Assembly (NCBI RefSeq): GCF_014217805.1
Contig: NZ_CP055156.1
Span: 3,354,585 to 3,418,584 of the forward strand
From: Adhaeribacter swui
GTDB lineage: Bacteria; Bacteroidota; Bacteroidia; Cytophagales; Hymenobacteraceae
Direction: 5' to 3'
Length of the DNA: 64,000 nucleotides
The translations under genes and the position numbers were made by a program. Shown in pieces: positions 1 to 64,000 of this stretch. Position 1 is the stretch's first letter. Every line of letters begins with the position of its first letter. Below the pieces are notes generated by a model. That model saw only the letters and a list, made by a program, of their open reading frames with translations, did no database searches and had not been told where the DNA came from.

Positions 1-2
1 CC

Positions 3-566
3 GCACTTCCTTATAATAGAGGTCGGCATCCGCTTACTTGGGCATTGGTTCTTGGATTAAAAAAGACAGCTTCTACTTTTTTTATTATGGATGAAGGAGC
101 AGATACCGGAGATATTGTTTCTCAGCAGTTTATTGATATTTCAGATACTGATGATGCGATGTTATTATATAATAAAATAATTGAAGCTGCCCTTGTTCAA
201 ATTCCAACCTTTACACAAGCTCTTCAAGAGGGTAATTTAATAACTGTAAAACAACCTGTAGAAGGAAATACCTGGCGTAAAAGAGGAATCGCGGATGGAA
301 AAATTGATTTTAGAATGAATTCTAAGACTATCTATAATCTAGTGAGAGCATTAACCAAGCCGTATGTTGGAGCTCATATTGATTATAAAGGAGAACAAAT
401 AAAAATTTGGAAAGCAAATCCAATTCTGTGGAGTGAAGTAAATATAGAGCCAGGTAAAGTCCTTGAAGTGACTGGTAATATAATTAGAGTGAAAACATCT
501 AATGGAGCAATTGAATTAGTTGAACATGGTTTTGAGATTCTACCAAACACGGGAGACTATTTATGA
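3..566 (+). CDS. Formyltransferase family protein (5' end outside window)
   Basis: C-terminal part of a formyl-H4F-dependent transferase of the methionyl-tRNA/sugar-amine formyltransferase fold. The frame is open to the window edge and starts with a LPYNRGRHPLTWAL-like stretch, matching the family's LPxYRGxxP active-site loop. The ADTGDIV stretch carries the family's conserved Asp. The last 60 residues look like the small C-terminal domain (GKVLEVTGN). The first TTG seen in frame (45) is internal, so the true start is upstream. It overlaps the next gene by ATGA. With a deacetylase and a CMP-sugar synthetase following, N-formylation of a surface amino sugar is more likely than initiator-tRNA formylation; that role is inference. 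Confidence 0.85.
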   Translation, partial: ALPYNRGRHPLTWALVLGLKKTASTFFIMDEGADTGDIVSQQFIDISDTDDAMLLYNKIIEAALVQIPTFTQALQEGNLITVKQPVEGNTWRKRGIADGKIDFRMNSKTIYNLVRALTKPYVGAHIDYKGEQIKIWKANPILWSEVNIEPGKVLEVTGNIIRVKTSNGAIELVEHGFEILPNTGDYL

Positions 567-1234
567 GAAATGTGATAGTAGTTGCTGCACACCCTGATGA
601 TGAAGTTTTAGGAGTAGGAGGCACCATTTTAAAACATAAAGCTAGTGGAGATAAGGTTTGTTGGTTAATTGTAACTAACATTTTTGAGCATCAGGGATTC
701 TCTAAAGATAGGGTATTAAGTCGTCAGATTGAAATTCAGAAAGTAGCCAAAGAATTAGGGGTAGATCAAATTATAAAACTTGATTTTCCTACTATGTCGC
801 TGTCCAGTAGTTCAATTATTCAAATGGTTCCTAAAGTATCTTCAGTATTTAATGATTTTAAACCAGAAATTATTTATTGCCACAATCGATCTGATGCACA
901 TTCAGATCATAGAATAATTTTTGATGCAGTAATGGCTTGTACAAAATCTTTTCGATATCCTTTTATAAAGCAAGTATTAATGTATGAAACTATTTCTGAA
1001 ACAGAGTTTGGCCCAGCCTTATTAGAGAAAGCGTTTATTCCAAACTATTTTATTGATATATCTAAATTTCTAAACAAAAAATTAGATATAATGAAAATTT
1101 ATGAATCAGAAATAGGAGAACATCCTTTTCCAAGAAGCTTGAAGAATATTGAAGCATTAGCAACTTACAGAGGAGCCAGTGTTGGTGTTGAATATGCAGA
1201 ATCATTCCAGGTAATCAAATACATTGATAAGTAA
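563..1234 (+). CDS. PIG-L family N-acetyl-sugar deacetylase
   Basis: Zinc-dependent deacetylase of the PIG-L/LmbE family, 223 aa, normal length. The metal-binding AHPDDE motif lies at residues 9-14 and the second HSDH ligand motif at residues 113-116. The start ATG overlaps the preceding stop as ATGA, so it is translationally coupled to the formyltransferase. Together the pair could deacetylate an N-acetyl sugar and re-acylate it with formyl, changing a nonulosonate or other glycan precursor. The family is also used for BshB in bacillithiol synthesis (bshA lies at 39.5-40.7 kb), but the location inside a glycan locus argues for a sugar-nucleotide or glycan substrate. Confidence 0.88.
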   Translation: MRNVIVVAAHPDDEVLGVGGTILKHKASGDKVCWLIVTNIFEHQGFSKDRVLSRQIEIQKVAKELGVDQIIKLDFPTMSLSSSSIIQMVPKVSSVFNDFKPEIIYCHNRSDAHSDHRIIFDAVMACTKSFRYPFIKQVLMYETISETEFGPALLEKAFIPNYFIDISKFLNKKLDIMKIYESEIGEHPFPRSLKNIEALATYRGASVGVEYAESFQVIKYIDK

Positions 1235-1280
1235 ATTAACCAATTATACATTTAGTAATATTTAAGGTGAATTAAATTTA

Positions 1281-2330
1281 ATGATGTCCCTAGATAATAA
1301 TATTATTCCTCCAAGTACCACAGGTAGAGAAGCGCTTATTCAATTAGATCGGGCAATAGTAGAATTTAAAACACTTTTTATTGTTGATGACAATGGAATA
1401 CTGCAAGGTACCCTGACCGATGGGGACATTCGAAGGGGGCTTATTGCCGGAAAGGATATTGACACTTCCGTTGAAAACTTTATGTTCCGGAACTTTCGGT
1501 TTTTGTACGAGGGGCAATCTTCTTTAGAAAACATTGCCATGCTCCGGAAGAGTAAAATAGCCTTGGTACCAATAGTAGATGAAAACAAAAAGTTAATTAA
1601 AATTATTGATCTGGCCAGTAAAAAATCGCTGCTACCAGTAGATGCCGTAATTATGGCCGGAGGGCGCGGGGAAAGATTAAGGCCTTTAACGGATTCTATA
1701 CCGAAGCCACTCTTAAAAGTTGGGCTTAAACCTATCATTGAGCATAATATTGATCGGTTGATCTACTTCGGTATAGAAAATATTACGATTAGCATTAAAT
1801 ATTTAGGCGAGCAATTAATTGAAGCGTTTGGTAATGGTCAGGCCAAAGGGGCTAATATCCGGTACATTGCTGAAAAAGAGGCGTTAGGCACTTTAGGCGC
1901 CATCAGCTTAATCGAAGATTTTCAGAGTAAGCATGTGTTGATTATGAACTCTGATTTGCTCACTAACATTGATTTTGAAGATTTCTTTCAATCTTACCTG
2001 GACCGCAATGCTGATATTGCCATTGCAACTGTACCTTACCAGGTAAACATTCCTTATGCTGTTCTGGAAGTGGAAGACTCTAAAATCCGGGATTTTAAAG
2101 AAAAACCCAGTTATACCTATTACTCGAATGCCGGTATTTACCTGGTAAAAAGAGAAATATTAAAGTTAATTCCGAAAGGAGTATTCTATAATGCCACCGA
2201 TTTAATGGAATTGCTAATTAAAAATAACCAAAACGTAATTTCTTATCCTATTCTGGGATACTGGTTGGATATAGGTAAACAAGAAGATTACTTAAAAGCG
2301 CAGGAAGATATAAAACATATTAATTGGTGA
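1281..2330 (+). CDS. CBS-domain sugar-1-phosphate nucleotidyltransferase (PtmE-like)
   Basis: 349 aa. Residues 1-115 form a pair of CBS motifs (LTDGDIRRGL, then a second repeat). Residues 120-345 are a nucleotidyltransferase domain with the signature AGGRGERLRPLT at 126-137, followed by PKPLL. This arrangement is that of PtmE-type enzymes, which make an NDP-amino sugar entering legionaminic acid synthesis in Campylobacter; some relatives are described as mannose-1-P guanylyltransferase-like. The stop TGA overlaps the start of the next gene by one base, and that gene is a CMP-nonulosonate synthetase, which supports the legionaminate reading. Two start ATGs are adjacent (1281 and 1284). GC content is visibly higher than in the genes after 3.0 kb. 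Confidence 0.88.
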   Translation: MMSLDNNIIPPSTTGREALIQLDRAIVEFKTLFIVDDNGILQGTLTDGDIRRGLIAGKDIDTSVENFMFRNFRFLYEGQSSLENIAMLRKSKIALVPIVDENKKLIKIIDLASKKSLLPVDAVIMAGGRGERLRPLTDSIPKPLLKVGLKPIIEHNIDRLIYFGIENITISIKYLGEQLIEAFGNGQAKGANIRYIAEKEALGTLGAISLIEDFQSKHVLIMNSDLLTNIDFEDFFQSYLDRNADIAIATVPYQVNIPYAVLEVEDSKIRDFKEKPSYTYYSNAGIYLVKREILKLIPKGVFYNATDLMELLIKNNQNVISYPILGYWLDIGKQEDYLKAQEDIKHINW

Positions 2331-3013
2331 TGGCAGACCTATATATTATTCCGGCGAGAGGTGGTTCTAAAGGAATACCGGGTAAGAATATTAAACCTTT
2401 AAATGGGAAACCTTTAATACACTATACATTAGACGTAGCAAAAGCGGTAGCTAAACCAGAAGATATTATCTGTGTATCTACGGATGATGATGCCATAATT
2501 AAAGCAGTAACGGAATACGGGTTTAAGGTTGATTTTAAGAGACCGCCTGAGCTAGCCAGTGATACCGCCGGCATGAACGAGGTTTTACTACATGCCCTTA
2601 ATTTCTATGAACAAAAGCAAGCTACTATTGATAAAATAATATTATTACAACCTACCTCTCCGTTCCGGAAAGCAGAACAAGTGAAAGAAGCCCTGCTGGT
2701 ATTTTCGCCTGACATGGACATGGTAGTTTCGGTAAAAGTAACCGATGCGAATCCGTATTATGTATTGGCCGAAGAGAATGAACACGGTTATTTAGAGAAG
2801 TCAAAAAAAGCCAATTTCGTCCGTCGGCAAGATTGCCCAATAGTTTATCAATATAACGGTGCTCTTTATATAATTAATCCGCAAATGCTTAAATCTAAGT
2901 CGCTGACTGGTTTAGATAGAGTAAAGAAATATGTAATGGATGATATTACTTCAGTTGATCTGGATACTCCGTTAGATTGGAGCTTTGCTGAATTTTTAAA
3001 AGGCCGGTTTTAA
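2330..3013 (+). CDS. Acylneuraminate cytidylyltransferase (CMP-nonulosonate synthetase)
   Basis: 227 aa enzyme that activates a nonulosonic acid (sialic, legionaminic or pseudaminic) with CTP. The N-terminal signature PARGGSKGIPGKN is at residues 8-20. LLQPTSPFR follows in the nucleotide-binding half, as in NeuA/PtmB/PseF. The ATG at 2330 overlaps the upstream stop (TGATG) and is preferred over a TTG six bases earlier. Its presence shows that the locus makes a CMP-linked nine-carbon sugar; the NeuB condensing enzyme is not in the window and may lie upstream. Which nonulosonate is activated cannot be read from this sequence alone. Confidence 0.92.
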   Translation: MADLYIIPARGGSKGIPGKNIKPLNGKPLIHYTLDVAKAVAKPEDIICVSTDDDAIIKAVTEYGFKVDFKRPPELASDTAGMNEVLLHALNFYEQKQATIDKIILLQPTSPFRKAEQVKEALLVFSPDMDMVVSVKVTDANPYYVLAEENEHGYLEKSKKANFVRRQDCPIVYQYNGALYIINPQMLKSKSLTGLDRVKKYVMDDITSVDLDTPLDWSFAEFLKGRF

Positions 3014-3026
3014 GTAATTCTGTTGA

Positions 3027-4451
3027 ATGTTAAAAAAGTTAATTTCCCATACTTTAATTTATGGTTTAGCTCCTCAGCTCCCTAAAATTGCTAGTTTGTT
3101 TATATTGCCCATTATTACTAAAGATTTAACTACTAAAGATTACGGAATTGCTGGTTTAGTAGAGGCGTATACTGGTGCATTAGGAGCAATTGGTGGTTTA
3201 GGTCTTCCAGTAGTATTAAGTAATTACTTTATCAAAGCACGAACTCGTTACAAAGGATTTTGGAAAGAGATTCACGGGATTCTATCGGTTTGGTCTATTG
3301 CCTATACCTTTTTATTAGCTCTCTTTTTATACTGTATTTTACCTTCTGAGGCAAACGAGCACTTATATACTATAATATTTTTGAATTGCCTGCCTCCACT
3401 TTTATTCAACACAACCAATATTATTGGTAATTACTATTATCAATTAGAACAAAAGCCGTTAGTGATAGGCATTATTTCCGCAACTTCAGGTTTTGTTGCA
3501 GTATTCATGAATCTATTTACAATTTCCTATTTGAAAATGGGATACTTAGGTTGGTTTATTTCATCTGCAACGGCTGTATTGGTGACATTCTTATTCTATG
3601 TTTATCCTGTATATTTTAAACATGATTTAAGTCCAAATTTTAAATTCAAGTTGAAACGAGTAAAAAAATACCTCAAGATAAGTTTACCTACTATCCCACA
3701 CTATTATTCCTCTTATTTATTAGATAGTGCTGATAGAGTAATTTTAGGTTATTATAAAGTGAATATTAATAGTTTAGGATTGTATAATGTAGGGTATAAT
3801 TTTGGTAATTATATCCGTTTTTTGGTGATGGCCATTAATCAGGCCGTATCCCCATTTTATTTGAGGTATTATGCAAAAGGTACTACTAGTTCACAATATG
3901 CAGCACGTGATTTAACTTTCTTACTACAAGGAGGTGTGTTATTTATATGTTCTATTTTGGCATTATGGCTTAAGGAAATTTTTCAAATTTTAATTAGTAA
4001 CAAGGAATTACAAAAAGGCTATGTGGTAGGTATATTAATTATAATGGCATATTCCTATAGACCTATGTATGTGGGTGCTGTAAACAAATTGTTTTATCAT
4101 GAGAAAACTAGTCAGTTATGGAAAATTTCTTTCATAGCAGGTATCACTAATCTCGTTTTAAATTTAATATTTATTCCTATTTATGGTATCTACGCTGCTG
4201 CAGTTACTACTTTTTTGTCTTTGCTTTATATGGGTTTTTCTGCTTACTTTCTAAATGTTTTCAAAAAGATTGAAGATGTTAAATATTATCCTTTAAGATG
4301 GATGCTTATTATACTGTTTTTATCTACAACAGTATTTATATTGAAAGATATTAATGTGAGATTTAAAATTACTATCACAATTTTATTTGCATGTTTTATA
4401 AGTTTGCTTCTGTATAAACTATATAGAGAATTAAATAAAGAAAATATCTAA
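3027..4451 (+). CDS. Lipopolysaccharide/oligosaccharide flippase (Wzx/MATE-like)
   Basis: 474 aa polytopic membrane protein of the polysaccharide biosynthesis (Wzx/RfbX) family. It begins MLKKLISHTLIYGLAPQLPK, the usual short cytoplasmic lead into the first helix, and shows about a dozen or more hydrophobic segments to the C terminus with a charged Lys-rich tail. It would flip undecaprenyl-linked repeat units across the inner membrane. It starts 13 bases after the CMP-sugar synthetase and its stop overlaps the next start (TAATG), so it belongs to the same transcript. From here the DNA becomes strongly AT-rich. Confidence 0.9.
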   Translation: MLKKLISHTLIYGLAPQLPKIASLFILPIITKDLTTKDYGIAGLVEAYTGALGAIGGLGLPVVLSNYFIKARTRYKGFWKEIHGILSVWSIAYTFLLALFLYCILPSEANEHLYTIIFLNCLPPLLFNTTNIIGNYYYQLEQKPLVIGIISATSGFVAVFMNLFTISYLKMGYLGWFISSATAVLVTFLFYVYPVYFKHDLSPNFKFKLKRVKKYLKISLPTIPHYYSSYLLDSADRVILGYYKVNINSLGLYNVGYNFGNYIRFLVMAINQAVSPFYLRYYAKGTTSSQYAARDLTFLLQGGVLFICSILALWLKEIFQILISNKELQKGYVVGILIIMAYSYRPMYVGAVNKLFYHEKTSQLWKISFIAGITNLVLNLIFIPIYGIYAAAVTTFLSLLYMGFSAYFLNVFKKIEDVKYYPLRWMLIILFLSTTVFILKDINVRFKITITILFACFISLLLYKLYRELNKENI

Positions 4452-5449
4452 TGAAGCATGTTTTTTTTGTTCATAGTACTATAACTTCTATTATAGCTGA
4501 AGCAATTATAGAACATGAAAATATTTTAATTAAAGATGTAATCATAATACTTGATCGTGAAGCTGTAATAGATAATAAATTTTTAAGTTTTAAATGGCAA
4601 TTTACGTCACCTCCTGATCAGTTTCCTGCTCATTTTAATATAACTAAGTCATTCAAAAAGCTTTGGTTATTTGATCGGTATATAAAAGAAATAACTTATA
4701 ATGATTCATTTTATCTTTATGTACCACAAACAGGTATAAAATCTATACAATTACTTATTTCAAATTCTAAATGCCTAGGCTATAGTATTATGGAAGAGGG
4801 TTTAGGAAGCTATAAGCATAAGAATATTATAGATAGTAAAAATTATAAAATAGGTTTTTATGTTAGAATCGCCTATTTATTTAGAATAAAGAATAAGAAT
4901 CCAATGATGGATGGTTATAAAAAATTATATGCAATATCATCAAAAGCATTTCCTGGTTATAATAACCTAATAGTACTAAATCCGAACTTCCAGTACAATA
5001 GTATAAAATTAAAGTATAAATATGATAATAGCATTATTTGGATTTTTGATGCTATTTCTATTTATAACATTACTAAAATACAGTTTCATATAGGTGGTAT
5101 ATTAAAGTTATTAAAGTATTTTGAAGAAAAAAGGTATAATAAAATTTATTTTAAACTTCATCCAGCTCAATTGGGAAGAAATGAAGATGAATATTTTAGG
5201 AAAATGCTTAGTGTAGATAATAAAATATTATTCGAAGAAATTCCGTACTCTGTACCAATAGAAAGTATAGCAAAGAGTAATAATAATATTAAATTTTTTG
5301 TTAATATAAGTTCTATAGGGTTTTATGCAAATCTATTTGGAAATGAAGTATATTCTTATGCTAATTATATAGCAGAATTTGACTCTAATTACAATGAATA
5401 TCTAGAGTCATTTCCACAGGTCTTTAGAGAGTCAGTAATATTTTTGTAG
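4451..5449 (+). CDS. Putative GT-B sialyltransferase-like glycosyltransferase
   Basis: 332 aa, not a confident full-length family match by eye. Three short motifs fit bacterial polysialyl/lipooligosaccharide sialyltransferases: an acidic-acidic-Gly motif (E115-E116-G117), a His-Pro motif inside KLHPAQ (H237-P238), and a Ser-Ser pair (S287-S288) in a late segment. It overlaps the flippase stop by one base and lies two genes after the CMP-nonulosonate synthetase, so a CMP-sugar donor would be available. Very low GC and Asn/Ile/Lys-rich composition suggest recent acquisition. The alternative is an unrelated GT-B transferase. Confidence 0.55.
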   Translation: MKHVFFVHSTITSIIAEAIIEHENILIKDVIIILDREAVIDNKFLSFKWQFTSPPDQFPAHFNITKSFKKLWLFDRYIKEITYNDSFYLYVPQTGIKSIQLLISNSKCLGYSIMEEGLGSYKHKNIIDSKNYKIGFYVRIAYLFRIKNKNPMMDGYKKLYAISSKAFPGYNNLIVLNPNFQYNSIKLKYKYDNSIIWIFDAISIYNITKIQFHIGGILKLLKYFEEKRYNKIYFKLHPAQLGRNEDEYFRKMLSVDNKILFEEIPYSVPIESIAKSNNNIKFFVNISSIGFYANLFGNEVYSYANYIAEFDSNYNEYLESFPQVFRESVIFL

Positions 5450-5587
5450 TATAATTAAAAATTGTTAGTAGTCTATATAATTATAAAAATATGTAATGAT
5501 ATATTTGTAAAATAATACAATTTAATACATTGTATTCAAAATCGTTTACATTATAATTATTGCATCTAAATAATAAAATTTTGTTTA

Positions 5588-6601
5588 ATGAACAGCTCAA
5601 ATGAACTTGGTATTTCAGTAATTGTCTGCTGTTATAATAGTGCTATTAGATTGCCAGAAACATTAAAAAGATTAGCTTTACAGCAAGTTTCGGAGATTGT
5701 CTCTTGGGAACTTATTGTTATTGATAATGCATCAATTGATAATACTTTTGAAGTTGCTAAATATGAATGGCAAAAATACAATACTAATATTCCATTTCGT
5801 GTAGTAAAACAACCCAAACCTGGATTGACCTTTGCTAGAGAGATGGGAGTAGAGTGTTCTAAGTTTAGTTTTATTTTATTCTGTGATGATGATAATTGGT
5901 TAACTCCTAATTATTTGGAATTAGGTTTTTCTATTTTAAAAGAATTTGATGAAGTTGGCATAGTAGGTGGAAAAGGCGAAGTAGTTTCGGACGTAAATAT
6001 ACCAGCTTGGTATAACAGATACAGTAGTTTCTATGCAACTGCACCACAATTCAATAAATCTGGTTATATAGATTCAAACAAACCTGCGCTTTATGGTGCA
6101 GGTTTGTTTATAAAAAAAGAAGTATTTACTAGACTTAATCAGAAAGGGTTTAAGAGTATTTTAACCGATCGAAAAGGTGCATTACTTTCTTCGGGTGGAG
6201 ATTATGAACTTTGTTATGCTGCTACATTAATTGGGTATAAACTATATTATGATGAAAAGTTATTATTTTATCATTATATGCCAGCTGAAAGATTAACAAT
6301 TAATTATTTGCAAAAATTAACAAGTGCTATTGCTTATTCTAGTATTCAATTGTTGATCTATTTGCATTTAATCAATGGTCGTAAATTAAACAAGTATTCT
6401 TGGATTAAAGATACTTTATATATTTTAAAAATTACACTTAAATCTTTATTTAATCTCTTAGTTAGAGAAAATTATAATCAATTAGAAAATAGAATTGACT
6501 TTAAGTATAATTATAGTTCATTAAAATCTATTTGGAATATGAGAAAGATGTATCAAACTTACTACTTACAAATAGCTAGATTAATTAGTAGTAATAAGTA
6601 G
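5588..6601 (+). CDS. GT2 family glycosyltransferase
   Basis: 337 aa GT-A-fold inverting glycosyltransferase. The N terminus (ISVIVCCYNS, residues 9-18) is the usual nucleotide-binding start, and ELIVIDNASIDNT follows at about 41-53. The DxD metal/nucleotide motif is FCDDDNW with D100-D102. GAGLFIKKE and GGDYELCY are typical acceptor-side motifs. The C-terminal 80 residues are basic and helical, likely membrane-associated. A 138-base AT-rich gap (5450-5587) separates it from the preceding gene; no clear promoter or terminator was seen there. Acceptor and donor cannot be assigned. Confidence 0.9.
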   Translation: MNSSNELGISVIVCCYNSAIRLPETLKRLALQQVSEIVSWELIVIDNASIDNTFEVAKYEWQKYNTNIPFRVVKQPKPGLTFAREMGVECSKFSFILFCDDDNWLTPNYLELGFSILKEFDEVGIVGGKGEVVSDVNIPAWYNRYSSFYATAPQFNKSGYIDSNKPALYGAGLFIKKEVFTRLNQKGFKSILTDRKGALLSSGGDYELCYAATLIGYKLYYDEKLLFYHYMPAERLTINYLQKLTSAIAYSSIQLLIYLHLINGRKLNKYSWIKDTLYILKITLKSLFNLLVRENYNQLENRIDFKYNYSSLKSIWNMRKMYQTYYLQIARLISSNK

Positions 6602-6629
6602 CATATATTATTAAGTTAACTTTTGAAAA

Positions 6630-7616
6630 GTGTTAAATTATATAAGTAAAATATTTAAGCTATTTTTTAATAAGCTTTTAACGTTGTATATATTGATAAG
6701 GCATTATGAAATGCCGCAAACATGTCGATACTTCATAAGATACTTTTATTTAGGTAAAATTGTCCAATGTAAATATTTTATACATGATTTTATTTTAAAA
6801 AAGCCATATAAAGTAATCTGCTATAATAGTGAATTTGCTCCAGAATTAAAATTTGTTGTGCCTTTTGCATATTGGCATCATTTAAATGGAACGTTAAAAC
6901 AAACATATTCTTCAAAACAGACTAAAGGTTTATATTTTTTTTCAGAAAATCATATAGAGAAATATGAGGAAAGAGTATGGTGTGATTTTAATTATGATAT
7001 AGAAATACCAAATAGCCAAGATCATAGCTTGAAGTATGATTATAGTAAGTGGGCGCAAGTTCCATTCAAAAGTCATTATAAAAATAATCTATTTATTTTT
7101 GATAAACCAATTGTTGTTATAGCAAATCGATATAACTCAGAATGGGATGGGGGGCCTATTTCGTATATTGATATTCCCTCATTAGAATACTTGATTAAAG
7201 TTCTTTCTCCTAATTTTACATTAATTTATAATAGACCTTCTTCAGACTTGATTGTTAATGACAATAGTAAAGTTTATAATTTAAATGAAAAAGAGGTTAT
7301 TCGGAACAAGTACTATGATAAAATTCTATTTGCAGAGGATCTTTTTAATAGCTCGGAAAATAAATTTGATAGTTTTAATCAATTTCAATTGATGTTATAT
7401 GCGAATTGTGAAAAGTTTATTTCAGTTCATGGTGGTACTGCTGTTTTAGCAAGTTACTTTGGTGGTAAAAATATTATTCTATCAAGTAAAGGGATTGAAC
7501 ATGTTTGTAACGAATTTGAAACAATTTTTCCAAAACTTTCCGGTGCCAAAATATATGTTGCAAAATCTTGTAAACAATTGTTAGAGTTAGTAGAGAATGT
7601 TTATTTGAATGAGTAA
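6630..7616 (+). CDS. Uncharacterised protein of the polysaccharide locus, possible glycosyltransferase
   Basis: 328 aa. I do not recognise the family with confidence. The C-terminal half contains an SVHGG stretch (residues 265-269) followed by a hydrophobic segment. That resembles the nucleotide-binding half of GT61- or GT-B-like transferases, where a His-Gly-containing loop precedes a conserved helix. The GTG start at 6630 is the first available; an in-frame ATG at 6711 (residue 28) is a second candidate. The 3' end overlaps the next gene by 8 bases, so it is part of the operon. It is AT-rich like its neighbours. Confidence 0.6.
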   Translation: MLNYISKIFKLFFNKLLTLYILIRHYEMPQTCRYFIRYFYLGKIVQCKYFIHDFILKKPYKVICYNSEFAPELKFVVPFAYWHHLNGTLKQTYSSKQTKGLYFFSENHIEKYEERVWCDFNYDIEIPNSQDHSLKYDYSKWAQVPFKSHYKNNLFIFDKPIVVIANRYNSEWDGGPISYIDIPSLEYLIKVLSPNFTLIYNRPSSDLIVNDNSKVYNLNEKEVIRNKYYDKILFAEDLFNSSENKFDSFNQFQLMLYANCEKFISVHGGTAVLASYFGGKNIILSSKGIEHVCNEFETIFPKLSGAKIYVAKSCKQLLELVENVYLNE

Positions 7617-8724
7617 TATATTGTTAATATCTCCTGAACCTTGGGGGGCGAATTTCGTTTCAAAGCATCATTATGCCTTAGAATTAGTTAAACGAGGTAA
7701 TATCGTATTCTATCTTAATCCGCCGAGTAAGGGTTTAGGTAAAAAAGTATTTGTTCAGCAGTTAAATGACTGTTCCAATCTCAAAATAGTTGATTATACC
7801 CCCATATTTAGAGGTTTAAATAAATTGCCAGCTGGGTTGTCTAGTTTTTTAATGAAACTAGATATAACAAGAATATTGAAGGTTTTAAATGTGGATTTAG
7901 ATATTGTTTGGAGCTTTGATCCGTTTAGATTTCAAAAATTAAATTTATTTTTATCAAAATTTAAGATTTATCATTCAGTGGATGTGCATCACACAACTAA
8001 AGAATACTTAATTGCAAAAAATGCTGATGTGATATTTTCAACGGCACATAAAATACTTAACAAATTTAGTGAAATAAAGCTTCCAAAGTATTTTGTTAAT
8101 CATGGATTGGCCTCTCATTTTATTGATAATAAAAGTTTGATTAAATATTCTCTTGTTGGTGATCAATTAGTTAAAGTAGGATATGTCGGTAATTTAAATT
8201 ATAAGTATTTAGATAAAGAGAGGCTTTATAAAATAATTTCAGAAAATCTAAATTGTGGGTTCTATTTTATAGGTCCAAGGTATTCAAATAATTTAAGTAA
8301 TGCCGAAATAAATAAAGAGTTTTTTAATCAATTAGAAGTGCTTCCTAATGTCTATTTTTTAGGGCAGATCCCTTCTAAAGAACTCCCTCATTATTTGTGT
8401 TTGTTCGATATGTTTCTAATGTGCTATAAAGGTGATGAGAATATTGCTTCTATGGCAAATCCTCACAAGCTTCTAGAATACTTTAGTACAGGTAAGATTG
8501 TTTTAAGTCATTATATAGACGAATATGCCAGATACAAGGATTTGTTGGTCATGGCTGATAATAATGAAAATTTACCAATCTTGTTTTCAAAAGTTGTAAC
8601 AAGCTTAGATTACTACAATAGTTTAGATTTGCAACATAAAAGAAAAGCCTTTGCTTATGATAATACCTATGCAAAACAACTTGATAGAATAGAAAGTATA
8701 ATTCTGAAGTATATAAAATTGTGA
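7609..8724 (+). CDS. GT4/GT1-like glycosyltransferase
   Basis: 371 aa GT-B-fold transferase. It opens with NILLISPEPWGANF, and the second domain carries VGYVGNL and FYFIGPR. The donor-binding segment is IASMANPHKLLEYFSTGKIVL, where the Lys-Leu-x-Glu-Tyr pattern is characteristic of sugar-nucleotide-binding GT4 enzymes. It overlaps the upstream gene by 8 bases and the downstream one by four (GTGA), so translation is probably coupled. The specific sugar is unknown. Confidence 0.85.
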   Translation: MSNILLISPEPWGANFVSKHHYALELVKRGNIVFYLNPPSKGLGKKVFVQQLNDCSNLKIVDYTPIFRGLNKLPAGLSSFLMKLDITRILKVLNVDLDIVWSFDPFRFQKLNLFLSKFKIYHSVDVHHTTKEYLIAKNADVIFSTAHKILNKFSEIKLPKYFVNHGLASHFIDNKSLIKYSLVGDQLVKVGYVGNLNYKYLDKERLYKIISENLNCGFYFIGPRYSNNLSNAEINKEFFNQLEVLPNVYFLGQIPSKELPHYLCLFDMFLMCYKGDENIASMANPHKLLEYFSTGKIVLSHYIDEYARYKDLLVMADNNENLPILFSKVVTSLDYYNSLDLQHKRKAFAYDNTYAKQLDRIESIILKYIKL

Positions 8725-9941
8725 AGAATGTGTTGTGGGTTTCGATTGCTTTTCCTCCTAAAAGTGATCCAGAGTGCTTACAGAATGCCAAGTATTTTAA
8801 ATACCTTTCAATAATTGAAGGTATTGATATCAATGTTGTAACTTCTAAGATTCCTACGCTCTTTATGCCTTACGATGCTCAATTGGAATCTTATGTAAGT
8901 AAAAGTCAATCTAAAGTTGAAATTAAAATCGCTGAAAATAAGCTAACTAACTTTTTAATACGCAAGATATCGCCGAATATTTTGCAGAATCCTGATTCAA
9001 AATTTACTTTTCATTGGCAATGGAGGCAAGTAACTCGCCAAATAACCACAAAGCCAGATGTTATATATTCCAGATCATTTCCTTTGAGCTCTAGTATTAT
9101 GGCACTTAAGCTTAAGAAATTCTACCAGGTTCCTTGGGTTATGCACTTAAGCGATCCGTGGGCAGATTCTCCTTTACATGCTTATACAGGTGAAACTTAT
9201 ATAAGCCATAAGAAAATGGAAAAGGAATGTTTTGAAAATGCTGATAAGATTTGCCTTACTTCTAATTTAACTATTGAGCACTATAAAATACTATATCCTA
9301 ACTATAAGCACAAGTTCGTGTTATTCCCAAATGTTTTTGATAATGATGATATTCTAAAATCAGAATTTGTATTTGAGAAAAAACTTAAGTTTGTGTACAC
9401 TGGGGGATTAGTAGAAGAAAGAAGCCCGAAAGTACTTTTTGAAACTCTTGATGAAATGTTTACTTACAATTCTTCTCTATTTGACAATGTTGAGTTTTTA
9501 TTTGCCGGAGCTCTGGATAGGTATAATAAAGGGCTTTTCGATTCTTGTACTTTACCTTTTGTGAAACATTTAGGAGAAATGCCGTTTAAGAATGCTTTAG
9601 CATTACAAAGAAATGCAGATGTCTTGCTCGTAATTGATAATCCTATAAAAGATCCACGGCAAGCAATGTATTTTCCGTCTAAGCTCCTGGATTATATGAC
9701 TGCTAAGCGAAGAGTTCTTGCTATTACCAGCAAAAATAGTTCCTCCTGGGAAATTATAGAAAAAGGATTAGGCGATGTAGTTGAACATAAAAACAAAGAA
9801 CTATTAAAAGAATATATATCAAGGGCTATTAACGCTTTCACAGCTAAAAGAAGAGGATATTTTGAAATTAGCCATATTGATCCTCTTTATGACGCCGAAT
9901 ACAATGCTAAACGATTAGCGCAGATTATAGAAACCTTATGA
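8721..9941 (+). CDS. GT4 family glycosyltransferase
   Basis: 406 aa GT-B glycosyltransferase. The N-terminal acceptor domain has WVSIAFPPKSDPE and HLSDPWADSP. The C-terminal donor domain has FVYTGGLVEERSP, then FPSKLLDYMTAKRRVLA, the usual nucleotide-sugar contact region. The GTG start overlaps the preceding stop (GTGA), and the stop overlaps the wecB start (ATGA), placing it firmly in the operon. Base composition begins to rise towards the genome norm here. Confidence 0.88.
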   Translation: MKNVLWVSIAFPPKSDPECLQNAKYFKYLSIIEGIDINVVTSKIPTLFMPYDAQLESYVSKSQSKVEIKIAENKLTNFLIRKISPNILQNPDSKFTFHWQWRQVTRQITTKPDVIYSRSFPLSSSIMALKLKKFYQVPWVMHLSDPWADSPLHAYTGETYISHKKMEKECFENADKICLTSNLTIEHYKILYPNYKHKFVLFPNVFDNDDILKSEFVFEKKLKFVYTGGLVEERSPKVLFETLDEMFTYNSSLFDNVEFLFAGALDRYNKGLFDSCTLPFVKHLGEMPFKNALALQRNADVLLVIDNPIKDPRQAMYFPSKLLDYMTAKRRVLAITSKNSSSWEIIEKGLGDVVEHKNKELLKEYISRAINAFTAKRRGYFEISHIDPLYDAEYNAKRLAQIIETL

Positions 9942-11056
9942 AGCAAATTGCAATAGTGCTAGGTACCAGGCCGGAAGCTATTAAATTAATACCTCTTTAT
10001 TTAAAGTTTAAGGAAAGTAAATTTTTCAATCCTGTTCTAATTTCAACAGGTCAGCATAAAGAAATGCTGGAGCAAATCTTTTCTTTTTTTAATTTATGGC
10101 CTGATATTGAATTAAATGTAATGTCTAATAACCAAGGTTTATCAGGTTTAACCTCCATATTGTTTCAAAAACTAGAAGAAGTTATCAGCAGGTATAAATT
10201 TGATGGTATAATTGTGCAGGGCGATACCTCTACGGCAATGGTTGGATCTATGGTTTGCTTTTACAACAAAGTAAAGGTTATTCACATAGAAGCAGGCTTA
10301 AGAACTTACGATAAATTTTCGCCTTTCCCGGAGGAAGTAAATAGGAGAATAATTGGGCTTGTTGCTGACTTTCATTTTGCGCCAACTGAAAAAGCAGCTA
10401 AAGCTCTTGAGAAAGAGAATCTAAATGGTATTTACATTGTAGGAAATACAGTTATAGACAGCCTGATATTGGCGATGAAAAAAATTGCGGCCGATGAAGA
10501 AAAATATAAGACTAACTTAGAGATTAGTTTTCCTGATTTTGAAAATAAAAGGTTAGTTCTGGTAACAGGCCACCGCAGAGAAAATTTCGGTAAAGGTTTT
10601 GAAGAAATCTGTAAAGCTTTAGCGATGCTTGCGGATAAGCATAAAGAACTATCATTTGTTTATCCAGTACATTTAAATCCTAATGTAAGACAAACGGTTT
10701 TCAAGTTTCTGCAAGAATATAAAAATATTCATTTAATAGATCCTCTGCCATATGATCAGTTGTTATACTTAATGAGTAAATCTGTTCTTATTTTAACTGA
10801 TTCTGGTGGCATACAGGAAGAAGCGCCTTCTTTAAATATTCCTTTGATTGTTATGCGCGATAATACTGAAAGACCGGAAGGGATAGAGGCAGGTTGCGCC
10901 GTATTAGCAGGTACTACTGCCAGTAATATTGTTAATTTATTTAAACGAATTTACGAAGACCAGAAGACTTATAATAAAATGGCGCAAGCTGTTAATCCTT
11001 ATGGAGATGGCAAAAGTGCAGAAAGAATAGTTCAGGTTTTGGAAAAAGAGCTATAA
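9938..11056 (+). CDS. wecB: UDP-N-acetylglucosamine 2-epimerase, non-hydrolysing
   Basis: 372 aa enzyme interconverting UDP-GlcNAc and UDP-ManNAc in the cytoplasm, feeding ManNAc-type sugars into surface glycans. Family motifs are all present: GTRPEAIKL at residues 9-17, HIEAGLRTYD, PFPEEVNR, GHRRENFG, and the C-terminal LTDSGGIQEEAPSL. Length is normal. It overlaps the upstream glycosyltransferase by ATGA. A hydrolysing NeuC-type epimerase is similar, but the full PFPEEVNRR and GHRREN motifs favour the WecB class. Confidence 0.95.
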   Translation: MKQIAIVLGTRPEAIKLIPLYLKFKESKFFNPVLISTGQHKEMLEQIFSFFNLWPDIELNVMSNNQGLSGLTSILFQKLEEVISRYKFDGIIVQGDTSTAMVGSMVCFYNKVKVIHIEAGLRTYDKFSPFPEEVNRRIIGLVADFHFAPTEKAAKALEKENLNGIYIVGNTVIDSLILAMKKIAADEEKYKTNLEISFPDFENKRLVLVTGHRRENFGKGFEEICKALAMLADKHKELSFVYPVHLNPNVRQTVFKFLQEYKNIHLIDPLPYDQLLYLMSKSVLILTDSGGIQEEAPSLNIPLIVMRDNTERPEGIEAGCAVLAGTTASNIVNLFKRIYEDQKTYNKMAQAVNPYGDGKSAERIVQVLEKEL

Positions 11057-11063
11057 GCTAGAT

Positions 11064-12299
11064 ATGAAAAATAACTATAAAAATATCTTTATTTTTGCCT
11101 ATTATAGCTTTAAAGATCCAATTTTTCAGAGTGCAGTTTTACCATATTTTAGAAACTTAAACTCAGATACGAAACTGAGATTTATTATTTTAACCTTTGA
11201 GCAGCAAAAATATAAAATTACAGATAAGAGCGAGTTGAATTTTTTTCAAGATGAATTAAATAGAGAAAACATTCTTTGGTTCCAGACAAGTTGGCATTCA
11301 GGAAGGTTTAAAATCTTGAAAAAAGCATTTGACTTTGCCTGGGGTTTGATTTATGCTAGTTATCTTATTTTAAGATTTAGAGCAAAGGCCATATACTCAG
11401 AAGGATTTCCAGGTGCCGTAATTGCTCATCATTTAGCTACTCTGTTTCGTGTACCGCATTTAGTCCATACTTATGAACCCCATACCGATTATATGATCGA
11501 AGCTGGCGTTTGGAAGAAATCCTCTTGGGAAGCAAGACTTTTAAAAAAATCGGAAGTTAAGGTGGCTTTTAGAGCAAGTTTTATATTTACTGCTACGAAA
11601 GCAATGATTGATAGGCTAAAATTACAGGGTGTTAACGCTACATTGCATAGAGTGCCATCCTGTGTTGATGCAAGTTGTTTTTATTATTCTGAGAAGCACC
11701 GGAAAGAAATTAGAAGCAAATTCAATGTAAATGATGATGATTGCGTTATTGTCTATTTAGGAAAGTTCGGGGGGATGTATATGGATGAAGAAATATTCGA
11801 TTTTATGTATGACCTGGAACAAGATAAATTAATTAATTTTAAATATTTTATTTTAACTCCTGATGACCATTCCTATGTTTATAGTTTTCTAAATAAAAAA
11901 AAATTAAACAAAGAAAAATTTATTGTTAAAACTTTAAATAGATTAGAAGTAAGTAAATTCTTATCTGCTTCAGATTTTGGTTTAGTTCCTGTAAGACAAA
12001 ATCCAAGTAAAAGATTTTGCTCTCCAATTAAAGATGGAGAATATTGGGCTTGTGGTTTACCTATTATTATTCCTAAAGGAATTTCAGATGATTATATCTT
12101 CTGTCAGCAGTATAAAATTGGTATTGTTATGGATGATACTTCAAAAATTTCTAATAATAAAGTCCTAAATGAAATCAAAGTATGGTTAAGAGAGCAAAGT
12201 AGAGAGGATGTTATTAAAAGGTGCCGTAGCTTTGCTCTTTCAGATCGTTCAATTGAAAAATACAAATCCTTATATAAAGAAATTTTTATGAGTATATAA
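11064..12299 (+). CDS. Glycosyltransferase (GT-B fold)
   Basis: 411 aa. The N-terminal domain includes AIYSEGFPGAVIAHHLA and HLVHTYEPHTDYMIEAG, resembling acceptor-side helices of GT4 enzymes. The C-terminal half has VIVYLGKFGG and a donor-site segment SPIKDGEYWACGLPIIIP, where Lys-Asp-Gly-Glu-Tyr-Trp-Ala-x-Gly-Leu-Pro follows the GT4 pattern. It begins 7 bases after wecB. The donor sugar is unknown, and the DNA is AT-rich again. Confidence 0.83.
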   Translation: MKNNYKNIFIFAYYSFKDPIFQSAVLPYFRNLNSDTKLRFIILTFEQQKYKITDKSELNFFQDELNRENILWFQTSWHSGRFKILKKAFDFAWGLIYASYLILRFRAKAIYSEGFPGAVIAHHLATLFRVPHLVHTYEPHTDYMIEAGVWKKSSWEARLLKKSEVKVAFRASFIFTATKAMIDRLKLQGVNATLHRVPSCVDASCFYYSEKHRKEIRSKFNVNDDDCVIVYLGKFGGMYMDEEIFDFMYDLEQDKLINFKYFILTPDDHSYVYSFLNKKKLNKEKFIVKTLNRLEVSKFLSASDFGLVPVRQNPSKRFCSPIKDGEYWACGLPIIIPKGISDDYIFCQQYKIGIVMDDTSKISNNKVLNEIKVWLREQSREDVIKRCRSFALSDRSIEKYKSLYKEIFMSI

Positions 12300-12333
12300 A
12301 TAATGAATTACTTACTACTTCAAGAATTGATTC

Positions 12334-13803
12334 ATGATTTTAAGTTTTAACTGGATTTTAATATTCTTCTACACATCTTTATTTGTGAATGATTATGATG
12401 TAAATCTAAATAGATTTGTAATTAAAGATATTAAGTATTTCGGAGCAAAGGGAGATGGAAAATCGAATGATCAAATTGCATTTGAAAAAGCAGCTGCTTA
12501 TTTTAATAAAAGAGGTGGTAATGGTAAATTAATTATTTCTAAAGGGACCTATTTGATAGGAAAACAAACCTTTACAAAGGGGCATGAAGGAAAACCAGCT
12601 TACGAAGGAGCCGATGTACTAAAATTTAAAAATATAGAGAATTTTACCTTGTCTGGGCAAAAAGGTAGTAAGTTAAAGTATATTAAAGGATTAAAATTTG
12701 GTTCTTTTGACCCAAGTACCGGAAAAGTTTTTAGCTCTAAAAGAAATTTTGTTGATTATAAGTACGCTGCATTTATCGGGCATTGTATCAATTTTGAAAA
12801 TTGCAAAAACATTAAAGTTAATGACTTCGAAATTGATGGAAATAATCAGTCTATAAGTTTAGGTGGAATTTATGGAGATGTTGGAAGGCAATTACCCCAT
12901 TATGGCTTTTTTATAAAAAATTGTAGAAAATTAATTATTAATAATGTAGATGTTCATCATTTCGCCTTAGATGGAATTAGTATTGCAAATTCTTTTAATG
13001 ATAATCTAAGAGATGAAATTGAAATTATTAATTCTAAGTTCTCTTTTAATGGAAGGCAAGGGTTTTCTTGGATTGGTGGAAATGGGTTAGTAATAAAAAA
13101 ATCCTCCTTTAATAATACAGGAAAAGCATCAGTTGCTTCACCACCAGGGGCAGGTGTTGACATTGAAGCTGAAGTTGGACCTATCAATAATGGTTATTTT
13201 GAGGATTGTGAATTTATCAATAACAATGGTTGCGGTCTGGTTGCAGATAATGGTGATAGTAAAAATTGCACTTTCAAAAATTGTACATTCTGGGGAGTGT
13301 CCGCATGGTCTATATGGATTAATAGGCCTGTATTTACTTTCATAGAGTGTAATATATATGGCTCCTTTGTTCATGGTTTTAATGCCTCTAACGATGTTGC
13401 AGCTACTAAATTTATTAATAGTAAATTTGAAGATAAGCCTTTTGAAGGAAAACCAGTTTATGGTAAGTTTTTGATTGAATCTAATGGTAGAAAGAGGGTT
13501 TCATTTAGCGGATGTTCTTTTATTGCTCATCAGAAAAAACTATGTTGGGTTCAAGGTTCAAGTTCATGGCTCCCTGAAGAAAAATATCAATTTAGTAATT
13601 GCAATTTCTTATTTAAAAATGTGGATTATCCAAAAGGTGATTTTATTGCTTTGATCCGTAGCATACAGTATAAAAACTGTACTTTTAAATTTGAGCATCC
13701 ACTTGCTAAATCAATGGGATATTGGCTGAACAGTTGTTGTGGAAATCTAAATACTGATTTAGGGGGAAATAAAACTATATATACTACTAGTAAGGTAGAT
13801 TAA
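12334..13803 (+). CDS. Right-handed parallel beta-helix protein (pectate-lyase-like)
   Basis: 489 aa. A short hydrophobic N terminus (ILSFNWILIFFYTSLFV) may be an export signal or anchor. VIKDIKYFGAKGDGKSNDQIAF follows, the classic entry to the pectate-lyase-3/GH28-type beta-helix (the same GAKGDG... motif as polygalacturonases). The rest is rich in repeated N-x-x-x-[CF] turns (INFENCKNIKVND, FIKNCRKLIINN, FKNCTFWG), one per coil. It may be a lyase, epimerase or hydrolase acting on the exported polysaccharide, as is common for beta-helix genes inside glycan loci. No catalytic residues were assigned. It lies 34 bases after a glycosyltransferase on the same strand. Confidence 0.8.
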   Translation: MILSFNWILIFFYTSLFVNDYDVNLNRFVIKDIKYFGAKGDGKSNDQIAFEKAAAYFNKRGGNGKLIISKGTYLIGKQTFTKGHEGKPAYEGADVLKFKNIENFTLSGQKGSKLKYIKGLKFGSFDPSTGKVFSSKRNFVDYKYAAFIGHCINFENCKNIKVNDFEIDGNNQSISLGGIYGDVGRQLPHYGFFIKNCRKLIINNVDVHHFALDGISIANSFNDNLRDEIEIINSKFSFNGRQGFSWIGGNGLVIKKSSFNNTGKASVASPPGAGVDIEAEVGPINNGYFEDCEFINNNGCGLVADNGDSKNCTFKNCTFWGVSAWSIWINRPVFTFIECNIYGSFVHGFNASNDVAATKFINSKFEDKPFEGKPVYGKFLIESNGRKRVSFSGCSFIAHQKKLCWVQGSSSWLPEEKYQFSNCNFLFKNVDYPKGDFIALIRSIQYKNCTFKFEHPLAKSMGYWLNSCCGNLNTDLGGNKTIYTTSKVD

Positions 13804-13836
13804 AATTATGCTTGTAATCCTTTTTTTTATGTTTCT

Positions 13837-14901
13837 ATGAAGATTTTGTTTGTTGTACCCTATCCTCATAGTAAGGCTCCTTCCCAGCGTTTTCGGTTTG
13901 AACAGTACTTAGAATTTCTACGGGAAAAGAAATGGCAGTTTAAATTAGTGCCGTTTATAAATGAACCCACCTGGAAAATTTTATACAAGCCAGGTTATAC
14001 TTTGCAGAAAACTTGGGGAATTATAAATGGTTTTATTAAGCGGTTTTTATTACTTTTTACAGTTACCCGTTACAATTATATTTTTATACACCGGGAGGCA
14101 ACTCCCATTGGGCCGCCCTGGTTTGAGTGGATAGTGGCTAAAATATTAAAAAAAAGGATTATCTATGATTTTGACGATGCTATCTGGCTACCTAATACTT
14201 CTGAAAATAATAAAATCGTGGCCGGTATCAAATGGCACCACAAAGTAAGTTTAATTTGCAAGTGGGCGTATAAAATAAGTTGTGGCAATACCTACCTCCA
14301 GAATTATGCCCGCCAATATAACCCGAATGCCATTGTGAATCCAACTACTATTGATACGGTAAACCTGCATAACCAAGTAAAAGATCAGAATACAGAGAAG
14401 GTAATTATTGGCTGGACGGGAACGCATTCTACCTTAAAATATTTAAACCAAATAGTTCCCGTTCTGCAAAAGCTGGAACAGGAGTATCAATTTGAATTTT
14501 GGGTTGTTTCTAATCAGGCTCCCCAATTACCTGTTCGTTCCCTAGTGTACAAGCCGTGGCAAAAAGAAACGGAAATTGCGGATCTGCTTCAGTTTAACAT
14601 AGGTTTAATGCCGCTGAAAGATGATATCTGGGCAAAAGGAAAATGCGCCTTTAAAGCTTTACAATACATGGCGCTTGGCATTCCGGCGTTAGTATCTCCG
14701 GTAGGCATGAATACCGAAGTTGTAGACGACCGGGTAAATGGGTTTATTTGTCATACGCCACAAGAATGGTACGATAATCTAAAAGAAATTATTTGTGATC
14801 CCAGCCTTAGGTTAGAAATGGGGAAAGCTGCTCGTAACAAAATACAACAACACTATGCGGTTTTAACTAACCGGACTAACTTTTTAGGCCTTTTTGTGTA
14901 A
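13837..14901 (+). CDS. GT4 family glycosyltransferase
   Basis: 354 aa GT-B enzyme. It begins KILFVVPYPHSKAPSQRFR, with IIYDFDDAIWLP in the first domain and IGWTGTHSTLKYL at the start of the second. The donor site is KGKCAFKALQYMALGIPALVSP, with the family's Lys-x-x-Gln-Tyr-Met-Ala-x-Gly-x-Pro. GC content is higher than in the preceding genes, suggesting it is older in this genome than the AT-rich block. Its last 49 bases overlap the convergent membrane protein gene on the other strand. Confidence 0.9.
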   Translation: MKILFVVPYPHSKAPSQRFRFEQYLEFLREKKWQFKLVPFINEPTWKILYKPGYTLQKTWGIINGFIKRFLLLFTVTRYNYIFIHREATPIGPPWFEWIVAKILKKRIIYDFDDAIWLPNTSENNKIVAGIKWHHKVSLICKWAYKISCGNTYLQNYARQYNPNAIVNPTTIDTVNLHNQVKDQNTEKVIIGWTGTHSTLKYLNQIVPVLQKLEQEYQFEFWVVSNQAPQLPVRSLVYKPWQKETEIADLLQFNIGLMPLKDDIWAKGKCAFKALQYMALGIPALVSPVGMNTEVVDDRVNGFICHTPQEWYDNLKEIICDPSLRLEMGKAARNKIQQHYAVLTNRTNFLGLFV

Positions 14902-16193
14902 CTAGGCATAATGTACAAAGCTGCCAGGTAAAAAGGCATGAATGGTATTTTATACCGCACCAGCGTACCAAAGTTGCCACTGTTGGTACCTACTCCAAAA
15001 GCTAGAATTAAGGAAAAAAGAAAACAGAAAGTTAAAATTGGTTTTGAGCCGATTAAAAACAAAGTTTTGAAGAACCCGGTTTTAAAGAAGAATCTTAACG
15101 TTAAAAATATAAAGATACTGGCTTCTATAGCCGAAAGAAACATAACCGGATTACGTACTTCCCACAGAAACGGACGGTATAAGGCTACAATGATTGCCTG
15201 AGGCCCAACTGTTAATAAGCTACTAATACTGCCATCAAAAATACCAATGTTATACGCGGAACCAGTTTGTACTTGCTGGGTGAGGTATATAGTGTTAATA
15301 CGGGATCTTTCTTCAATATTGTTTAAATCGTATTTCGTATCGCCTTCCGTTAATTTGGTAGCACCTAAATAGGCAACTACTAAGCCAAGTCCAATAAAGA
15401 TGGGCTTAGCAAGATTACGAAGTGCTTTACTTTTTATCCTCTGGTTATTTTCGGTAAATACCCAAAATAGGGCAGGTGGTAAAAAGGATAGCAGAATATA
15501 CACTTTAACAGTATAGATAACGTAGGCTGCTCCTAATATAATAAGACCTGATAGAAGTAAGTTTTTCTTTTGAATAAAAGTGGCATAAAATCCATAAAAG
15601 AGCCAGCCCAAGGCACCCAGTGTAATAGAGTCTTTTAAAAGGCCCGAACCCCAGAAGAAAACAGAAGGCAGAAAAAAAACAGCAATGGCTAACTCTTTAT
15701 AAAGTTGTGGAAACATTTTTAAAAAGGTCTGGTACAAGGCCCACATTCCACTAAAGCTTAGAACAGCAAAAAATAAGCCGATAACGGTATAGGTATTAAA
15801 ACTGAGTAAACTGAAAAAAGCGGATAATTTTACTATAAAATACTCGGTAGGAGAGCGATACCATAAAATGCGGCTGGCGTATTGGAGTGTGCCTTGATCA
15901 AATTCGCCATTCGCCATAAATAATTTTAATCCGGTACTAAACGATCTATTAATAGCCTGTACTATAATTTGACCTTGATTATAATAATTAAAAGTATCTC
16001 CACTGGGTCGGCCACCGCCATAATAAAACTGATAAATAATGCCTAATGCAATTGCACCGATCAATTTCACCGTTAAAGCCGGAATAAAATACTTTTCAGT
16101 GTACCGGTTTGTGAATGAACCTCTTACCCAATAAGCTAAAATGTAAATTAATATTAGGTAAATAGGGGTAAGTAAAAGGTCTTTAGAATCCAC
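14853..16193 (-). CDS. Polytopic membrane protein of unknown function
   Basis: 446 aa with about ten hydrophobic segments and a cluster of extracytoplasmic loops (GGGRPSGDTFNYYNQG, then SPTEYFIVKL). The pattern of many helices with a large loop resembles O-antigen polymerases or GT-C-type transferases, which would suit the polysaccharide locus, but no diagnostic motif was seen. It starts with GTG and no better ATG is near. It is convergent with the glycosyltransferase at 13837-14901 and overlaps it by 49 bases at the 3' ends, so the two cannot share a simple terminator. Confidence 0.72.
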   Translation of the reverse strand: MDSKDLLLTPIYLILIYILAYWVRGSFTNRYTEKYFIPALTVKLIGAIALGIIYQFYYGGGRPSGDTFNYYNQGQIIVQAINRSFSTGLKLFMANGEFDQGTLQYASRILWYRSPTEYFIVKLSAFFSLLSFNTYTVIGLFFAVLSFSGMWALYQTFLKMFPQLYKELAIAVFFLPSVFFWGSGLLKDSITLGALGWLFYGFYATFIQKKNLLLSGLIILGAAYVIYTVKVYILLSFLPPALFWVFTENNQRIKSKALRNLAKPIFIGLGLVVAYLGATKLTEGDTKYDLNNIEERSRINTIYLTQQVQTGSAYNIGIFDGSISSLLTVGPQAIIVALYRPFLWEVRNPVMFLSAIEASIFIFLTLRFFFKTGFFKTLFLIGSKPILTFCFLFSLILAFGVGTNSGNFGTLVRYKIPFMPFYLAALYIMPSYTKRPKKLVRLVKTA

Positions 16194-16196
16194 TTG

Positions 16197-16282
16197 TGAG
16201 TAGGTTAAAAGTTAAAGTGGTTAGTTTGAGATAAATAATTAGTAGGTTAAAACTTGCAACTTGTCACCTACAACTTGGAACC
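16197..16282. repeat. Degenerate GTTAAAAG / GCAACTT tandem repeat
   Basis: The spacer between two left-pointing genes is made of short, imperfect units around GGTTAAAAGTTAAAG and CTTGCAACTTGTCACC. The same family recurs at 23317-23369, 35224-35411, 49731-49808, 50963-50991 and 56117-56171. Seen directly; function unknown. Confidence 0.6.
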
Positions 16283-16285
16283 GCT

Positions 16286-17566
16286 TTACACCTTTTTATT
16301 CTTCCGTAAAAAATCGCGGGCTTCGCGGAAGGCGTCGGTTTTGCGTTCGGCTTTGTCTTTTACTTCTTCGTAGTGCTGTTTGGCCCGGACCAGGTCTTTT
16401 TCCTGGGCGTAAATGCGGCCTAAGTTTAAATGCGAGGCAATGTAATAACCCGATTCCACTTCGTTGGTTTGCCGGGCAAACTGGATGCATTGTTCGTAGA
16501 GCAGCTTGGCCTTGGCTACATCTTTCCGGTTCTGGCAAATATACGCTAAATAATATGAAGCGTAGCGGCCCCCGATTGCTTCGTAACCGGGCATGCGTTT
16601 GTTGTACTTCGTCAGGATGTCGTTGGCGAGTCGTTCGGCTTCCCGGAAGTTGCCTTCCCGGAAATTCATCATGGCGTAAAAGCGCTCGAAATAAGCGTTG
16701 TCGGGGTAGGTAGTTGCTAGCTGCCGGGCTATGGGCATGGCGGCAAAGTGGTCGTTTTCTTCGTTCGCCAAAATTTTCATGAGAAAAAACTTGGCTTCGG
16801 TGCCGGTGTAAAATCCGTTCTGGGCTACCATTTTAAGCTGTTGCAAGCCCAACTGCTTGTTGCCTTTCGGGAAAAACAAAATAATGGGCCGGAGTAAAGG
16901 ATAGTTCTGGGCAATCCAGACGGCATAGTAGTTATAGAGGGCTTCGCCGAACAAAAACTCCGGACTTAGACCGTTGGCGACGCGGCTTTTTTGCAGAAAC
17001 TCCAGCGACCGGCGGCTGCACACGGTTGCTTTACGCCAGTTGCTGCGCTCGGAGTGTAAGCGGGCCTGAAAACCGTAAGCCGCCGACAGGAAAAAGGCCG
17101 CTTCCAGATTTTTATTATCTTTCTCGTACATCCGTTCGGCAAAAGTAATGGTGGTATCCATGTAGGCGAAGAAAGGCTCGTCGTACTGGGTGGTTTGCAC
17201 GTTGGTGGGCACAATTTTCCACCAGTTGCTCAGGCCCATTAAAAAGTAAGGCATGGGATGTTGTTTGTACCGCCGCCGCAGCGAGCGGAACTGCTTTTCG
17301 GCCCGTTCGAACTTGGCGTTGTACATGTTATCCACGGCCCCCATTAACTCGTTTTTGATATCTTCGTTCAGGAGCAGCCAGCCGTCGGTTTCGATGGCTT
17401 GCGGCAGAATATCAATGGAGTCGATGTATAAATCCCGCATGAAAAACGTGTCCAGAGGAATGGCATGGGGCATGTTTTCTTTTTTGGGACCTTCCTCTCC
17501 CTGGTCCTGGGCCAGGCTGATAAACGGAAGTAAACCTACTAAAAAGAATAAAAGCAGTTTTTTCAT
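16286..17566 (-). CDS. TPR-repeat exported protein
   Basis: 426 aa. A clear signal peptide (MKKLLLFFLVGLLPFISLAQ) predicts export to the periplasm. The body consists of helical repeats of TPR type: YNAKFERAEKQFRSLRRRY near residue 85, FYAMMNFREGNFREAERLANDIL near 295, and ARAKQHYEEV-type units near the end. It probably acts as a protein-interaction scaffold; no enzyme motif was seen. The ATG start with signal peptide is unambiguous. GC is near the genome norm, unlike the glycan locus on its left. Confidence 0.82.
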   Translation of the reverse strand: MKKLLLFFLVGLLPFISLAQDQGEEGPKKENMPHAIPLDTFFMRDLYIDSIDILPQAIETDGWLLLNEDIKNELMGAVDNMYNAKFERAEKQFRSLRRRYKQHPMPYFLMGLSNWWKIVPTNVQTTQYDEPFFAYMDTTITFAERMYEKDNKNLEAAFFLSAAYGFQARLHSERSNWRKATVCSRRSLEFLQKSRVANGLSPEFLFGEALYNYYAVWIAQNYPLLRPIILFFPKGNKQLGLQQLKMVAQNGFYTGTEAKFFLMKILANEENDHFAAMPIARQLATTYPDNAYFERFYAMMNFREGNFREAERLANDILTKYNKRMPGYEAIGGRYASYYLAYICQNRKDVAKAKLLYEQCIQFARQTNEVESGYYIASHLNLGRIYAQEKDLVRAKQHYEEVKDKAERKTDAFREARDFLRKNKKV

Positions 17567-18015
17567 GCGCTAAATAAAAAGCTTTTTACGTTAAAATTAA
17601 ACTAATATTTATCGTATAAAGGTTCCGGAGGCAAAATAATTGTAATGTTCTATAAAATTAGCCAAAAGTGCTGCTTGTTCTTGAATAAATCCTACCAAAA
17701 GTAAAAAATAATAAAAGCTGGTTCGTGTTAAAGTTAAAATACGGGTGGCAGGTTACGATCGCTGCAGCGGAAGCAACCAGCTGCATTTAGAGCAATCAAA
17801 GGTTAGCCCGGGGCAATGAAGCCAGGTTTATTGTACTCTTTTCTACGTAAATCAAAAGCAGTCCGCCCGATTTTAGAGCAGCAATCTGCAACTGGCCTGG
17901 CAACCAAAAATTTAAATTTTTAAAATTTACTATTTACCAGAGGGACTTGGGTATTTTGTACCAGCCGGTATGGCGATGTCTTGAATTTGTTATTCAAAAT
18001 CAGAAGCACTCCTGT

Positions 18016-18056
18016 AACGTGAGTTCGGGCGAAATTTAATAAAGAACGTGAGTTCG
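18016..18056. repeat. Direct repeat AACGTGAGTTCG
   Basis: Two copies of AACGTGAGTTCG at 18016-18027 and 18045-18056, spaced 29 bases start to start. A related inverted form (CGAACCAACGTT) appears at about 18234-18245. It looks like debris of a small repeat element; no gene is nearby. Confidence 0.5.
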
Positions 18057-18138
18057 ATAAGAACTTATCTACACAAAGAACAACTAAAAGTACTAGCAAG
18101 AGAGAAAAAGTTTTCTAATTATTTTTATATTCATTTAA

Positions 18139-18193
18139 GTCATCCTGAAAGGATCTAACCAGTAGGTAACCGATTAGATCCTTTCAGGATGAC
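18139..18193. repeat. Perfect 20-bp inverted repeat (hairpin element)
   Basis: Arms at 18139-18158 (GTCATCCTGAAAGGATCTAA) and 18174-18193 are exact reverse complements around a 15-base loop. A diverged right half recurs at 18339-18375 (same TAGGTAACCrATTAGAT core and GGAATGAC end). The form suggests a REP/MITE-like palindrome rather than a terminator: no T-run follows and no gene ends nearby. Confidence 0.75.
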
Positions 18194-18661
18194 ATACCTA
18201 AAGATGAATAACGCTGTATTCTTTTCTTATCTCGAACCAACGTTAGAGAGTTATTCTTCTTTGTTTTGTTCATCCTACAAGAATTCAAAAAATTGCAAAA
18301 GGATTTAATTCCAGAAGGATCTAATCCCAGAATGATATAATCAATAGGTAACCAATTAGATTTCTCCGGAATGACCCAAATAGATTGGAAGAAAAAAAAT
18401 CAACAAATTAACATTATCTCACCGGCAGCTATGCTTATTGGTCGTTTGTGCTGGTAAGCACGTATAGCGAACTTAGGCTAAAACAAGTTTTTATCCGTAA
18501 TATTCGGCCAGGATAACCGGTGCAGGAGGTAGAAACACGACCAGGAACCCTATTTTTTAAGCAGCGAAACAACTGCATGGGGAGATAGGGCAAACAAAAG
18601 TGTATTTCAGATTTGTACTCCCGGATTTTTAAAAATTTACAGTATACGCATTTTTACGACG

Positions 18662-19576
18662 ATGGAACTACTAAAACAACTATGCCAGATACATGCCCCT
18701 TCGGGCAACGAGGTGCAACTCACGCAATTTCTTTTAAATTATATTGAACAAAACAAAGCCAACTGGCGCGTTACGCCGCAGGTGCTGGCGGGCGAAGACT
18801 TTCAGGATTGCATTATTCTGGTTTTTGGTCAGCCCCGGACGGCTATTTTCGCGCACATCGATTCGATTGGTTTTACGGTGCGCTACGGCCGGCAGCTCGT
18901 AAGAATTGGCGGTCCCGATACCGAAACGGGTTACCAGTTGGTGGGCCAGGACAGTCAGGGCCCGATTGCCTGCACCTTGCAGGTTTCGGAGGAAGATGGC
19001 AGTTTGCAGTACGAGTTTGAGCGGGAAATTGACCGGGGCACGGAGCTGGTTTTTGCCTGCAATTTCCGGGAAACCCAGGATACGGTGCAATCGTGTTACC
19101 TGGACAATAGGTTGGGGGTTTACAATGCCCTGCGCGTAGCCGAAACCCTGGAAAACGGGGCTATTGTGTTTTCGTGCTGGGAAGAACATAAAGGCGGCTC
19201 GGTGGCTTACCTGGCCCGCTACTTATACGATAACTACCGGGTAAAGCAAGCTTTAATCTCGGATATTACCTGGGTAACCGATGGCGTACATCCTGGCCAG
19301 GGCGTAGTTATATCTATGCGCGACTCGCTTATTCCGCGGCGCAGTTTTGTGAATAAAATTATCTCTTTGGCCCAACAATCTCATGTTTCTTTTCAACTGG
19401 AAGTAGAGGGGGCGGGCGGCAGCGACGGCAAAGATTTGCAGCAAAGCGATATTCCCTGGGACTGGTGCTTTGTGGGTGCCCCGGAAGACAACGTGCATTC
19501 GCCGGACGAAATAGTACATAAGGACGATATAGATAGTATGGTGGCCTTGTATCAAGTGCTGATGCGGGAACTCTAA
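18662..19576 (+). CDS. M42-like zinc aminopeptidase
   Basis: 304 aa, somewhat shorter than typical M42 glutamyl aminopeptidases (about 340-360). All metal and catalytic positions of the M20/M42 fold appear in order: H65 and D67 (AHIDS), D148 (LDNRLG), E174-E175 (CWEEHKGG), D201 (ISDIT) and H279 (NVHSPDE). It probably hydrolyses N-terminal residues from peptides in the cytoplasm; no signal peptide is present. It stands alone between two gene-free regions. The last base of its stop codon is also the first base of the left inverted repeat of the GxxExxY element. Confidence 0.85.
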   Translation: MELLKQLCQIHAPSGNEVQLTQFLLNYIEQNKANWRVTPQVLAGEDFQDCIILVFGQPRTAIFAHIDSIGFTVRYGRQLVRIGGPDTETGYQLVGQDSQGPIACTLQVSEEDGSLQYEFEREIDRGTELVFACNFRETQDTVQSCYLDNRLGVYNALRVAETLENGAIVFSCWEEHKGGSVAYLARYLYDNYRVKQALISDITWVTDGVHPGQGVVISMRDSLIPRRSFVNKIISLAQQSHVSFQLEVEGAGGSDGKDLQQSDIPWDWCFVGAPEDNVHSPDEIVHKDDIDSMVALYQVLMREL

Positions 19577-20561
19577 TCGCGGATTTAAACGGATTTAGCG
19601 GATTTCACGGATTCTGGATGGTAAATGATAGGAGCGACAATCGTTCAATTACTTGAATAAATTTCTTAAATAGATAAATGAAACGGACTATCTGAGTGAT
19701 TTAACTAATAAAGCTGTTTAGCATTTTAAAGTTTATCCATTAAACTAGCCTTACAGGTTCTTACCATCTGTATTTTGGTGAGATATCCGGTAAAGATTAC
19801 GGATTTAAACGGATTGAATGGATTACGCAAATTTTTGAATGAAAAGTTATTTGCTAAACTACCCGGATTTGTGGAAAGGATAAGTTATTTAAGTTTTAGC
19901 TTTTTATAAATCGTTTAAATTTTAAACTTTCTTCTCCAAAGTTGAAAAGCAATCCTACCTGTAATTTGTAAGCAGTAAGATAATTGATGATTTGTGCGTA
20001 ATGTAGAGTATTAATCTCTGAAACGGCTTTTAACTCTACTAAAACTTTACTTTCTACCAGAAAATCAACTCGCCTGGTACCAACCTCTATATTTTTATAG
20101 TATAGCGGCATTTCTAATTCTCGCGCAAATTGTAATCCGGCTTCCTGCATTTCAATGGCTAAAGAACGTTGGTAAACAATTTCCGGAAAACCGTTACCCA
20201 ATACCGTGTGCACCTGCATAGCACAACCTATTATTTTACTGGTAATAGTCGAAAAGATTAGTTTTTCCGGTTCTTGCATGTTGTAATTGGAATAATAAAA
20301 AAGGTGAAAGCAATTACTGCGTAAAATTTAGTTGAATTTTAAGGTTTTTATTGAACTAGTTACTATCTGTTATATCTAAATTACTAGTTTAAAAGATTTA
20401 ATACTGATCGACGTGTTTTCTCTCATTTATACCTAAAGTTAGGTGTTAGTTAATGAAAACATACGGCCATTATAACTTTAACTATGAATTTTTAAATACA
20501 CAATGGCTTCTTAATTACTTTAAAATCCGTGTAATCTGTTAAATCTGTTTAAATCCGTGAT
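19576..20561. mobile_element. Candidate non-autonomous element carrying a GxxExxY gene
   Basis: Roughly 40-base imperfect terminal inverted repeats at 19576-19615 and 20522-20561: the right end, read on the other strand, matches the left end at about 34 of 40 positions (both begin ATCrCGGATTTAAAC). They are built of 9-10-base CGGATTTAA-like units. A further block of the same units lies inside (19795-19828). The only gene inside is the GxxExxY protein on the minus strand. No transposase is present. The flanking spacers (19616-19894 and 20280-20521) hold nothing else recognisable. The 'element' interpretation is inference; the repeats are seen directly. Confidence 0.55.
19896..20279 (-). CDS. 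GxxExxY family protein
   Basis: 127 aa. The family-defining G-x-x-E-x-x-Y lies in LGNGFPEIVYQ (G30 to Y36 region). RRVDFLVESKVLVELKA follows, with the D...E-x-K pattern typical of PD-(D/E)xK nuclease-like folds. The function of the family is not established to my knowledge; the D/ExK pattern hints at nucleic-acid cleavage (inference). Start ATG and length are normal for the family. It lies between inverted blocks of CGGATTT-type repeats, a context I recall as common for this family. Confidence 0.85.
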   Translation of the reverse strand: MQEPEKLIFSTITSKIIGCAMQVHTVLGNGFPEIVYQRSLAIEMQEAGLQFARELEMPLYYKNIEVGTRRVDFLVESKVLVELKAVSEINTLHYAQIINYLTAYKLQVGLLFNFGEESLKFKRFIKS

Positions 20562-20649
20562 TGGCTTGCAGTTGTGGAATTAAAAGATTTAATTTACCAG
20601 ATACCAATATAGTATTTAAAGCATTTTCAACAACTTTAAACCCGTTTAC

Positions 20650-22854
20650 ATGGAGAACATTGTTTACCTGATTCCGGCTTTCGGAGTGATTGCCTTACTG
20701 TATACATTTGTGAAATCTGCCTGGGTGAGCCGGCAAGATTCCGGCGACGCTAAAATGTCGACGATTGCCAAGTATATTGCGGAAGGAGCCATGGCTTTTC
20801 TGCAAGCCGAGTACAAAGTATTAACTTATTTTGCCATTATTGCCTGTTTGTTTTTGGGCTACCTGGGTACCGTCGGCGAAAATTCGTCGCCGGTAATTGT
20901 GGTGGCTTTTATTATTGGGGCCTTGTTTTCGGCGCTGGCTGGTTTTATCGGGATGCGCATTGCTACCAAGGCCAACGTGCGCACGGCCCAGGCGGCCCGC
21001 ACCAGTTTATCCAAAGCGCTGGATGTATCTTTTGGGGGCGGTGCCGTGATGGGCATGGGCGTAGCTGGTTTAGCCGTTTTGGGTTTAGGGACGTTGTTTA
21101 TTGTTTTTAAAGCCATGTTTGTGGGCGATACCTACAACGCCGAAGAAATGGAACGGGCCCTGGAAGTATTAACCGGCTTTTCGCTGGGCGCCGAAAGTAT
21201 TGCTTTGTTTGCCCGGGTGGGCGGCGGTATTTACACCAAAGCTGCCGACGTGGGCGCCGATTTAGTGGGGAAAGTAGAAGCCGGTATTCCGGAAGATGAT
21301 CCGCGGAACCCCGCTACCATTGCCGATAACGTAGGCGATAACGTAGGCGACGTAGCCGGTATGGGCGCCGACTTATTTGGCTCATACGTAGCCACCATTC
21401 TGGCTACCATGGTACTGGGCCGTGAGATTACCGTTACGGATAATTTTGGTGGTATTTCTCCCATCTTGTTACCCATGGTGATTGCGGGCCTGGGCATTAT
21501 CTTCTCCATGATCGGGACGTTGTTTGTGAAAGTGAGCGAAGGCGGCGATGTGCAACGGGCTTTAAACCTGGGCAACTGGTCGTCGGTAGTTTTAACCGCC
21601 ATAGCGTCTTATTTTGTAATTACTTTTATGCTACCCGAATCGTTGAGCCTACGGGGCTTCGACTTTAGCCGGATGGATGTGTTTTACGCCGTGTTGGTCG
21701 GGTTAGTGGTGGGTACTTTAATGAGTATTATCACGGAATATTATACTGCCATGGGCAAACGGCCGGTAATGAGCATTGTGCGCCAGAGCAGCACCGGGCA
21801 CGCTACTACCGTAATTGGTGGTTTAGCCGTGGGCATGGAATCTACGGTACTGCCGATTCTGGTATTAGCCGGGGGGATTATTCTGTCTTACGAAGCGGCT
21901 GGTTTGTACGGCGTAGCCATTGCGGCGGCCGGTATGATGGCCACCACCGCCATGCAATTAGCCATTGATGCCTTTGGCCCGATTGCCGACAACGCCGGGG
22001 GAATTGCCGAAATGAGTGAATTACCCAAAGAAGTACGCGAACGCACCGATATCCTGGATGCGGTAGGTAACACCACGGCCGCTACCGGTAAAGGTTTTGC
22101 CATTGCCTCGGCGGCGCTCACGTCTTTGGCTTTGTTTGCGGCTTTTATGGGTACCGCTAACATTACCGTTATTGATATTTCCAATGCCCGCGTATTGGCG
22201 GGCTTATTTGTGGGCGGCATGATTCCGTTTATCTTCTCGGCGCTGGCAATTTCGGCGGTAGGCCGGGCGGCCATGGCCATGGTGGAAGAAGTGCGTCGGC
22301 AGTTTCGCGAAATACCCGGCATTATGGAAGGCACCGGCAAACCCGAATACGATAAATGCGTGGCGATATCTACCCGGGCCGCTATCCGGGAAATGATGTT
22401 ACCGGGTGCTATTGCTTTGATTGTGCCCATTGTGGTTGGTTTTACTTTTGGTCCGGAAGTGTTGGGTGGTCTGTTGGCCGGGGTTACAGTATCCGGGGTT
22501 TTAATGGCAATGTTTCAATCCAATGCCGGCGGTGCCTGGGACAACGCCAAAAAATCCTTTGAAAAAGGCGTGATGATTAATAACAAAATGGAATACAAAG
22601 GCTCCGATGCGCACAAAGCTTCGGTAACCGGCGATACCGTGGGCGATCCGTTTAAAGATACTTCCGGCCCGTCGATGAATATTTTAATTAAGCTGATGTC
22701 GATTGTTTCGCTGGTAATTGCGCCGCACATTGCGGTTACTACCACCGAATCGGCTCCTGCATTAAACCACGAGCAATTAAAACAGCAAACCATTACCCCG
22801 GCGGTGTCGGCTATTAAACCAGATAGCAAAGTAGTACACCTGGCGCACCGGTAA
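20650..22854 (+). CDS. hppA: Membrane-bound K+-stimulated pyrophosphatase, ion pump
   Basis: 734 aa, about 16 hydrophobic segments. It couples pyrophosphate hydrolysis to Na+ or H+ export across the inner membrane. The substrate site motif [11 protein letters not shown] is at residues 200-210 and [20 protein letters not shown] follows. [10 protein letters not shown] at about 473-482 has Ala rather than Lys after GNTT (A477), the established marker of the K+-dependent subfamily, many of whose members pump Na+. Single gene; its own strong terminator follows at 22876. The C-terminal 30 residues ([13 protein letters not shown]) are an unconserved-looking tail. Confidence 0.95.
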
Positions 22855-22875
22855 AAAGCTAAAATTTAAAAAATG

Positions 22876-22913
22876 AAAGAAAGCCCTGAAGAAATTTAAG
22901 GGCTTTCTTTTTA
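22876..22913 (+). terminator. Intrinsic terminator of hppA
   Basis: Perfect 12-bp stem AAAGAAAGCCCT (22876-22887) with AGGGCTTTCTTT (22899-22910), 11-base loop, ending in a T-rich run. It lies 22 bases after the hppA stop. Confidence 0.9.
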
Positions 22914-23050
22914 CAAAAAGCTTTACCTTTATTTTCTGGTTTGAGGGTTGATTATATCTACAGTTAAAAGCAAATTTTTTAAATTTTTCGTTTTTCGGCC
23001 TTTACATATATGCAGTAATAAGCTCTTTCCGCAGGATAATTTAAATAGAA

Positions 23051-23218
23051 AGTTATGGGTAGAGTTCACCAAGGGAAGTTATGGGTAGAGTTCGCGTTAG
23101 CGGTCTCTACCCATTATTGGACAGCCAATCTCTGATTGGCGTGACCAGTAATTCCGATAAACGCCAATCAGAGATTGGCCGCACGAAAAGGTACTTAGAG
23201 CGCTGCGCTAACTCTAAG
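23051..23218. repeat. Compound hairpin element with GCCAATCTCTGATTGGC arms
   Basis: A direct repeat AGTTATGGGTAGAGTTC occurs at 23051-23067 and 23077-23093, with the inverted CTCTACCCAT at 23105-23114. A perfect 19-bp inverted repeat follows, arms 23124-23142 and 23161-23179, and each arm is itself a small palindrome (GCCAATC-TCT-GATTGGC). CTTAGAG (23194) and CTCTAAG (23212) close a last hairpin. It could fold as a cruciform. No gene is inside. Confidence 0.7.
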
Positions 23219-23316
23219 CACAACTAAAGCGTATTTTAAATTTTTTCATTTTCAGCTTTATAAATTAACCGCTCTTATAATCGCTTAACAAACCGAAAAC
23301 ATAAAGAAAACCACTA

Positions 23317-23369
23317 ACCTGTAACCTGCAACCTAAAACCTGTAACTTGCAACCTGAAACCTGCAACTA
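23317..23369. repeat. CCTGyAAC tandem repeat before hpt
   Basis: Seven imperfect units of an 8-9-base motif (CCTGTAAC, CCTGCAAC, CCTAAAAC, CTTGCAAC ...) run up to 4 bases before the hpt start codon. They are therefore in the 5' leader. The unit matches GTTGCAGG-type units elsewhere in the window when read on the other strand. Confidence 0.7.
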
Positions 23370-23373
23370 AATA

Positions 23374-23919
23374 ATGAGCGCGACTACTGTTGAACTGCAC
23401 GATAAAGAGTTTGAAATTTATTTACGGGAAAGCCAGATTAAACTGGCTATTGAAAAGCTAGCCGCCCGCATTAACCAGGATTACGCCGGCCGAACGCCGC
23501 TTTTTCTGGCGGTATTAAACGGCTCGTTTATGTTTGCTTCGGATTTAATGAAAGAAATGCGTATTCCCTGCGAAATTTCCTTCGTTAAATTAGCCTCGTA
23601 CCAAAACACGCAAAGCACCGGCTCCGTGAAAGAATTAGTGGGCCTGAACGAAAACCTGACCGGCCGGGACGTGATTATTCTGGAAGATATTGTGGATACC
23701 GGCCATACCGTGCACCAACTTTTAGAGAAACTGCAGACCCATGTAACGGCTACCATCGAAATTGCCAGTTTGCTTTTAAAACCCGCTTGTTTGCAGCACG
23801 AGTTACAGATAAAGTACGCGGCGCTTTCTATCCCGAACGATTTTGTGGTGGGTTACGGCTTAGATTATAATGGTTTAGGACGCAACTTGCGGCATTTGTA
23901 TAAAATAAAAGAAGCCTGA
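23374..23919 (+). CDS. hpt: Hypoxanthine phosphoribosyltransferase
   Basis: 181 aa purine salvage enzyme that converts hypoxanthine or guanine plus PRPP to IMP or GMP in the cytoplasm. The PRPP-binding motif VIILEDIVDTGHT sits near residues 94-106, and LAVLNGSFMFASDL is the second phosphate loop. PNDFVVGYGLDYN near the C terminus is the purine-binding region. Normal length. It is followed after 99 bases by adk; the promoter of adk lies in that gap. Confidence 0.93.
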   Translation: MSATTVELHDKEFEIYLRESQIKLAIEKLAARINQDYAGRTPLFLAVLNGSFMFASDLMKEMRIPCEISFVKLASYQNTQSTGSVKELVGLNENLTGRDVIILEDIVDTGHTVHQLLEKLQTHVTATIEIASLLLKPACLQHELQIKYAALSIPNDFVVGYGLDYNGLGRNLRHLYKIKEA

Positions 23920-23967
23920 TTTTGTAGTTAATTACTTCCTGAATCGGGTTTCCTGTGCGGTGTTTCT

Positions 23968-23996
23968 TTTGGTAATCAATTTTATTTGTACTTTTG
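23968..23996 (+). promoter_or_regulatory. Bacteroidota-type promoter of adk
   Basis: TTTG at 23968-23971 and TACTTTTG (consensus TAnnTTTG) at 23989-23996, 17 bases apart, 23 bases before the adk ATG. The fit to the -33/-7 consensus of this phylum is good. Confidence 0.6.
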
Positions 23997-24018
23997 AGTT
24001 TAATAATTTAATTCAGGC

Positions 24019-24609
24019 ATGTTAAATATTGTTTTATTCGGCCCTCCGGGCGCTGGCAAAGGAACGCAAAGTCAGAAATTAATTGATACCTACCATTTAA
24101 TTCACCTGTCTACCGGTGATTTACTCCGCTCCGAAATTGCGGCCGGCACCGAGCTGGGCTTGCGGGCCAAAGGCCTCATGGATCAGGGAATGCTGGTGCC
24201 CGACGAAGTGGTAATCGGGATGATTGATTCTAAGTTAAAAGAAAATAAAGATGCGGTTGGTTTTATCTTCGACGGTTTTCCGCGCACGGTAAAACAAGCC
24301 GAAAGCCTGGATGTTTTGCTGGATCAAAACAATACCGCCATCAGCGGCATGATTGCCCTGGAAGTAAGCGAAGAAGAACTAACCAAACGCCTGCTGCTGC
24401 GGGGTCAAACTTCCGGCCGCCCCGACGACCAAAACGAGGAATTGGTAAGAAAGCGGGTACAAGAGTACAACACCAAAACTGCTCCGGTAGCCGGCTACTA
24501 CGCCAACCAAGGTAAATACCACGCTATTAACGGCATCGGCGAAATCGAGGCAATTTTCACCGAAATCTGCGATATCATTGATTCGTACGCTACGCAGCTA
24601 AAAGCGTAA
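24019..24609 (+). CDS. adk: Adenylate kinase
   Basis: 196 aa cytoplasmic enzyme that interconverts ATP + AMP and 2 ADP. The P-loop GPPGAGKGTQ is at residues 8-17, with STGDLLR and the AMP-site FDGFPRTVKQAE. The LID segment is short (RGQTSGRPDDQNEE) with no zinc cysteines, so this is the short form. It has its own TAnnTTTG promoter. Confidence 0.96.
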   Translation: MLNIVLFGPPGAGKGTQSQKLIDTYHLIHLSTGDLLRSEIAAGTELGLRAKGLMDQGMLVPDEVVIGMIDSKLKENKDAVGFIFDGFPRTVKQAESLDVLLDQNNTAISGMIALEVSEEELTKRLLLRGQTSGRPDDQNEELVRKRVQEYNTKTAPVAGYYANQGKYHAINGIGEIEAIFTEICDIIDSYATQLKA

Positions 24610-24978
24610 ACAGACGATAGTCCATGGTCGATAGACCATAGGTGATCGTTCAACTATAATTGCAGAACTTTACAATTTGCTTTGGGAGAAGAGCAGTTAA
24701 GTATAGCTCTTATTTTAGGTTACCAGGATGAATTTTACAGGATCTTACTTTTAAAATTTCGCTGGTAGCCTAAAAGTGAAGCCGCTGCTAACCCGATTTT
24801 TTAAAAAAAGTGAAAAAATCTGCAACCTAATTTTAATATTAAGCACTAACTGAACCACTTTTAGAACGAAGCAGTTACTGGTATTTGTTATAATCTAATA
24901 CAGCTAATTGTAAAATTCTAAACTTACGAACTATGGCCGTGGTCTATCGATCATGGACCGTGGACTAAACCCATACTA
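24610..24978. other. Gene-free spacer with TGGTCTATCGACC repeats at both ends
   Basis: 369 bases with no ORF. The ends carry inverted copies of a repeat: 24617-24643 (around TAGTCCATGGTCGATAGACC) and 24931-24966 (around GTGGTCTATCGATCATGGAC). The interior is AT-rich and featureless. The obg promoter should lie here but no clear box was found. Confidence 0.6.
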
Positions 24979-25974
24979 GTGGCTACATCTAATTTTATTG
25001 ATTACGTTAAAATCTGCTGCCGTTCCGGACACGGCGGGCCAGGTTCTTCACATTTGTTCCGGGATAAAAAAAATGCTAAAGGCGGACCCGATGGGGGCGA
25101 TGGCGGCCGCGGCGGCCATATTATTCTGCGGGGTAATGCCCAACTCTGGACGTTGCTGCACCTGCAATACCAGAAACACGTAATTGCCAAACACGGCGAA
25201 GGCGGTAGTAAAGACACCTCTACCGGCGCCAACGGCGACGATGTTATTCTGGAAGTACCCATTGGCACCATTGCCCGCGATGCCGAAACCGGCGAAGTTA
25301 AAACCGAAATTACCGAAGACGGCCAAACCGTTATTTTAACGCCGGGTGGCCGGGGTGGTTTAGGCAACGCGCATTTTAAATCGCCCACCAACCAAACGCC
25401 CCGTTACGCACAACCCGGCGAACCCGGCCTGGAAGAATGGGTGATTCTGGAATTAAAGCTGCTGGCCGATGTGGGTTTGGTTGGTTTCCCGAACGCGGGT
25501 AAATCTACTTTACTATCGGTAGTTTCGGCGGCGAAACCTAAGATTGCTAACTATCCTTTTACTACGCTGGTGCCTAATTTGGGCGTAGTGGCCTACCGCG
25601 ATTATAAATCGTTTGTGATGGCCGATATACCGGGGATTATTGAAGGCGCTTCGGAAGGGAAGGGCTTGGGCTTGCGGTTTTTGCGGCACATCGAGCGTAA
25701 CTCCATCTTGTTATTCATGATTTCGGCCGAAAGCGCCGACATTGCTAACGAATACCAGATTCTGCTGAACGAACTGGAAACCTACAATCCGGAGCTGCTG
25801 GAGAAAAAACGTTTGCTGGCCGTTACCAAATCGGATTTGCTGGACGAAGAACTGGAAAACGAAATCCGGGCTACGCTGCCGGCCAATGTGCCTTCGGTAT
25901 TTATTTCCAGCATTACCCAGAAAAATATTCAGGTTTTAAAAGATATGATTTGGCAAGTCTTAACGGCCAGCTAA
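24979..25974 (+). CDS. obgE: Obg family GTPase
   Basis: 331 aa ribosome-associated GTPase acting in large-subunit assembly and stress control. Residues 1-157 are the glycine-rich Obg fold ([18 protein letters not shown]). The G domain follows with G1 [10 protein letters not shown]3 DIPGIIEGA and G4 TKSD. There is no long C-terminal OCT extension, as in many Bacteroidota. The GTG start at 24979 is the best fit because translation there begins [11 protein letters not shown], matching the family start. It lies directly behind a repeat copy. Confidence 0.94.
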
Positions 25975-26125
25975 ATTTTTAATTTTTATACGGAATTAAA
26001 AAAGATAAATTTTCATTTAACAGAAGGGAATTAAAGGTGTACAATGTGCCAGTTTGTCACGATATGGCTTTGGCAAATAAATTGATACCTTCCCTTCAAA
26101 CACAACAGGAAGAATAATATAAGCT

Positions 26126-26704
26126 ATGTCAGCGGATAAAAATACGAACCACGAAGCCGAAGAATTTGAGAATGTAACCGAAGCTGGTTTACCGGAAGAT
26201 ACCAACTCTGCCCAGCCCGATACGCCTGCCGAAGAGGAAAAGGTAGAAGAAAATGGCCAGAGCAGTAAAGCAGAAGCAGAACTGAATGATTTAAAAGATA
26301 AGTACCTGCGTTTGTATTCGGAATTTGATAATTATAAACGCCGGACTTCGAAAGAACGGTTGGATTTATTAAAAACCGCCAACCAGGAAATGATGGTGGC
26401 CTTGCTGCCGGTACTGGACGATTTTGACCGGGCCCGTCAGGCGATGGAAACGGCCCAGGATGTAGAAGGCGTGAAAGCCGGGGTAGATTTAATTTATAAT
26501 AAGCTGCAATCGATTATGCAGCAAAAAGGATTAAAGCCGATGGAAGCCGTAGGGCAAACTTTTGATGCCGACCTGCACGAAGCCATTACCCAGATTCCGG
26601 CCCCCGACGAAACCCAAAAAGGTAAAGTTATAGACCAGGTAGAAAAAGGATATTACCTGAACGATAAAGTAATTCGCTTCGCGAAAGTTATTATAGGAGC
26701 ATAG
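26126..26704 (+). CDS. grpE: Nucleotide exchange factor GrpE
   Basis: 192 aa co-chaperone that releases ADP from DnaK. Residues 1-50 are acidic and disordered (EEFENVTEAGLPEDTNSAQ). A long coiled coil follows (AEAELNDLKDKYLRLYSEFDNYKRR), then the beta-domain with VGQTFDADLHEAITQI. It ends 3 bases before dnaJ, forming a two-gene operon; dnaK itself is not in the window. Confidence 0.95.
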   Translation: MSADKNTNHEAEEFENVTEAGLPEDTNSAQPDTPAEEEKVEENGQSSKAEAELNDLKDKYLRLYSEFDNYKRRTSKERLDLLKTANQEMMVALLPVLDDFDRARQAMETAQDVEGVKAGVDLIYNKLQSIMQQKGLKPMEAVGQTFDADLHEAITQIPAPDETQKGKVIDQVEKGYYLNDKVIRFAKVIIGA

Positions 26705-26707
26705 GCC

Positions 26708-27853
26708 ATGGCTAAGAGAGATTATTACGAGGTATTAGGAGTTAGCAAAAGCGCCAGTGCCGACGAAATTAAAAAAGCGTACCGCAAAATTGCTATTAAA
26801 TTTCACCCGGATAAAAACCCGGATGATCCTACGGCCGAAGACAAATTTAAAGAAGCCGCCGAAGCCTATGAAGTACTGAGCGATCAGGAAAAACGGGGTC
26901 GATACGACCAATACGGCCACCAGGGCGTAAATGGCAACGGTGGTTACGGCCACATGAACATGGAAGATATTTTCTCCCAGTTCGGCGATATTTTTGGCAA
27001 TGGCGGTGGCAGCCCGTTTGATTCGTTCTTTGGTGGTGGACGCTCGGGTGGGCGCCGGGTACGGAAAGGTACTAACCTGCGCATTAAACTAAAACTCGAC
27101 CTCGAAGAAATTGCCAACGGCGTTGAGAAAAAGATAAAAGTAAAACGCTACGTAGCTTGTAATGCTTGCGGCGGTAACGGCTCTAAAAATGGTACCGCGC
27201 TGCAAACCTGTAGCGGTTGCCAGGGAACCGGCCAGGTAAAAAAAGTAGTGAACACCATGCTGGGCCAGATGGTATCTACATCGACCTGCCCCGTGTGCGA
27301 TGGTGAAGGCCAGAAAGTAAGCCAGAACTGCGATGTGTGCCACGGCGAAGGCCGCGAGTTAAAAGAAGAAGTAATTGCGATTAACGTACCAGCCGGTGTG
27401 GGTGATGGCATGCAACTTTCGATGAGTGGCAAAGGGAACGTACCGCAACGCGGCGGCATTGCCGGTGATTTGCTTATTCAGATTGAAGAAGAAGCTCATC
27501 CATTGCTGAAACGCGAGGGCAACAACGTGGTATTTGAGCAATACATCAGTTTTGTGGATGCTGTTTTGGGAGCCAACATTGAAGTGCCTACCATTGAAGG
27601 AAAAGTAAAAATTAAAATTGACCCGGGTACCCAGGGTGGCAAAATTTTGCGCTTACGCGGTAAAGGTATTAAAGACATTAACGGTTACGGCAAAGGCGAT
27701 CAGTTGATCCACATTAACGTTTGGACGCCCAAAAACGTAACCAGCGACGAACGTCAGATTTTAGAAAAACTGCGCAGCTCCGATAACTTTGTGCCTAACC
27801 CCGGTAAAAACGAAAAAGGCTTCTTCGAGAAAATGAAAGAATACTTCCAATAA
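26708..27853 (+). CDS. dnaJ: Chaperone protein DnaJ
   Basis: 381 aa Hsp40. J-domain at residues 1-70 with HPD in KFHPDKN; Gly/Phe-rich linker ([17 protein letters not shown]); four zinc CxxCxGxG units ([32 protein letters not shown]); then the substrate-binding C-terminal domains. It delivers substrates to DnaK and stimulates its ATPase. It forms an operon with grpE and is followed by a strong terminator at 27923. Confidence 0.97.
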
Positions 27854-27854
27854 G

Positions 27855-27897
27855 ATCGCGGATTTTCACGGATTAACAGGATTACGCAGATTATTAA
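27855..27897. repeat. Solo CGGATTT-type repeat block
   Basis: GATCGCGGATTTTCACGG and downstream GGATTAACAGGATTACGCAG units directly after the dnaJ stop. They match the terminal repeats of the GxxExxY element at 19576-20561 but have no gene and no partner copy nearby. It may be a remnant or solo end. Confidence 0.6.
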
Positions 27898-27920
27898 GAT
27901 CTGCAAAGATTAAAGTTAAT

Positions 27921-27955
27921 GAAAGCCTCTTCTGAATAAAGAAGAGGCTTTTTTA
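27921..27955 (+). terminator. Intrinsic terminator of grpE-dnaJ
   Basis: Perfect 10-bp stem AAGCCTCTTC (27923-27932) and GAAGAGGCTT (27941-27950), 8-base loop, then TTTT. It lies about 70 bases after the dnaJ stop, beyond the solo repeat. Confidence 0.9.
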
Positions 27956-28165
27956 TGCATTTTATTTTGTGCTGTATTTTGAAATAGCAGGAAGAATTTA
28001 AAAATGAGATGCTATTGAGAGTTTTCCTCTTTGGCTCTGGAAGCAAAACTGGTTGGACATAAGGATAAAATATTGCCGTGTTGCCTTAGATTTAAATACA
28101 AATTCCATGTATAACAGCCCATTTCAAAAAAAGTAAAATTTTAAAAATTTAAAAAATTGATTTCA

Positions 28166-28349
28166 GTCCATCCCTGGTGAAGGCCTTTGAGCTTTCCGGT
28201 GCGCAGCATTCCGAGATACGAGGAAAGGAAAGATCACCAGCCTGAACCAGGGATGGACGAGGCCCGCCGGCCATGAGGCAAACGCAGCCGTATCTAATAA
28301 GATGGAACCTGTATATGGAGACTGGAACCGGCTCCAAGTAAGTTTGGTA
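28166..28349. repeat. Repeat element copy A (partial, related to 32413-32598)
   Basis: It contains a perfect 13-bp inverted repeat GTCCATCCCTGGT (28166-28178) / 28246-28258. The stretch 28261-28349 aligns with the right arm of the larger element at 32509-32598 in the same orientation (shared GGCCCGCCGGCCA...GAGGCAAAC start and GGCTCCAAGTAAG end; the middle has diverged). No coding frame is credible. Confidence 0.65.
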
Positions 28350-28390
28350 GAATAGTGAATTTTTAAAAATTAACTTTTTAGCAGTTTGCC

Positions 28391-28486
28391 AAAGCCGATC
28401 AGGGTTCCGGCTAAAAGCCGGAGTAAAGTCACAGACTTTACCTTAAAGGTAGGTACAAGTTTGAAAACTTGCACCAGAAGAGATGG
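28391..28486. repeat. Inverted repeat P, left copy
   Basis: About 96 bases (GGTTCCGGCTAAAAGCCGG ... GGTACAAGTTTGAAAACTTG) that match, on the opposite strand and at roughly three quarters identity, the block at 31782-31876. It lies just upstream of the ABC transporter genes, so the two copies bracket natA-natB-bestrophin. Confidence 0.7.
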
Positions 28487-28609
28487 AAAATTTCCGACAG
28501 TAAATGGCTTGAAAAAGAGAACCAGTTCCCAAGATAATTTAAGTTCAATGGCGCTGAAACCTTGTGTATCCAACGGGAAAGCCTAAATTTGAAAATAAAA
28601 CCTACCGCC

Positions 28610-29521
28610 TTGAGCATACTTAAAATTGACGGAGTAAGTAAAAAGTACGCGAACCATCTGGCCTTACAGGATATTACTTTCAGCATACCAACTGGTTGTA
28701 TTTTTGGCTTATTAGGGCCTAACGGAGCCGGTAAAACGTCCCTTATCCGGATTATAACCCAAATTACCGGAGCCGACACCGGCCAGATTTACTTTAAAGA
28801 CCAGCCCTTGCATCCCAACCACATCCGGTCGATGGGTTATTTGCCGGAAGAACGGGGTTTGTATAAAAAAATGAAAGTAGGGGAGCAGTTGCTCTACCTG
28901 GCGCAGCTAAAAGGTTTATCTAAAAGCGAAGCTACCGAAAAAATTAAAAAATGGGTAGATAAACTGGAAATCCGCTCGTGGCTAAGTAAAACCATCGAAG
29001 ATTTATCGAAAGGCATGCAGCAAAAGGTACAGTTTATTGCTACCGTAATGCACCAACCCGAGTTAATTATTCTGGACGAACCTTTTTCGGGCTTCGACCC
29101 GATTAATGCTACCGTAATTAAAGACGAAATTCTGGCGCTCCGCGAAGCGGGTTCTACCATTATTTTTTCGACGCACCGCATGGAGTCTGTGGAAGAATTG
29201 TGCGACCATATTGCTTTAATTAACCGGTCGCGCATGATTTTAAACGGACCGGTGCAGGAAATTAAAAATGCCTACAAATCCAACACGTACTTAATAGAAG
29301 GCAAAGGGCGGCTGATGGTGCTATCGCCCGATTTTAAGGTGATAGAGCAAAAACAAACCGGCGACTTTTTCCGGGCCAAAATACAACTGCTGCACGACGT
29401 TACACCCAACCATTTGCTGCGTTATTTAATCGACCGGGTAGAAATTCACGCTTTGCAGGAACTGGTACCCAGTATTAACGATATCTTTATTAAACAAGTA
29501 AAAGAAAATCAGGATGCATAA
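28610..29521 (+). CDS. ABC transporter ATP-binding protein (NatA-like)
   Basis: About 303 aa nucleotide-binding subunit of an ABC-2 exporter. Walker A is GPNGAGKTS, the signature is LSKGMQQKVQ, Walker B is LIILDEPFSGFDP, and the switch His is in STHRMES. The C-terminal 70 residues resemble the NatA/DUF4162 tail. The frame opens at a TTG at 28562, but the TTG at 28610 (giving MSILKIDGVSKKY) matches the normal family start; 28589 is another option. No ATG is available. It overlaps the permease gene by 8 bases. Confidence 0.9.
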   Translation: MSILKIDGVSKKYANHLALQDITFSIPTGCIFGLLGPNGAGKTSLIRIITQITGADTGQIYFKDQPLHPNHIRSMGYLPEERGLYKKMKVGEQLLYLAQLKGLSKSEATEKIKKWVDKLEIRSWLSKTIEDLSKGMQQKVQFIATVMHQPELIILDEPFSGFDPINATVIKDEILALREAGSTIIFSTHRMESVEELCDHIALINRSRMILNGPVQEIKNAYKSNTYLIEGKGRLMVLSPDFKVIEQKQTGDFFRAKIQLLHDVTPNHLLRYLIDRVEIHALQELVPSINDIFIKQVKENQDA

Positions 29522-30809
29522 AATCTGGCTTATTATTCAACGCGAATACCTGGTACGGGTCCGGAAAAAAAGTTTTATCATCATGACCTTGCTGGGGCCT
29601 ATCTTGCTGGCTTCTATTATGGTAGTGCCCATCTGGTTAGCCACCGTATCCGATACCACCGATACCATCGAAGTGCTCGACGAAAGCGGTTTGTTTGCCA
29701 ATGCCTTTAAAGATAATGCCGAAACAAAGTTTATCCAGGTGAGCGGGCCTTTAGAAATTCAAAAAGCGGCTTTTTTAAAAACCGATTATACGGCTTTGTT
29801 GTACATCCCGAAACTAAATTTAGAAAAACCCGACGGTATCCGGCTTTATTCAAAAACGAACCTGGGCATTACCAAGCTGGTGCAATTAGAAAATATTTTA
29901 AAAAAAGAAGTAGAAACCTTAAAGTTTAAGCAGTCGGGCATTGACCGGGAGGTGCTGGATAAAATGAAAACCGACGTAGATATAAGCACCACCAACCTAA
30001 GCGATAGCGGCGAGCAAAGCAACAATGCCATGGTTACCACGGCTGCCGGTTACCTGGGCGCTATTCTAATTTACATGTTTATCTTTATTTACGGCGTGCA
30101 GATTATGCGGGGCGTAATCGAAGAAAAAACTAACCGCATTGTCGAAGTTATTATTTCGTCGGTGAAGCCATTTCAGTTAATGGCGGGTAAAATTATTGGT
30201 ATTGCGGCGGTGGGGCTCACCCAGTTTCTACTTTGGATTATTCTGTCGTCGGCGGTTACGGCGGCGGTTTCGTCGAGTTTTGAGGTAGACCGTTTCTCGA
30301 ACGACCGGATTACCGAAACTTTGAAAGAAAGCAAAGACCCGGAGCAGGCCAGGGAAATGAACAACATGCTTACCGCCCTGGATAACCTGAATATCCCGAA
30401 ACTTTTGGTTTGTTTTGTGTTTTACTTTTTAGGGGGCTATTTGTTATACGGCGCTTTGTTTGGGGCCGTAGGTTCGGCGGTAGATAACGAAACCGATACG
30501 CAACAATTTATGCTGCCCATTACCATTCCGCTGGTGCTGTCGTTTATTGTGGCGCAAACGGTTATTATTAAAAATCCGGATGGTCCGGTGGCTTTCTGGA
30601 TGTCGATGATTCCGTTTACCTCGCCTATTGCCATGATGCTGCGCCTGCCTTTTGGCGTACCGGGCTGGCAAATTGTACTATCGATGCTGTTACTGATATT
30701 GGGCTTTGTTTGCACCACCTGGGTTGCCGCCCGCATTTACCGGGTAGGTATTTTGTTGTACGGCAAAAAACCAACGTACCGCGAATTATCTAAATGGTTG
30801 TTTTATTAG
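29514..30809 (+). CDS. ABC-2 type permease (NatB-like)
   Basis: 431 aa membrane subunit. One N-terminal helix (residues 22-43) is followed by a large extracytoplasmic domain (about 45-180). A cluster of five or so helices from about 181 to 415 then follows, with RGVIEEKTNRIVEVIISSV before the second helix, the hallmark of Na+-extruding NatB-type and related ABC-2 permeases. With the upstream ATPase it forms an exporter; Na+ or a drug/peptide substrate is possible. The 8-base overlap with natA indicates coupling. Confidence 0.9.
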   Translation: MHKIWLIIQREYLVRVRKKSFIIMTLLGPILLASIMVVPIWLATVSDTTDTIEVLDESGLFANAFKDNAETKFIQVSGPLEIQKAAFLKTDYTALLYIPKLNLEKPDGIRLYSKTNLGITKLVQLENILKKEVETLKFKQSGIDREVLDKMKTDVDISTTNLSDSGEQSNNAMVTTAAGYLGAILIYMFIFIYGVQIMRGVIEEKTNRIVEVIISSVKPFQLMAGKIIGIAAVGLTQFLLWIILSSAVTAAVSSSFEVDRFSNDRITETLKESKDPEQAREMNNMLTALDNLNIPKLLVCFVFYFLGGYLLYGALFGAVGSAVDNETDTQQFMLPITIPLVLSFIVAQTVIIKNPDGPVAFWMSMIPFTSPIAMMLRLPFGVPGWQIVLSMLLLILGFVCTTWVAARIYRVGILLYGKKPTYRELSKWLFY

Positions 30810-30867
30810 CTGCTATTTTTTAAAAGAGCCGACAGTTCACCTTTATTTAACTTCAATTTTTTAAATT

Positions 30868-31728
30868 TTGATTAATTACAATCCCAAAGACTGGTTTACT
30901 TTTATCTTCCGGTTTTCCCGGGCCGATACTTTCCGGAAATTGTTGCCTTTAATGCTGGCAGTTAGCGTTTATTCGGCTGCCATTGCTTACGTCGAGATTA
31001 ATTTTATCAGCGTAAACGATTCGCAGAACTTGCGCAATGTGGGCATGATGCACAATGTACTGGGTTTTGTCATTTCGTTGCTGCTCGTTTTCCGGACCAA
31101 CACCGCCTACGACCGCTGGTGGGAAGGGCGTAAAATCTGGGGCGGCTTAACTAACAGTTCCCGGAACTTAGCTATTAAACTAGAGGCTTTTGTTACCGAC
31201 GAAAGCGATAAGCAATTCTTCCGGAAAACCATTCCGAATTACGCTTACGCTTTAAGAAACTTACTTCGTGAAAACGAAGATTACCACGAACTAGATCCGG
31301 TGCTGGATTTAAAACCGGGCAAACATATTCCCAATCAAATTGCTGCCAGCATGTACCAACGGGTTCATGATTTATTTAAAAAAAACAAAATAACCGATGC
31401 TCAGTTGTGGATTTTAAACGAGGAGGTAAAAACATTTACGGAGTACTGCGGCGCTTGTGAACGCATTAAAAACACGCCCATTCCGTTTACTTACAGCGTA
31501 TTTATTAAAAAATTTATTTTCTTTTACGTCATGACTTTGCCATTTGGCTGGGTGTTTAGTTTGGGGTATTACATTGTGCCCGTGGTGGGTTTAATTTTAT
31601 ATGCCTTAGCCAGTTTAGAGCTGATTGCCGAAGAAATTGAAAACCCATTTGGCACTGATGCCAACGATTTGCCCATCGATCAGATTTGCTTTAACATTCG
31701 GAAACACGTAAGCGAGTTATTAGCTTAA
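30868..31728 (+). CDS. Bestrophin family ion channel
   Basis: 286 aa, prokaryotic bestrophin (UPF0187). Four hydrophobic segments are visible and the family motif FRTNTAYDRWWEGRK sits near residue 76. NPFGTDANDLPID near the C terminus is the conserved family end motif. It likely forms a pentameric channel for anions or cations in the inner membrane. The TTG start (30868) is the first plausible one. It follows natB after 58 bases and may share its transcript. Confidence 0.92.
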   Translation: MINYNPKDWFTFIFRFSRADTFRKLLPLMLAVSVYSAAIAYVEINFISVNDSQNLRNVGMMHNVLGFVISLLLVFRTNTAYDRWWEGRKIWGGLTNSSRNLAIKLEAFVTDESDKQFFRKTIPNYAYALRNLLRENEDYHELDPVLDLKPGKHIPNQIAASMYQRVHDLFKKNKITDAQLWILNEEVKTFTEYCGACERIKNTPIPFTYSVFIKKFIFFYVMTLPFGWVFSLGYYIVPVVGLILYALASLELIAEEIENPFGTDANDLPIDQICFNIRKHVSELLA

Positions 31729-31781
31729 TATCTGATTTAAGTTTCGCTGCTAGCTGAAGAATTTTTTGTGCTTGTCAAATC

Positions 31782-31876
31782 TCCCTTTTCTGGCGCAAGT
31801 TTTCAAACTTGTGCCTACCTACATGGTAAAGTATCCGACTTTACTCTGGCTAAAAGCCGGAACCCGCATTGGCTTT
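31782..31876. repeat. Inverted repeat P, right copy
   Basis: Reverse-complement counterpart of 28391-28486 (contains CAAGTTTTCAAACTTGTGCC and GGCTAAAAGCCGGAACCCG). It closes the bracket around the three transporter/channel genes. Confidence 0.7.
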
Positions 31877-31942
31877 AAATAAGCTGTTAAATGGAAGTTT
31901 TAGTAATATGTTTTTAAAATATTAAGCCGAAGGTTATTTTAT

Positions 31943-32594
31943 CGTACTTACTTGGAGCCTTTTCAAGTCTCCAAGCTCAGGTGCTGTCTAGCTTGAAAAG
32001 TAACCAGTTTGCCTCATGGCCGACGGGCTTCTAAACCCCTCCCCCTGCGGGACCTCCCCTAAAAACAGGGGAGGAGATGCCGTTATTTCTACTTTTATTC
32101 TACGCTGCGAAATGTGGCTATTCGTCACACCGGAATCTTAGAAGGCCCTCTAGAGCCAAACTGGTATCAGTGGCGCTTAGCTCCAGCTTTTCTTTCACAT
32201 TTTATATAATCAAAAGAGAAGAAAAATAAATATAAGTGGCGGCTAATAATTATAAGAGTTAATGGAATTAAACTTCCTGGTTCTGCTTCTCCTAATAGCA
32301 GATACTAAAGAATTCCGCTTTATACAATTTAATAATAATTTATAAGTAAAAGTCGTAGCTAAGTGCAAAGATACCAGTTTGGCTGTTGAGCACCTGCTAG
32401 GGTTCCGGTTTTGCGGAGCAAAATTCCGCAGACGCAGTCGAGGAAAATGAATGGCGGCATTTCCTCCCCTGTTTTTAGGGGAGGTGCCGTAGGCGGAGGG
32501 GTTTAGAGGCCCGCCGGCCACGAGGCAAACTGGGTACTTATCAAACTAGACAGCACCTGAGCTTGGAGACTTGAAAAGGCTCCAAGTAAGTACG
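31943..32594. mobile_element. Element with long inverted arms, no gene inside
   Basis: Arms of about 133 bases at 31943-32075 and 32462-32594 are reverse complements with few differences; both outer ends read CGTACTTACTTGGAGCC, then AGTCTCCAAGCTCAGGTGCT, and both inner ends read CCTCCCCTAAAAACAGGGGAGG. The pairing continues further in, in weaker form (32150-32181 with 32358-32385). The whole 652 bases could form one long hairpin. No transposase or other ORF is present, so it looks like a non-autonomous MITE-like element or a structured RNA gene. Confidence 0.65.
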
Positions 32595-32635
32595 TTAGAA
32601 ATGAAATAAAATTTTAATTTTTAAAAATGTGCCAA

Positions 32636-32664
32636 ACAAAAAGCCACCTTCTGGTGGCTTTTCA
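32636..32664 (-). terminator. Intrinsic terminator of the IscA-like gene
   Basis: Perfect stem AAAAGCCACC (32639-32648) / GGTGGCTTTT (32653-32662) with a 4-base loop. On the minus strand it is followed by a T-rich run, about 30 bases past the gene's stop. Confidence 0.85.
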
Positions 32665-32691
32665 GTGAAATGTGTAACGCTTCATCTAAGA

Positions 32692-33045
32692 TTAAGAAGA
32701 AAAAGAACTGCCGCAACCGCAGGTGCTGGTGGCTTGCGGGTTGTTAAAGGTAAATCCGCGGGCGTTCAGGCCGTCCTGGAAGTCAATCTGCATGCCCATT
32801 ACGTACATGCCGTGTTTTTTATCCATGATCAACTGAATGCCATCTATCTCGTACGCTTCGTCGCCATCCTTCTTTTTATCAAAACCTAATAAGTACGACA
32901 TGCCGGAGCAGCCCCCGCCTTGTACGCCCACGCGCAACCCATAATCGGTTGGTACGTTTTTATCCTGCATAATGGCTTTTATTTCGGCTAAAGCTTTGGG
33001 AGTAATGGTAATGGGTGCAATTTTATTTAAAGTGGAAGTTGCCAT
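32692..33045 (-). CDS. Iron-sulfur cluster assembly protein, IscA/SufA/ErpA family
   Basis: 117 aa A-type carrier that hands Fe-S clusters to target proteins. The three conserved cysteines are present: one in GGGCSGMSY and two in the C-terminal CGCGSSFS. Normal length. Single gene with its own terminator. Which paralog (IscA, SufA, ErpA) it is cannot be decided without neighbours of the suf/isc cluster. Confidence 0.93.
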   Translation of the reverse strand: MATSTLNKIAPITITPKALAEIKAIMQDKNVPTDYGLRVGVQGGGCSGMSYLLGFDKKKDGDEAYEIDGIQLIMDKKHGMYVMGMQIDFQDGLNARGFTFNNPQATSTCGCGSSFSS

Positions 33046-33193
33046 AAAAGTCGTTTAATAATTTATTCTCAAAAATAACTAATATTCCCTATTATTGTTT
33101 TGCACAACCAATATAAACAAGTAACAGGTAGCTTAAACAAATGATTCCGGTATTTAGGTAATTGGGCCGGAACTAAGAAAACAAAAACAAACT

Positions 33194-33718
33194 ATGCAGG
33201 AGTACATTCTTAATTTTTTAATGGCAATCGTTCCCGCGGCTATAGTTCTTCTGAGCATGTATCTGGTAATAAAAGCATACCTCGACAAAGAAACCCAGCG
33301 CCGCGTTTTAGATATACGCTTAAAAAATACCGACATTGTTTTACCCATCCGGTTGCAGGCTTACGAACGGATTTGTTTGTTGCTGGAGCGCATTGCCCCG
33401 AGTAATCTATTAATCCGGGTGAGTCCGGCCGGGCAAAATGCGGTGGAATTTCAGTACACGCTGCTGGCCGAAATTAGAAGTGAGTTTAGCCATAATGTGT
33501 CGCAGCAGGTATATATGAGCGAGGCGGCCTGGGAACACGTAAAACAAGCCAAAGAAGACGTAGTTACCATGGTAAACAAAGCTTTTCATGAGCTGCCTGA
33601 AAATGCCAAAGGAACTGACTTAGCTAAGCGGATACTGGAAACTGTAATTGCCCAAAACAGCGATCCTACCACGCCTGCCTTAACTTTTATTAAGCGGGAA
33701 ATAAATCAGATTTTTTAA
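33194..33718 (+). CDS. Conserved hypothetical membrane-anchored protein
   Basis: 174 aa, function unknown. One N-terminal transmembrane helix (YILNFLMAIVPAAIVLLSMYLVI) is followed by a soluble, mostly helical domain with LQAYERICLLLERI and VYMSEAAWEHVKQAKEDVV. I recall this shape as a Bacteroidota-specific DUF family but cannot name it with certainty. It is divergent from the IscA gene (148-base gap). Confidence 0.72.
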   Translation: MQEYILNFLMAIVPAAIVLLSMYLVIKAYLDKETQRRVLDIRLKNTDIVLPIRLQAYERICLLLERIAPSNLLIRVSPAGQNAVEFQYTLLAEIRSEFSHNVSQQVYMSEAAWEHVKQAKEDVVTMVNKAFHELPENAKGTDLAKRILETVIAQNSDPTTPALTFIKREINQIF

Positions 33719-33919
33719 ATTTTTAAATTTTCACATAAATTTATTTTAAGGGAAGGTATAATTGCAGGCAAGCGATGGACAAGGGAGAAACAATACCTCT
33801 TTGCTTTCGCCAGCTTGTAGCTGTGGGTGCCCTTTCTTTCTTCCTGCCAGCTTGTAGCTGGTGGGTTATAATAGGAGGAAGTTTTCAACTTCCGGCCAGT
33901 TGAAAACAGGCATTGATTT

Positions 33920-34055
33920 GTAGGTTCAGGTTACACTTCGTTAAACCTAAACCAGATAATAGATTTAGTCAGGCGGCAATGATGTACACACGGGCAAAGG
34001 CTGATGCTGTCGGCTTCTGGTACCGCTGTTTGTGTCTTCACAAACAGCTTTTTTC
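33920..34055 (+). ncRNA. Possible small structured RNA (unassigned)
   Basis: A hairpin GGTTCAGGTT (33924-33933) / AACCTAAACC (33945-33954) with one mismatch is followed by a possible 5-bp closing helix CCAGA (33953-33957) / TCTGG (34016-34020), which partly overlaps the hairpin's 3' arm. A GC-rich interior allows pairing (GGCGGCA with TGCTGTC, including wobbles). It ends in GCTGTTTGTG-TCTT-CACAAACAGC-TTTTTT. No known RNA family was recognised. It may equally be the 3' UTR of the gene at 33194. Confidence 0.3.
34025..34054 (+). terminator. Intrinsic terminator, plus strand
   Basis: Perfect 10-bp stem GCTGTTTGTG (34025-34034) / CACAAACAGC (34039-34048), 4-base loop, then six T. The nearest plus-strand gene ends 300 bases earlier. 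Confidence 0.9.
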
Positions 34056-34074
34056 CAAAGACCTATTATTTTAT

Positions 34075-34116
34075 AAAAACAAAGCCGGCAAGCGAATACT
34101 TACCGGCTTTGTTTTT
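34075..34116 (-). terminator. Terminator of serC (works on both strands)
   Basis: Perfect 14-bp stem AAAAACAAAGCCGG (34075-34088) / CCGGCTTTGTTTTT (34103-34116), 14-base loop, with T-runs on either strand. It lies 19 bases past the serC stop. Confidence 0.88.
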
Positions 34117-34134
34117 ACTTTTACTTAGTCGTTG

Positions 34135-35223
34135 CTAGTTAAAAAGCTCTTGTAGCTTATAAACCAGCGCTTGCACTTGCGCCACGGAGTGCGCCGGAAA
34201 GTTAGCAATCCGGATTTGGGTGTCTTTGTAACTGCCGTAACCGCTGCCCACTACCATATCAAAAGGCGCCAATTTTTTTATTACTTCCGCGGATGAAATT
34301 TTGGTATTGGCAATAATCGTTGTTTGGGATTGTTGCGCCGGATTAGTTACCGCCGCGCTGAAAGTTTGGCTGGTAGCCAGGTAATCGTAAATAAGTTTTG
34401 CTTTCGTTTCTGTTTCCTGCCGGATGGTGGCGATACCATGGTGGTTCATTTCTTCTACTACTTTACCCAACAGGTAAATAGCCAGCACGTTAGGCGTTTC
34501 GGGGTTCTGGAAAGCCCGGGCTTTGCTGAGTAAGGCCGGAATGCTGTGGTACGAACCCAGCGATAAGCCTTTATTTTTTAAATTTTCGGCTTTGGCAACG
34601 CACCGGCCGTTCACTAACCAAATGCCTAAACCAGCCGGCAAGCCCATGCCTTTCTGCACCGAAAAATAAACCGAATCTATCTGGTTATAATCAAAGTTAG
34701 GGTAAGGCGTGGAAGAAACCGCGTCCACGTAAATTAAGGTTTCCGGGTTTAATTTGGTACGTAGTTTATTTATTTCTGTAACCGGCGTGCTTACCCCGGA
34801 ACTGGTTTCGTTTTGCACCACGGCCATTAGCTCAGTCGAAGCCGGAATATCTAAGTCATCGATAGAAAAGCCTTCACCGAAAGCTACTTCGTGTTTGGTA
34901 GCCTGGCGGCCTAATTCCAGGGAAATCTCGTAAAAACGTTTCGAAAAAGACCCATTTACCAAATGAAAACTTTTGCGCTCCACGTTATTCTGAATGGCGC
35001 GTTCCCACACTTCGTTTGCCGAGGCCACAAACAAAATATCCCAATTATCCGGTAATTGCAGCAATTGGCGCAATCCGGTTACCGCGTGCGCGTAAATATC
35101 TTTAAACTGCTGACTCCGGTGCGAAATAGAACCAACCTTGTTAGCCATGGCCGTAGCCAGATGCGCCGCTACGGTCGGATACAATTCCGAAGGCCCCGGC
35201 GTAAAGTATATTTTGTTGTTCAT
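34135..35223 (-). CDS. serC: Phosphoserine aminotransferase
   Basis: 362 aa class V PLP aminotransferase. It begins NNKIYFTPGPSELYPTV, the SerC opening. The PLP lysine lies in DSVYFSVQKGMGLPAGLG, and YVDAVSSTPYP gives the ring-stacking Asp region. It makes O-phosphoserine from 3-phosphohydroxypyruvate. The gene pairs with the serB-serA fusion upstream, so the three serine steps are encoded together. O-phosphoserine is also the substrate of CysM-type synthases, and cysM is at 53.1 kb. Sequence distance from classic SerC is notable, so an alanine-glyoxylate-type activity cannot be excluded. Confidence 0.82.
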   Translation of the reverse strand: MNNKIYFTPGPSELYPTVAAHLATAMANKVGSISHRSQQFKDIYAHAVTGLRQLLQLPDNWDILFVASANEVWERAIQNNVERKSFHLVNGSFSKRFYEISLELGRQATKHEVAFGEGFSIDDLDIPASTELMAVVQNETSSGVSTPVTEINKLRTKLNPETLIYVDAVSSTPYPNFDYNQIDSVYFSVQKGMGLPAGLGIWLVNGRCVAKAENLKNKGLSLGSYHSIPALLSKARAFQNPETPNVLAIYLLGKVVEEMNHHGIATIRQETETKAKLIYDYLATSQTFSAAVTNPAQQSQTTIIANTKISSAEVIKKLAPFDMVVGSGYGSYKDTQIRIANFPAHSVAQVQALVYKLQELFN

Positions 35224-35411
35224 TTTGTAGTTGGAAAGTTGAAAGGTTGAAAAGTTGGAAAGTTAGACAGCTTAAAGTTTACAAGGTTAGAAAGTTGAAA
35301 GGTTACAAGGTGGACTCTAAATATAAATCACACCATAAGTCCTTACCAAAATTTTTAAATTTTTCAACTTTCAAATCTTCTAACTTTTCAACTTTCCAAC
35401 CTTTCAACTCA
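35224..35411. repeat. GTTGAAAG tandem repeats in inverted arms between serC and serBA
   Basis: Left arm 35230-35311 is built of GTTGGAAA, GTTGAAAG, GTTAGACA and GTTACAAG units. The right arm 35373-35408 is the same family on the opposite strand (CTTTCAA, TTTTCAA, TTTCCAA). The arms can pair into a long imperfect hairpin that fills the whole spacer of this gene pair. Confidence 0.75.
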
Positions 35412-37304
35412 TTAATATAGCACCCGGAATTTAATGGTGTTGGCGATGCTGCGGAGGTCGCCGATCAGGTTTTTATCGTAGGCTTTGTCGATGTCGGTGA
35501 TAACGTAGCCGATGTTTTCGTTGGTTTTTAAGTATTGGCCCAGGATATTCACATGGTGGCTGGCTAGTACGTTATTGATGTTCGCTAACACACCCGGTAC
35601 GTTGTCGTGCACGTGAATAAGACGGTGCGCATTGTTTAATTCGGGTAACTGAATGTTCGGGAAGTTAACGCTTTGGTAGGTATTGCCGGTGTTAATGTAC
35701 TCCATAATCCGATTCGGCACAAAGTTGGCAATGTTGGCCTGGGCTTCGGAGGTACTACCGCCAATGTGCGGTGTTAAGATTACGTTGGGTAAACCACGCA
35801 GCTCGTTTACAAACTCTTCGGCGTTGTTGGCCGGTTCGTACGGAAACACGTCTACGGCAGCGCCAATGATTTTGCCTGATTTTATATTTTTTACCAGGCT
35901 CGGAATATCTACTAAATGGCCGCGGCTCAAATTCAGGAAAATAACGCCATCTTTCATAGCCTCAAACTCCGCCGGACCAAATAAATTTTTGTTGCTGGCG
36001 CGGCCATCTACGTGCAGCGTTATAATATCGGCAATGCTTAATAATTGCTTTAAAGAAGTACATTTTTTTGCGTTACCTAACTGGAGCTTTTCTACCATGT
36101 CGTAGTAGTACACCTCCATGCCCATAGCTTCGGCCAGTACCGATAATTGCGAGCCAATGTTGCCGTAGCCCACAATCCCCAGTTTTTTACCCCGCACCTC
36201 AAAGCTATTATGCGCCGATTTATCCCATTTGCCCTGGTGCATTTTCTCGCTCTTGGTCGGAATATTGCGGGACAGCATGATGATTTCGCCGATTGCCAGT
36301 TCTACCACGCTGCGGGTGTTGCTGTAAGGTGCATTAAACGCGGCAATGCCGGCTTTGGCACAGGCTTTTAAATCAATCTGGTTAGTGCCAATGCAAAAGG
36401 CGCCTACCGCCATTAATTTATTGGCACTTTCGATTACTTTTTGCGTTACCTGGGTTTTAGACCGGATGCCCAGGATAGAAACGTTCTTTACTTTTTCGCA
36501 CAATTGCTCTTCGTTTAAAGCCGTGCTCATAATTTCTACCTGGTAGCCTTCCTGCTTAAACAAACGCACGGCTTCCGGGTGAATGTTTTCCAGAAGCAAT
36601 ACGCTGATCCGGTTTTTCGGGTAAGAAATAGCCATTGGGAGTTTATTTTGGTATAAAAACTCATCGAAACTCGGGGCAATATGTTCTGCTTTGGCTACTA
36701 CCGCTTCGCGGGCTACATTTTCGGTGAAGGCGTAAAACTTATTGGCTAAGCCAGCTTCTTTAATTTCGTAATCGGTGTAGCCATCGCCGAGCACGTACAC
36801 ATCGCCTTGCAGCGCCAGATTTTCCAGTAATTTTATCTTGCCTTTATCACGGCACAACACGTTATCCTGATCGAAGCCCACAATGTTGTCGTTCTCGTCG
36901 TACACAAACGTATTGGCATAAATATTTTCTTCTTTAATGCCGTACTCCGTAACAATAGGGGTAATAAATTCTTTAAAACCGCTGGAAACAATCAGGATTT
37001 GATCGGCGAAGGCGGTAAAGAAATCTTTGTTGCGGCGAATAGAATCCGATACTTTGGTTTTAAGCGTGGCAATGAGCGGGGTTAAATGCTTTTTATTGGC
37101 TTTTAATAAAACCAACCGCTGGGTTAAACCTTCGGTAAATGAGCTACGGCCATCCATAGCGCTGTTAGTCAAATTTTTAATTTCTTCTAAAATCTGCGCT
37201 TTATCTTCGTAGTCTTTCAGCGAAATTTCCCCCAGTTCATCCAGTGCTTCTACCTGCGTAAACGTACTATCAAAATCTATAATGAAGAATTTATCTTTGA
37301 TCAT
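35412..37304 (-). CDS. serA: SerB-SerA fusion: phosphoserine phosphatase plus phosphoglycerate dehydrogenase
   Basis: 630 aa, two enzymes in one chain. Residues 1-210 form a HAD phosphatase with all motifs: DFDSTF (DxDST), VSSGF, a conserved Lys in RDKGKIKLL, and GDGYTD. From about 230 a D-3-phosphoglycerate dehydrogenase follows: GxGxxG in LGIVGYGNIGSQ, the catalytic Arg in NLSRGHLVD and the His in LTPHIGGSTSEAQ. An ACT domain ends the chain (IHVHDNVPGVLANINNVL), probably for serine feedback. It supplies the first and last steps of serine synthesis; SerC is next door on the same strand. Confidence 0.93.
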   Translation of the reverse strand: MIKDKFFIIDFDSTFTQVEALDELGEISLKDYEDKAQILEEIKNLTNSAMDGRSSFTEGLTQRLVLLKANKKHLTPLIATLKTKVSDSIRRNKDFFTAFADQILIVSSGFKEFITPIVTEYGIKEENIYANTFVYDENDNIVGFDQDNVLCRDKGKIKLLENLALQGDVYVLGDGYTDYEIKEAGLANKFYAFTENVAREAVVAKAEHIAPSFDEFLYQNKLPMAISYPKNRISVLLLENIHPEAVRLFKQEGYQVEIMSTALNEEQLCEKVKNVSILGIRSKTQVTQKVIESANKLMAVGAFCIGTNQIDLKACAKAGIAAFNAPYSNTRSVVELAIGEIIMLSRNIPTKSEKMHQGKWDKSAHNSFEVRGKKLGIVGYGNIGSQLSVLAEAMGMEVYYYDMVEKLQLGNAKKCTSLKQLLSIADIITLHVDGRASNKNLFGPAEFEAMKDGVIFLNLSRGHLVDIPSLVKNIKSGKIIGAAVDVFPYEPANNAEEFVNELRGLPNVILTPHIGGSTSEAQANIANFVPNRIMEYINTGNTYQSVNFPNIQLPELNNAHRLIHVHDNVPGVLANINNVLASHHVNILGQYLKTNENIGYVITDIDKAYDKNLIGDLRSIANTIKFRVLY

Positions 37305-37531
37305 GGCAAAAAAGAGAATAGAATGATATGAGAAGCCAAAGTTGAAAAATTTTTACAGTTTATAGAAACGATAAATGGCTTTATTCTAAAAATTAGAAAT
37401 CAGCGTGTTATTATTGCTTCTAAACCAGTTTTTTTAAAAAAAATTTAAAATTTAAGATGAAAAACCAGCTTCTTTTAAATGAGATTTAGCTGGTAATTTT
37501 AAAAAGTACCGGTATAAAGATAAGGAAAAAA

Positions 37532-38674
37532 TTACGATACTACTTTTGCTACTTTATTAGCTGGCGGATTAACAATGCATTTTTGATAAGCCTGGGCAAT
37601 TTGGCGGTATTTTTCGGAAGGCAGATGCAGCTCATCGAACCAATCGTGGAAGTGGGGAGCCGTGCCGCGGCAATCAACATGATATACGTTGGTAAACTGG
37701 CTGGTTAATTCGATAAATAGCTGATTTACTTCAAAAATAAGGGCTTTTATAATTTGCCGACTAATTTCCTGATTCCGGATGCCTTTAATCATGAGCGGCC
37801 GTTTTAGCCATTTGCCCGAGCCGGCTAGCCAGTTTAATAAAGGCTGTAGCCGGTACCACTGCAGCCAGCGGTATTTATACGTCGGGAAGGCATAATCATA
37901 ACCCTGGGTAATAATCTGCATTTTGTCGAATTTGCCGGAGCTGCATATTCCCTGAAACAATTTGTAATACTGCGCCTTTAACAACCAGATAAAAGAATAA
38001 AAATCTTTGGTGAGGTAACGATAACCCACCAGCATGTCGGCTTTGTCTTGCTCTGTTTCCTGAGCCAATAAATTTTTCAGCTCGGTTGCAGATCGTAGCG
38101 GGCCTTTGGCTTCGGCATCCACCATAATAGCCAGGCGGTTGGCGCTGAGTAAATCGTTGCCGCCGCCACTAATTAAAAATACGTCGGGCCGGTGAATAGA
38201 AAGTTCTTCCACGTATTTTTCGTCATATAAAATATTGGTAAACCAATCGCCGCCGTAAGCAATGCTGTAAACGGCAAAGTTGGGGTCGGTGCGCAACCAA
38301 TCTACAATGTCTTTGATAATCAAAGGAAACTGAAACCACGAATCGCCTTCCGCCACAATAATTTTGCGTTCGGGGCAAGACAAATCGCGAAAGCCGTTTT
38401 TGATTAATCGGTAATACTGCCGCTGCCGGAAATACGTACTGATTTTGTTTAATAAACCTATAGCCCCGGTAGTAGAGTTAGATTCTTGCTGCAGGGAATT
38501 TTCGTTTAAATCAAAGATGCGCAAGAGTAATTCGCGTAAGTCGGTAAAAGTTAATTGGGTTTCCGGATTAACTAATAAGGCAAAATCGGTTGGGCTAAAA
38601 TCCAGCGGATAAGCTGCTATTTTATCAAGCAGTTTTTGTTTTATTTGCAACGTAGCATCATCCAGTTGCTTCAT
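37532..38674 (-). CDS. GDSL/SGNH-type hydrolase
   Basis: About 380 aa. The SGNH block I appears as VAEGDSWFQFP (catalytic Ser in GDSW), block III as ISGGGNDLL (Gly-x-Asn-Asp), and a late DxxH is in YHVDCRGTAPHFHDWFDELHLP, completing a Ser-His-Asp esterase. It lacks a signal peptide, so cytoplasmic action is likely. A TTG at 38704 lengthens the frame by ten residues, but the ATG at 38674, preceded by AAATTTAAAAAA, is preferred. Confidence 0.8.
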   Translation of the reverse strand: MKQLDDATLQIKQKLLDKIAAYPLDFSPTDFALLVNPETQLTFTDLRELLLRIFDLNENSLQQESNSTTGAIGLLNKISTYFRQRQYYRLIKNGFRDLSCPERKIIVAEGDSWFQFPLIIKDIVDWLRTDPNFAVYSIAYGGDWFTNILYDEKYVEELSIHRPDVFLISGGGNDLLSANRLAIMVDAEAKGPLRSATELKNLLAQETEQDKADMLVGYRYLTKDFYSFIWLLKAQYYKLFQGICSSGKFDKMQIITQGYDYAFPTYKYRWLQWYRLQPLLNWLAGSGKWLKRPLMIKGIRNQEISRQIIKALIFEVNQLFIELTSQFTNVYHVDCRGTAPHFHDWFDELHLPSEKYRQIAQAYQKCIVNPPANKVAKVVS

Positions 38675-38857
38675 TTTTTTAAATTTTTCTTTTTTATAAA
38701 GCAAATAACAGGCTTTAACCGCTGCTTAAATTGAAAAACCTTACGGGTTATTGAGGTATATGAATTGGTTCAGATACGCGGCGAACCTCTGGTAATCTCA
38801 AATAAACCGGTTAAGGCGGTATGCCGAAACAGGTAGGCTAACTTATTAGAATAAGTT

Positions 38858-39316
38858 TTATAAAGGGCTTTTCTTCCAGTTTTTACCGCCTAATTCTTTG
38901 TATTTACTATCCTGCAACGGATACATCTGAATGGTGTTCAAGCTGGCTGGTAGGCTAGCTACAAAATGATCTGCTACTTGCAGGTAATCATTGCCTTCCA
39001 GGGAATTTTTTGTTACCAGGTTTTCCACTTCCCGATCATCATACAGATTGATAGTGCATTTCGTGCAATGTTCTTTTTTAAACTTATTAGCAAAACCCTG
39101 GAGAGAGGCAGAGTCGGTTGTTCCGGATTTAAGCAGTACGTAATAATTTTCGACGGCTGCGGTAGCCTTTATGCCTAAAATCTCATAGGAGCTTTGATCG
39201 AGCTTAGCAGACTCATGCGCTGCTGTTGCCTGGTTTTTTGCTTTATTATTCCCGTTACAGCTTGTGGCCGCACCAAAAGCAATCAGGATTACGAATAAAT
39301 AAGTGGTAGCTTTCAT
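38858..39316 (-). CDS. Small lipoprotein of unknown function
   Basis: 152 aa. The N-terminal signal with a lipobox-like AATSC (Cys20) predicts outer-membrane or periplasmic lipid anchoring. The mature part has two close cysteines in KEHCTKCTIN that could form a disulfide or bind metal; no family was recognised. The bshA terminator lies upstream, between this gene and bshA, so it is transcribed separately. Confidence 0.7.
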   Translation of the reverse strand: MKATTYLFVILIAFGAATSCNGNNKAKNQATAAHESAKLDQSSYEILGIKATAAVENYYVLLKSGTTDSASLQGFANKFKKEHCTKCTINLYDDREVENLVTKNSLEGNDYLQVADHFVASLPASLNTIQMYPLQDSKYKELGGKNWKKSPL

Positions 39317-39422
39317 TTTAATAATTTAATTCTTTAAGCGCGGGTATTTACCCTCTACTATTTCACTTAACCACCTGTTATAACTGTAAAGATTAAGTAC
39401 GTAAAAGGCGTGGTTGCATTTT

Positions 39423-39461
39423 AAACTAAAAAGAGCGGCTTCGAGCTGCTCTTTTTAGTTT
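39423..39461 (-). terminator. Intrinsic terminator of bshA
   Basis: 18-bp stem with one G-U pair: AAACTAAAAAGAGCGGCT (39423-39440) / AGCTGCTCTTTTTAGTTT (39444-39461), 3-base loop. It is followed on the minus strand by T-rich sequence and sits 44 bases past the bshA stop. Confidence 0.9.
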
Positions 39462-39504
39462 GATTTTTATATAGGTTATACTTTGGTCAGTATGATTAAC
39501 CATT

Positions 39505-40653
39505 TTAAGCTGTGGTTGTTACTTCCTGGAGTTGTTCGTTAATTGCCTTCTGGTAAACTTCTTCGTAGCGGGGTACAATTTTTTCTACTTCAAATTCGCG
39601 GGCTCGGGCTAGGGCATTGGCCCGGAACTGCGGTAGATTGGCATCGTCCAGCACGTACAAGGCATTTTTTACCATGTCGTCTACGTCGCCGATGTTACTT
39701 ACAAAACCGGTAATGCCGTCGAGGTTTAACTCCGGAATACCGCCCGCGTTGGTAGATATAACCGGTACTTCGCAGGCCATGGCTTCGAGCGCGGCTAACC
39801 CAAAACTTTCTTTCTCAGAAGGCATTAAAAACAAATCGCACACCGATAACACTTCTTCTACGGCATCGAGTTTGCCTAAAAACCGCACATCGCCGCAAAT
39901 TTTTAGTTGCCGGCACAGTTTTTCCATTTTCTGGCGTTCGGGCCCGTCGCCGACCAGTAACAGTTTGCTGGGTATTTTACGGCGTACTTTATCAAATATT
40001 TTTAAAACGTCCTGCACCCGTTTCACGCCCCGGAAGTTAGACGTATGCACCAAAAGTTTTTCGCCGAAAGGCGCAATCGCCGCCCGGAAGTGTTCTTTAT
40101 GTTGTTTCCGGAAACGTTCCAGATTAATAAAGTTGGGGATAACCACAATTTCTTTTTCGATGGCAAAGTATTTATACGTTTCCTGGCGTAAGTCATTCGA
40201 AACTGCCGTAACGCCATCGGATTGGTTGATGCTAAATGTTACCACCGGTTCGTAAGACGAGTCTTTGCCGACCAGTGTGATATCAGTACCGTGTAAAGTA
40301 GTAACTACCGGAATGTTAATTCCCTTGGTTTTTAAAATTTGCTTGGCCATAAAAGCAGCCGAGGCGTGCGGAATGGCGTAATGCACGTGCAGAATATCTA
40401 ATTTTTCGAATTGCACGATATCTACCATTTTGCTGGCCAGCGCCAGTTCATAAGGGGCATGTTGAAATAAAGGGTACGACGGTATATTAACTTCGTGATA
40501 AAATACATTAGCGCTAAAAAAATCGAGCCGTACGGGTTGGCTGTAAGTAATAAAGTGCACTTTATGGCCCCGCAATGCCAAGGCGTTCCCCAGTTCGGTG
40601 GCTACTACACCGCTGCCACCAAATGTTGGGTAACAAACAACTCCGATATTCAT
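39505..40653 (-). CDS. bshA: N-acetyl-alpha-D-glucosaminyl L-malate synthase BshA
   Basis: 382 aa GT4-type glycosyltransferase catalysing the first step of bacillithiol synthesis, UDP-GlcNAc plus L-malate. The opening GVVCYPTFGGSGVVATELG is diagnostic for BshA. HVHYAIPHA, TLHGTDITLVG and the donor-site FLMPSEKESFGLAALEAMACEVPVIS follow. Bacillithiol contains cysteine, linking this gene to the cysteine-synthesis region at 48-57 kb. The PIG-L deacetylase at 563-1234 could in principle serve as BshB, but its context argues against it. Confidence 0.95.
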   Translation of the reverse strand: MNIGVVCYPTFGGSGVVATELGNALALRGHKVHFITYSQPVRLDFFSANVFYHEVNIPSYPLFQHAPYELALASKMVDIVQFEKLDILHVHYAIPHASAAFMAKQILKTKGINIPVVTTLHGTDITLVGKDSSYEPVVTFSINQSDGVTAVSNDLRQETYKYFAIEKEIVVIPNFINLERFRKQHKEHFRAAIAPFGEKLLVHTSNFRGVKRVQDVLKIFDKVRRKIPSKLLLVGDGPERQKMEKLCRQLKICGDVRFLGKLDAVEEVLSVCDLFLMPSEKESFGLAALEAMACEVPVISTNAGGIPELNLDGITGFVSNIGDVDDMVKNALYVLDDANLPQFRANALARAREFEVEKIVPRYEEVYQKAINEQLQEVTTTA

Positions 40654-40883
40654 GTTAATAAAAAATGAGTTAAAGTAAATTTGGTACTACAACCAACCAG
40701 CGAAACAAATGTTCGGTTTAAATAAAGCTATCCTGGGTAAACCAAGATAAACCATTACATTAATTAATTTCTTTTTACGGCCACTGTAGATTAAAGGGAG
40801 AATAACTGCCCGTAAATAAAGCTAAAATTTAAAAAAATAGATAATCGGGCTATTCTGTTTCCGGTGAATTAACTAAAAATTTG

Positions 40884-43838
40884 TTACGATTTAGTCAGGA
40901 TAGCCTTGTAAATCACATCGTGGATGCGGGTGCGGTAGCTGTGGGTTAATAGTTTTTGATTAGCTGCGGTGGGGTATACCCGATTAGATAAAAAGATGTA
41001 AACTAATTTTTGGTCCGGGTCTACCCAGGCACAGGTGCCGGTAAAGCCTGTATGGCCAAAAGAATTAACCGAAGCTTTATTGCTGGTAGGTCCTATGCCG
41101 CTCGGGTCGGGTTTATCCCAGCCTAGACCCCGACGGTTAGTTGGGTTTTGTTGCTGGGCAAACTCCGTTACTACCGGGCTTTTAAAATAAGAAATACCTC
41201 CGTAATTACCGTTCTGCCGGTTCATTTCCATGAGCACGGCTAAATCGGTAGCCGTACTAAATAAGCCGGCATGCCCGGCCACCCCGCCCAACATAGCCGC
41301 GGCCTGGTCGTGTACCGTTCCCCAAACCAAAGTTCTCCGGAAATAATTATCGTACTCGGTAGGGGCAATCTGCGATTTTGAAAATATGGTTAACGGATTA
41401 TAAGTGATTGAATGCAAACCTAATCGTTTGTAGAAATACTGGCTGGTAAACTGGTCGATGGGTTGTTGCAGTAACCGCTCGGCTACCCGCTTTAATATAT
41501 AAAAGCTCAGGTCGCTGTACTTCATTTCGCTGGGCGTGCCTTTTTTCTTTGGCAATAACCGGGAATGCACCGTCCAGGACCATAAAGAGTCTTCCATGGT
41601 TTTAACAGAGTAAACGCCCGGTACTACTTCGTTGGGGTAAATGGTAGTTTGGGCGCTGGCGTAATACGTAGGGCTTAACTGTTGTGCCGTAATAGTTTTT
41701 TGCCAGTTGGGGATGCCCGGCTGCAGACCGGCCTGGTGCAATAAAATATCTTTAATAAGTAAATTTTGCTTGTTGGTGCCAATTACCTCGGGCAAGTACC
41801 GCGAAAGTTTTTCGTTTAAATCCAGTTTACCCTGATCTTTTAAATACATAATAGCCTGCAAAGTGGCGGCTACTTTGGTAATAGAAGCAATATCGTAAAG
41901 CGTGCTGGCCGTAACGGGGTTAGCAGATTCGTAAGTAAAATTTCCGTAAGATTTATTAAAAACAATGGCGCCGTCGCGGGCAACTAAAATTTGGCAGCCG
42001 GGCGTTGCCTTCTCGTTGATGGCTTCCATGGCTAGGTCGTCAATTTCGGTGAGTACGTTAGAGTCCAGGCCAACGCTTTCGGGCACATCGTAGCGCAAAC
42101 GGTTTAAACTGGCTGTTTCTAAACCAAACCCCGCCGGAAAAGCCGCTGATGCGGTAACGGGTAATTTGCCTTGGGCGGGCAACGCCCCGAACAACACTTG
42201 TGGTATCACGCTTTGCGCCACCGGATTATCTTCGTAACCACAAACCAGCCACTTGCTACCTTCAAAAAACTTTAAACTATACGCATTGCCCAGCACGCAA
42301 ACCACTACTTTCTGGCGGGGGTTTTCTTTTTGTAAATTTTTAATAAATGTCCGGGTATTTTCGCCGATGCCGTAATTGCTTACCGAGGTGCTGTTGAGGC
42401 TGTGGATACTTACTACCACCACATCGTAACCGCCTAGCTTTTTACGTAAGTTAATCAGCACCGAATCGGGTACGTAGCGTTCCCGCACGTTATAGGTGGC
42501 AAAAGGAGCATAGTGTTGTAAGGTTTCGGTAAAGGGATTATCGGGCCGGATGCCAATGCTCACGTGCGCGTAGCGGGTGGTATCTACTTCCCGGAAAGGC
42601 AGTACGTTCCCATGATTAGCTACTAAGGTAATTGATTTTTCGTAGAGCTTGTGTTGCACGGCCCGGCTCCGGGGGCGGTTTAATTCTTCTTTTAAATGCG
42701 CCAGATTTACCGGCTGGTAACGGTTCAGGCCGGCCCAGTATTTGGCGTGCAAAATTTTCCGGACGCGGGCATCAATTTCTGCGGGCGTTATATCGCCGCG
42801 GTTAATGGCATTTTTAATTTCGGCGATAGCAGTAGGCACATCCTCCGAAAAAAGCAAAACATCGTTACCTGCCAGCAAGGCTTGGGCATCCACCAGGCCG
42901 GGTTTGTAACCCTGGCTCACGCCTTTCATGTTTAAGGCATCGGTAAAAACCAGGCCCTGGTAGTTCATTTTTTGCTTTAATAAACCGGTTACCAGTTTAT
43001 GCGATAGGGTAGTGGCTTTTTTCTCGGTGGAGTCGAACTGGGGCATGTACAGGTGGCCCACCATTACGCCTTTAAGCCCCGCCTGAAACGATTGCATAAA
43101 AGGGTATAAATCTACTTCAGTAAGCCGTTTTAAATCAGAGTTAATGACCGGTAAAGCTTTATGGGAATCGGTATCGGTGTCGCCGTGGCCCGGAAAATGC
43201 TTTGCTACGGCCATAACGCCGTTATCCTGTAAACCTTTTATATAAGCTATGCCCCGGCGGCTTACCTGTTCTTTAGATTCGCCAAAAGAGCGGTTGCCAA
43301 TAACCGGGTTTTGCGGATTACTGTTTACATCCAGTACCGGCGAAAAACTTACCTGTACGCCCAGCCGGCGCAAGTTAAGGGCAATTTCCTGGGCCATTAA
43401 ATACACGTAGTGCTCATCGGCCATCGCACCCAGGGTCATTTGTTTGGCAAAGTGCATGCTGCTATCCAGGCGCATATTTAAGCCCCATTCGGCATCCATG
43501 GCAATGAGTAAAGGTACCCGGGAACGGGCTTGGTATTGGTTGGTTAAGGCCGCTTGCTTGTAAGGGGTGCCATACATAAACATCAGGCCACCGATGTTAT
43601 AATTGGTAATTAATTTTTCTATTTGCTGTACGTGCGCCGAGCCTTTGTTAGAAAGGGCCGTAACCATAAACAACTGGCCTAACCGCTGCTCAAAAGTAAG
43701 GGAAGTAAAAACACTATCTACCCAGCTATTTTCTGCTTCTGTAACCGTTGGCTCATCGGTGGGGGTAAACGACGATACCACTAAACTTAACCCTATAAAT
43801 GCACTAATTATTAAAAAAAATAAAAAATTCTTCCACAT
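40884..43838 (-). CDS. GH3 beta-N-acetylglucosaminidase fused to a beta-lactamase-type serine hydrolase
   Basis: 984 aa. A signal/anchor segment (residues 4-24) exports the protein. Residues about 40-390 are a GH3 (NagZ-type) domain with KHFPGHGDTDTDSHKALPV, the NagZ signature. The middle is a GH3 C-terminal-like domain. Residues about 590-980 are a class C beta-lactamase/PBP4-like domain with SxxK in IASITK, a Tyr-Ser-Asp motif (KYSDLSF) and HTGFTG replacing KTG. It likely acts on peptidoglycan-derived sugars and peptides in the periplasm. The fusion is seen in other Bacteroidota. Confidence 0.92.
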   Translation of the reverse strand: MWKNFLFFLIISAFIGLSLVVSSFTPTDEPTVTEAENSWVDSVFTSLTFEQRLGQLFMVTALSNKGSAHVQQIEKLITNYNIGGLMFMYGTPYKQAALTNQYQARSRVPLLIAMDAEWGLNMRLDSSMHFAKQMTLGAMADEHYVYLMAQEIALNLRRLGVQVSFSPVLDVNSNPQNPVIGNRSFGESKEQVSRRGIAYIKGLQDNGVMAVAKHFPGHGDTDTDSHKALPVINSDLKRLTEVDLYPFMQSFQAGLKGVMVGHLYMPQFDSTEKKATTLSHKLVTGLLKQKMNYQGLVFTDALNMKGVSQGYKPGLVDAQALLAGNDVLLFSEDVPTAIAEIKNAINRGDITPAEIDARVRKILHAKYWAGLNRYQPVNLAHLKEELNRPRSRAVQHKLYEKSITLVANHGNVLPFREVDTTRYAHVSIGIRPDNPFTETLQHYAPFATYNVRERYVPDSVLINLRKKLGGYDVVVVSIHSLNSTSVSNYGIGENTRTFIKNLQKENPRQKVVVCVLGNAYSLKFFEGSKWLVCGYEDNPVAQSVIPQVLFGALPAQGKLPVTASAAFPAGFGLETASLNRLRYDVPESVGLDSNVLTEIDDLAMEAINEKATPGCQILVARDGAIVFNKSYGNFTYESANPVTASTLYDIASITKVAATLQAIMYLKDQGKLDLNEKLSRYLPEVIGTNKQNLLIKDILLHQAGLQPGIPNWQKTITAQQLSPTYYASAQTTIYPNEVVPGVYSVKTMEDSLWSWTVHSRLLPKKKGTPSEMKYSDLSFYILKRVAERLLQQPIDQFTSQYFYKRLGLHSITYNPLTIFSKSQIAPTEYDNYFRRTLVWGTVHDQAAAMLGGVAGHAGLFSTATDLAVLMEMNRQNGNYGGISYFKSPVVTEFAQQQNPTNRRGLGWDKPDPSGIGPTSNKASVNSFGHTGFTGTCAWVDPDQKLVYIFLSNRVYPTAANQKLLTHSYRTRIHDVIYKAILTKS

Positions 43839-44255
43839 GGGTACGGGTACTATATATTTGAATAGGTCAGAATAAAACCTAATTTTGTAATAATAGATTT
43901 TACTCCGACTCCAGGGTTCGTGCTACTACAACACCGGCTTGCCGAAGTTAGTTTAAGCGATAAAATCAATCTTTTTCATTTCGGCTCCTATCTGTATAGT
44001 TTTAACTTCCGACCGAAAAATTTATTTTATTACAACCTGATTACACCGCTCGAAACAAAAACAAAACGCAGAACCCAACATTTCGTTTGTAATAATACTA
44101 TTATTTTTTTGATTGATTAACTTTAAAAAACGGAAATCAATCCGGAATATAACGTAATTTGGTTGATTCCGGGTAGAGGCTAGTCTGGTTGTTTGGTGGT
44201 GTTTGGTTTAAAGATATTAGTTAAGTTTGCCCGATTTTAAAAAAGAGAGTGCTGC
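43839..44255. other. Divergent promoter region between the GH3 fusion gene and mutL
   Basis: 417 bases, AT-rich, no credible ORF. It holds the mutL promoter near its right end and presumably the GH3 promoter near the left end. Nothing else was recognised. Confidence 0.6.
44202..44229 (+). promoter_or_regulatory. Bacteroidota-type promoter of mutL
   Basis: TTTG at 44202-44205 and TAAGTTTG (TAnnTTTG) at 44222-44229, 27 bases before the mutL ATG. Confidence 0.6.
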
Positions 44256-46124
44256 ATGCCCGATATTATACATTTGTTACCCGAGTACTTAGCGAACCAG
44301 ATTGCCGCCGGCGAAGTGGTGCAGCGTCCGGCATCGGTGGTGAAAGAGCTACTCGAAAATGCAGTTGATGCGCAGAGTACCAATATTCAGTTAATTGTGA
44401 AGGAAGCCGGCAAGCAATTGATTCAGGTGGTAGATAACGGCCTGGGCATGAGCGAAACCGATGCCCGCATGTGTTTTGAGCGACACGCCACTTCCAAAAT
44501 TAAATCCAGCGAAGATTTGTTCCGGATCCGGACTATGGGCTTCCGTGGCGAAGCCATGGCCTCAATTGCGGCGGTGGCCCAGGTAGAACTAAAAACCAAA
44601 ACCCGCACCAGCGATACCGGCACTAAACTCGTGATCGAAGGGTCGGAGTTTATTAGCCAGGAACCGGTGGCGGTGCCCGATGGTACTTCGGTTTGCGTGA
44701 AAAATTTATTTTTTAACGTACCGGCCCGGCGCAATTTTTTAAAATCCAACCCTGTTGAGATGCGCCATATTCTGGATGAGTTTATGCACGTAGCCTTGGC
44801 CCACCCGGACATTGCTTTTTCGCTGTACCAAAACGAGATTGAAATTTTTCAATTACCCGCCGGTAAATTAAGCCAGCGCATTGTAAACTTATTCGGCAAT
44901 AATTACCGCGAACAGTTAGCCACCTGCGAAGAAATTACCCCGTTTTTAAAAGTAAAAGGCTACATTGGCAAGCCGGAGTTTGCCAAAAAAAGCCGCGGCG
45001 AACAGTTTTTCTTTGTAAACGAACGGTACATCCGCAGCTCGTACCTGAACCACGCCGTGCAAACCGCCTACGAAGGATTATTGCCCAAAGACAGCCATCC
45101 GTTTTACGTGTTGTTTCTGGAAATTGCACCCGAAAGCATTGATATAAACGTGCACCCTACCAAAACTGAAATTAAGTTTGAAGACGAAAAAACGGTATAT
45201 GCCATTGTGCGGGCGGCGGTAAAGCAATCGTTGGGGGTGCATAACATTGCCCCGTCCTTGGATTTTGAAGGCGACGTAAATTTTGCGCCTTTAAAGCCCG
45301 TTACGCCATCCTTTGAAGAGAATAAATTTGAAAAAGCGAGTAATTTTGAAAATTTTATCCGGGAGAACTCCAGTCCGGCTAAACCCATTTCAATAAATCC
45401 GGTTAAAAGTAACGTTACCAAGCAACAGGATTGGCAAAAGGTATTTGAGCCTTTAACGCAACCATCGCGGGAATTTGCGCGCGAACCCGACGAAAGTAAA
45501 TTAACCGAACTGGATTTTTTAAGCGGGTTCAGTAACCTAAGTAATCCGGAACCTTCAGGTAAAAAAGCGCTGCAAGTACACCAGAAATACATTATGGTGC
45601 AGGTAAAATCGGGCATTATGCTCGTGGACCAGCAAGCGGCGCAAGAGCGTATTTTGTACGAACAATACTCGGCTTCGCTGCAGAAGAACAGTGGCGGTTC
45701 GCAGGCTTTGTTGTTCCCGCAAGCCGTACAACTTTCGCCGAACGATTACGATTTGATGCAACAACTGGCCGGTGAGTTTAATGCTTTGGGTTTTGTGTTT
45801 AGCGAGTTTGGTAAACACACCATTGTGTTAAACGGCATACCGGCCGATGTGCCCGCGCGCGACGAAAAAGCTTTGCTGGAAGAATTACTGGAGCAATACA
45901 AAAACAATCAGCAGGAGTTAACGCTTTCTAAGAAAGAAAACCTGGCGCGGGCCATGGCCAAACGGGTATCATCCAGGTTTACCAGCAAACTTACCGACTT
46001 AGAAATGAATGCTTTGGTAGATAAACTGTTTGCCTGTCAGATGCCCAACTATACGCCTTCGGGCCAGAAAACGTTAGTGATGATGGAGCTGGGGCAGCTG
46101 CAACACTTTTTTTTAAAAAATTGA
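44256..46124 (+). CDS. mutL: DNA mismatch repair protein MutL
   Basis: 622 aa GHKL ATPase coordinating mismatch repair. N-terminal motifs: GEVVQRPASVVKELLENAVDA (motif I with Glu and Asn), DNGLGM (II) and GFRGEAMASI (III). The C-terminal dimerisation domain carries DQQAAQERILYE near residue 458. This corresponds to the endonuclease motif DQHA-x2-E-x4-E but has Gln where the His would be, so endonuclease activity is uncertain. It lies directly upstream of the tandem rhomboid genes. Confidence 0.95.
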   Translation: MPDIIHLLPEYLANQIAAGEVVQRPASVVKELLENAVDAQSTNIQLIVKEAGKQLIQVVDNGLGMSETDARMCFERHATSKIKSSEDLFRIRTMGFRGEAMASIAAVAQVELKTKTRTSDTGTKLVIEGSEFISQEPVAVPDGTSVCVKNLFFNVPARRNFLKSNPVEMRHILDEFMHVALAHPDIAFSLYQNEIEIFQLPAGKLSQRIVNLFGNNYREQLATCEEITPFLKVKGYIGKPEFAKKSRGEQFFFVNERYIRSSYLNHAVQTAYEGLLPKDSHPFYVLFLEIAPESIDINVHPTKTEIKFEDEKTVYAIVRAAVKQSLGVHNIAPSLDFEGDVNFAPLKPVTPSFEENKFEKASNFENFIRENSSPAKPISINPVKSNVTKQQDWQKVFEPLTQPSREFAREPDESKLTELDFLSGFSNLSNPEPSGKKALQVHQKYIMVQVKSGIMLVDQQAAQERILYEQYSASLQKNSGGSQALLFPQAVQLSPNDYDLMQQLAGEFNALGFVFSEFGKHTIVLNGIPADVPARDEKALLEELLEQYKNNQQELTLSKKENLARAMAKRVSSRFTSKLTDLEMNALVDKLFACQMPNYTPSGQKTLVMMELGQLQHFFLKN

Positions 46125-46134
46125 TTTATTTGAT

Positions 46135-46910
46135 ATGATAAACATAACCCCCACGGTTCGTAATCTTTTGATTATAAATGTTGTGGCTTTTTTGGCTTTC
46201 AGCTATTTTGGCAGTTCGGCGCCGTTTGCCTTATACGGCTTCCGGTCGCAGTATTTCCGGCCGTACCAGTTTTTTACTTATATGTTCATGCACGGCAACT
46301 TTGGGCATTTGTTCAGCAACATGCTCAGTTTATTTATTTTCGGCCCGATGCTGGAGTACCGTTGGGGCGCGCAGCGATTTTTAATTTTTTACTTAATCTG
46401 CGGCATTGGAGCTGGCGTATTATATACCGGGGTACGTACTTACGAGTTTGGAAATATGCAGCAGCAAATGGAATCTTTTCTGGTAAATCCGTCACCGGAA
46501 GCTTTAAATGCTTTCCTGGACGAGCACCTGGATGGCGGCTACAACAAGCAAGCTATTGTGGAGTACAAACGCAATGCTAACGATCCGGCCATAATTGCGG
46601 CTTCTAAAAAAGCTATCAAAAACATTTACGAAAGTATAATTAACATTCCGATGGTGGGGGCTTCGGGGCGGTGTTTGGTCTTTTACTGGCTTTTGGGATG
46701 TTGTTCCCGAATACAGAATTATTTTTGTTATTTTTTCCGTTTCCCATTAAAGCCAAGTATTTTGTGTTGTTCTACGGAGCCTACGAGCTTTACGCGGGGG
46801 TAAAACGCATGCCCGGCGATAACGTAGCGCATTATGCCCATTTGGGAGGTATGCTTTTTGCGTTTATCTTAATTAAAGTTTGGGAACGGAACCGAACTGA
46901 TTTTTACTAA
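46135..46910 (+). pseudogene. Rhomboid intramembrane protease, one-base frameshift at the active-site Ser
   Basis: Read through, it is a normal rhomboid: first helix MINITPTVRNLLIINVVAFL, FTYMFMHGNFGHLFSNML, then MVGASG (catalytic Ser), and HYAHLGG with the catalytic His. The frame breaks at the GGGG run 46665-46668: one G is missing, so GASGAVFG becomes GASGRCLV and the original frame resumes at 46671. The frame-1 product (to 46803) would lose the His. It may be a sequencing or assembly error in a homopolymer or a real inactivation; the downstream half shows no decay, which favours an error or a very recent event. Confidence 0.85.
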
Positions 46911-46919
46911 CCAACCTCT

Positions 46920-47822
46920 ATGACGAGTATTTTTGACGATATCCGGAATGCGTTCCGGTTACGCAACGCCCTTAATCAGTTGATTCTGATTAATGTAATT
47001 ATTTTTGTGGTATTGCTCCTGGTACGGGTAATCCTTAAAATCTCTACGCAAACCGATGGCGTTTTTGAAACCATTCTGGATTATATTGCCATGCCGGCTA
47101 ATCCGGGCATATTCCTTACCCGGCCCTGGACTATTTTTACTTACTTTTTTACCCACCGGGAATTCTTTCACATTATTTTTAACATGCTAAACCTGTATTG
47201 GTTTGGAATGATTATCCGGGAATATTTAGGCGATAAAAAACTGGTTAGCTTGTACTTGCTGGGCGGTTTGGCCGGAGGAATTTTCTTTGTGCTTTTCTAC
47301 AACTTGATTCCTTTTTATCAAAGCCGGGCGATTTATGCTACGATGATTGGGGCGTCGGCGAGTGTGTTGGCCGTTACCGTGGCAGCCGCTACTTTACTGC
47401 CCAATTATACTTTTAATTTATTGTTTATTGGTCCGGTAAAAATCAAATACATTGCCGCCTTTTTTGTTTTATTATCTATTTCGGGCGCAATCGGCGATAA
47501 TGCCGGCGGTAATTTAGCGCATTTGGGCGGCGCATTAATCGGGTTTGTATTTATCAAACAACTGCAGCGGGGCACCGATTTAGGGCGGCCTATTCACGGG
47601 ATTGCTAATTTTTTCCGGAATCTTTTTAAACCCCGTACTCCTTTAAAAGTAACTTATAAAAACCAAAGCCGCAGCACTTCTTATTCTTCCGCGTCGTCGA
47701 GTGGCGAACCCTCGCAAACCGAAATTGATTTAATTCTGGACAAAATTTCGCGGTCGGGTTACGAGAGCTTATCCAAAGACGAAAAGCAAAAACTTTTCCG
47801 GGCCAGTCAGAAGAAAGATTAA
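46920..47822 (+). CDS. Rhomboid family intramembrane serine protease
   Basis: 300 aa, intact. RPWTIFTYFFTHREFFHIIFNML gives the family's H-x-x-x-N segment, MIGASASVL contains the catalytic Ser, and GNLAHLGGALIGF the catalytic His. Six or so hydrophobic segments are followed by a soluble Ser/Lys-rich tail of about 70 residues (SRSTSYSSASSSGEPSQTE). It begins 9 bases after the frameshifted rhomboid, so the pair is a tandem duplication in one transcript. Confidence 0.93.
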   Translation: MTSIFDDIRNAFRLRNALNQLILINVIIFVVLLLVRVILKISTQTDGVFETILDYIAMPANPGIFLTRPWTIFTYFFTHREFFHIIFNMLNLYWFGMIIREYLGDKKLVSLYLLGGLAGGIFFVLFYNLIPFYQSRAIYATMIGASASVLAVTVAAATLLPNYTFNLLFIGPVKIKYIAAFFVLLSISGAIGDNAGGNLAHLGGALIGFVFIKQLQRGTDLGRPIHGIANFFRNLFKPRTPLKVTYKNQSRSTSYSSASSSGEPSQTEIDLILDKISRSGYESLSKDEKQKLFRASQKKD

Positions 47823-47979
47823 AGAATTTGGCTACGAAAAAGATAATTTTAAAAAATTAAAATTTCGGACACCATTAACCCGCGCGATAACTGATTTTGT
47901 ATTTTGGTAGGCTAAGTTTATGCATTTACTCCTGGTTTTACATCAAGAGGGTAGATGCTTACATTTAAACCTTATCGCT

Positions 47980-48369
47980 ATGAAAATTTCGTTTATTTTA
48001 TTGGCCTTTTTTCTGAGCATTCATTTTAAAAGCCAGGCGCAAACCAATGATTTAAATAGGTTTTTGGTAAGATTTAAAGCGTTTTCGATGAATCATGCGC
48101 CGAAAGTTAAATCGTTTATGCCGTTAGTAAATCCGGGTAGTAATGCGGCTTTCATGCCAAATGCCATTGACACATCTAAAGCGTATATGGAAGATCCGGA
48201 AACCGGATTACGGGTTTTCCCGCAGATCGGTAAACTCCTTGATCCTCGAACGGGATATACCATCGCGTATGAACCCGGTGTAAAATATCAGGTAGATTTA
48301 AAAGCGGGTAAAATATACCGTGATCAAACAGAAGTAAAAATTGAGCGGGAAGAAAAAGTGCGGGATTGA
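47980..48369 (+). CDS. Small secreted protein of unknown function
   Basis: About 129 aa from the ATG at 47980, which opens a good signal peptide (KISFILLAFFLSIHFKSQAQ). An ATG at 47920 would place the signal after a 20-residue non-hydrophobic lead, so it is not preferred. The mature part has no recognised domain. It is followed by a terminator shared with cysN. Confidence 0.6.
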   Translation: MKISFILLAFFLSIHFKSQAQTNDLNRFLVRFKAFSMNHAPKVKSFMPLVNPGSNAAFMPNAIDTSKAYMEDPETGLRVFPQIGKLLDPRTGYTIAYEPGVKYQVDLKAGKIYRDQTEVKIEREEKVRD

Positions 48370-48400
48370 TAATTTTTTAAATTTCGTTTGTGCCGCAAAT

Positions 48401-48438
48401 AAAAAGCGACTGTTCTTTCGTCGGAACAGTCGCTTTTT
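48401..48438. terminator. Bidirectional terminator between the secreted protein and cysN
   Basis: Perfect 15-bp stem AAAAAGCGACTGTTC (48401-48415) / GAACAGTCGCTTTTT (48424-48438), 8-base loop, with A/T runs on both sides. It serves the two convergent transcripts. Confidence 0.92.
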
Positions 48439-48457
48439 GTTTATAGTTAAAATGAGC

Positions 48458-49720
48458 TTAGAGGATAATAGCAGCGGCTACGGTTTCGTTGGTAAACTCA
48501 TCTACTAAAATCAAGCTACCAGTGCCGGTATTCTTGCGGTAATCGTCGTAGAAAAGGGGCAGGGTGGTACGCAGGGTTATCCGGCCAATATCGTTTAAGC
48601 CAATGTTCAGGTCGTCTTCAATTTTGTGCAGCGTGTTAATATTCATTTTATAACGAATATCTTTTACCAGACACTTAGCTTCTTTGGTAGTGTGGCGCAC
48701 AATGTATTTTTTGCCTTTTACTAAAGGTTTTTCGCTCATCCAGCAAACCATTACTTCTAAATCCTGACTAATCTCGGGCTGGTTATTAGGTTTCACGAGC
48801 ATGTCGCCGCGGCTAATATCAATCTCGTCGTTTAAAGTAATAACTACCGACATGGGAGCAAAGGCTTCGGCCACGGGACCATCAAAAGTTTCAATGGATT
48901 TTACGGTACTGCTAAAGCCCGAGGGCAACACCAGTACTTCGTCGCCGGGTTTAAATACGCCGCCTTCTACACGACCCGCGTAACCCCGGAAATCGTGGTA
49001 CTCGGTGCTTTGCGGGCGCAATACGTATTGCACCGGAAAACGGGCGTCTACGTGGTTTAAATCGCTGCCCAGGTGCACGTTTTCAAGCATGTACAACAAG
49101 GTAGAGCCCTCGTACCACGGCATATTTGCAGATTTATTTACAATGTTATCGCCCTGCAAAGCGCTTACCGGCACATAACGTACATCGGCAATATCTAAGC
49201 GGGAGATAAAATTCTGGAAGTCGGTTTTAATTTTCTCGTAAACCTCCTGGCTGTAATCCACCAAATCCATTTTGTTCACGCACAAAATAATATGATCGAT
49301 TTTTAGTAACGAAGTGATAAACGTATGGCGACAGGTTTGCTCAATTACGCCTTTGCGGGCATCCACCAGAACTACCGCTAAGTTGGCGGTAGAAGCGCCG
49401 GTAACCATGTTGCGGGTATACTGAATATGGCCCGGCGTATCGGCCATGATAAACTTGCGTTTGGGCGTAGCAAAGTAACGGTAGGCCACATCAATGGTTA
49501 TACCTTGCTCGCGTTCAGCACGTAAGCCATCGGTGAGGAGCGCCAGGTTTACGTACTCTTCGCCGCGCATCTGACTGGTGCGCTCAATGTTTTGTAACTG
49601 GTCTTCAAATATGGTTTTGGTATCGTACAGCAAACGGCCAATGAGGGTACTTTTACCATCATCTACGCTGCCGCAAGTAATAAAGCGCAGCAAATCGGCC
49701 TCGCGTGTTTGTTCTTTCAT
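48458..49720 (-). CDS. cysN: Sulfate adenylyltransferase subunit 1 (GTPase)
   Basis: About 420 aa EF-Tu-like GTPase that drives the CysD adenylyltransferase. G1 is GSVDDGKSTLIGRLLYD, G3 is DTPGHIQY, G4 is NKMD, and beta-barrel domains 2 and 3 complete it. No APS kinase domain is fused; cysC is separate at 50.98 kb. The ATG at 49720 (MKEQTREADLLRF) is preferred over a TTG five codons upstream that lies in the adjacent tandem repeat. It is the last gene of a cysC-cysD-cysN run. Confidence 0.95.
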   Translation of the reverse strand: MKEQTREADLLRFITCGSVDDGKSTLIGRLLYDTKTIFEDQLQNIERTSQMRGEEYVNLALLTDGLRAEREQGITIDVAYRYFATPKRKFIMADTPGHIQYTRNMVTGASTANLAVVLVDARKGVIEQTCRHTFITSLLKIDHIILCVNKMDLVDYSQEVYEKIKTDFQNFISRLDIADVRYVPVSALQGDNIVNKSANMPWYEGSTLLYMLENVHLGSDLNHVDARFPVQYVLRPQSTEYHDFRGYAGRVEGGVFKPGDEVLVLPSGFSSTVKSIETFDGPVAEAFAPMSVVITLNDEIDISRGDMLVKPNNQPEISQDLEVMVCWMSEKPLVKGKKYIVRHTTKEAKCLVKDIRYKMNINTLHKIEDDLNIGLNDIGRITLRTTLPLFYDDYRKNTGTGSLILVDEFTNETVAAAIIL

Positions 49721-49730
49721 TTTAAGTGGT

Positions 49731-49808
49731 TGCAAGTTGCAAGTTGCAGGTTACAAGTTGCAGGTTTAAGGGTTAGAAAGTTTTAAGGTTGGAAAGTTGA
49801 AAGGTTAA
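49731..49808. repeat. GTTGCAAG / GTTGAAAG tandem repeat upstream of cysN
   Basis: Imperfect 8-9-base units (GTTGCAAG, GTTGCAGG, GTTACAAG, GTTAGAAA, GTTGAAAG) begin 10 bases upstream of the preferred cysN start codon (49720). They run across the cysN-cysD spacer, in what would be the cysN leader. Confidence 0.7.
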
Positions 49809-49885
49809 AAAACTTCCACTAATCTAATTGATTAACCATTCAGCAATTACCGTTAAACTTTTTTTATTTTAAAAAAATCTAATTC

Positions 49886-49916
49886 TGTGGTCTATCGACC
49901 GTGGACTATCGACTAC
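49886..49916. repeat. TGGTCTATCGACC repeat next to the cysD stop
   Basis: GTGGTCTATCGACCGTGGAC followed by TATCGACTAC, two bases before the end of cysD. It is a member of the family at 24617, 24931, 50831 and 56272. Confidence 0.65.
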
Positions 49917-49918
49917 TA

Positions 49919-50824
49919 TTAAAAATAACCTTGTTTTTTTCGGTCTTCCATAGCGGCTTCGGAGCGTTGATCGTCGGCGCGAGCGGCGCGTTCGGTAACG
50001 CGGGCAGCCGCTACTTCGGCAATAATGTCTTCTATGGTATTGGCCGGGGAGAAAACCGCTCCGGTACAGGTCATGTCGCCCACAGTCCGGAAACGCACGG
50101 TTTGCTCTTCGTACTGTTCATTCTTAAGCAAAGAAATATATTCCGATTTAGCCAGCAGCACGCCTTGGCGGTTTACAATTTCGCGCTGGTGCGAGAAGTA
50201 AATACTCGGAATTTCTAAATTCTCGGAAGCAATGTACTGCCAGATGTCCAGCTCGGTCCAGTTACTGAGCGGGAAAACCCGGAAATGCTCGCCCACATTT
50301 TTACGGCCGTTATACAAATGCCACAACTCGGGGCGCTGGTTTTTCGGGTCCCATTGGCCAAATTCATCGCGGTGCGAGAAAAAGCGTTCTTTGGCGCGGG
50401 CTTTTTCTTCGTCGCGGCGGGCTCCGCCAAAAGCGGCATCAAATTTAAATTCTTCGATGGCGCTTAATAAGGTAATGGTTTGCAAACCATTGCGGCTTGG
50501 ATTCGGGCCTTTTTCTTCCTGCGCTAAACCTTTATCAATAGATTCCTGCACGGTACGCACAATCAGGCGGGCGCCAATTTTATTTACCAAATAATCCCGG
50601 AATTCAATGGTTTCGGGGAAGTTATGGCCGGTATCCACGTGCAGCATCGGGAAAGGTAACTTGCTGGGCCAAAAAGCTTTGCGGGCCAAATGCGCCATCA
50701 CAATAGAATCTTTACCGCCGGAAAACAGCAGTACCGGGTTTTCAAATTGCGCAACCGCTTCGCGAATCAAAAAGATAGATTCGGCTTCGAGTTGCTTTAG
50801 GTAACTAAGTTTATAGGAATACAT
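49919..50824 (-). CDS. cysD: Sulfate adenylyltransferase subunit 2
   Basis: 301 aa adenylyltransferase of the PP-loop family making APS from ATP and sulfate. The PP-loop FSGGKDSIVMAHL is near residues 34-46, HVDTGHNFPETIEFRD follows, and the C terminus has RFRTVGDMTCTGAVFSP, a CysD signature. It lies between cysC and cysN on the minus strand. Repeats fill both of its spacers, so a single transcript is plausible but not proved. Confidence 0.95.
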   Translation of the reverse strand: MYSYKLSYLKQLEAESIFLIREAVAQFENPVLLFSGGKDSIVMAHLARKAFWPSKLPFPMLHVDTGHNFPETIEFRDYLVNKIGARLIVRTVQESIDKGLAQEEKGPNPSRNGLQTITLLSAIEEFKFDAAFGGARRDEEKARAKERFFSHRDEFGQWDPKNQRPELWHLYNGRKNVGEHFRVFPLSNWTELDIWQYIASENLEIPSIYFSHQREIVNRQGVLLAKSEYISLLKNEQYEEQTVRFRTVGDMTCTGAVFSPANTIEDIIAEVAAARVTERAARADDQRSEAAMEDRKKQGYF

Positions 50825-50830
50825 GTGTTT

Positions 50831-50861
50831 TAGTCCACAGCTTATGGTCTTGGGACCATAG
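50831..50861. repeat. TGGTCTATGGAC-family repeat upstream of cysD
   Basis: TAGTCCACAGCTTATGGTCT then TGGGACCATAG, in the leader of cysD and in partly inverted relation to the copy at 49886. The two copies bracket the gene. Confidence 0.55.
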
Positions 50862-50962
50862 TTTTAAAAAATTATATCTTTATTTTAATCAATCGTTGAT
50901 GAATGAATAGCTGCCTTGCCAAATGGTTAGAAGCATCAAGTTGTAAATTTTTTAAATTTTTA

Positions 50963-50991
50963 ACTTTCCAACCTGCAACCTTTCAACCTAA
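50963..50991. repeat. CAACCTTTCAACC repeat at the cysC 3' end
   Basis: CTTTCCAACCTGCAACCTTTCAACC spans the last bases of cysC and its 3' flank, inverted relative to the cysN leader copy. Confidence 0.55.
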
Positions 50992-51591
50992 AGCGGCAAA
51001 GGTAATGCGAGGTAAGATAGCATCCAAAAGCTTTTGCAAGCTAAGGGCGTAGTCTTCCTGGCCGGTACGAATTTCAAGGTCAGGATTTTGGGGCTCTTCA
51101 AAAGGCGCATCCAGGCCAGTAAAGTTCTTGATTTCGCCGTTCAGGGCTTTTTTGTACAAGCCTTTTACATCGCGCTGGGCGCATACTTCAAAAGGCGCAT
51201 TAATGTACACTTCGTAAAAATCAGTTGCACCGATAATGTTTTTCGCCATGCTCCGGATTTCGGCCGTTGGACTAATGAAAGAACAAATTGTTACTAAACC
51301 TGCATTTAAAAACAGCTTGGCTGTTTCAGCCGAACGGCGAATATTCTCCAGCCGGTCCGCATCCGAAAAGCCTAAATTGTTATTAATGCCGCTGCGTAAA
51401 TTATCGCCGTCGAGTAACTGGGTTAAGTGGCCGCGCTCGTGCAAGGCAAATTCCAGGCCTTTTGCCAAAGTACTTTTACCCGAACCGGATAAGCCTACCA
51501 TCCAGATAACGATGGCCCGTTGTCGTAGCAATTCTTCTTTACTTGCCCGCGTGAGCGTTTGATCGAAAATCGGGTGAATATTTTCTGCCAT
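50983..51591 (-). CDS. cysC: Adenylylsulfate kinase
   Basis: 202 aa kinase that phosphorylates APS to PAPS. P-loop GLSGSGKST near residues 33-41; DGDNLR and FISPTAEIRSMAKNI follow, as in CysC. First gene of the leftward cysC-cysD-cysN group and divergent from cysQ, so its promoter must be in 51592-51830; no cysteine-rich leader was found on that strand. Confidence 0.95.
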   Translation of the reverse strand: MAENIHPIFDQTLTRASKEELLRQRAIVIWMVGLSGSGKSTLAKGLEFALHERGHLTQLLDGDNLRSGINNNLGFSDADRLENIRRSAETAKLFLNAGLVTICSFISPTAEIRSMAKNIIGATDFYEVYINAPFEVCAQRDVKGLYKKALNGEIKNFTGLDAPFEEPQNPDLEIRTGQEDYALSLQKLLDAILPRITFAALG

Positions 51592-51776
51592 ATTCTTCTT
51601 GAAAAATTCGCGGCTAAATTAAGCGGTATTTTGGTAAGATGTTTAAAATTAATTTGAGAACTTAAAAATTAGCCGCTCCTTACACCGGTTCAAGTTCAGT
51701 AAAAATTAAATTTTTAAAATTTTACGTTTGATAAAACAGGTAAAAAGCTGCGGGGTTTATTTTTTAATGAGCCAGG

Positions 51777-51807
51777 CTTGGCGGCCATTTAAATCCGGTT
51801 ACTTTTG
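51777..51807 (+). promoter_or_regulatory. Bacteroidota-type promoter of cysQ
   Basis: TACTTTTG (TAnnTTTG) at 51800-51807, 23 bases before the cysQ ATG, with a weak TTGG about 20 bases further upstream. Confidence 0.5.
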
Positions 51808-51830
51808 CCTAAATTTTAAAAAACAGATTT

Positions 51831-52610
51831 ATGGCCGCGATAAATGTTTCCGCGATAATGCCCGACTTGTTACAAATAGCTAAAAAAGCCGGCGATGCCA
51901 TCATGGAGGTTTATAATCAACCGGCCAGCTTTACGCAGATAACTTTAAAAAGCGACCAGTCGCCGCTTACCCAAGCCGACCAGGCCGCCAACGATGTAAT
52001 TGCCGCCGGATTAGCTGCGTTAACCCCCGATATCCCGGTTTTATCCGAAGAAGGAAAAATGGTGCCCTACGAAGTGCGCCAGACCTGGCCCTTGTATTGG
52101 TGCGTTGACCCCCTGGATGGGACCAAAGAGTTTATCAGCCGCAACGGTGAGTTTACGGTAAACATTGCTTTAGTAGCAGGCACTACGCCCGTAGCCGGCG
52201 TTATTTATGCCCCCGTTACCAACGAGCTTTATTACACTAACGGCCAGGATGGCGCCTATAAAAAACAAGGTGACCAGGAAGTAGAAAAACTGGCAGTAAC
52301 CGGAAAAACAGAGAAATTAGTAGCCGTGAAAAGCCGCTCGCACGGAGCGCCGGAAGAAATTGCTTTTTTAAGCCAGTTTGCGGTTACCGACGAAGTACGC
52401 ATCGGGTCTTCTTTAAAATTTTGTTTAATCGCCGAAGGCAAAGCGCAACTGTATTTCCGGCATGGGCCTACCATGGAATGGGACACCGCCGCCGGGCACG
52501 CCATTTTGGCACAAGCCGGTGGCAAATTAACTAATCCCGACGGCGAGCCATTTACGTACAACAAGCCTTCGTTACTGAATGGCAGCTTTTTATGTTCGGG
52601 CTGGCAGTAA
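51831..52610 (+). CDS. cysQ: 3'(2'),5'-bisphosphate nucleotidase
   Basis: 259 aa inositol-monophosphatase-fold enzyme. It converts PAP to AMP, removing the inhibitory product of PAPS use. The metal motif is DPLDGTKEF near residues 88-96, ILSEEGKMV supplies the second metal Glu, and the late GPTMEWDTAAGHAIL is the C-terminal signature. Divergent from cysC. The cysM attenuator region starts within 45 bases of its stop. Confidence 0.94.
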   Translation: MAAINVSAIMPDLLQIAKKAGDAIMEVYNQPASFTQITLKSDQSPLTQADQAANDVIAAGLAALTPDIPVLSEEGKMVPYEVRQTWPLYWCVDPLDGTKEFISRNGEFTVNIALVAGTTPVAGVIYAPVTNELYYTNGQDGAYKKQGDQEVEKLAVTGKTEKLVAVKSRSHGAPEEIAFLSQFAVTDEVRIGSSLKFCLIAEGKAQLYFRHGPTMEWDTAAGHAILAQAGGKLTNPDGEPFTYNKPSLLNGSFLCSGWQ

Positions 52611-52650
52611 AAAACTTATAAAGTTTACGGCATTAATTTTGTTTAAATAA

Positions 52651-52681
52651 TTTGGTGCTTTGGTTTTGTTTTTTACCTTTG
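52651..52681 (+). promoter_or_regulatory. Promoter of the cys leader-cysM transcript
   Basis: TTTG at 52651-52654 and TACCTTTG (TAnnTTTG) at 52674-52681, 19 bases apart, the consensus spacing. Transcription would start near 52686, about 15 bases before the first leader ORF. Confidence 0.7.
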
Positions 52682-52700
52682 CCGCAAGTATAATTAGAAC

Positions 52701-52796
52701 ATGAAAACAAATATGACCTTTTCTGGTATTAACAATGCGCTGGCAGGTTGCTGTTGTGCGGCGTTTACGCTTCCGGAAAGGTTTGCTGTTATATAA
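52701..52796 (+). CDS. Cysteine-rich leader peptide 1 (attenuator)
   Basis: 31 codons, too short for routine gene calling. Residues 17-19 are three consecutive cysteines (TGC TGT TGT at 52749-52757). The 3' part of the ORF (CGGAAAGG, 52774-52781) can pair with CCTTTCCG at 52823-52830, which is also the 5' strand of the following terminator. Stalling at the Cys codons would leave that segment free and prevent termination; full translation would mask it. This is the logic of amino-acid attenuators such as trp or his. There is no RBS of GGAGG type, as usual in this phylum. Confidence 0.75.
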   Translation: MKTNMTFSGINNALAGCCCAAFTLPERFAVI

Positions 52797-52819
52797 AATT
52801 TAAAAAAACAAGAATATAT

Positions 52820-52851
52820 AAGCCTTTCCGAAACCAGGAGAGGCTTTTTTT
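52820..52851 (+). terminator. Attenuator terminator 1
   Basis: 10-bp stem with one G-U: AAGCCTTTCC (52820-52829) / GGAGAGGCTT (52837-52846), 7-base loop, T-run to 52850. It lies 24 bases after leader ORF 1 and competes with an 8-11-bp antiterminator formed with 52774-52784. Confidence 0.88.
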
Positions 52852-52875
52852 GTTTATATACTAAAAGAAATTAAA

Positions 52876-52962
52876 ATGAATAAACAATTCCAGATTAACC
52901 ATGCGGCGTGTTGCTGTTGCTGTGCTTGCCCCTGGGGAAGCCTTGATGCGGCTGCGTGTTAA
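52876..52962 (+). CDS. Cysteine-rich leader peptide 2 (attenuator)
   Basis: 28 codons with seven cysteines: five in a row (52909-52923), one more after an Ala (52927-52929) and one as the last residue (52957-52959). Codons alternate TGT/TGC. The segment 52934-52948, just after the Cys run, pairs at 14 of 15 positions (two G-U) with 52980-52994, overlapping the 5' arm of terminator 2. It starts 25 bases after terminator 1, so it is in series with leader 1. Alternative reading: a small metal-binding peptide; position and paired terminators favour a leader. Confidence 0.8.
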   Translation: MNKQFQINHAACCCCCACPWGSLDAAAC

Positions 52963-52983
52963 TTTTTGGATGCAACTTTCATC

Positions 52984-53018
52984 AAGCCTTTCCTGGGAAA
53001 CCCGGAAAGGCTTTTTTA
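52984..53018 (+). terminator. Attenuator terminator 2
   Basis: Perfect 10-bp stem AAGCCTTTCC (52984-52993) / GGAAAGGCTT (53004-53013), extended by GGG/CCC around an AAA loop with one bulged T, then six T. Its stem is nearly the same sequence as terminator 1, indicating duplication. It lies 46 bases before cysM. Confidence 0.92.
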
Positions 53019-53063
53019 TTTCTTTTTGCATAAATTTTTCTGCTGACTTAAAATTTTAAAAAT

Positions 53064-53996
53064 ATGTTACTCACCGCCGAAACGCAAGATTTACAAGAGC
53101 AACTAACTACTTTAAGTTCTTTTATTGGCAATACGCCGTTATTTCCGATTACCCGGGCTTACAGCAAGCCGGGCGTTAAAATTTACGCCAAACTAGAGTG
53201 GCAACAACTAGGCGGCAGCGTAAAAGCCCGGCCTGCTTTCCGGATAATTCAGGATGCGGTAAAAAGCGGTAGATTGCAACCCGGCCAGTCTTTATTGGAT
53301 GCTTCGAGTGGTAACACGGCTATTGCTTACGCCGCCATTGGCGCCGCTACGCAAATACCTGTTACCATCTGCTTGCCCGAAAATGCCTCGGAAGAACGGA
53401 AAACTTTATTAAAAGCGTTCGGCGCTAATATCATCTATACCTCGCGTTTTGGTTCTACGGATGAGGCTCAGGAAATTGCCAAGCAGTTAAATTCGGATTA
53501 CCCCGACCGGTATTTTTACGCGGACCAATACGGTAATCAAAGTAACTGGCAAGCGCATTACCACACTACGGCTAACGAAATCTTCCGGCAAACCAAAGGC
53601 GAAATCACCCACTTTGTGGCGGGTTTAGGCACCACCGGTACATTTACCGGTACCAGCCGCAAGTTGAAAGAGTTAAATCCGGAGATTGAATTAATATCGT
53701 TGCAACCCGATGCGGCCATGCACGGCCTGGAAGGGTGGAAGCACCTGGAAACCGCGCGGGTACCAAAAATTTACGATGCTACTATTGCCAACCAAAACTT
53801 GGCGATTGATACCTACGAAGCTTTTGATTTAATTCAGAAAGTAGCGCAAAAAGAAGGTTTACTGGTTAGCCCATCAGCCGCCGCCAATTTAGCTGGTGCC
53901 ATTAAAGTAGCCGAGAGCATCGACGAAGGCGTAATCGTAACGGTTTTCCCGGACAATGCCGAGAAGTACGCCGAAGTATTAAAATCGTTGTTCTAG
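53064..53996 (+). CDS. cysM: Cysteine synthase, CysM type
   Basis: 310 aa PLP enzyme making cysteine by beta-replacement on activated serine. The PLP Lys is in LGGSVKARPAF; the substrate loop is DASSGNTAIAYA, and the phosphate loop is VAGLGTTGTFTGTS. It is followed by Mec-, CysO- and MoeZ-like genes, the arrangement of mycobacterial CysM, which uses O-phosphoserine and CysO thiocarboxylate. O-acetylserine plus sulfide cannot be excluded from sequence. Two cysteine attenuators precede it; the coding start is AAATATG after a long A/T stretch. Confidence 0.92.
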   Translation: MLLTAETQDLQEQLTTLSSFIGNTPLFPITRAYSKPGVKIYAKLEWQQLGGSVKARPAFRIIQDAVKSGRLQPGQSLLDASSGNTAIAYAAIGAATQIPVTICLPENASEERKTLLKAFGANIIYTSRFGSTDEAQEIAKQLNSDYPDRYFYADQYGNQSNWQAHYHTTANEIFRQTKGEITHFVAGLGTTGTFTGTSRKLKELNPEIELISLQPDAAMHGLEGWKHLETARVPKIYDATIANQNLAIDTYEAFDLIQKVAQKEGLLVSPSAAANLAGAIKVAESIDEGVIVTVFPDNAEKYAEVLKSLF

Positions 53997-53999
53997 ATG

Positions 54000-54163
54000 T
54001 TGGATGTTAGATATTGGATATTAGACTTTTGGTTAAAGCCCTAATTTTTTAAGTATTCCCTTAGCGCAAATACTTTTCATGGCGCAGGTTTAGCGCAGCG
54101 TAACTTGGGTCTTTAAATAAAAAGCCAGTTTGTAACTGGCGGAAGAGTAAAATTTAAAAATAA
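54000..54163. other. cysM-mec spacer with short repeats
   Basis: GTTGGATGTTAGATATTGG units at 54000-54026, then a GCCAGTT-TGT-AACTGGC hairpin (54124-54140). The hairpin lacks a T-run, so it is probably not a terminator. No leader ORF with Cys codons was found here. Confidence 0.55.
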
Positions 54164-54601
54164 ATGAAACTACAACTCACCGAAACTGCCCACCGCCTGA
54201 TTCAGGAACATGCCACGGAAATATACCCAGACGAATGCTGCGGCTTTTTGTACGGGAATGAAACGGACGTGCGCCTAGTGCAGGAAGCGGTACCGGTAAC
54301 CAACAGCAAAGACGGCGACAAACGCCGTCGCTTCGAGATTTCGCCGGTAGATTACATGCGAGCCGAAAAATACGCCCTGGAAAATAACACTAATTTACTA
54401 GGCGTGTACCACTCGCATCCCGATCATCCGGCCCGGCCTTCGGAGCACGATTTAAACCAGGCAGTACCGTACTTTTCTTACATTATTGTATCGGTGCGGC
54501 AAGGCCAAGTAGCGGACCTTACTTCCTGGCAATTAAACGAAGCCGGTCAGTTCGAACAAGAATCTATCTTACAAAACGAAAATCATATTCAGAATACCTA
54601 A
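54164..54601 (+). CDS. JAMM/MPN metalloprotease, Mec-like
   Basis: 145 aa zinc protease of the JAMM fold. The signature is complete: Glu in DECCGFLYG (about residue 24-25) and HSHPDHPARPSEHD (H-S-H-P-x6-S-x2-D). In Mycobacterium, Mec releases cysteine from the CysO-Cys adduct, and other JAMM proteins trim C-terminal tails of ThiS-like carriers. Here it sits one base before the CysO-like gene, so both roles are plausible. Normal length for Mec. Confidence 0.9.
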   Translation: MKLQLTETAHRLIQEHATEIYPDECCGFLYGNETDVRLVQEAVPVTNSKDGDKRRRFEISPVDYMRAEKYALENNTNLLGVYHSHPDHPARPSEHDLNQAVPYFSYIIVSVRQGQVADLTSWQLNEAGQFEQESILQNENHIQNT

Positions 54602-54602
54602 A

Positions 54603-54881
54603 ATGGCAAAAATAATAATTCCTACGCCCCTCCGAAAATTTACCGGTAACCAGGCCACCATCGAAACCAATGGCTCCAACGTGCTGGAAAGTCTACAAAG
54701 TTTAGCGGAAACCCATCCGGAAATTAAAAAACATATTTTCGATGATGCCGGACAAGTGCGTAAGTTTGTGCGCTTATACCTCGGCGACGAAGACATTAAA
54801 GCTTTGCAAAACGAGCAAACTGCCGTGCAGGACAATTCGGTAATCAGTATTATTCCGGCCATTGCCGGTGGTATTAACTAG
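54603..54881 (+). CDS. Sulfur-carrier protein, ThiS/MoaD fold, CysO-like
   Basis: 92 aa ubiquitin-like carrier. It starts AKIIIPTPLRKFTGNQATIE and ends IIPAIAGGIN. The functional Gly-Gly is followed by two residues (Ile-Asn), so unlike mycobacterial CysO it is not at the C terminus; trimming would be needed before thiocarboxylation, and a JAMM protease is encoded directly upstream. Its position between mec and a MoeZ-like gene is that of CysO. It begins one base after mec. Confidence 0.92.
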   Translation: MAKIIIPTPLRKFTGNQATIETNGSNVLESLQSLAETHPEIKKHIFDDAGQVRKFVRLYLGDEDIKALQNEQTAVQDNSVISIIPAIAGGIN

Positions 54882-54975
54882 TTTTTGCTGATTACAAGCT
54901 TTTCGAAAACATAAAAATTTAAAAAATGCCAGAGTAATCTGGTTAATTATACCTGAAAAGTTAATACCTACTACA

Positions 54976-56118
54976 ATGGTAACTTTTAATAAAGAAGAAT
55001 TAGAGCGGTACAGCCGCCATTTAATTATACCCGAATTTAACATTGAAGGCCAGCGCCGCTTAAAAGCCGCCAAAGTTTTGGTAGTTGGTACCGGTGGTTT
55101 AGGCAGCCCCTTGTTGTTGTATTTAACCGCCGCCGGCGTAGGTACCATTGGTATCCTGGACTTTGATGTGGTAGACGACAGCAACCTGCAGCGCCAGGTT
55201 TTATTTAGCGTTTCTGATGTGGGCCGGCCAAAAGTAGAAGCCGCCCGGGACCGTTTAGCTGCCTTAAACCCGTACGTAAACTTTATCGTGCACAACGAGC
55301 GCCTAACTTCCGAAAATGCGCTGGATATTATAAAAGACTACGACTTAGTAGCCGATGGTACCGATAATTTTCCGACCCGTTATTTAGTAAACGATGCTTG
55401 TGTTATCTTAAATAAACCCAATGTTTACGGTTCTATTTTCCGTTTCGAAGGGCAGGTTTCGGTATTTAACTACACCGATGCCGAAGGAAACAAAGGGCCT
55501 AATTACCGCGATTTATTCCCAACGCCACCACCGCCCGGTTTAGTGCCCAGCTGCGCTGAAGGCGGCGTATTGGGCGTACTACCCGGTATTATTGGTTCTT
55601 TGCAAGCTAACGAAGTGATCAAAGTATTAACTGGCGTAGGCGAGCCATTATCCGGTCGGTTGTTTTTGTTTGATGCCGCGGTGTTCGAAACCCGGGTATT
55701 AAAAGTGCACAAAGATCCGGATAACCAACCAGTAACCGAACTAATCGACTACGAATTCTTCTGCGGTATTGGTGGCGATGATGAAGACGAAAAAGATAAA
55801 GTAAAAGAAATTTCGGTAAGCGACTTACACGCGTGGCAGGAAAACCACACCGACTTCCAATTAATTGATGTGCGCGAGCCTTACGAATACGAAATTGCTA
55901 ACTTGCACGGCGAATTAATTCCATTGGCTGAAGTAGAAGCCGCCATTGATAAAATTGCTTCCGATAAAAACGTGGTAGTACACTGCCGTTCCGGTGTTCG
56001 GAGCGCTAAAGCTATTGCGGCCCTAGAGAAAAAATACGGTTTTAAAAACCTGTATAACTTAAAAGGCGGCATCCTGGCCTGGGCCAACGAAATTGACCCT
56101 ACTATGGCGAAATATTAG
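54976..56118 (+). CDS. MoeZ/MoeB-like E1 enzyme with rhodanese domain
   Basis: 380 aa. Residues 1-245 form an adenylyltransferase of the ThiF/MoeB class: P-loop VVGTGGLGSPLL, DFDVVDDSNLQRQ, and an active-site Cys in VPSCAEGGVLG. Residues about 265-378 form a rhodanese domain with the persulfide Cys in VVHCRSGVRSAK. No pair of CxxC zinc motifs is visible, as in MoeZ. It would adenylate the Gly-Gly tail of the carrier and then give it sulfur. A 94-base spacer separates it from the carrier gene. Confidence 0.93.
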   Translation: MVTFNKEELERYSRHLIIPEFNIEGQRRLKAAKVLVVGTGGLGSPLLLYLTAAGVGTIGILDFDVVDDSNLQRQVLFSVSDVGRPKVEAARDRLAALNPYVNFIVHNERLTSENALDIIKDYDLVADGTDNFPTRYLVNDACVILNKPNVYGSIFRFEGQVSVFNYTDAEGNKGPNYRDLFPTPPPPGLVPSCAEGGVLGVLPGIIGSLQANEVIKVLTGVGEPLSGRLFLFDAAVFETRVLKVHKDPDNQPVTELIDYEFFCGIGGDDEDEKDKVKEISVSDLHAWQENHTDFQLIDVREPYEYEIANLHGELIPLAEVEAAIDKIASDKNVVVHCRSGVRSAKAIAALEKKYGFKNLYNLKGGILAWANEIDPTMAKY

Positions 56119-56171
56119 TTACAGGTTACAGGTTGAATTTTAGTTAGAAGGTTGAAAGGTTAAAAGGTTGG
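56117..56171. repeat. GTTACAGG / GTTGAAAG tandem repeat after the MoeZ-like gene
   Basis: Units of GTTACAGG, GTTGAA, GTTAGAAG, GTTGAAAG, GTTAAAAG and GTTGGAAA directly after the stop. Confidence 0.65.
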
Positions 56172-56214
56172 AAAATTTTGAATGATGAATAGGTAATTCA
56201 TCATTCAAAATTTT
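56172..56214. repeat. Perfect 19-bp palindrome
   Basis: AAAATTTTGAATGATGAAT (56172-56190) and its exact reverse complement (56196-56214) around AGGTA. No T-run follows, so it is a hairpin of unknown role in the spacer before cysH. Confidence 0.8.
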
Positions 56215-56271
56215 AGAAATTAACCTTTTACTTCAGCTTTCTGACCATTATACCAGAAAATAATATTATAG

Positions 56272-56336
56272 TCTGTGGACTGGCGTCTATGGACTAAATT
56301 CTAAACCGTGGTCTATGGACCATGGACTATGGACTA
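56272..56336. repeat. TGGTCTATGGACCATGGAC repeat upstream of cysH
   Basis: Three to four units of a GGACTATGGAC-like motif (GTCTGTGGACTGGCGTCTATG, then GTGGTCTATGGACCATGGAC) run up to 7 bases before the cysH start. An in-frame ATG at 56322 is inside the repeat. Confidence 0.7.
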
Positions 56337-56342
56337 AAAACA

Positions 56343-57020
56343 ATGACCGAGTTTGAACAATTAACCGAAGACATCCGCCAGGATTTAGATGCGTACAAAA
56401 CGCGCGGTTTAAAAATATTTGCGTCGTCGTCGTTACAGACGAATAGCATGCCTTTGCTGCACATTATCAGCCAGGTAGCACCCGAAACCCCTATTTACTT
56501 TTTAAATACGGGCTACCATTTTCCGGAAACCCTGGAGTTCCGGCAGCAGGTAAAAGATTTACTGGGCTTAAACATTACCGATTTGTTTTCGGCGGTGCCC
56601 AAGTACCAGCAACGCGACGCTTCTGGTCGCTTGCTCTTTACCTCTGATCCGGATTATTGCTGCTATTTAAACAAAATTCAGCCTTTAGAGCCCATATTGG
56701 CCAGCCACGATGTTTGGATCAGCGGCGTACGAGGCGACCAAAGCAAGGTGCGCGCCCAGATGAAGCGCGAAGAAAAAGCCCCGAATGGGGTATTGCGTTA
56801 CCACCCGATGCTGGGCTGGACCAGCAAAATGGTGTACGATTACATCCGGTTACATAAATTACCCAAGCATCCGCTCGAAGGGGAAGGATACGTGAGTATT
56901 GGTTGCGAGCCTTGCACCCGCAAAATAGACGTAGATGCTTTACTAGACGACCGCAACGGTCGCTGGTTTGGCATGAACAAAACCGAATGCGGTTTACATA
57001 CCCAATTAATCGCCAAATAA
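56343..57020 (+). CDS. cysH: Adenylyl-sulfate reductase, CysH type with 4Fe-4S cysteines
   Basis: 225 aa PAPS/APS reductase. The PP-loop-like region is IFASSSLQTNSMPLL. Cys-Cys in DYCCYLN plus CxxC in IGCEPCTRK is the four-Cys [4Fe-4S] pattern of APS-type reductases; the catalytic Cys is in TECGLH near the C terminus. It reduces activated sulfate to sulfite with thioredoxin. The ATG at 56343 is preferred: the earlier in-frame ATG (56322) lies inside a repeat. No sulfite reductase gene is seen in the window. Confidence 0.93.
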   Translation: MTEFEQLTEDIRQDLDAYKTRGLKIFASSSLQTNSMPLLHIISQVAPETPIYFLNTGYHFPETLEFRQQVKDLLGLNITDLFSAVPKYQQRDASGRLLFTSDPDYCCYLNKIQPLEPILASHDVWISGVRGDQSKVRAQMKREEKAPNGVLRYHPMLGWTSKMVYDYIRLHKLPKHPLEGEGYVSIGCEPCTRKIDVDALLDDRNGRWFGMNKTECGLHTQLIAK

Positions 57021-57023
57021 AAC

Positions 57024-57962
57024 ATGAAAATACTCCTTACTGGCGGGGCCGGCTACATCGGCACCGAACTCACGCATGAACTTCTGAAAAATCCGGAAGT
57101 ACAAGAGGTTATCATTTATGATAATTTAAGCCGTAAAAATTTTAATTTATTTATTGGCCGCAACCATTTACCCGACCACCGGGTGCGCTTTATTATGGGC
57201 GACATTCTGGATTCGTACAAACTGCGCAAAGTAATTAACGAGGTAGATGTAGTTTACCATTTAGCGGCCAAAGTACTTACGACTTTCTCCAACGACGATC
57301 CGCATTTGTTTGAACAGGTAAACCACTGGGGCACCGCCGAACTAAGTTATGCGCTAGAGCAAAGCCAGGTGAAAAAGGTAATTTACCTAAGTTCGGCTTC
57401 GGTGTACGGCGACGCCAGCGTGCCCATGGATGAAAACACCGAGCCGCAACCGCGCACCTACTATGGCTTATCGAAGCACAACGGCGAAAAAATGATTTCC
57501 CGTTTAAATGGTCGCATGCAAACTTACATTATCCGGTGCGGCAATGTGTATGGCTACAGCCGTAGTTTGCGCTTTGATTCGGTAATCAACAAATTTATGT
57601 TTGATGCGCATTATACCAACCGCATTACGGTGCAAGGCAGTGGTAAACAACAGCGGGCCTTTGTGCACATTCATAAAGTAAGCCAGGACTTAGCCAATAT
57701 TTTAACGCACGATTTACCGTCGGGTACTTATAACCTGGTAGATAAAAATTTAAGCGTGAATGAACTGGCCAATACCATGAAGGAAATTTACCCGGACCTG
57801 GAAATGCTGTTTATTCTGCAGGACCGTAAATCAAGGACTTTGTTCTTAAATCCGGATAGCCGCCTGGAAGCAATTTCTACGTACCGGCCCAAAACCATTG
57901 CGGAAGAGCTGATTGAATTTAGCCAGCATTTTGCTTTTGTGCCTAGCGGCTTTTATAAATAA
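57024..57962 (+). CDS. NAD-dependent epimerase/dehydratase (extended SDR)
   Basis: 312 aa. Rossmann motif GGAGYIG at residues 7-13, active-site Tyr-x-x-x-Lys in YYGLSKHNG, and a Ser in YLSSASVYG complete the extended-SDR triad. Likely a sugar-nucleotide epimerase or dehydratase; substrate unknown. It starts 3 bases after cysH, so the two share a transcript, though no sulfur role is evident. A terminator follows. Confidence 0.88.
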   Translation: MKILLTGGAGYIGTELTHELLKNPEVQEVIIYDNLSRKNFNLFIGRNHLPDHRVRFIMGDILDSYKLRKVINEVDVVYHLAAKVLTTFSNDDPHLFEQVNHWGTAELSYALEQSQVKKVIYLSSASVYGDASVPMDENTEPQPRTYYGLSKHNGEKMISRLNGRMQTYIIRCGNVYGYSRSLRFDSVINKFMFDAHYTNRITVQGSGKQQRAFVHIHKVSQDLANILTHDLPSGTYNLVDKNLSVNELANTMKEIYPDLEMLFILQDRKSRTLFLNPDSRLEAISTYRPKTIAEELIEFSQHFAFVPSGFYK

Positions 57963-57983
57963 ATACCCCGAAAAGTGCGTTTT

Positions 57984-58018
57984 AAAAATGCCACCTCTTC
58001 CGGGTGGCATTTTTAATT
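57984..58018 (+). terminator. Intrinsic terminator closing the cys-SDR run
   Basis: Perfect 12-bp stem AAAAATGCCACC (57984-57995) / GGTGGCATTTTT (58003-58014), 7-base loop, T-run. It lies 21 bases after the SDR stop. Confidence 0.92.
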
Positions 58019-58273
58019 TATAAGCCTTATACGTTAGTCCAAAACAAGAAAATTTAAAAAATGAGTTGCCGAATTGGTTTTACCGAGTTTTCTTAAAAGT
58101 TTAAATTTTCCGGAATACCACCCTCTACAGTAAAAAACCTGGTTATGGCGCAGTAATAACGTGGCTTAAATTAGCTTTCTTTGCTTAAAATTAAGGGCTT
58201 GGTTAAAAGTAATTACCTGCCTTTACGATTAATAATCTGTATTCATCCGCGCTTCTGTATAAGTACTTCAATT

Positions 58274-59242
58274 ATGACCTCACCAATACCTCCTTCGCGA
58301 TTAAAAATTTACCTGGCTTTTGCCGCAATATACCTTATCTGGGGTTCTACTTTTCTGGGAATCCGGTTTACCATCGAAACCATGCCGCCTTTCTTTATGT
58401 CGGGTTCCCGGTTTTTACTGGCGGGTTTAATTTTGTTTTTATTTGCCCGGCTTCAGAAGGTAGCTCTTCCCACTTGGCCCCAATTTAAAACCAGCGCCAT
58501 TATTGGCATATTGCTGGTGCTGGTAGGTAATGGGGGAGTGGCCTGGGCCGAACAAACCGTGCCCTCCAGCATGGCGGCTTTATTAATTGCCACGGTGCCC
58601 TTATGGATTACCTTACTGGGTTTTTTATTTTTCGGCAAACCCAGACCCGATGGTAAAACCATATTGGGGTTAATATTGGGACTAGCCGGCGTGTTGGTTT
58701 TAATTGGGCCGGATAATTTAATTGGTCAGGGCAATATGGATGCGTGGGGCATGATCGTAATTATTTTGGGTACCGTGACGTGGGCTTTTGGTTCTTTGTA
58801 CGCGGCCCGCGGTAAAAATGCGGCGGCACCTATTATGTCGTCGGCTATGCAAATGATTACCGGCGGGATGTTGCAAATACTGGTAGCTTTTATGATAGGC
58901 GAATACACCCAGTTAAATTTGGCTGCTTTTTCTACTAAATCCATCCTGGCTTTTTGGTACCTGGTGTTATTTGGTTCGTTAATCGGCTTTTCGTCGTATA
59001 GCTGGCTTATTCGGGTAGCGCCGCCGAGCCGGGTAGCTACTTATGCTTTCGTAAACCCCTTGGTGGCAGTAGTTCTGGGTTGGTTTTTTGCTAACGAAGC
59101 CGTTACTACGCAAATGCTGCTAGCCGGACTGTTAATTTTACCGGCGGTTATTTTAATTCTGCAAGCCAACGCTAAAAAAGAAATTACCAAAATTGCGGAG
59201 CCATTGCCAACGCCGGTACTGCAAAAATCGCAGAAGGTATAA
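58274..59242 (+). CDS. EamA family (DMT) transporter
   Basis: About 322 aa with ten hydrophobic segments in two homologous EamA halves: LAFAAIYLIWGSTFLGIRF at the start of the first and GMIVIILGTVTWAFGSLYA opening the second. Probably a metabolite or amino-acid efflux pump in the inner membrane; substrate unknown. The ATG at 58274 is preferred over one 31 codons upstream because it directly precedes the first helix. A 255-base gene-free gap after the terminator precedes it. Confidence 0.88.
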   Translation: MTSPIPPSRLKIYLAFAAIYLIWGSTFLGIRFTIETMPPFFMSGSRFLLAGLILFLFARLQKVALPTWPQFKTSAIIGILLVLVGNGGVAWAEQTVPSSMAALLIATVPLWITLLGFLFFGKPRPDGKTILGLILGLAGVLVLIGPDNLIGQGNMDAWGMIVIILGTVTWAFGSLYAARGKNAAAPIMSSAMQMITGGMLQILVAFMIGEYTQLNLAAFSTKSILAFWYLVLFGSLIGFSSYSWLIRVAPPSRVATYAFVNPLVAVVLGWFFANEAVTTQMLLAGLLILPAVILILQANAKKEITKIAEPLPTPVLQKSQKV

Positions 59243-59522
59243 ACCGGTAATTAGTAATTTTTAAAAAATCTGGTATTCCGTAGATGAAGTTGAATTTGTT
59301 TGCTTAAGCCGGATGCAGATTTAAGCATTAATAAGATTGCCGGGAAATAGCAATCTTATTTAATGCTTACGGATGATTTTTTGAAATTTTGTTATAAAAA
59401 CGGTAGATAAATTAAGTATTTACTGAAGGGGATTTCTGTATTCTAACCCAAGCGATTAACTGGATACCTGCGTAATTTTGAATTAAATAGAACGGTTTTA
59501 TTTTACCACATATTTAAGGATT

Positions 59523-59756
59523 ATGGTGGGGTTATTAGATCATATTTTTGATAATATCGATATTCAAAACTTAGATAGGGGGAAAGTGGATGAATATGCT
59601 ACTTATCTGAAAGAAATTAACAATCAAAACTTACCGCTGGATAAAAAAGTTAAATTTTTGTTGGTGCGGGTACGGCTGCAACAGCGGCTCATACAGCTCG
59701 ACATTTGCCAAAATATTTTTAATCACGAGTTTATTTCTTACAAAAAGAAGAAATAA
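59523..59756 (+). CDS. Small hypothetical protein
   Basis: 77 aa, Lys/Leu-rich and helical, no signal peptide, no recognised domain; ends in a run of Lys codons. The reading frame is intact and stands alone in a 570-base gap (59243-59815), but codon use is AT-rich and support is modest. The 280 bases before it hold only a hairpin-like AATAAGATTGCCGG / GCAATCTTATT pair. Confidence 0.45.
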   Translation: MVGLLDHIFDNIDIQNLDRGKVDEYATYLKEINNQNLPLDKKVKFLLVRVRLQQRLIQLDICQNIFNHEFISYKKKK

Positions 59757-59815
59757 AAGCCGCGGGTTTAATTATTTGTATTTATGATAATTAGTACTTA
59801 TTAGTGGGTTTGATC

Positions 59816-60682
59816 TTAAAAAGAAATTTTAAAAAGTACGCCCGCTTTAAGAATAATATTAACGATTAAGGTTATACCGGCCAGAAACAAGCCCATGCCA
59901 ATTAAATAATCCATGCGGGGCAAGCGCGACTCGATTTTTTTTAAATTTTGCCCAACTGTAGCGCCCAGCGCAAATCCCAACATCAGCGGTAAGCTTTTTT
60001 CCCAAACTACGTGTCCCAACCAATAATGCGTCGTAAAGCCGGTAATGCTGGTAATTAATAAAATAAACAACGAAGTAGAAGTTGCAATTTTAACCGGCAT
60101 CCGGAAGATTTTGATCATGGCGGGTGTTTGCAGAAAGCCCCCGCCAATACCGAATAAACCCGCAATGGTGCCGGTTAAAAAACCAAAGAAAACCACTAAG
60201 CTGCCGTTTAAGCGGTAAGCCAGATGTTTCTGATGGTTTTTCCGGATAAAAGAGGTAGGCATGTGGCTCATCCGGTACATCATACCGGTGTGGCGCAAAG
60301 CTTTGGGCGAATTTTTGGGCGTGCCCAGCAAATAAAAGCCCACTATAATTACAAAAAACGCAAAAGTAAACTGTAGTTCCAGAACCGGTAGAAAAGTAAC
60401 CAGAAAAGCGCCCAACACGGTGCCGCCCATCGCCGGAAACTGAATGAGCGAAGCTACCAGGTAATCAATATTTTTTTCGCGGTAGTTAAAAAAAGACGCA
60501 ATTAAGGCCGCCGGCACCATCGCCGACATGCAACTGCCAATGGCCTGCTCAATAGGATAATTAAAAAAAATAATTAAAATCGGGACCATAAATACCCCAC
60601 CGCCAAAGCCAACCAGGGTACCAAAAGCACTAACCAATAAACCTACTAAAACCAGTAGTAACGGGGTAATCAAAAAATCCAT
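59816..60682 (-). CDS. TauE/SafE family sulfite/anion exporter
   Basis: 288 aa with about eight hydrophobic segments. Two half-repeats each contain a Gly-rich turn typical of the family (GTLVGFGGGVFMVPIL near residue 22 and GLFGIGGGFLQTPAM near 175). Family members move sulfite, sulfoacetate or other anions. Nearness to the sulfur cluster (2.8 kb) is suggestive, but these genes are common in many contexts. Confidence 0.88.
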   Translation of the reverse strand: MDFLITPLLLVLVGLLVSAFGTLVGFGGGVFMVPILIIFFNYPIEQAIGSCMSAMVPAALIASFFNYREKNIDYLVASLIQFPAMGGTVLGAFLVTFLPVLELQFTFAFFVIIVGFYLLGTPKNSPKALRHTGMMYRMSHMPTSFIRKNHQKHLAYRLNGSLVVFFGFLTGTIAGLFGIGGGFLQTPAMIKIFRMPVKIATSTSLFILLITSITGFTTHYWLGHVVWEKSLPLMLGFALGATVGQNLKKIESRLPRMDYLIGMGLFLAGITLIVNIILKAGVLFKISF

Positions 60683-60858
60683 TGGCGCAACTATTTGCCG
60701 GCATCAGTAAGCTCCGTTGGTGCTTTATTCGGGCCGGGAAAATGAATCGTAATAATTTTATAAATCCTGGACAGAAATAGAATTTACAAAATTACTGCCA
60801 ATAAATAAGTTTTCGCCGGTGAATAAGCCCGATGATTTTTCCGGTAGTTCCCGGGTGT

Positions 60859-62508
60859 TTACTGCGGTACAACTACCGGCGCAAAACTGAAAATATTCCC
60901 GTCGAACAAGCCTTTATCGCTTAACTTTAATTCCGGGATAACCAGCAGGGCCATAAACGATAAAGTCATAAAAGGCGATTGTAAAGTGCTGCCCATTGCT
61001 TTGCTCATGGCATCAATTTCGGAGTAAGCCTGGGCCACTTCGTACCCGTTATCGGCAGACATAATGCCGGCTACTGGTAAGGGCAGCAATTTTATATCGC
61101 CGCCATTTACCGCCACAACGCCGCCTTGCACTTCAATGAGTAAATTTACGGCCTTGCAAATACTCACGTCGTCGGTGCCCACCACAATAATATTATGCGA
61201 ATCGTGCGCCACCGAAGAGGCGATAGCGCCGCTTTTTAAATTAAAATTTTTTATAAAACCAATGGCCGGGGGCTCGTTGTGGTACCGGTTTACTACCGCA
61301 ATTTTTAAAATGTCGTTTTCTATATCGGCAATGGCGTTCTTCTCTTGGGTCAGCAAAGCTGGGGCGATTAGGCGTTTGGTTATTAGTTGCCCATCTCGTG
61401 CTTCCATCACGTTTAGCAAACCCGGACCAGTCATGGGAAAGTGAAAATCAACGGGTGATTTAGCGTGCGTATTAAAGTTGTTAGGCGTTGGGCTGGCACT
61501 GTATTCCAGTAAGGTAACGCCATGTTCGGCCACTTGTTTACCCGCAATAAAAGTTTCCAGAACTTTAAAATCCGGAGTGAGTGTATCCAGAATAATAAAA
61601 TCGGCCGGATCGTTTTCGCGCAGTAAACCTACTTCTAAACCATAATGACGAACCGGATTAACGCAAGCTGCTTGTAAAACATCAAATACATCGAAGCCCC
61701 GGGCTAATGCTTTTTTTACTAACTGATTAATATGTCCTTCCACCAAATCATTCGGATGCTTATCGTCGGAGCAGAACATGATTTCGGTGGGGAACTTGGG
61801 CAATAAATCAATCAATGCTTCGAAGTTTTTGGCGGCGCTGCCTTCCCGGATTAAGATTTTCATACCAACGGCTAATTTATCACGCGCTTCTTCGGCGGTA
61901 AAACATTCGTGGTCGGTGCTGATGCCGGCGGCCGCGTATTGTTGGGCTTGCTCCCCGCGCAAGCCCGGCGCGTGCCCATCGACCTGCTTTCCGAATTTTT
62001 GAGCCAAGGTAATTTTCTGCATTACCAACGGATCCTGATTAAGGACACCAGGCCAGTTCATCATTTCGGCGAGGTATTTAACTTCTGGTCGCAGAAATAA
62101 ATCTTCAATATCTTCGGGTGTTACTTCGGCTCCGGCCGTTTCAAAGGGCGTAGCGGGTACGCAGGAAGGCGCCCCAAAATAAAATTTAAACGGTACTTTC
62201 TGCCCGTTTTCAATCATGTATTCTACGCCTGGCAAACCCAAAACATTCGCAATTTCGTGGGGGTCCGATACGGTGGCTACGGTGCCGTGCGGCACCGCTA
62301 AGCGGGCAAACTCACTGGGTACCAGCATGGAGCTTTCGATGTGCACGTGGGCATCAATAAAACCCGGCACCAGGTATTGCTGACTTTCGACTGGTTCCCG
62401 GATAATATGCGCGATTTTACCATTGATTACCACAATAGAGCCGCTGAAAATTTGTTTATGAATAACGTCTACAATCTGGCCGCTGACTTTAAATTCCCGG
62501 TATGACAT
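60859..62508 (-). CDS. ade: Adenine deaminase
   Basis: 549 aa amidohydrolase converting adenine to hypoxanthine, which hpt can salvage. Metal motif [14 protein letters not shown] near residues 48-61; SDDKHPNDL is the Asp ligand region; the C-terminal Ade domain has [15 protein letters not shown] and GGVVAVNGG. Normal length. It ends and begins without overlaps, as a single gene. Confidence 0.95.
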
Positions 62509-62565
62509 AGTTAAGCTGGTTCCGATAAATTTACGTATACTACGAATCGTAAGTACAATTAACGT

Positions 62566-62573
62566 TATATTTG
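62566..62573 (+). promoter_or_regulatory. TAnnTTTG promoter element before the small lipoprotein and cmk
   Basis: TATATTTG at 62566-62573, 18 bases before the TTG of the small ORF. No matching -33 box was found. Confidence 0.4.
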
Positions 62574-62590
62574 CACGAAATTTTGCAGCT

Positions 62591-62749
62591 TTGAGAAAGA
62601 TAATTTTAAGTTTCGCGATTGTTGGTTGCTTACTGGCTGGTACCCAAACGGCTTGTACGCGCCAGACCCCTCAGCAGAAAAAAACCAAAGCCTTTAAACG
62701 CAGCCATAAGCCTGGTAAATCGCTTCCTTGTCCGAAGAAAGATTGTTAG
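62591..62749 (+). CDS. Small lipoprotein-like protein
   Basis: 52 codons from TTG, too short for routine calling. The N terminus [21 protein letters not shown] looks like a lipoprotein signal with Cys after a short A-rich stretch. The mature part is basic ([14 protein letters not shown]) and ends in CPKKDC. It lies 18 bases before cmk. A translated product is plausible but unproved. Confidence 0.5.
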
Positions 62750-62767
62750 GCACACAACCAGGTCTTT

Positions 62768-63475
62768 ATGAAAAAAATTGTAATTGCCATTGATGGGCAT
62801 TCTTCCTGCGGAAAAAGTACCACGGCCAAATTAGTAGCCAAAGAAATGGGCTACGCTTACATTGATACAGGCGCTATGTACCGGGCCGTAACCTTGTATT
62901 TCCTGGAAAACTACGTTGATTTTACCAACCCCAAGAAAATTCAGCAGGCTCTCGATAACATACATATTACGTTTGAACGCAACGCGAAAACCCAGCGCAA
63001 CGAAGCTTTTTTAAACGGCTTAAACGTGGAAGACGAAATCCGGAAAATGTACATTTCGGATAAGGTAAGTGAAGTAAGCGTGATTCCGGAAGTGCGTCAT
63101 GCTTTGGTGCACCAGCAGCAAAAAATGGGCAAGCGCCGCGGCGTAGTTATGGATGGTCGCGACATAGGTACGGCCGTGTTTCCGGATGCCGAGGTGAAAA
63201 TTTTTATGACCGCCGACGTGGAAACCCGCGCCAAACGCCGCCAGCAAGAGTTACTGGAGAAAAACGAAATGGTACCGCTGGACGCCATCGTGGAAAATTT
63301 AAAAAAACGCGATTTGATCGATTCTACCCGCAAGGAAAGTCCGTTAATACAAGCGCCCGATGCGGCCTTGCTCGATACCTCGTACATTACCATTGACGAA
63401 CAGGTAGATTTTGTGCTGCGCAAAGTAGCTGAGAAACTGTGCAGCGAAGAGTTTTTGCTTTCAAAAGATAAGTAG
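62768..63475 (+). CDS. cmk: Cytidylate kinase
   Basis: 235 aa NMP kinase phosphorylating CMP and dCMP. The P-loop is AIDGHSSCGKST near residues 7-18; IDTGAMYRAVTLYFLE follows, and VVMDGRDIGTAVFP is the CMP-site motif. Normal length. CMP recycling also serves the CMP-nonulosonate pathway at the left end, though the genes are far apart. Confidence 0.96.
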   Translation: MKKIVIAIDGHSSCGKSTTAKLVAKEMGYAYIDTGAMYRAVTLYFLENYVDFTNPKKIQQALDNIHITFERNAKTQRNEAFLNGLNVEDEIRKMYISDKVSEVSVIPEVRHALVHQQQKMGKRRGVVMDGRDIGTAVFPDAEVKIFMTADVETRAKRRQQELLEKNEMVPLDAIVENLKKRDLIDSTRKESPLIQAPDAALLDTSYITIDEQVDFVLRKVAEKLCSEEFLLSKDK

Positions 63476-63674
63476 CTACTGAAGAAGTCAACCTTTATTT
63501 TGGTGAGATTAAAAAATTGAATTTTTAAAAATTTAAAATTCTAGCTCATCTCACAGTTAACATTGCAAGATTGCACGATTAAATATTGGAATTAAAATGG
63601 ATTAATTGTTGTATGCTGAAGAACGCAACTTACAATACGCAAATTTGGCAGAACAACTATTTAACGAAAGCACA

Positions 63675-64000
63675 ATGACTATAGCCATCGACAAAAATTC
63701 AGGATATTGTTTTGGAGTAGAATTCGCTATTCAAATGGCCGAAGACGAAATGGAAGAATCCGCTGAATTGTATTGTTTGGGCGATATCGTGCATAACAGC
63801 ATGGAAGTGCAGCGGCTTTACGCCAAAGGTTTGCGCATTATTGATCGGGAACAATTAAAAGAACTGCAAGACAGCAAAGTTTTAATCCGGGCCCACGGCG
63901 AACCACCCGAAACCTATAAAATTGCTTTAGAAAACAACCTGGAATTAATAGATGCTTCTTGCCCGGTAGTTTTAAAATTGCAAAACCGGGTGAAACACGC
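63675..64000 (+). CDS. ispH: 4-hydroxy-3-methylbut-2-enyl diphosphate reductase (3' end outside window)
   Basis: First 108 codons of LytB/IspH, the last enzyme of the MEP isoprenoid pathway, a [4Fe-4S] protein. The first cluster Cys lies in SGYCFGVEFA (Cys12). LGDIVHNSMEV supplies the first substrate His, RAHGEPPE the second, and DASCPVV the second cluster Cys. The start ATG at 63675 gives the usual MTIAIDKNSGYCFGV opening. The remainder lies beyond the window. Confidence 0.95.
   Translation, partial: MTIAIDKNSGYCFGVEFAIQMAEDEMEESAELYCLGDIVHNSMEVQRLYAKGLRIIDREQLKELQDSKVLIRAHGEPPETYKIALENNLELIDASCPVVLKLQNRVKH

Follow-up and report, generated by a model that had tools for sequence, protein, structure and literature searches.

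Twin cysteine-codon leaders before a cysM-mec-cysO-moeZ operon in Bacteroidota are very probably a cysteine-starvation switch

The leaders of the trp, his and ilv operons are the classical ribosome-mediated transcription attenuators. For cysteine, Canestrari 2020 is said to describe poly-Cys short open reading frames (ORFs) in mycobacteria and Actinobacteria. The CysM and Mec steps belong to the mycobacterial CysO route. That route to cysteine, with MoeZ activation, is described in PMC3227635, and ribosome-mediated transcription attenuators in PMC1183508 (papers given by PMC number are cited, here and below, from excerpts of their text). Poly-Cys short ORFs before cysteine/sulfur genes of mycobacteria and other Actinobacteria appear in PMC4633059 and PMC1262725, while two transcriptome papers on Flavobacterium and Bacteroides (PMC9723704, PMC7366714) speak of leader-peptide attenuation, in their excerpts, in general terms only.

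Like the actinobacterial ORFs, the locus reported here has Cys codons in a run within a short frame upstream of cysteine/sulfur genes. In contrast to the Mycobacterium regions, which in the excerpts of PMC1262725 are without conserved terminator hairpins, it and its relatives have terminators, and the window thus differs from a mycobacterial-type control that works without an intrinsic terminator. The mycobacterial control is called translation attenuation in the available part of PMC13236596, and the genes concerned differ from ours. The uORFC-8-2 motif before cysS of Rhodobacterales combines tandem Cys codons in a short ORF with an intrinsic terminator; it differs in having two Cys codons, a tRNA synthetase gene and an alphaproteobacterial host, and the excerpts of PMC8632094 do not speak of a doubled form.

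An earlier note on the window, by which we mean the whole 64 kb stretch of DNA that was analysed, had claimed two ORFs of 31 and 28 codons with the Cys runs CCC and CCCCCAC, each with an intrinsic terminator behind it. Both ORFs are present, and so are both hairpins and both U tracts (Table 1), the first terminator being detected by a terminator scan and the second by our hairpin rule. ATG ORFs of at most 60 aa that hold CCC number three in the whole window, both strands included; two of them, leaders 1 and 2, are followed by a terminator, and the third (39215-39298) is not. In the whole genome the pattern TGYTGYTGYTGY, which requires four Cys codons and which three-Cys leaders would escape, occurs at 67 places, 2 of them inside leader 2. 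At the 65 others, all covered, no Cys-run ORF was backed by a terminator at 150 nt or less from its Cys run; at one of them (L134) a weak hairpin of -10.3 kcal/mol lies 91 nt past the stop codon, beyond that limit. Before the divergent cysC no Cys-run frame was found in 51591-51831 on either strand.

Table 1. Features of the leader region and of the genes behind it, in window coordinates.
Feature	Coordinates	Strand	Description
Probable promoter	52651-52681	+	TTTG-N19-TACCTTTG; pattern scan, Bacteroidota-type -33/-7
Leader peptide ORF 1	52701-52796	+	31 codons, ATG start, MKTNMTFSGINNALAGCCCAAFTLPERFAVI, Cys run CCC
Leader 1 Cys codons	52749-52757	+	TGCTGTTGT (TGC TGT TGT)
Antiterminator arm, module 1	52774-52784	+	CGGAAAGGTTT; partner 52820-52830
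Intrinsic terminator 1, with U tract	52820-52853	+	Hairpin AAGCCTTTCCGAAACCAGGAGAGGCTT at 52820-52846, then TTTTTGTT
Leader peptide ORF 2	52876-52962	+	28 codons, ATG start, MNKQFQINHAACCCCCACPWGSLDAAAC, Cys run CCCCCAC
Leader 2 Cys codons	52909-52929	+	TGTTGCTGTTGCTGTGCTTGC; five Cys, then Ala (sixth codon), Cys
Antiterminator arm, module 2	52932-52948	+	Partner 52980-52996
Intrinsic terminator 2, with U tract	52984-53021	+	Hairpin AAGCCTTTCCTGGGAAACCCGGAAAGGCTT at 52984-53013, then TTTTATTT
cysM, PLP-dependent cysteine synthase, CysM kind	53064-53996	+	NCBIfam TIGR01138 best match, 297 bits (below cut-off of 394); Pfam PALP
JAB/JAMM peptidase, Mec-like	54164-54601	+	Pfam Prok-JAB; NCBIfam desampylase below cut-off
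ThiS-like sulfur carrier, CysO-like	54603-54881	+	C-terminal end AIAGGIN; Pfam ThiS; NCBIfam SAMP1 below cut-off
MoeZ-like ThiF-rhodanese, sulfur carrier activation	54976-56118	+	MoeB subfamily NF004281 above cut-off; Pfam ThiF, Rhodanese
cysH, (phospho)adenylyl-sulfate reductase	56322-57020	+	NCBIfam NF002537 above cut-off

Upstream of both leaders, the promoter that had been claimed as a fit to the phylum consensus holds up as a pattern: TTTG-N17-23-TAnnTTTG has a single plus-strand match in 52600-53063, and 6 matches in the window on both strands. By the -33/-7 consensus of Bacteroidota this stretch is a probable promoter, and its TTTTTTACCTTTGCC part is invariant across four congeners.

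Downstream of the leaders, the predicted functions are those of a cysteine synthase, a JAB peptidase, a GG-bearing ThiS-like carrier and a MoeZ-like activator, so that the operon, as annotated, is cysM-mec(JAB)-cysO(ThiS-like)-moeZ, the gene set of the CysO/CysM/Mec sulfur-carrier route to cysteine. NCBIfam MoeZ is the best match for the last of these genes, yet under its cut-off. Further sulfur genes surround the operon, with cysQ upstream of cysM and cysC, cysD and cysN divergent. In a set of 86 CysM orthologs (at least 55% identity; the best 80 of 160 CysM relatives plus six loci from whole genomes), same-strand JAB, ThiS and MoeZ genes follow cysM in 82, 80 and 77 loci, respectively. JAB is absent at four, three of which have less than 200 nt of contig remaining; L006, with 1.5 kb present downstream, is without JAB, ThiS and MoeZ genes and also without a leader. 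In 62 of 80 loci the CysO-like carrier extends 1-6 residues beyond its GG (exactly two residues in 41), and in 4 it stops at a plain GG; in the other 14 GG is absent from the last eight residues, maybe through frame or alignment faults. The Gly-Gly end looks masked and might have to be trimmed first, possibly by the adjoining JAB peptidase.

Each module was claimed to hold an alternative pairing that competes with its terminator. In module 1 the 8 bp between 52774-52781 and 52823-52830 are indeed all Watson-Crick, and the pairing can be extended to 11 pairs with one G-U; the duplex reaches -14.8 kcal/mol, against a shuffled mean of -7.6. In module 2 the count of 14 pairs in 15 for 52934-52948 with 52980-52994 stands only if G-U pairs are admitted, there being 12 Watson-Crick pairs, 2 G-U pairs and 1 mismatch. 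The stretch 52930-52998, which a stalled ribosome would leave free, folds to the antiterminator (-30.3 kcal/mol, z -4.8), and when leader 2 is folded whole the minimum-energy structure contains the terminator. Leader 1 folded whole without a ribosome prefers the antiterminator form, and its off state would therefore depend on the ribosome.

Taking these elements together, we consider it highly likely that two ribosome-mediated attenuators, one behind the other and both sensing charged tRNA-Cys, separate a single promoter from the cysM-mec-cysO-moeZ operon, and the twin leaders are very probably a cysteine-starvation switch. With ample Cys-tRNA, the ribosome would pass the Cys codons and cover the antiterminator arm (arm 2), so that the terminator forms and transcription stops; with scarce Cys-tRNA it would stall on the Cys codons and leave arm 2 free; pairing of this arm with the 5' side of the terminator hairpin would let polymerase read on. 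Polymerase would then reach the second module, which poses the same question, and read-through, as the product of two probabilities, should show less leakage and a steeper response. Translation of the leaders, stalling, use of the single promoter and the multiplicative effect are what we infer from this layout.

A look at related genomes, suggested in the earlier note as a check, bore out its prediction. Of eight genomes of the genus that were searched, four hold a close CysM (100, 97, 96 and 95% identity), and in all four the two Cys runs, the two terminators and the two alternative pairings are retained. The run of leader 1 reads CCC or CCCC in these congeners, and the Cys-codon DNA of leader 2 is identical in all of them. 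When the four are aligned, the spacers drift, whereas conservation marks out the -7 stretch of the promoter, the codons for Cys, GGAAAGG, the two CCTTTC arms and the U tracts; the arm CGGAAAGGTTT of module 1 is invariant. In a fifth genome of the genus (G002) the match to the leader DNA is limited to 38 query bases at terminator 2.

We then counted full modules, defined as a Cys leader plus a terminator of -9 kcal/mol or better within 1300 nt upstream of cysM. At least one was found in 73 of the 86 loci of the set (the best 80 of 160 plus 6): one in 49 and two in 24. Of the 13 without a module, two lie on contigs with less than 200 nt upstream (L041, L077), four are Balneolota loci with a Cys leader and no qualifying terminator (L084, L087, L095, L096), and seven have no Cys leader within 1300 nt upstream (L006, L052, L083, L093, L094, L107, L110); in L107 two Cys-run ORFs do occur farther out, at 3.1 and 4.4 kb. 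In L059, L073, L075, L088 and L103 the leaders lie about 750-1130 nt upstream of cysM. These counts run over all loci, near relatives (the four congeners included) not being independent, and single module calls are possibly wrong: L097 has an irregular terminator, in L046 100 nt separate the second terminator from its leader, and the modules of L086 overlap.

That TG-rich sequence should simply fall close to ordinary terminators is an idea to which the 67 TGYTGYTGYTGY places in the genome lend something. Counting strict leaders (ATG Cys-cluster ORFs within 450 nt upstream) in the 84 of 86 orthologs with at least 370 nt upstream, we found them in 64, with two leaders in 16, against a mean of 0.60 and a maximum of 3 of 84 in 50 shuffles; there were none on the 84 reverse strands and none at 24 distant CysM homologs (33-39% identity). 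Among runs of at least four identical residues in short ATG ORFs of these 84 loci, Cys accounts for 58, Leu for 18, Val for 2 and Arg for 1. The control stretches downstream of cysM yielded 2 modules in 583 kb, both strands summed. With shuffles, reverse strands, distant homologs and downstream stretches all near zero, chance is practically negligible as an explanation. One of the control modules, in L059, consists of a Cys-run ORF and a terminator (MIQYTQNMMCCCCCQPRQPDSYWCR) downstream of cysM, and it may be genuine and belong to another Cys-controlled gene.

Two genome-wide patterns and one contig deserve mention here. GGAAAGG-N20-50-AGCCTTTCC-N3-14-GGAAAGGCTTTT matched 0 of 395 genomes of the phylum, the own genome included; since even the modules of the window deviate from this exact pattern, the result is uninformative on absence. 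A looser GGAAAGG-type pattern had window module 1 as its sole match in the own genome. The contig of L090 is labelled as a Gammaproteobacteria MAG, carries the cysM-mec-cysO-moeZ operon with a Cys leader and takes a tree position beside the window's clade, and it is probably mis-binned.

For each leader we computed the energy of the duplex that the segment past its last Cys codon can form with the terminator's 5' arm, with 200 dinucleotide shuffles per leader. The set comprised 88 of 97 leaders, the second call of L033 (an overlapping frame), the first call of L090 and leaders without a terminator being dropped. Pairing reached p<0.05 in 53 of the 88 (about 4 expected) and p<0.01 in 26, while in the other 35 there was no significant arm-2 pairing on its own; in L005, which has the same gene order, both modules pair worse than the mean of their own shuffles. 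Own arms averaged -11.69 kcal/mol; when arms were exchanged among loci, 200 permutations gave a mean of -9.41 (sd 0.24) and a best value of -10.09, and the difference persisted in the 35 arms without CCTTTC (-9.97 against -7.60 kcal/mol, sd 0.39), so variants of the stem (CCTCACC, CCATTCC, CCCTTCC) tend to be matched by changes in the arm behind the Cys codons. By number of continuous pairs the excess is only moderate, at least 7 being reached in 53 of 88 leaders with their own arms and in 36.5 on average (48 at most) with swapped arms, because CCTTTCC is common to many arms. The ORFs, Cys runs, terminators and alternative pairings are conserved before the operon, and the pairing, which is exclusive with the terminator, is kept by co-variation, more weakly so by the continuous-pair count.

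The claim that stalling frees the antiterminator arm is also in keeping with the geometry. Taking a ribosome footprint from 21 nt before to 10 nt after the stop codon end, the arm would lie fully past a ribosome whose A site holds the first Cys codon in all 53 supported leaders, and would be overlapped by a ribosome at the leader stop codon in 46 and outside it in 7. A trp-type 1:2 protector, that is, pairing of the leader from its start to the last Cys codon with arm 2, is not general (p<0.05 in 9 of 62, p<0.5 in 30 of 62); such a stem is not known to be required in all ribosome-mediated attenuators.

The same data bear on the proposal that the ORFs yield genuine small proteins, rich in Cys (for metal, persulfide or redox binding) and working in trans, to which the terminators are unrelated. 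Place and Cys richness of the ORFs are conserved across many families, as such proteins would have it, and at two loci inspected a peroxiredoxin gene lies between leader and cysM. Beyond the Cys run, however, the peptide is conserved by eye only among near relatives and varies in length; the conserved feature is the complementarity of the DNA to the terminator arm, and by the hairpin rule a terminator stands behind 89 of 97 leaders (none behind the other 8), which makes small proteins a highly improbable account. The peroxiredoxin genes (Pfam AhpC-TSA and 1-cysPrx_C) are at L073:1304-1966 and L075:4282-4944, between a tandem Cys attenuator and cysM, where the switch may also govern a peroxide defence gene.

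Attenuation could also run through translation or Rho-dependent termination, with no role for these intrinsic terminators, as mycobacterial Cys leaders are described or proposed to do. Five Balneolota cysM leaders (L084, L087, L095, L096, L097) end in CCCC(S/R) at the stop codon, four of them with the DNA TGTAGCTA; in four of the five no terminator passes the rule, and in four a TTACCG/CGGTAA-like hairpin, seen by eye, follows just after, without a U tract. These leaders may perhaps be another way of reading the same cysteine signal. The pattern TGYTGYTGYTGTAGCTAR was present in 8 of 395 genomes of the phylum, half of the 8 belonging to a single genus; its reversed control matched 3. For the window and for the loci that make up the 73 of 86, hairpin and U tract do stand behind the leader; the window's second hairpin leaves about 50 nt between its end and the cysM start codon, which it does not cover, and arm 2 tracks the hairpin. 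A mechanism that bypasses the intrinsic terminators is therefore very unlikely here, and transcription attenuation at both hairpins stays our preferred reading.

It can further be asked whether both modules work or whether one is a decaying or neutral duplicate. One module evidently suffices at most loci (49 of the 73 with a module), and window module 1 has only three Cys codons. Against decay stand the two intact modules of all four congeners and the history of the tandem state: at least 12 changes between the single and the double state are needed on the CysM tree (a quick tree, weakly forked, with 28 of 85 inner branches below 80 support; L041 and L077, with less than 200 nt upstream, entered without a state, and two of the four outgroup rows were used), so that the tandem state was gained or lost many times and is still common. 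Of the 24 tandem loci, moreover, 19 have the longer Cys run in the second module, 2 have the shorter one there and 3 have runs of equal length (sign test p ~0.0002, loci taken as independent), which random decay would not be expected to give. Grouped into 13 clades by ourselves, the second run is longer in 12 and shorter in 1; the median run is 4 Cys in the first module and 5 in the second, and the congeners follow the trend with 3-4 and then 5. This bias suggests that the order of the modules matters, and a single working module is quite unlikely.

Cys-run frames also occur elsewhere in the genus. The own genome has a second Cys-run leader (MKNFLIISFLQTNNCCCCS), with a promoter-like match TACTTTTG, at L176:3144-3203 on the minus strand (G000:C3, about 4202643-4202702). 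It precedes a pyridine nucleotide-disulfide oxidoreductase, which we take to be ferredoxin-reductase-like, and a ferredoxin, with a SufR-like regulator and a SufA/IscA-type gene nearby; no terminator follows this leader by the hairpin rule. In the L179-L185 set, three congeners have CCCS, CCS and CCS versions at this locus, with the DNA TGTAGCTA, and three further genomes of the genus have Cys-run reading frames before it whose starts were not seen. As Cys-run frames stand also before the ferredoxin-reductase-like/ferredoxin pair, cysteine attenuation may govern a regulon. The broadest reading, to which we give roughly even chances, is a phylum-wide design of two checkpoints, a weaker sensor followed by a stronger one, that evolved repeatedly as a multiplicative cysteine switch of very low leakage, with cysteine attenuation perhaps regulon-wide.

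The element is specific and co-varying, with a likely signal and a named operon, and could be tested at once. If the reading is true, the sulfur-carrier route to cysteine gains a regulator, and the natural single- and double-module versions would allow the effect of a second attenuator to be measured. The leader set could also seed a covariance model, seemingly absent from Rfam 15. No gathering-level Rfam match was found in the window; at E up to 1, 52600-53120 gives SNORD124 and rli40, both far under their gathering scores, and ten related loci give one SAM riboswitch (RF00162, 78.5 bits, L045:383-487, minus strand), about 4.5 kb from cysM.

The earlier note had held tandem Cys-run attenuators to be undescribed in Bacteroidota, and we likewise found, among the matches listed from the open-access literature, which most subscription journals lie outside, neither a Cys attenuator in Bacteroidota nor a pair of Cys leaders for the same signal; the supplementary list of structured 5' regions of PMC9723704 could include a Cys leader. 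A doubled leader is known from Salmonella mgtCBR, where, as in our window, two leader ORFs in one leader mRNA control transcription, an arrangement called a singular example in the available part of PMC3641672. There the two ORFs answer different signals, ATP and proline, whereas both of ours carry Cys codons. Compared with the mycobacterial CysO route (PMC3227635, in excerpts), the gene set of cysM, JAB peptidase, ThiS-like carrier and MoeZ is the same; unlike it, the Bacteroidota cluster stands behind Cys leaders, and its carrier mostly extends beyond GG. With trp, his and ilv the locus has in common a short leader ORF rich in codons for the end product, an intrinsic terminator before the first gene and an exclusive antiterminator, all before a biosynthetic operon; it departs from them in that Cys would be sensed, in the lack of a general 1:2 protector, in the two modules of 24 of 86 loci and in its place in Bacteroidota. 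By its sequence, the mechanism would be of the trp class, and what is apparently new is the phylum, the operon and the same-signal tandem form.
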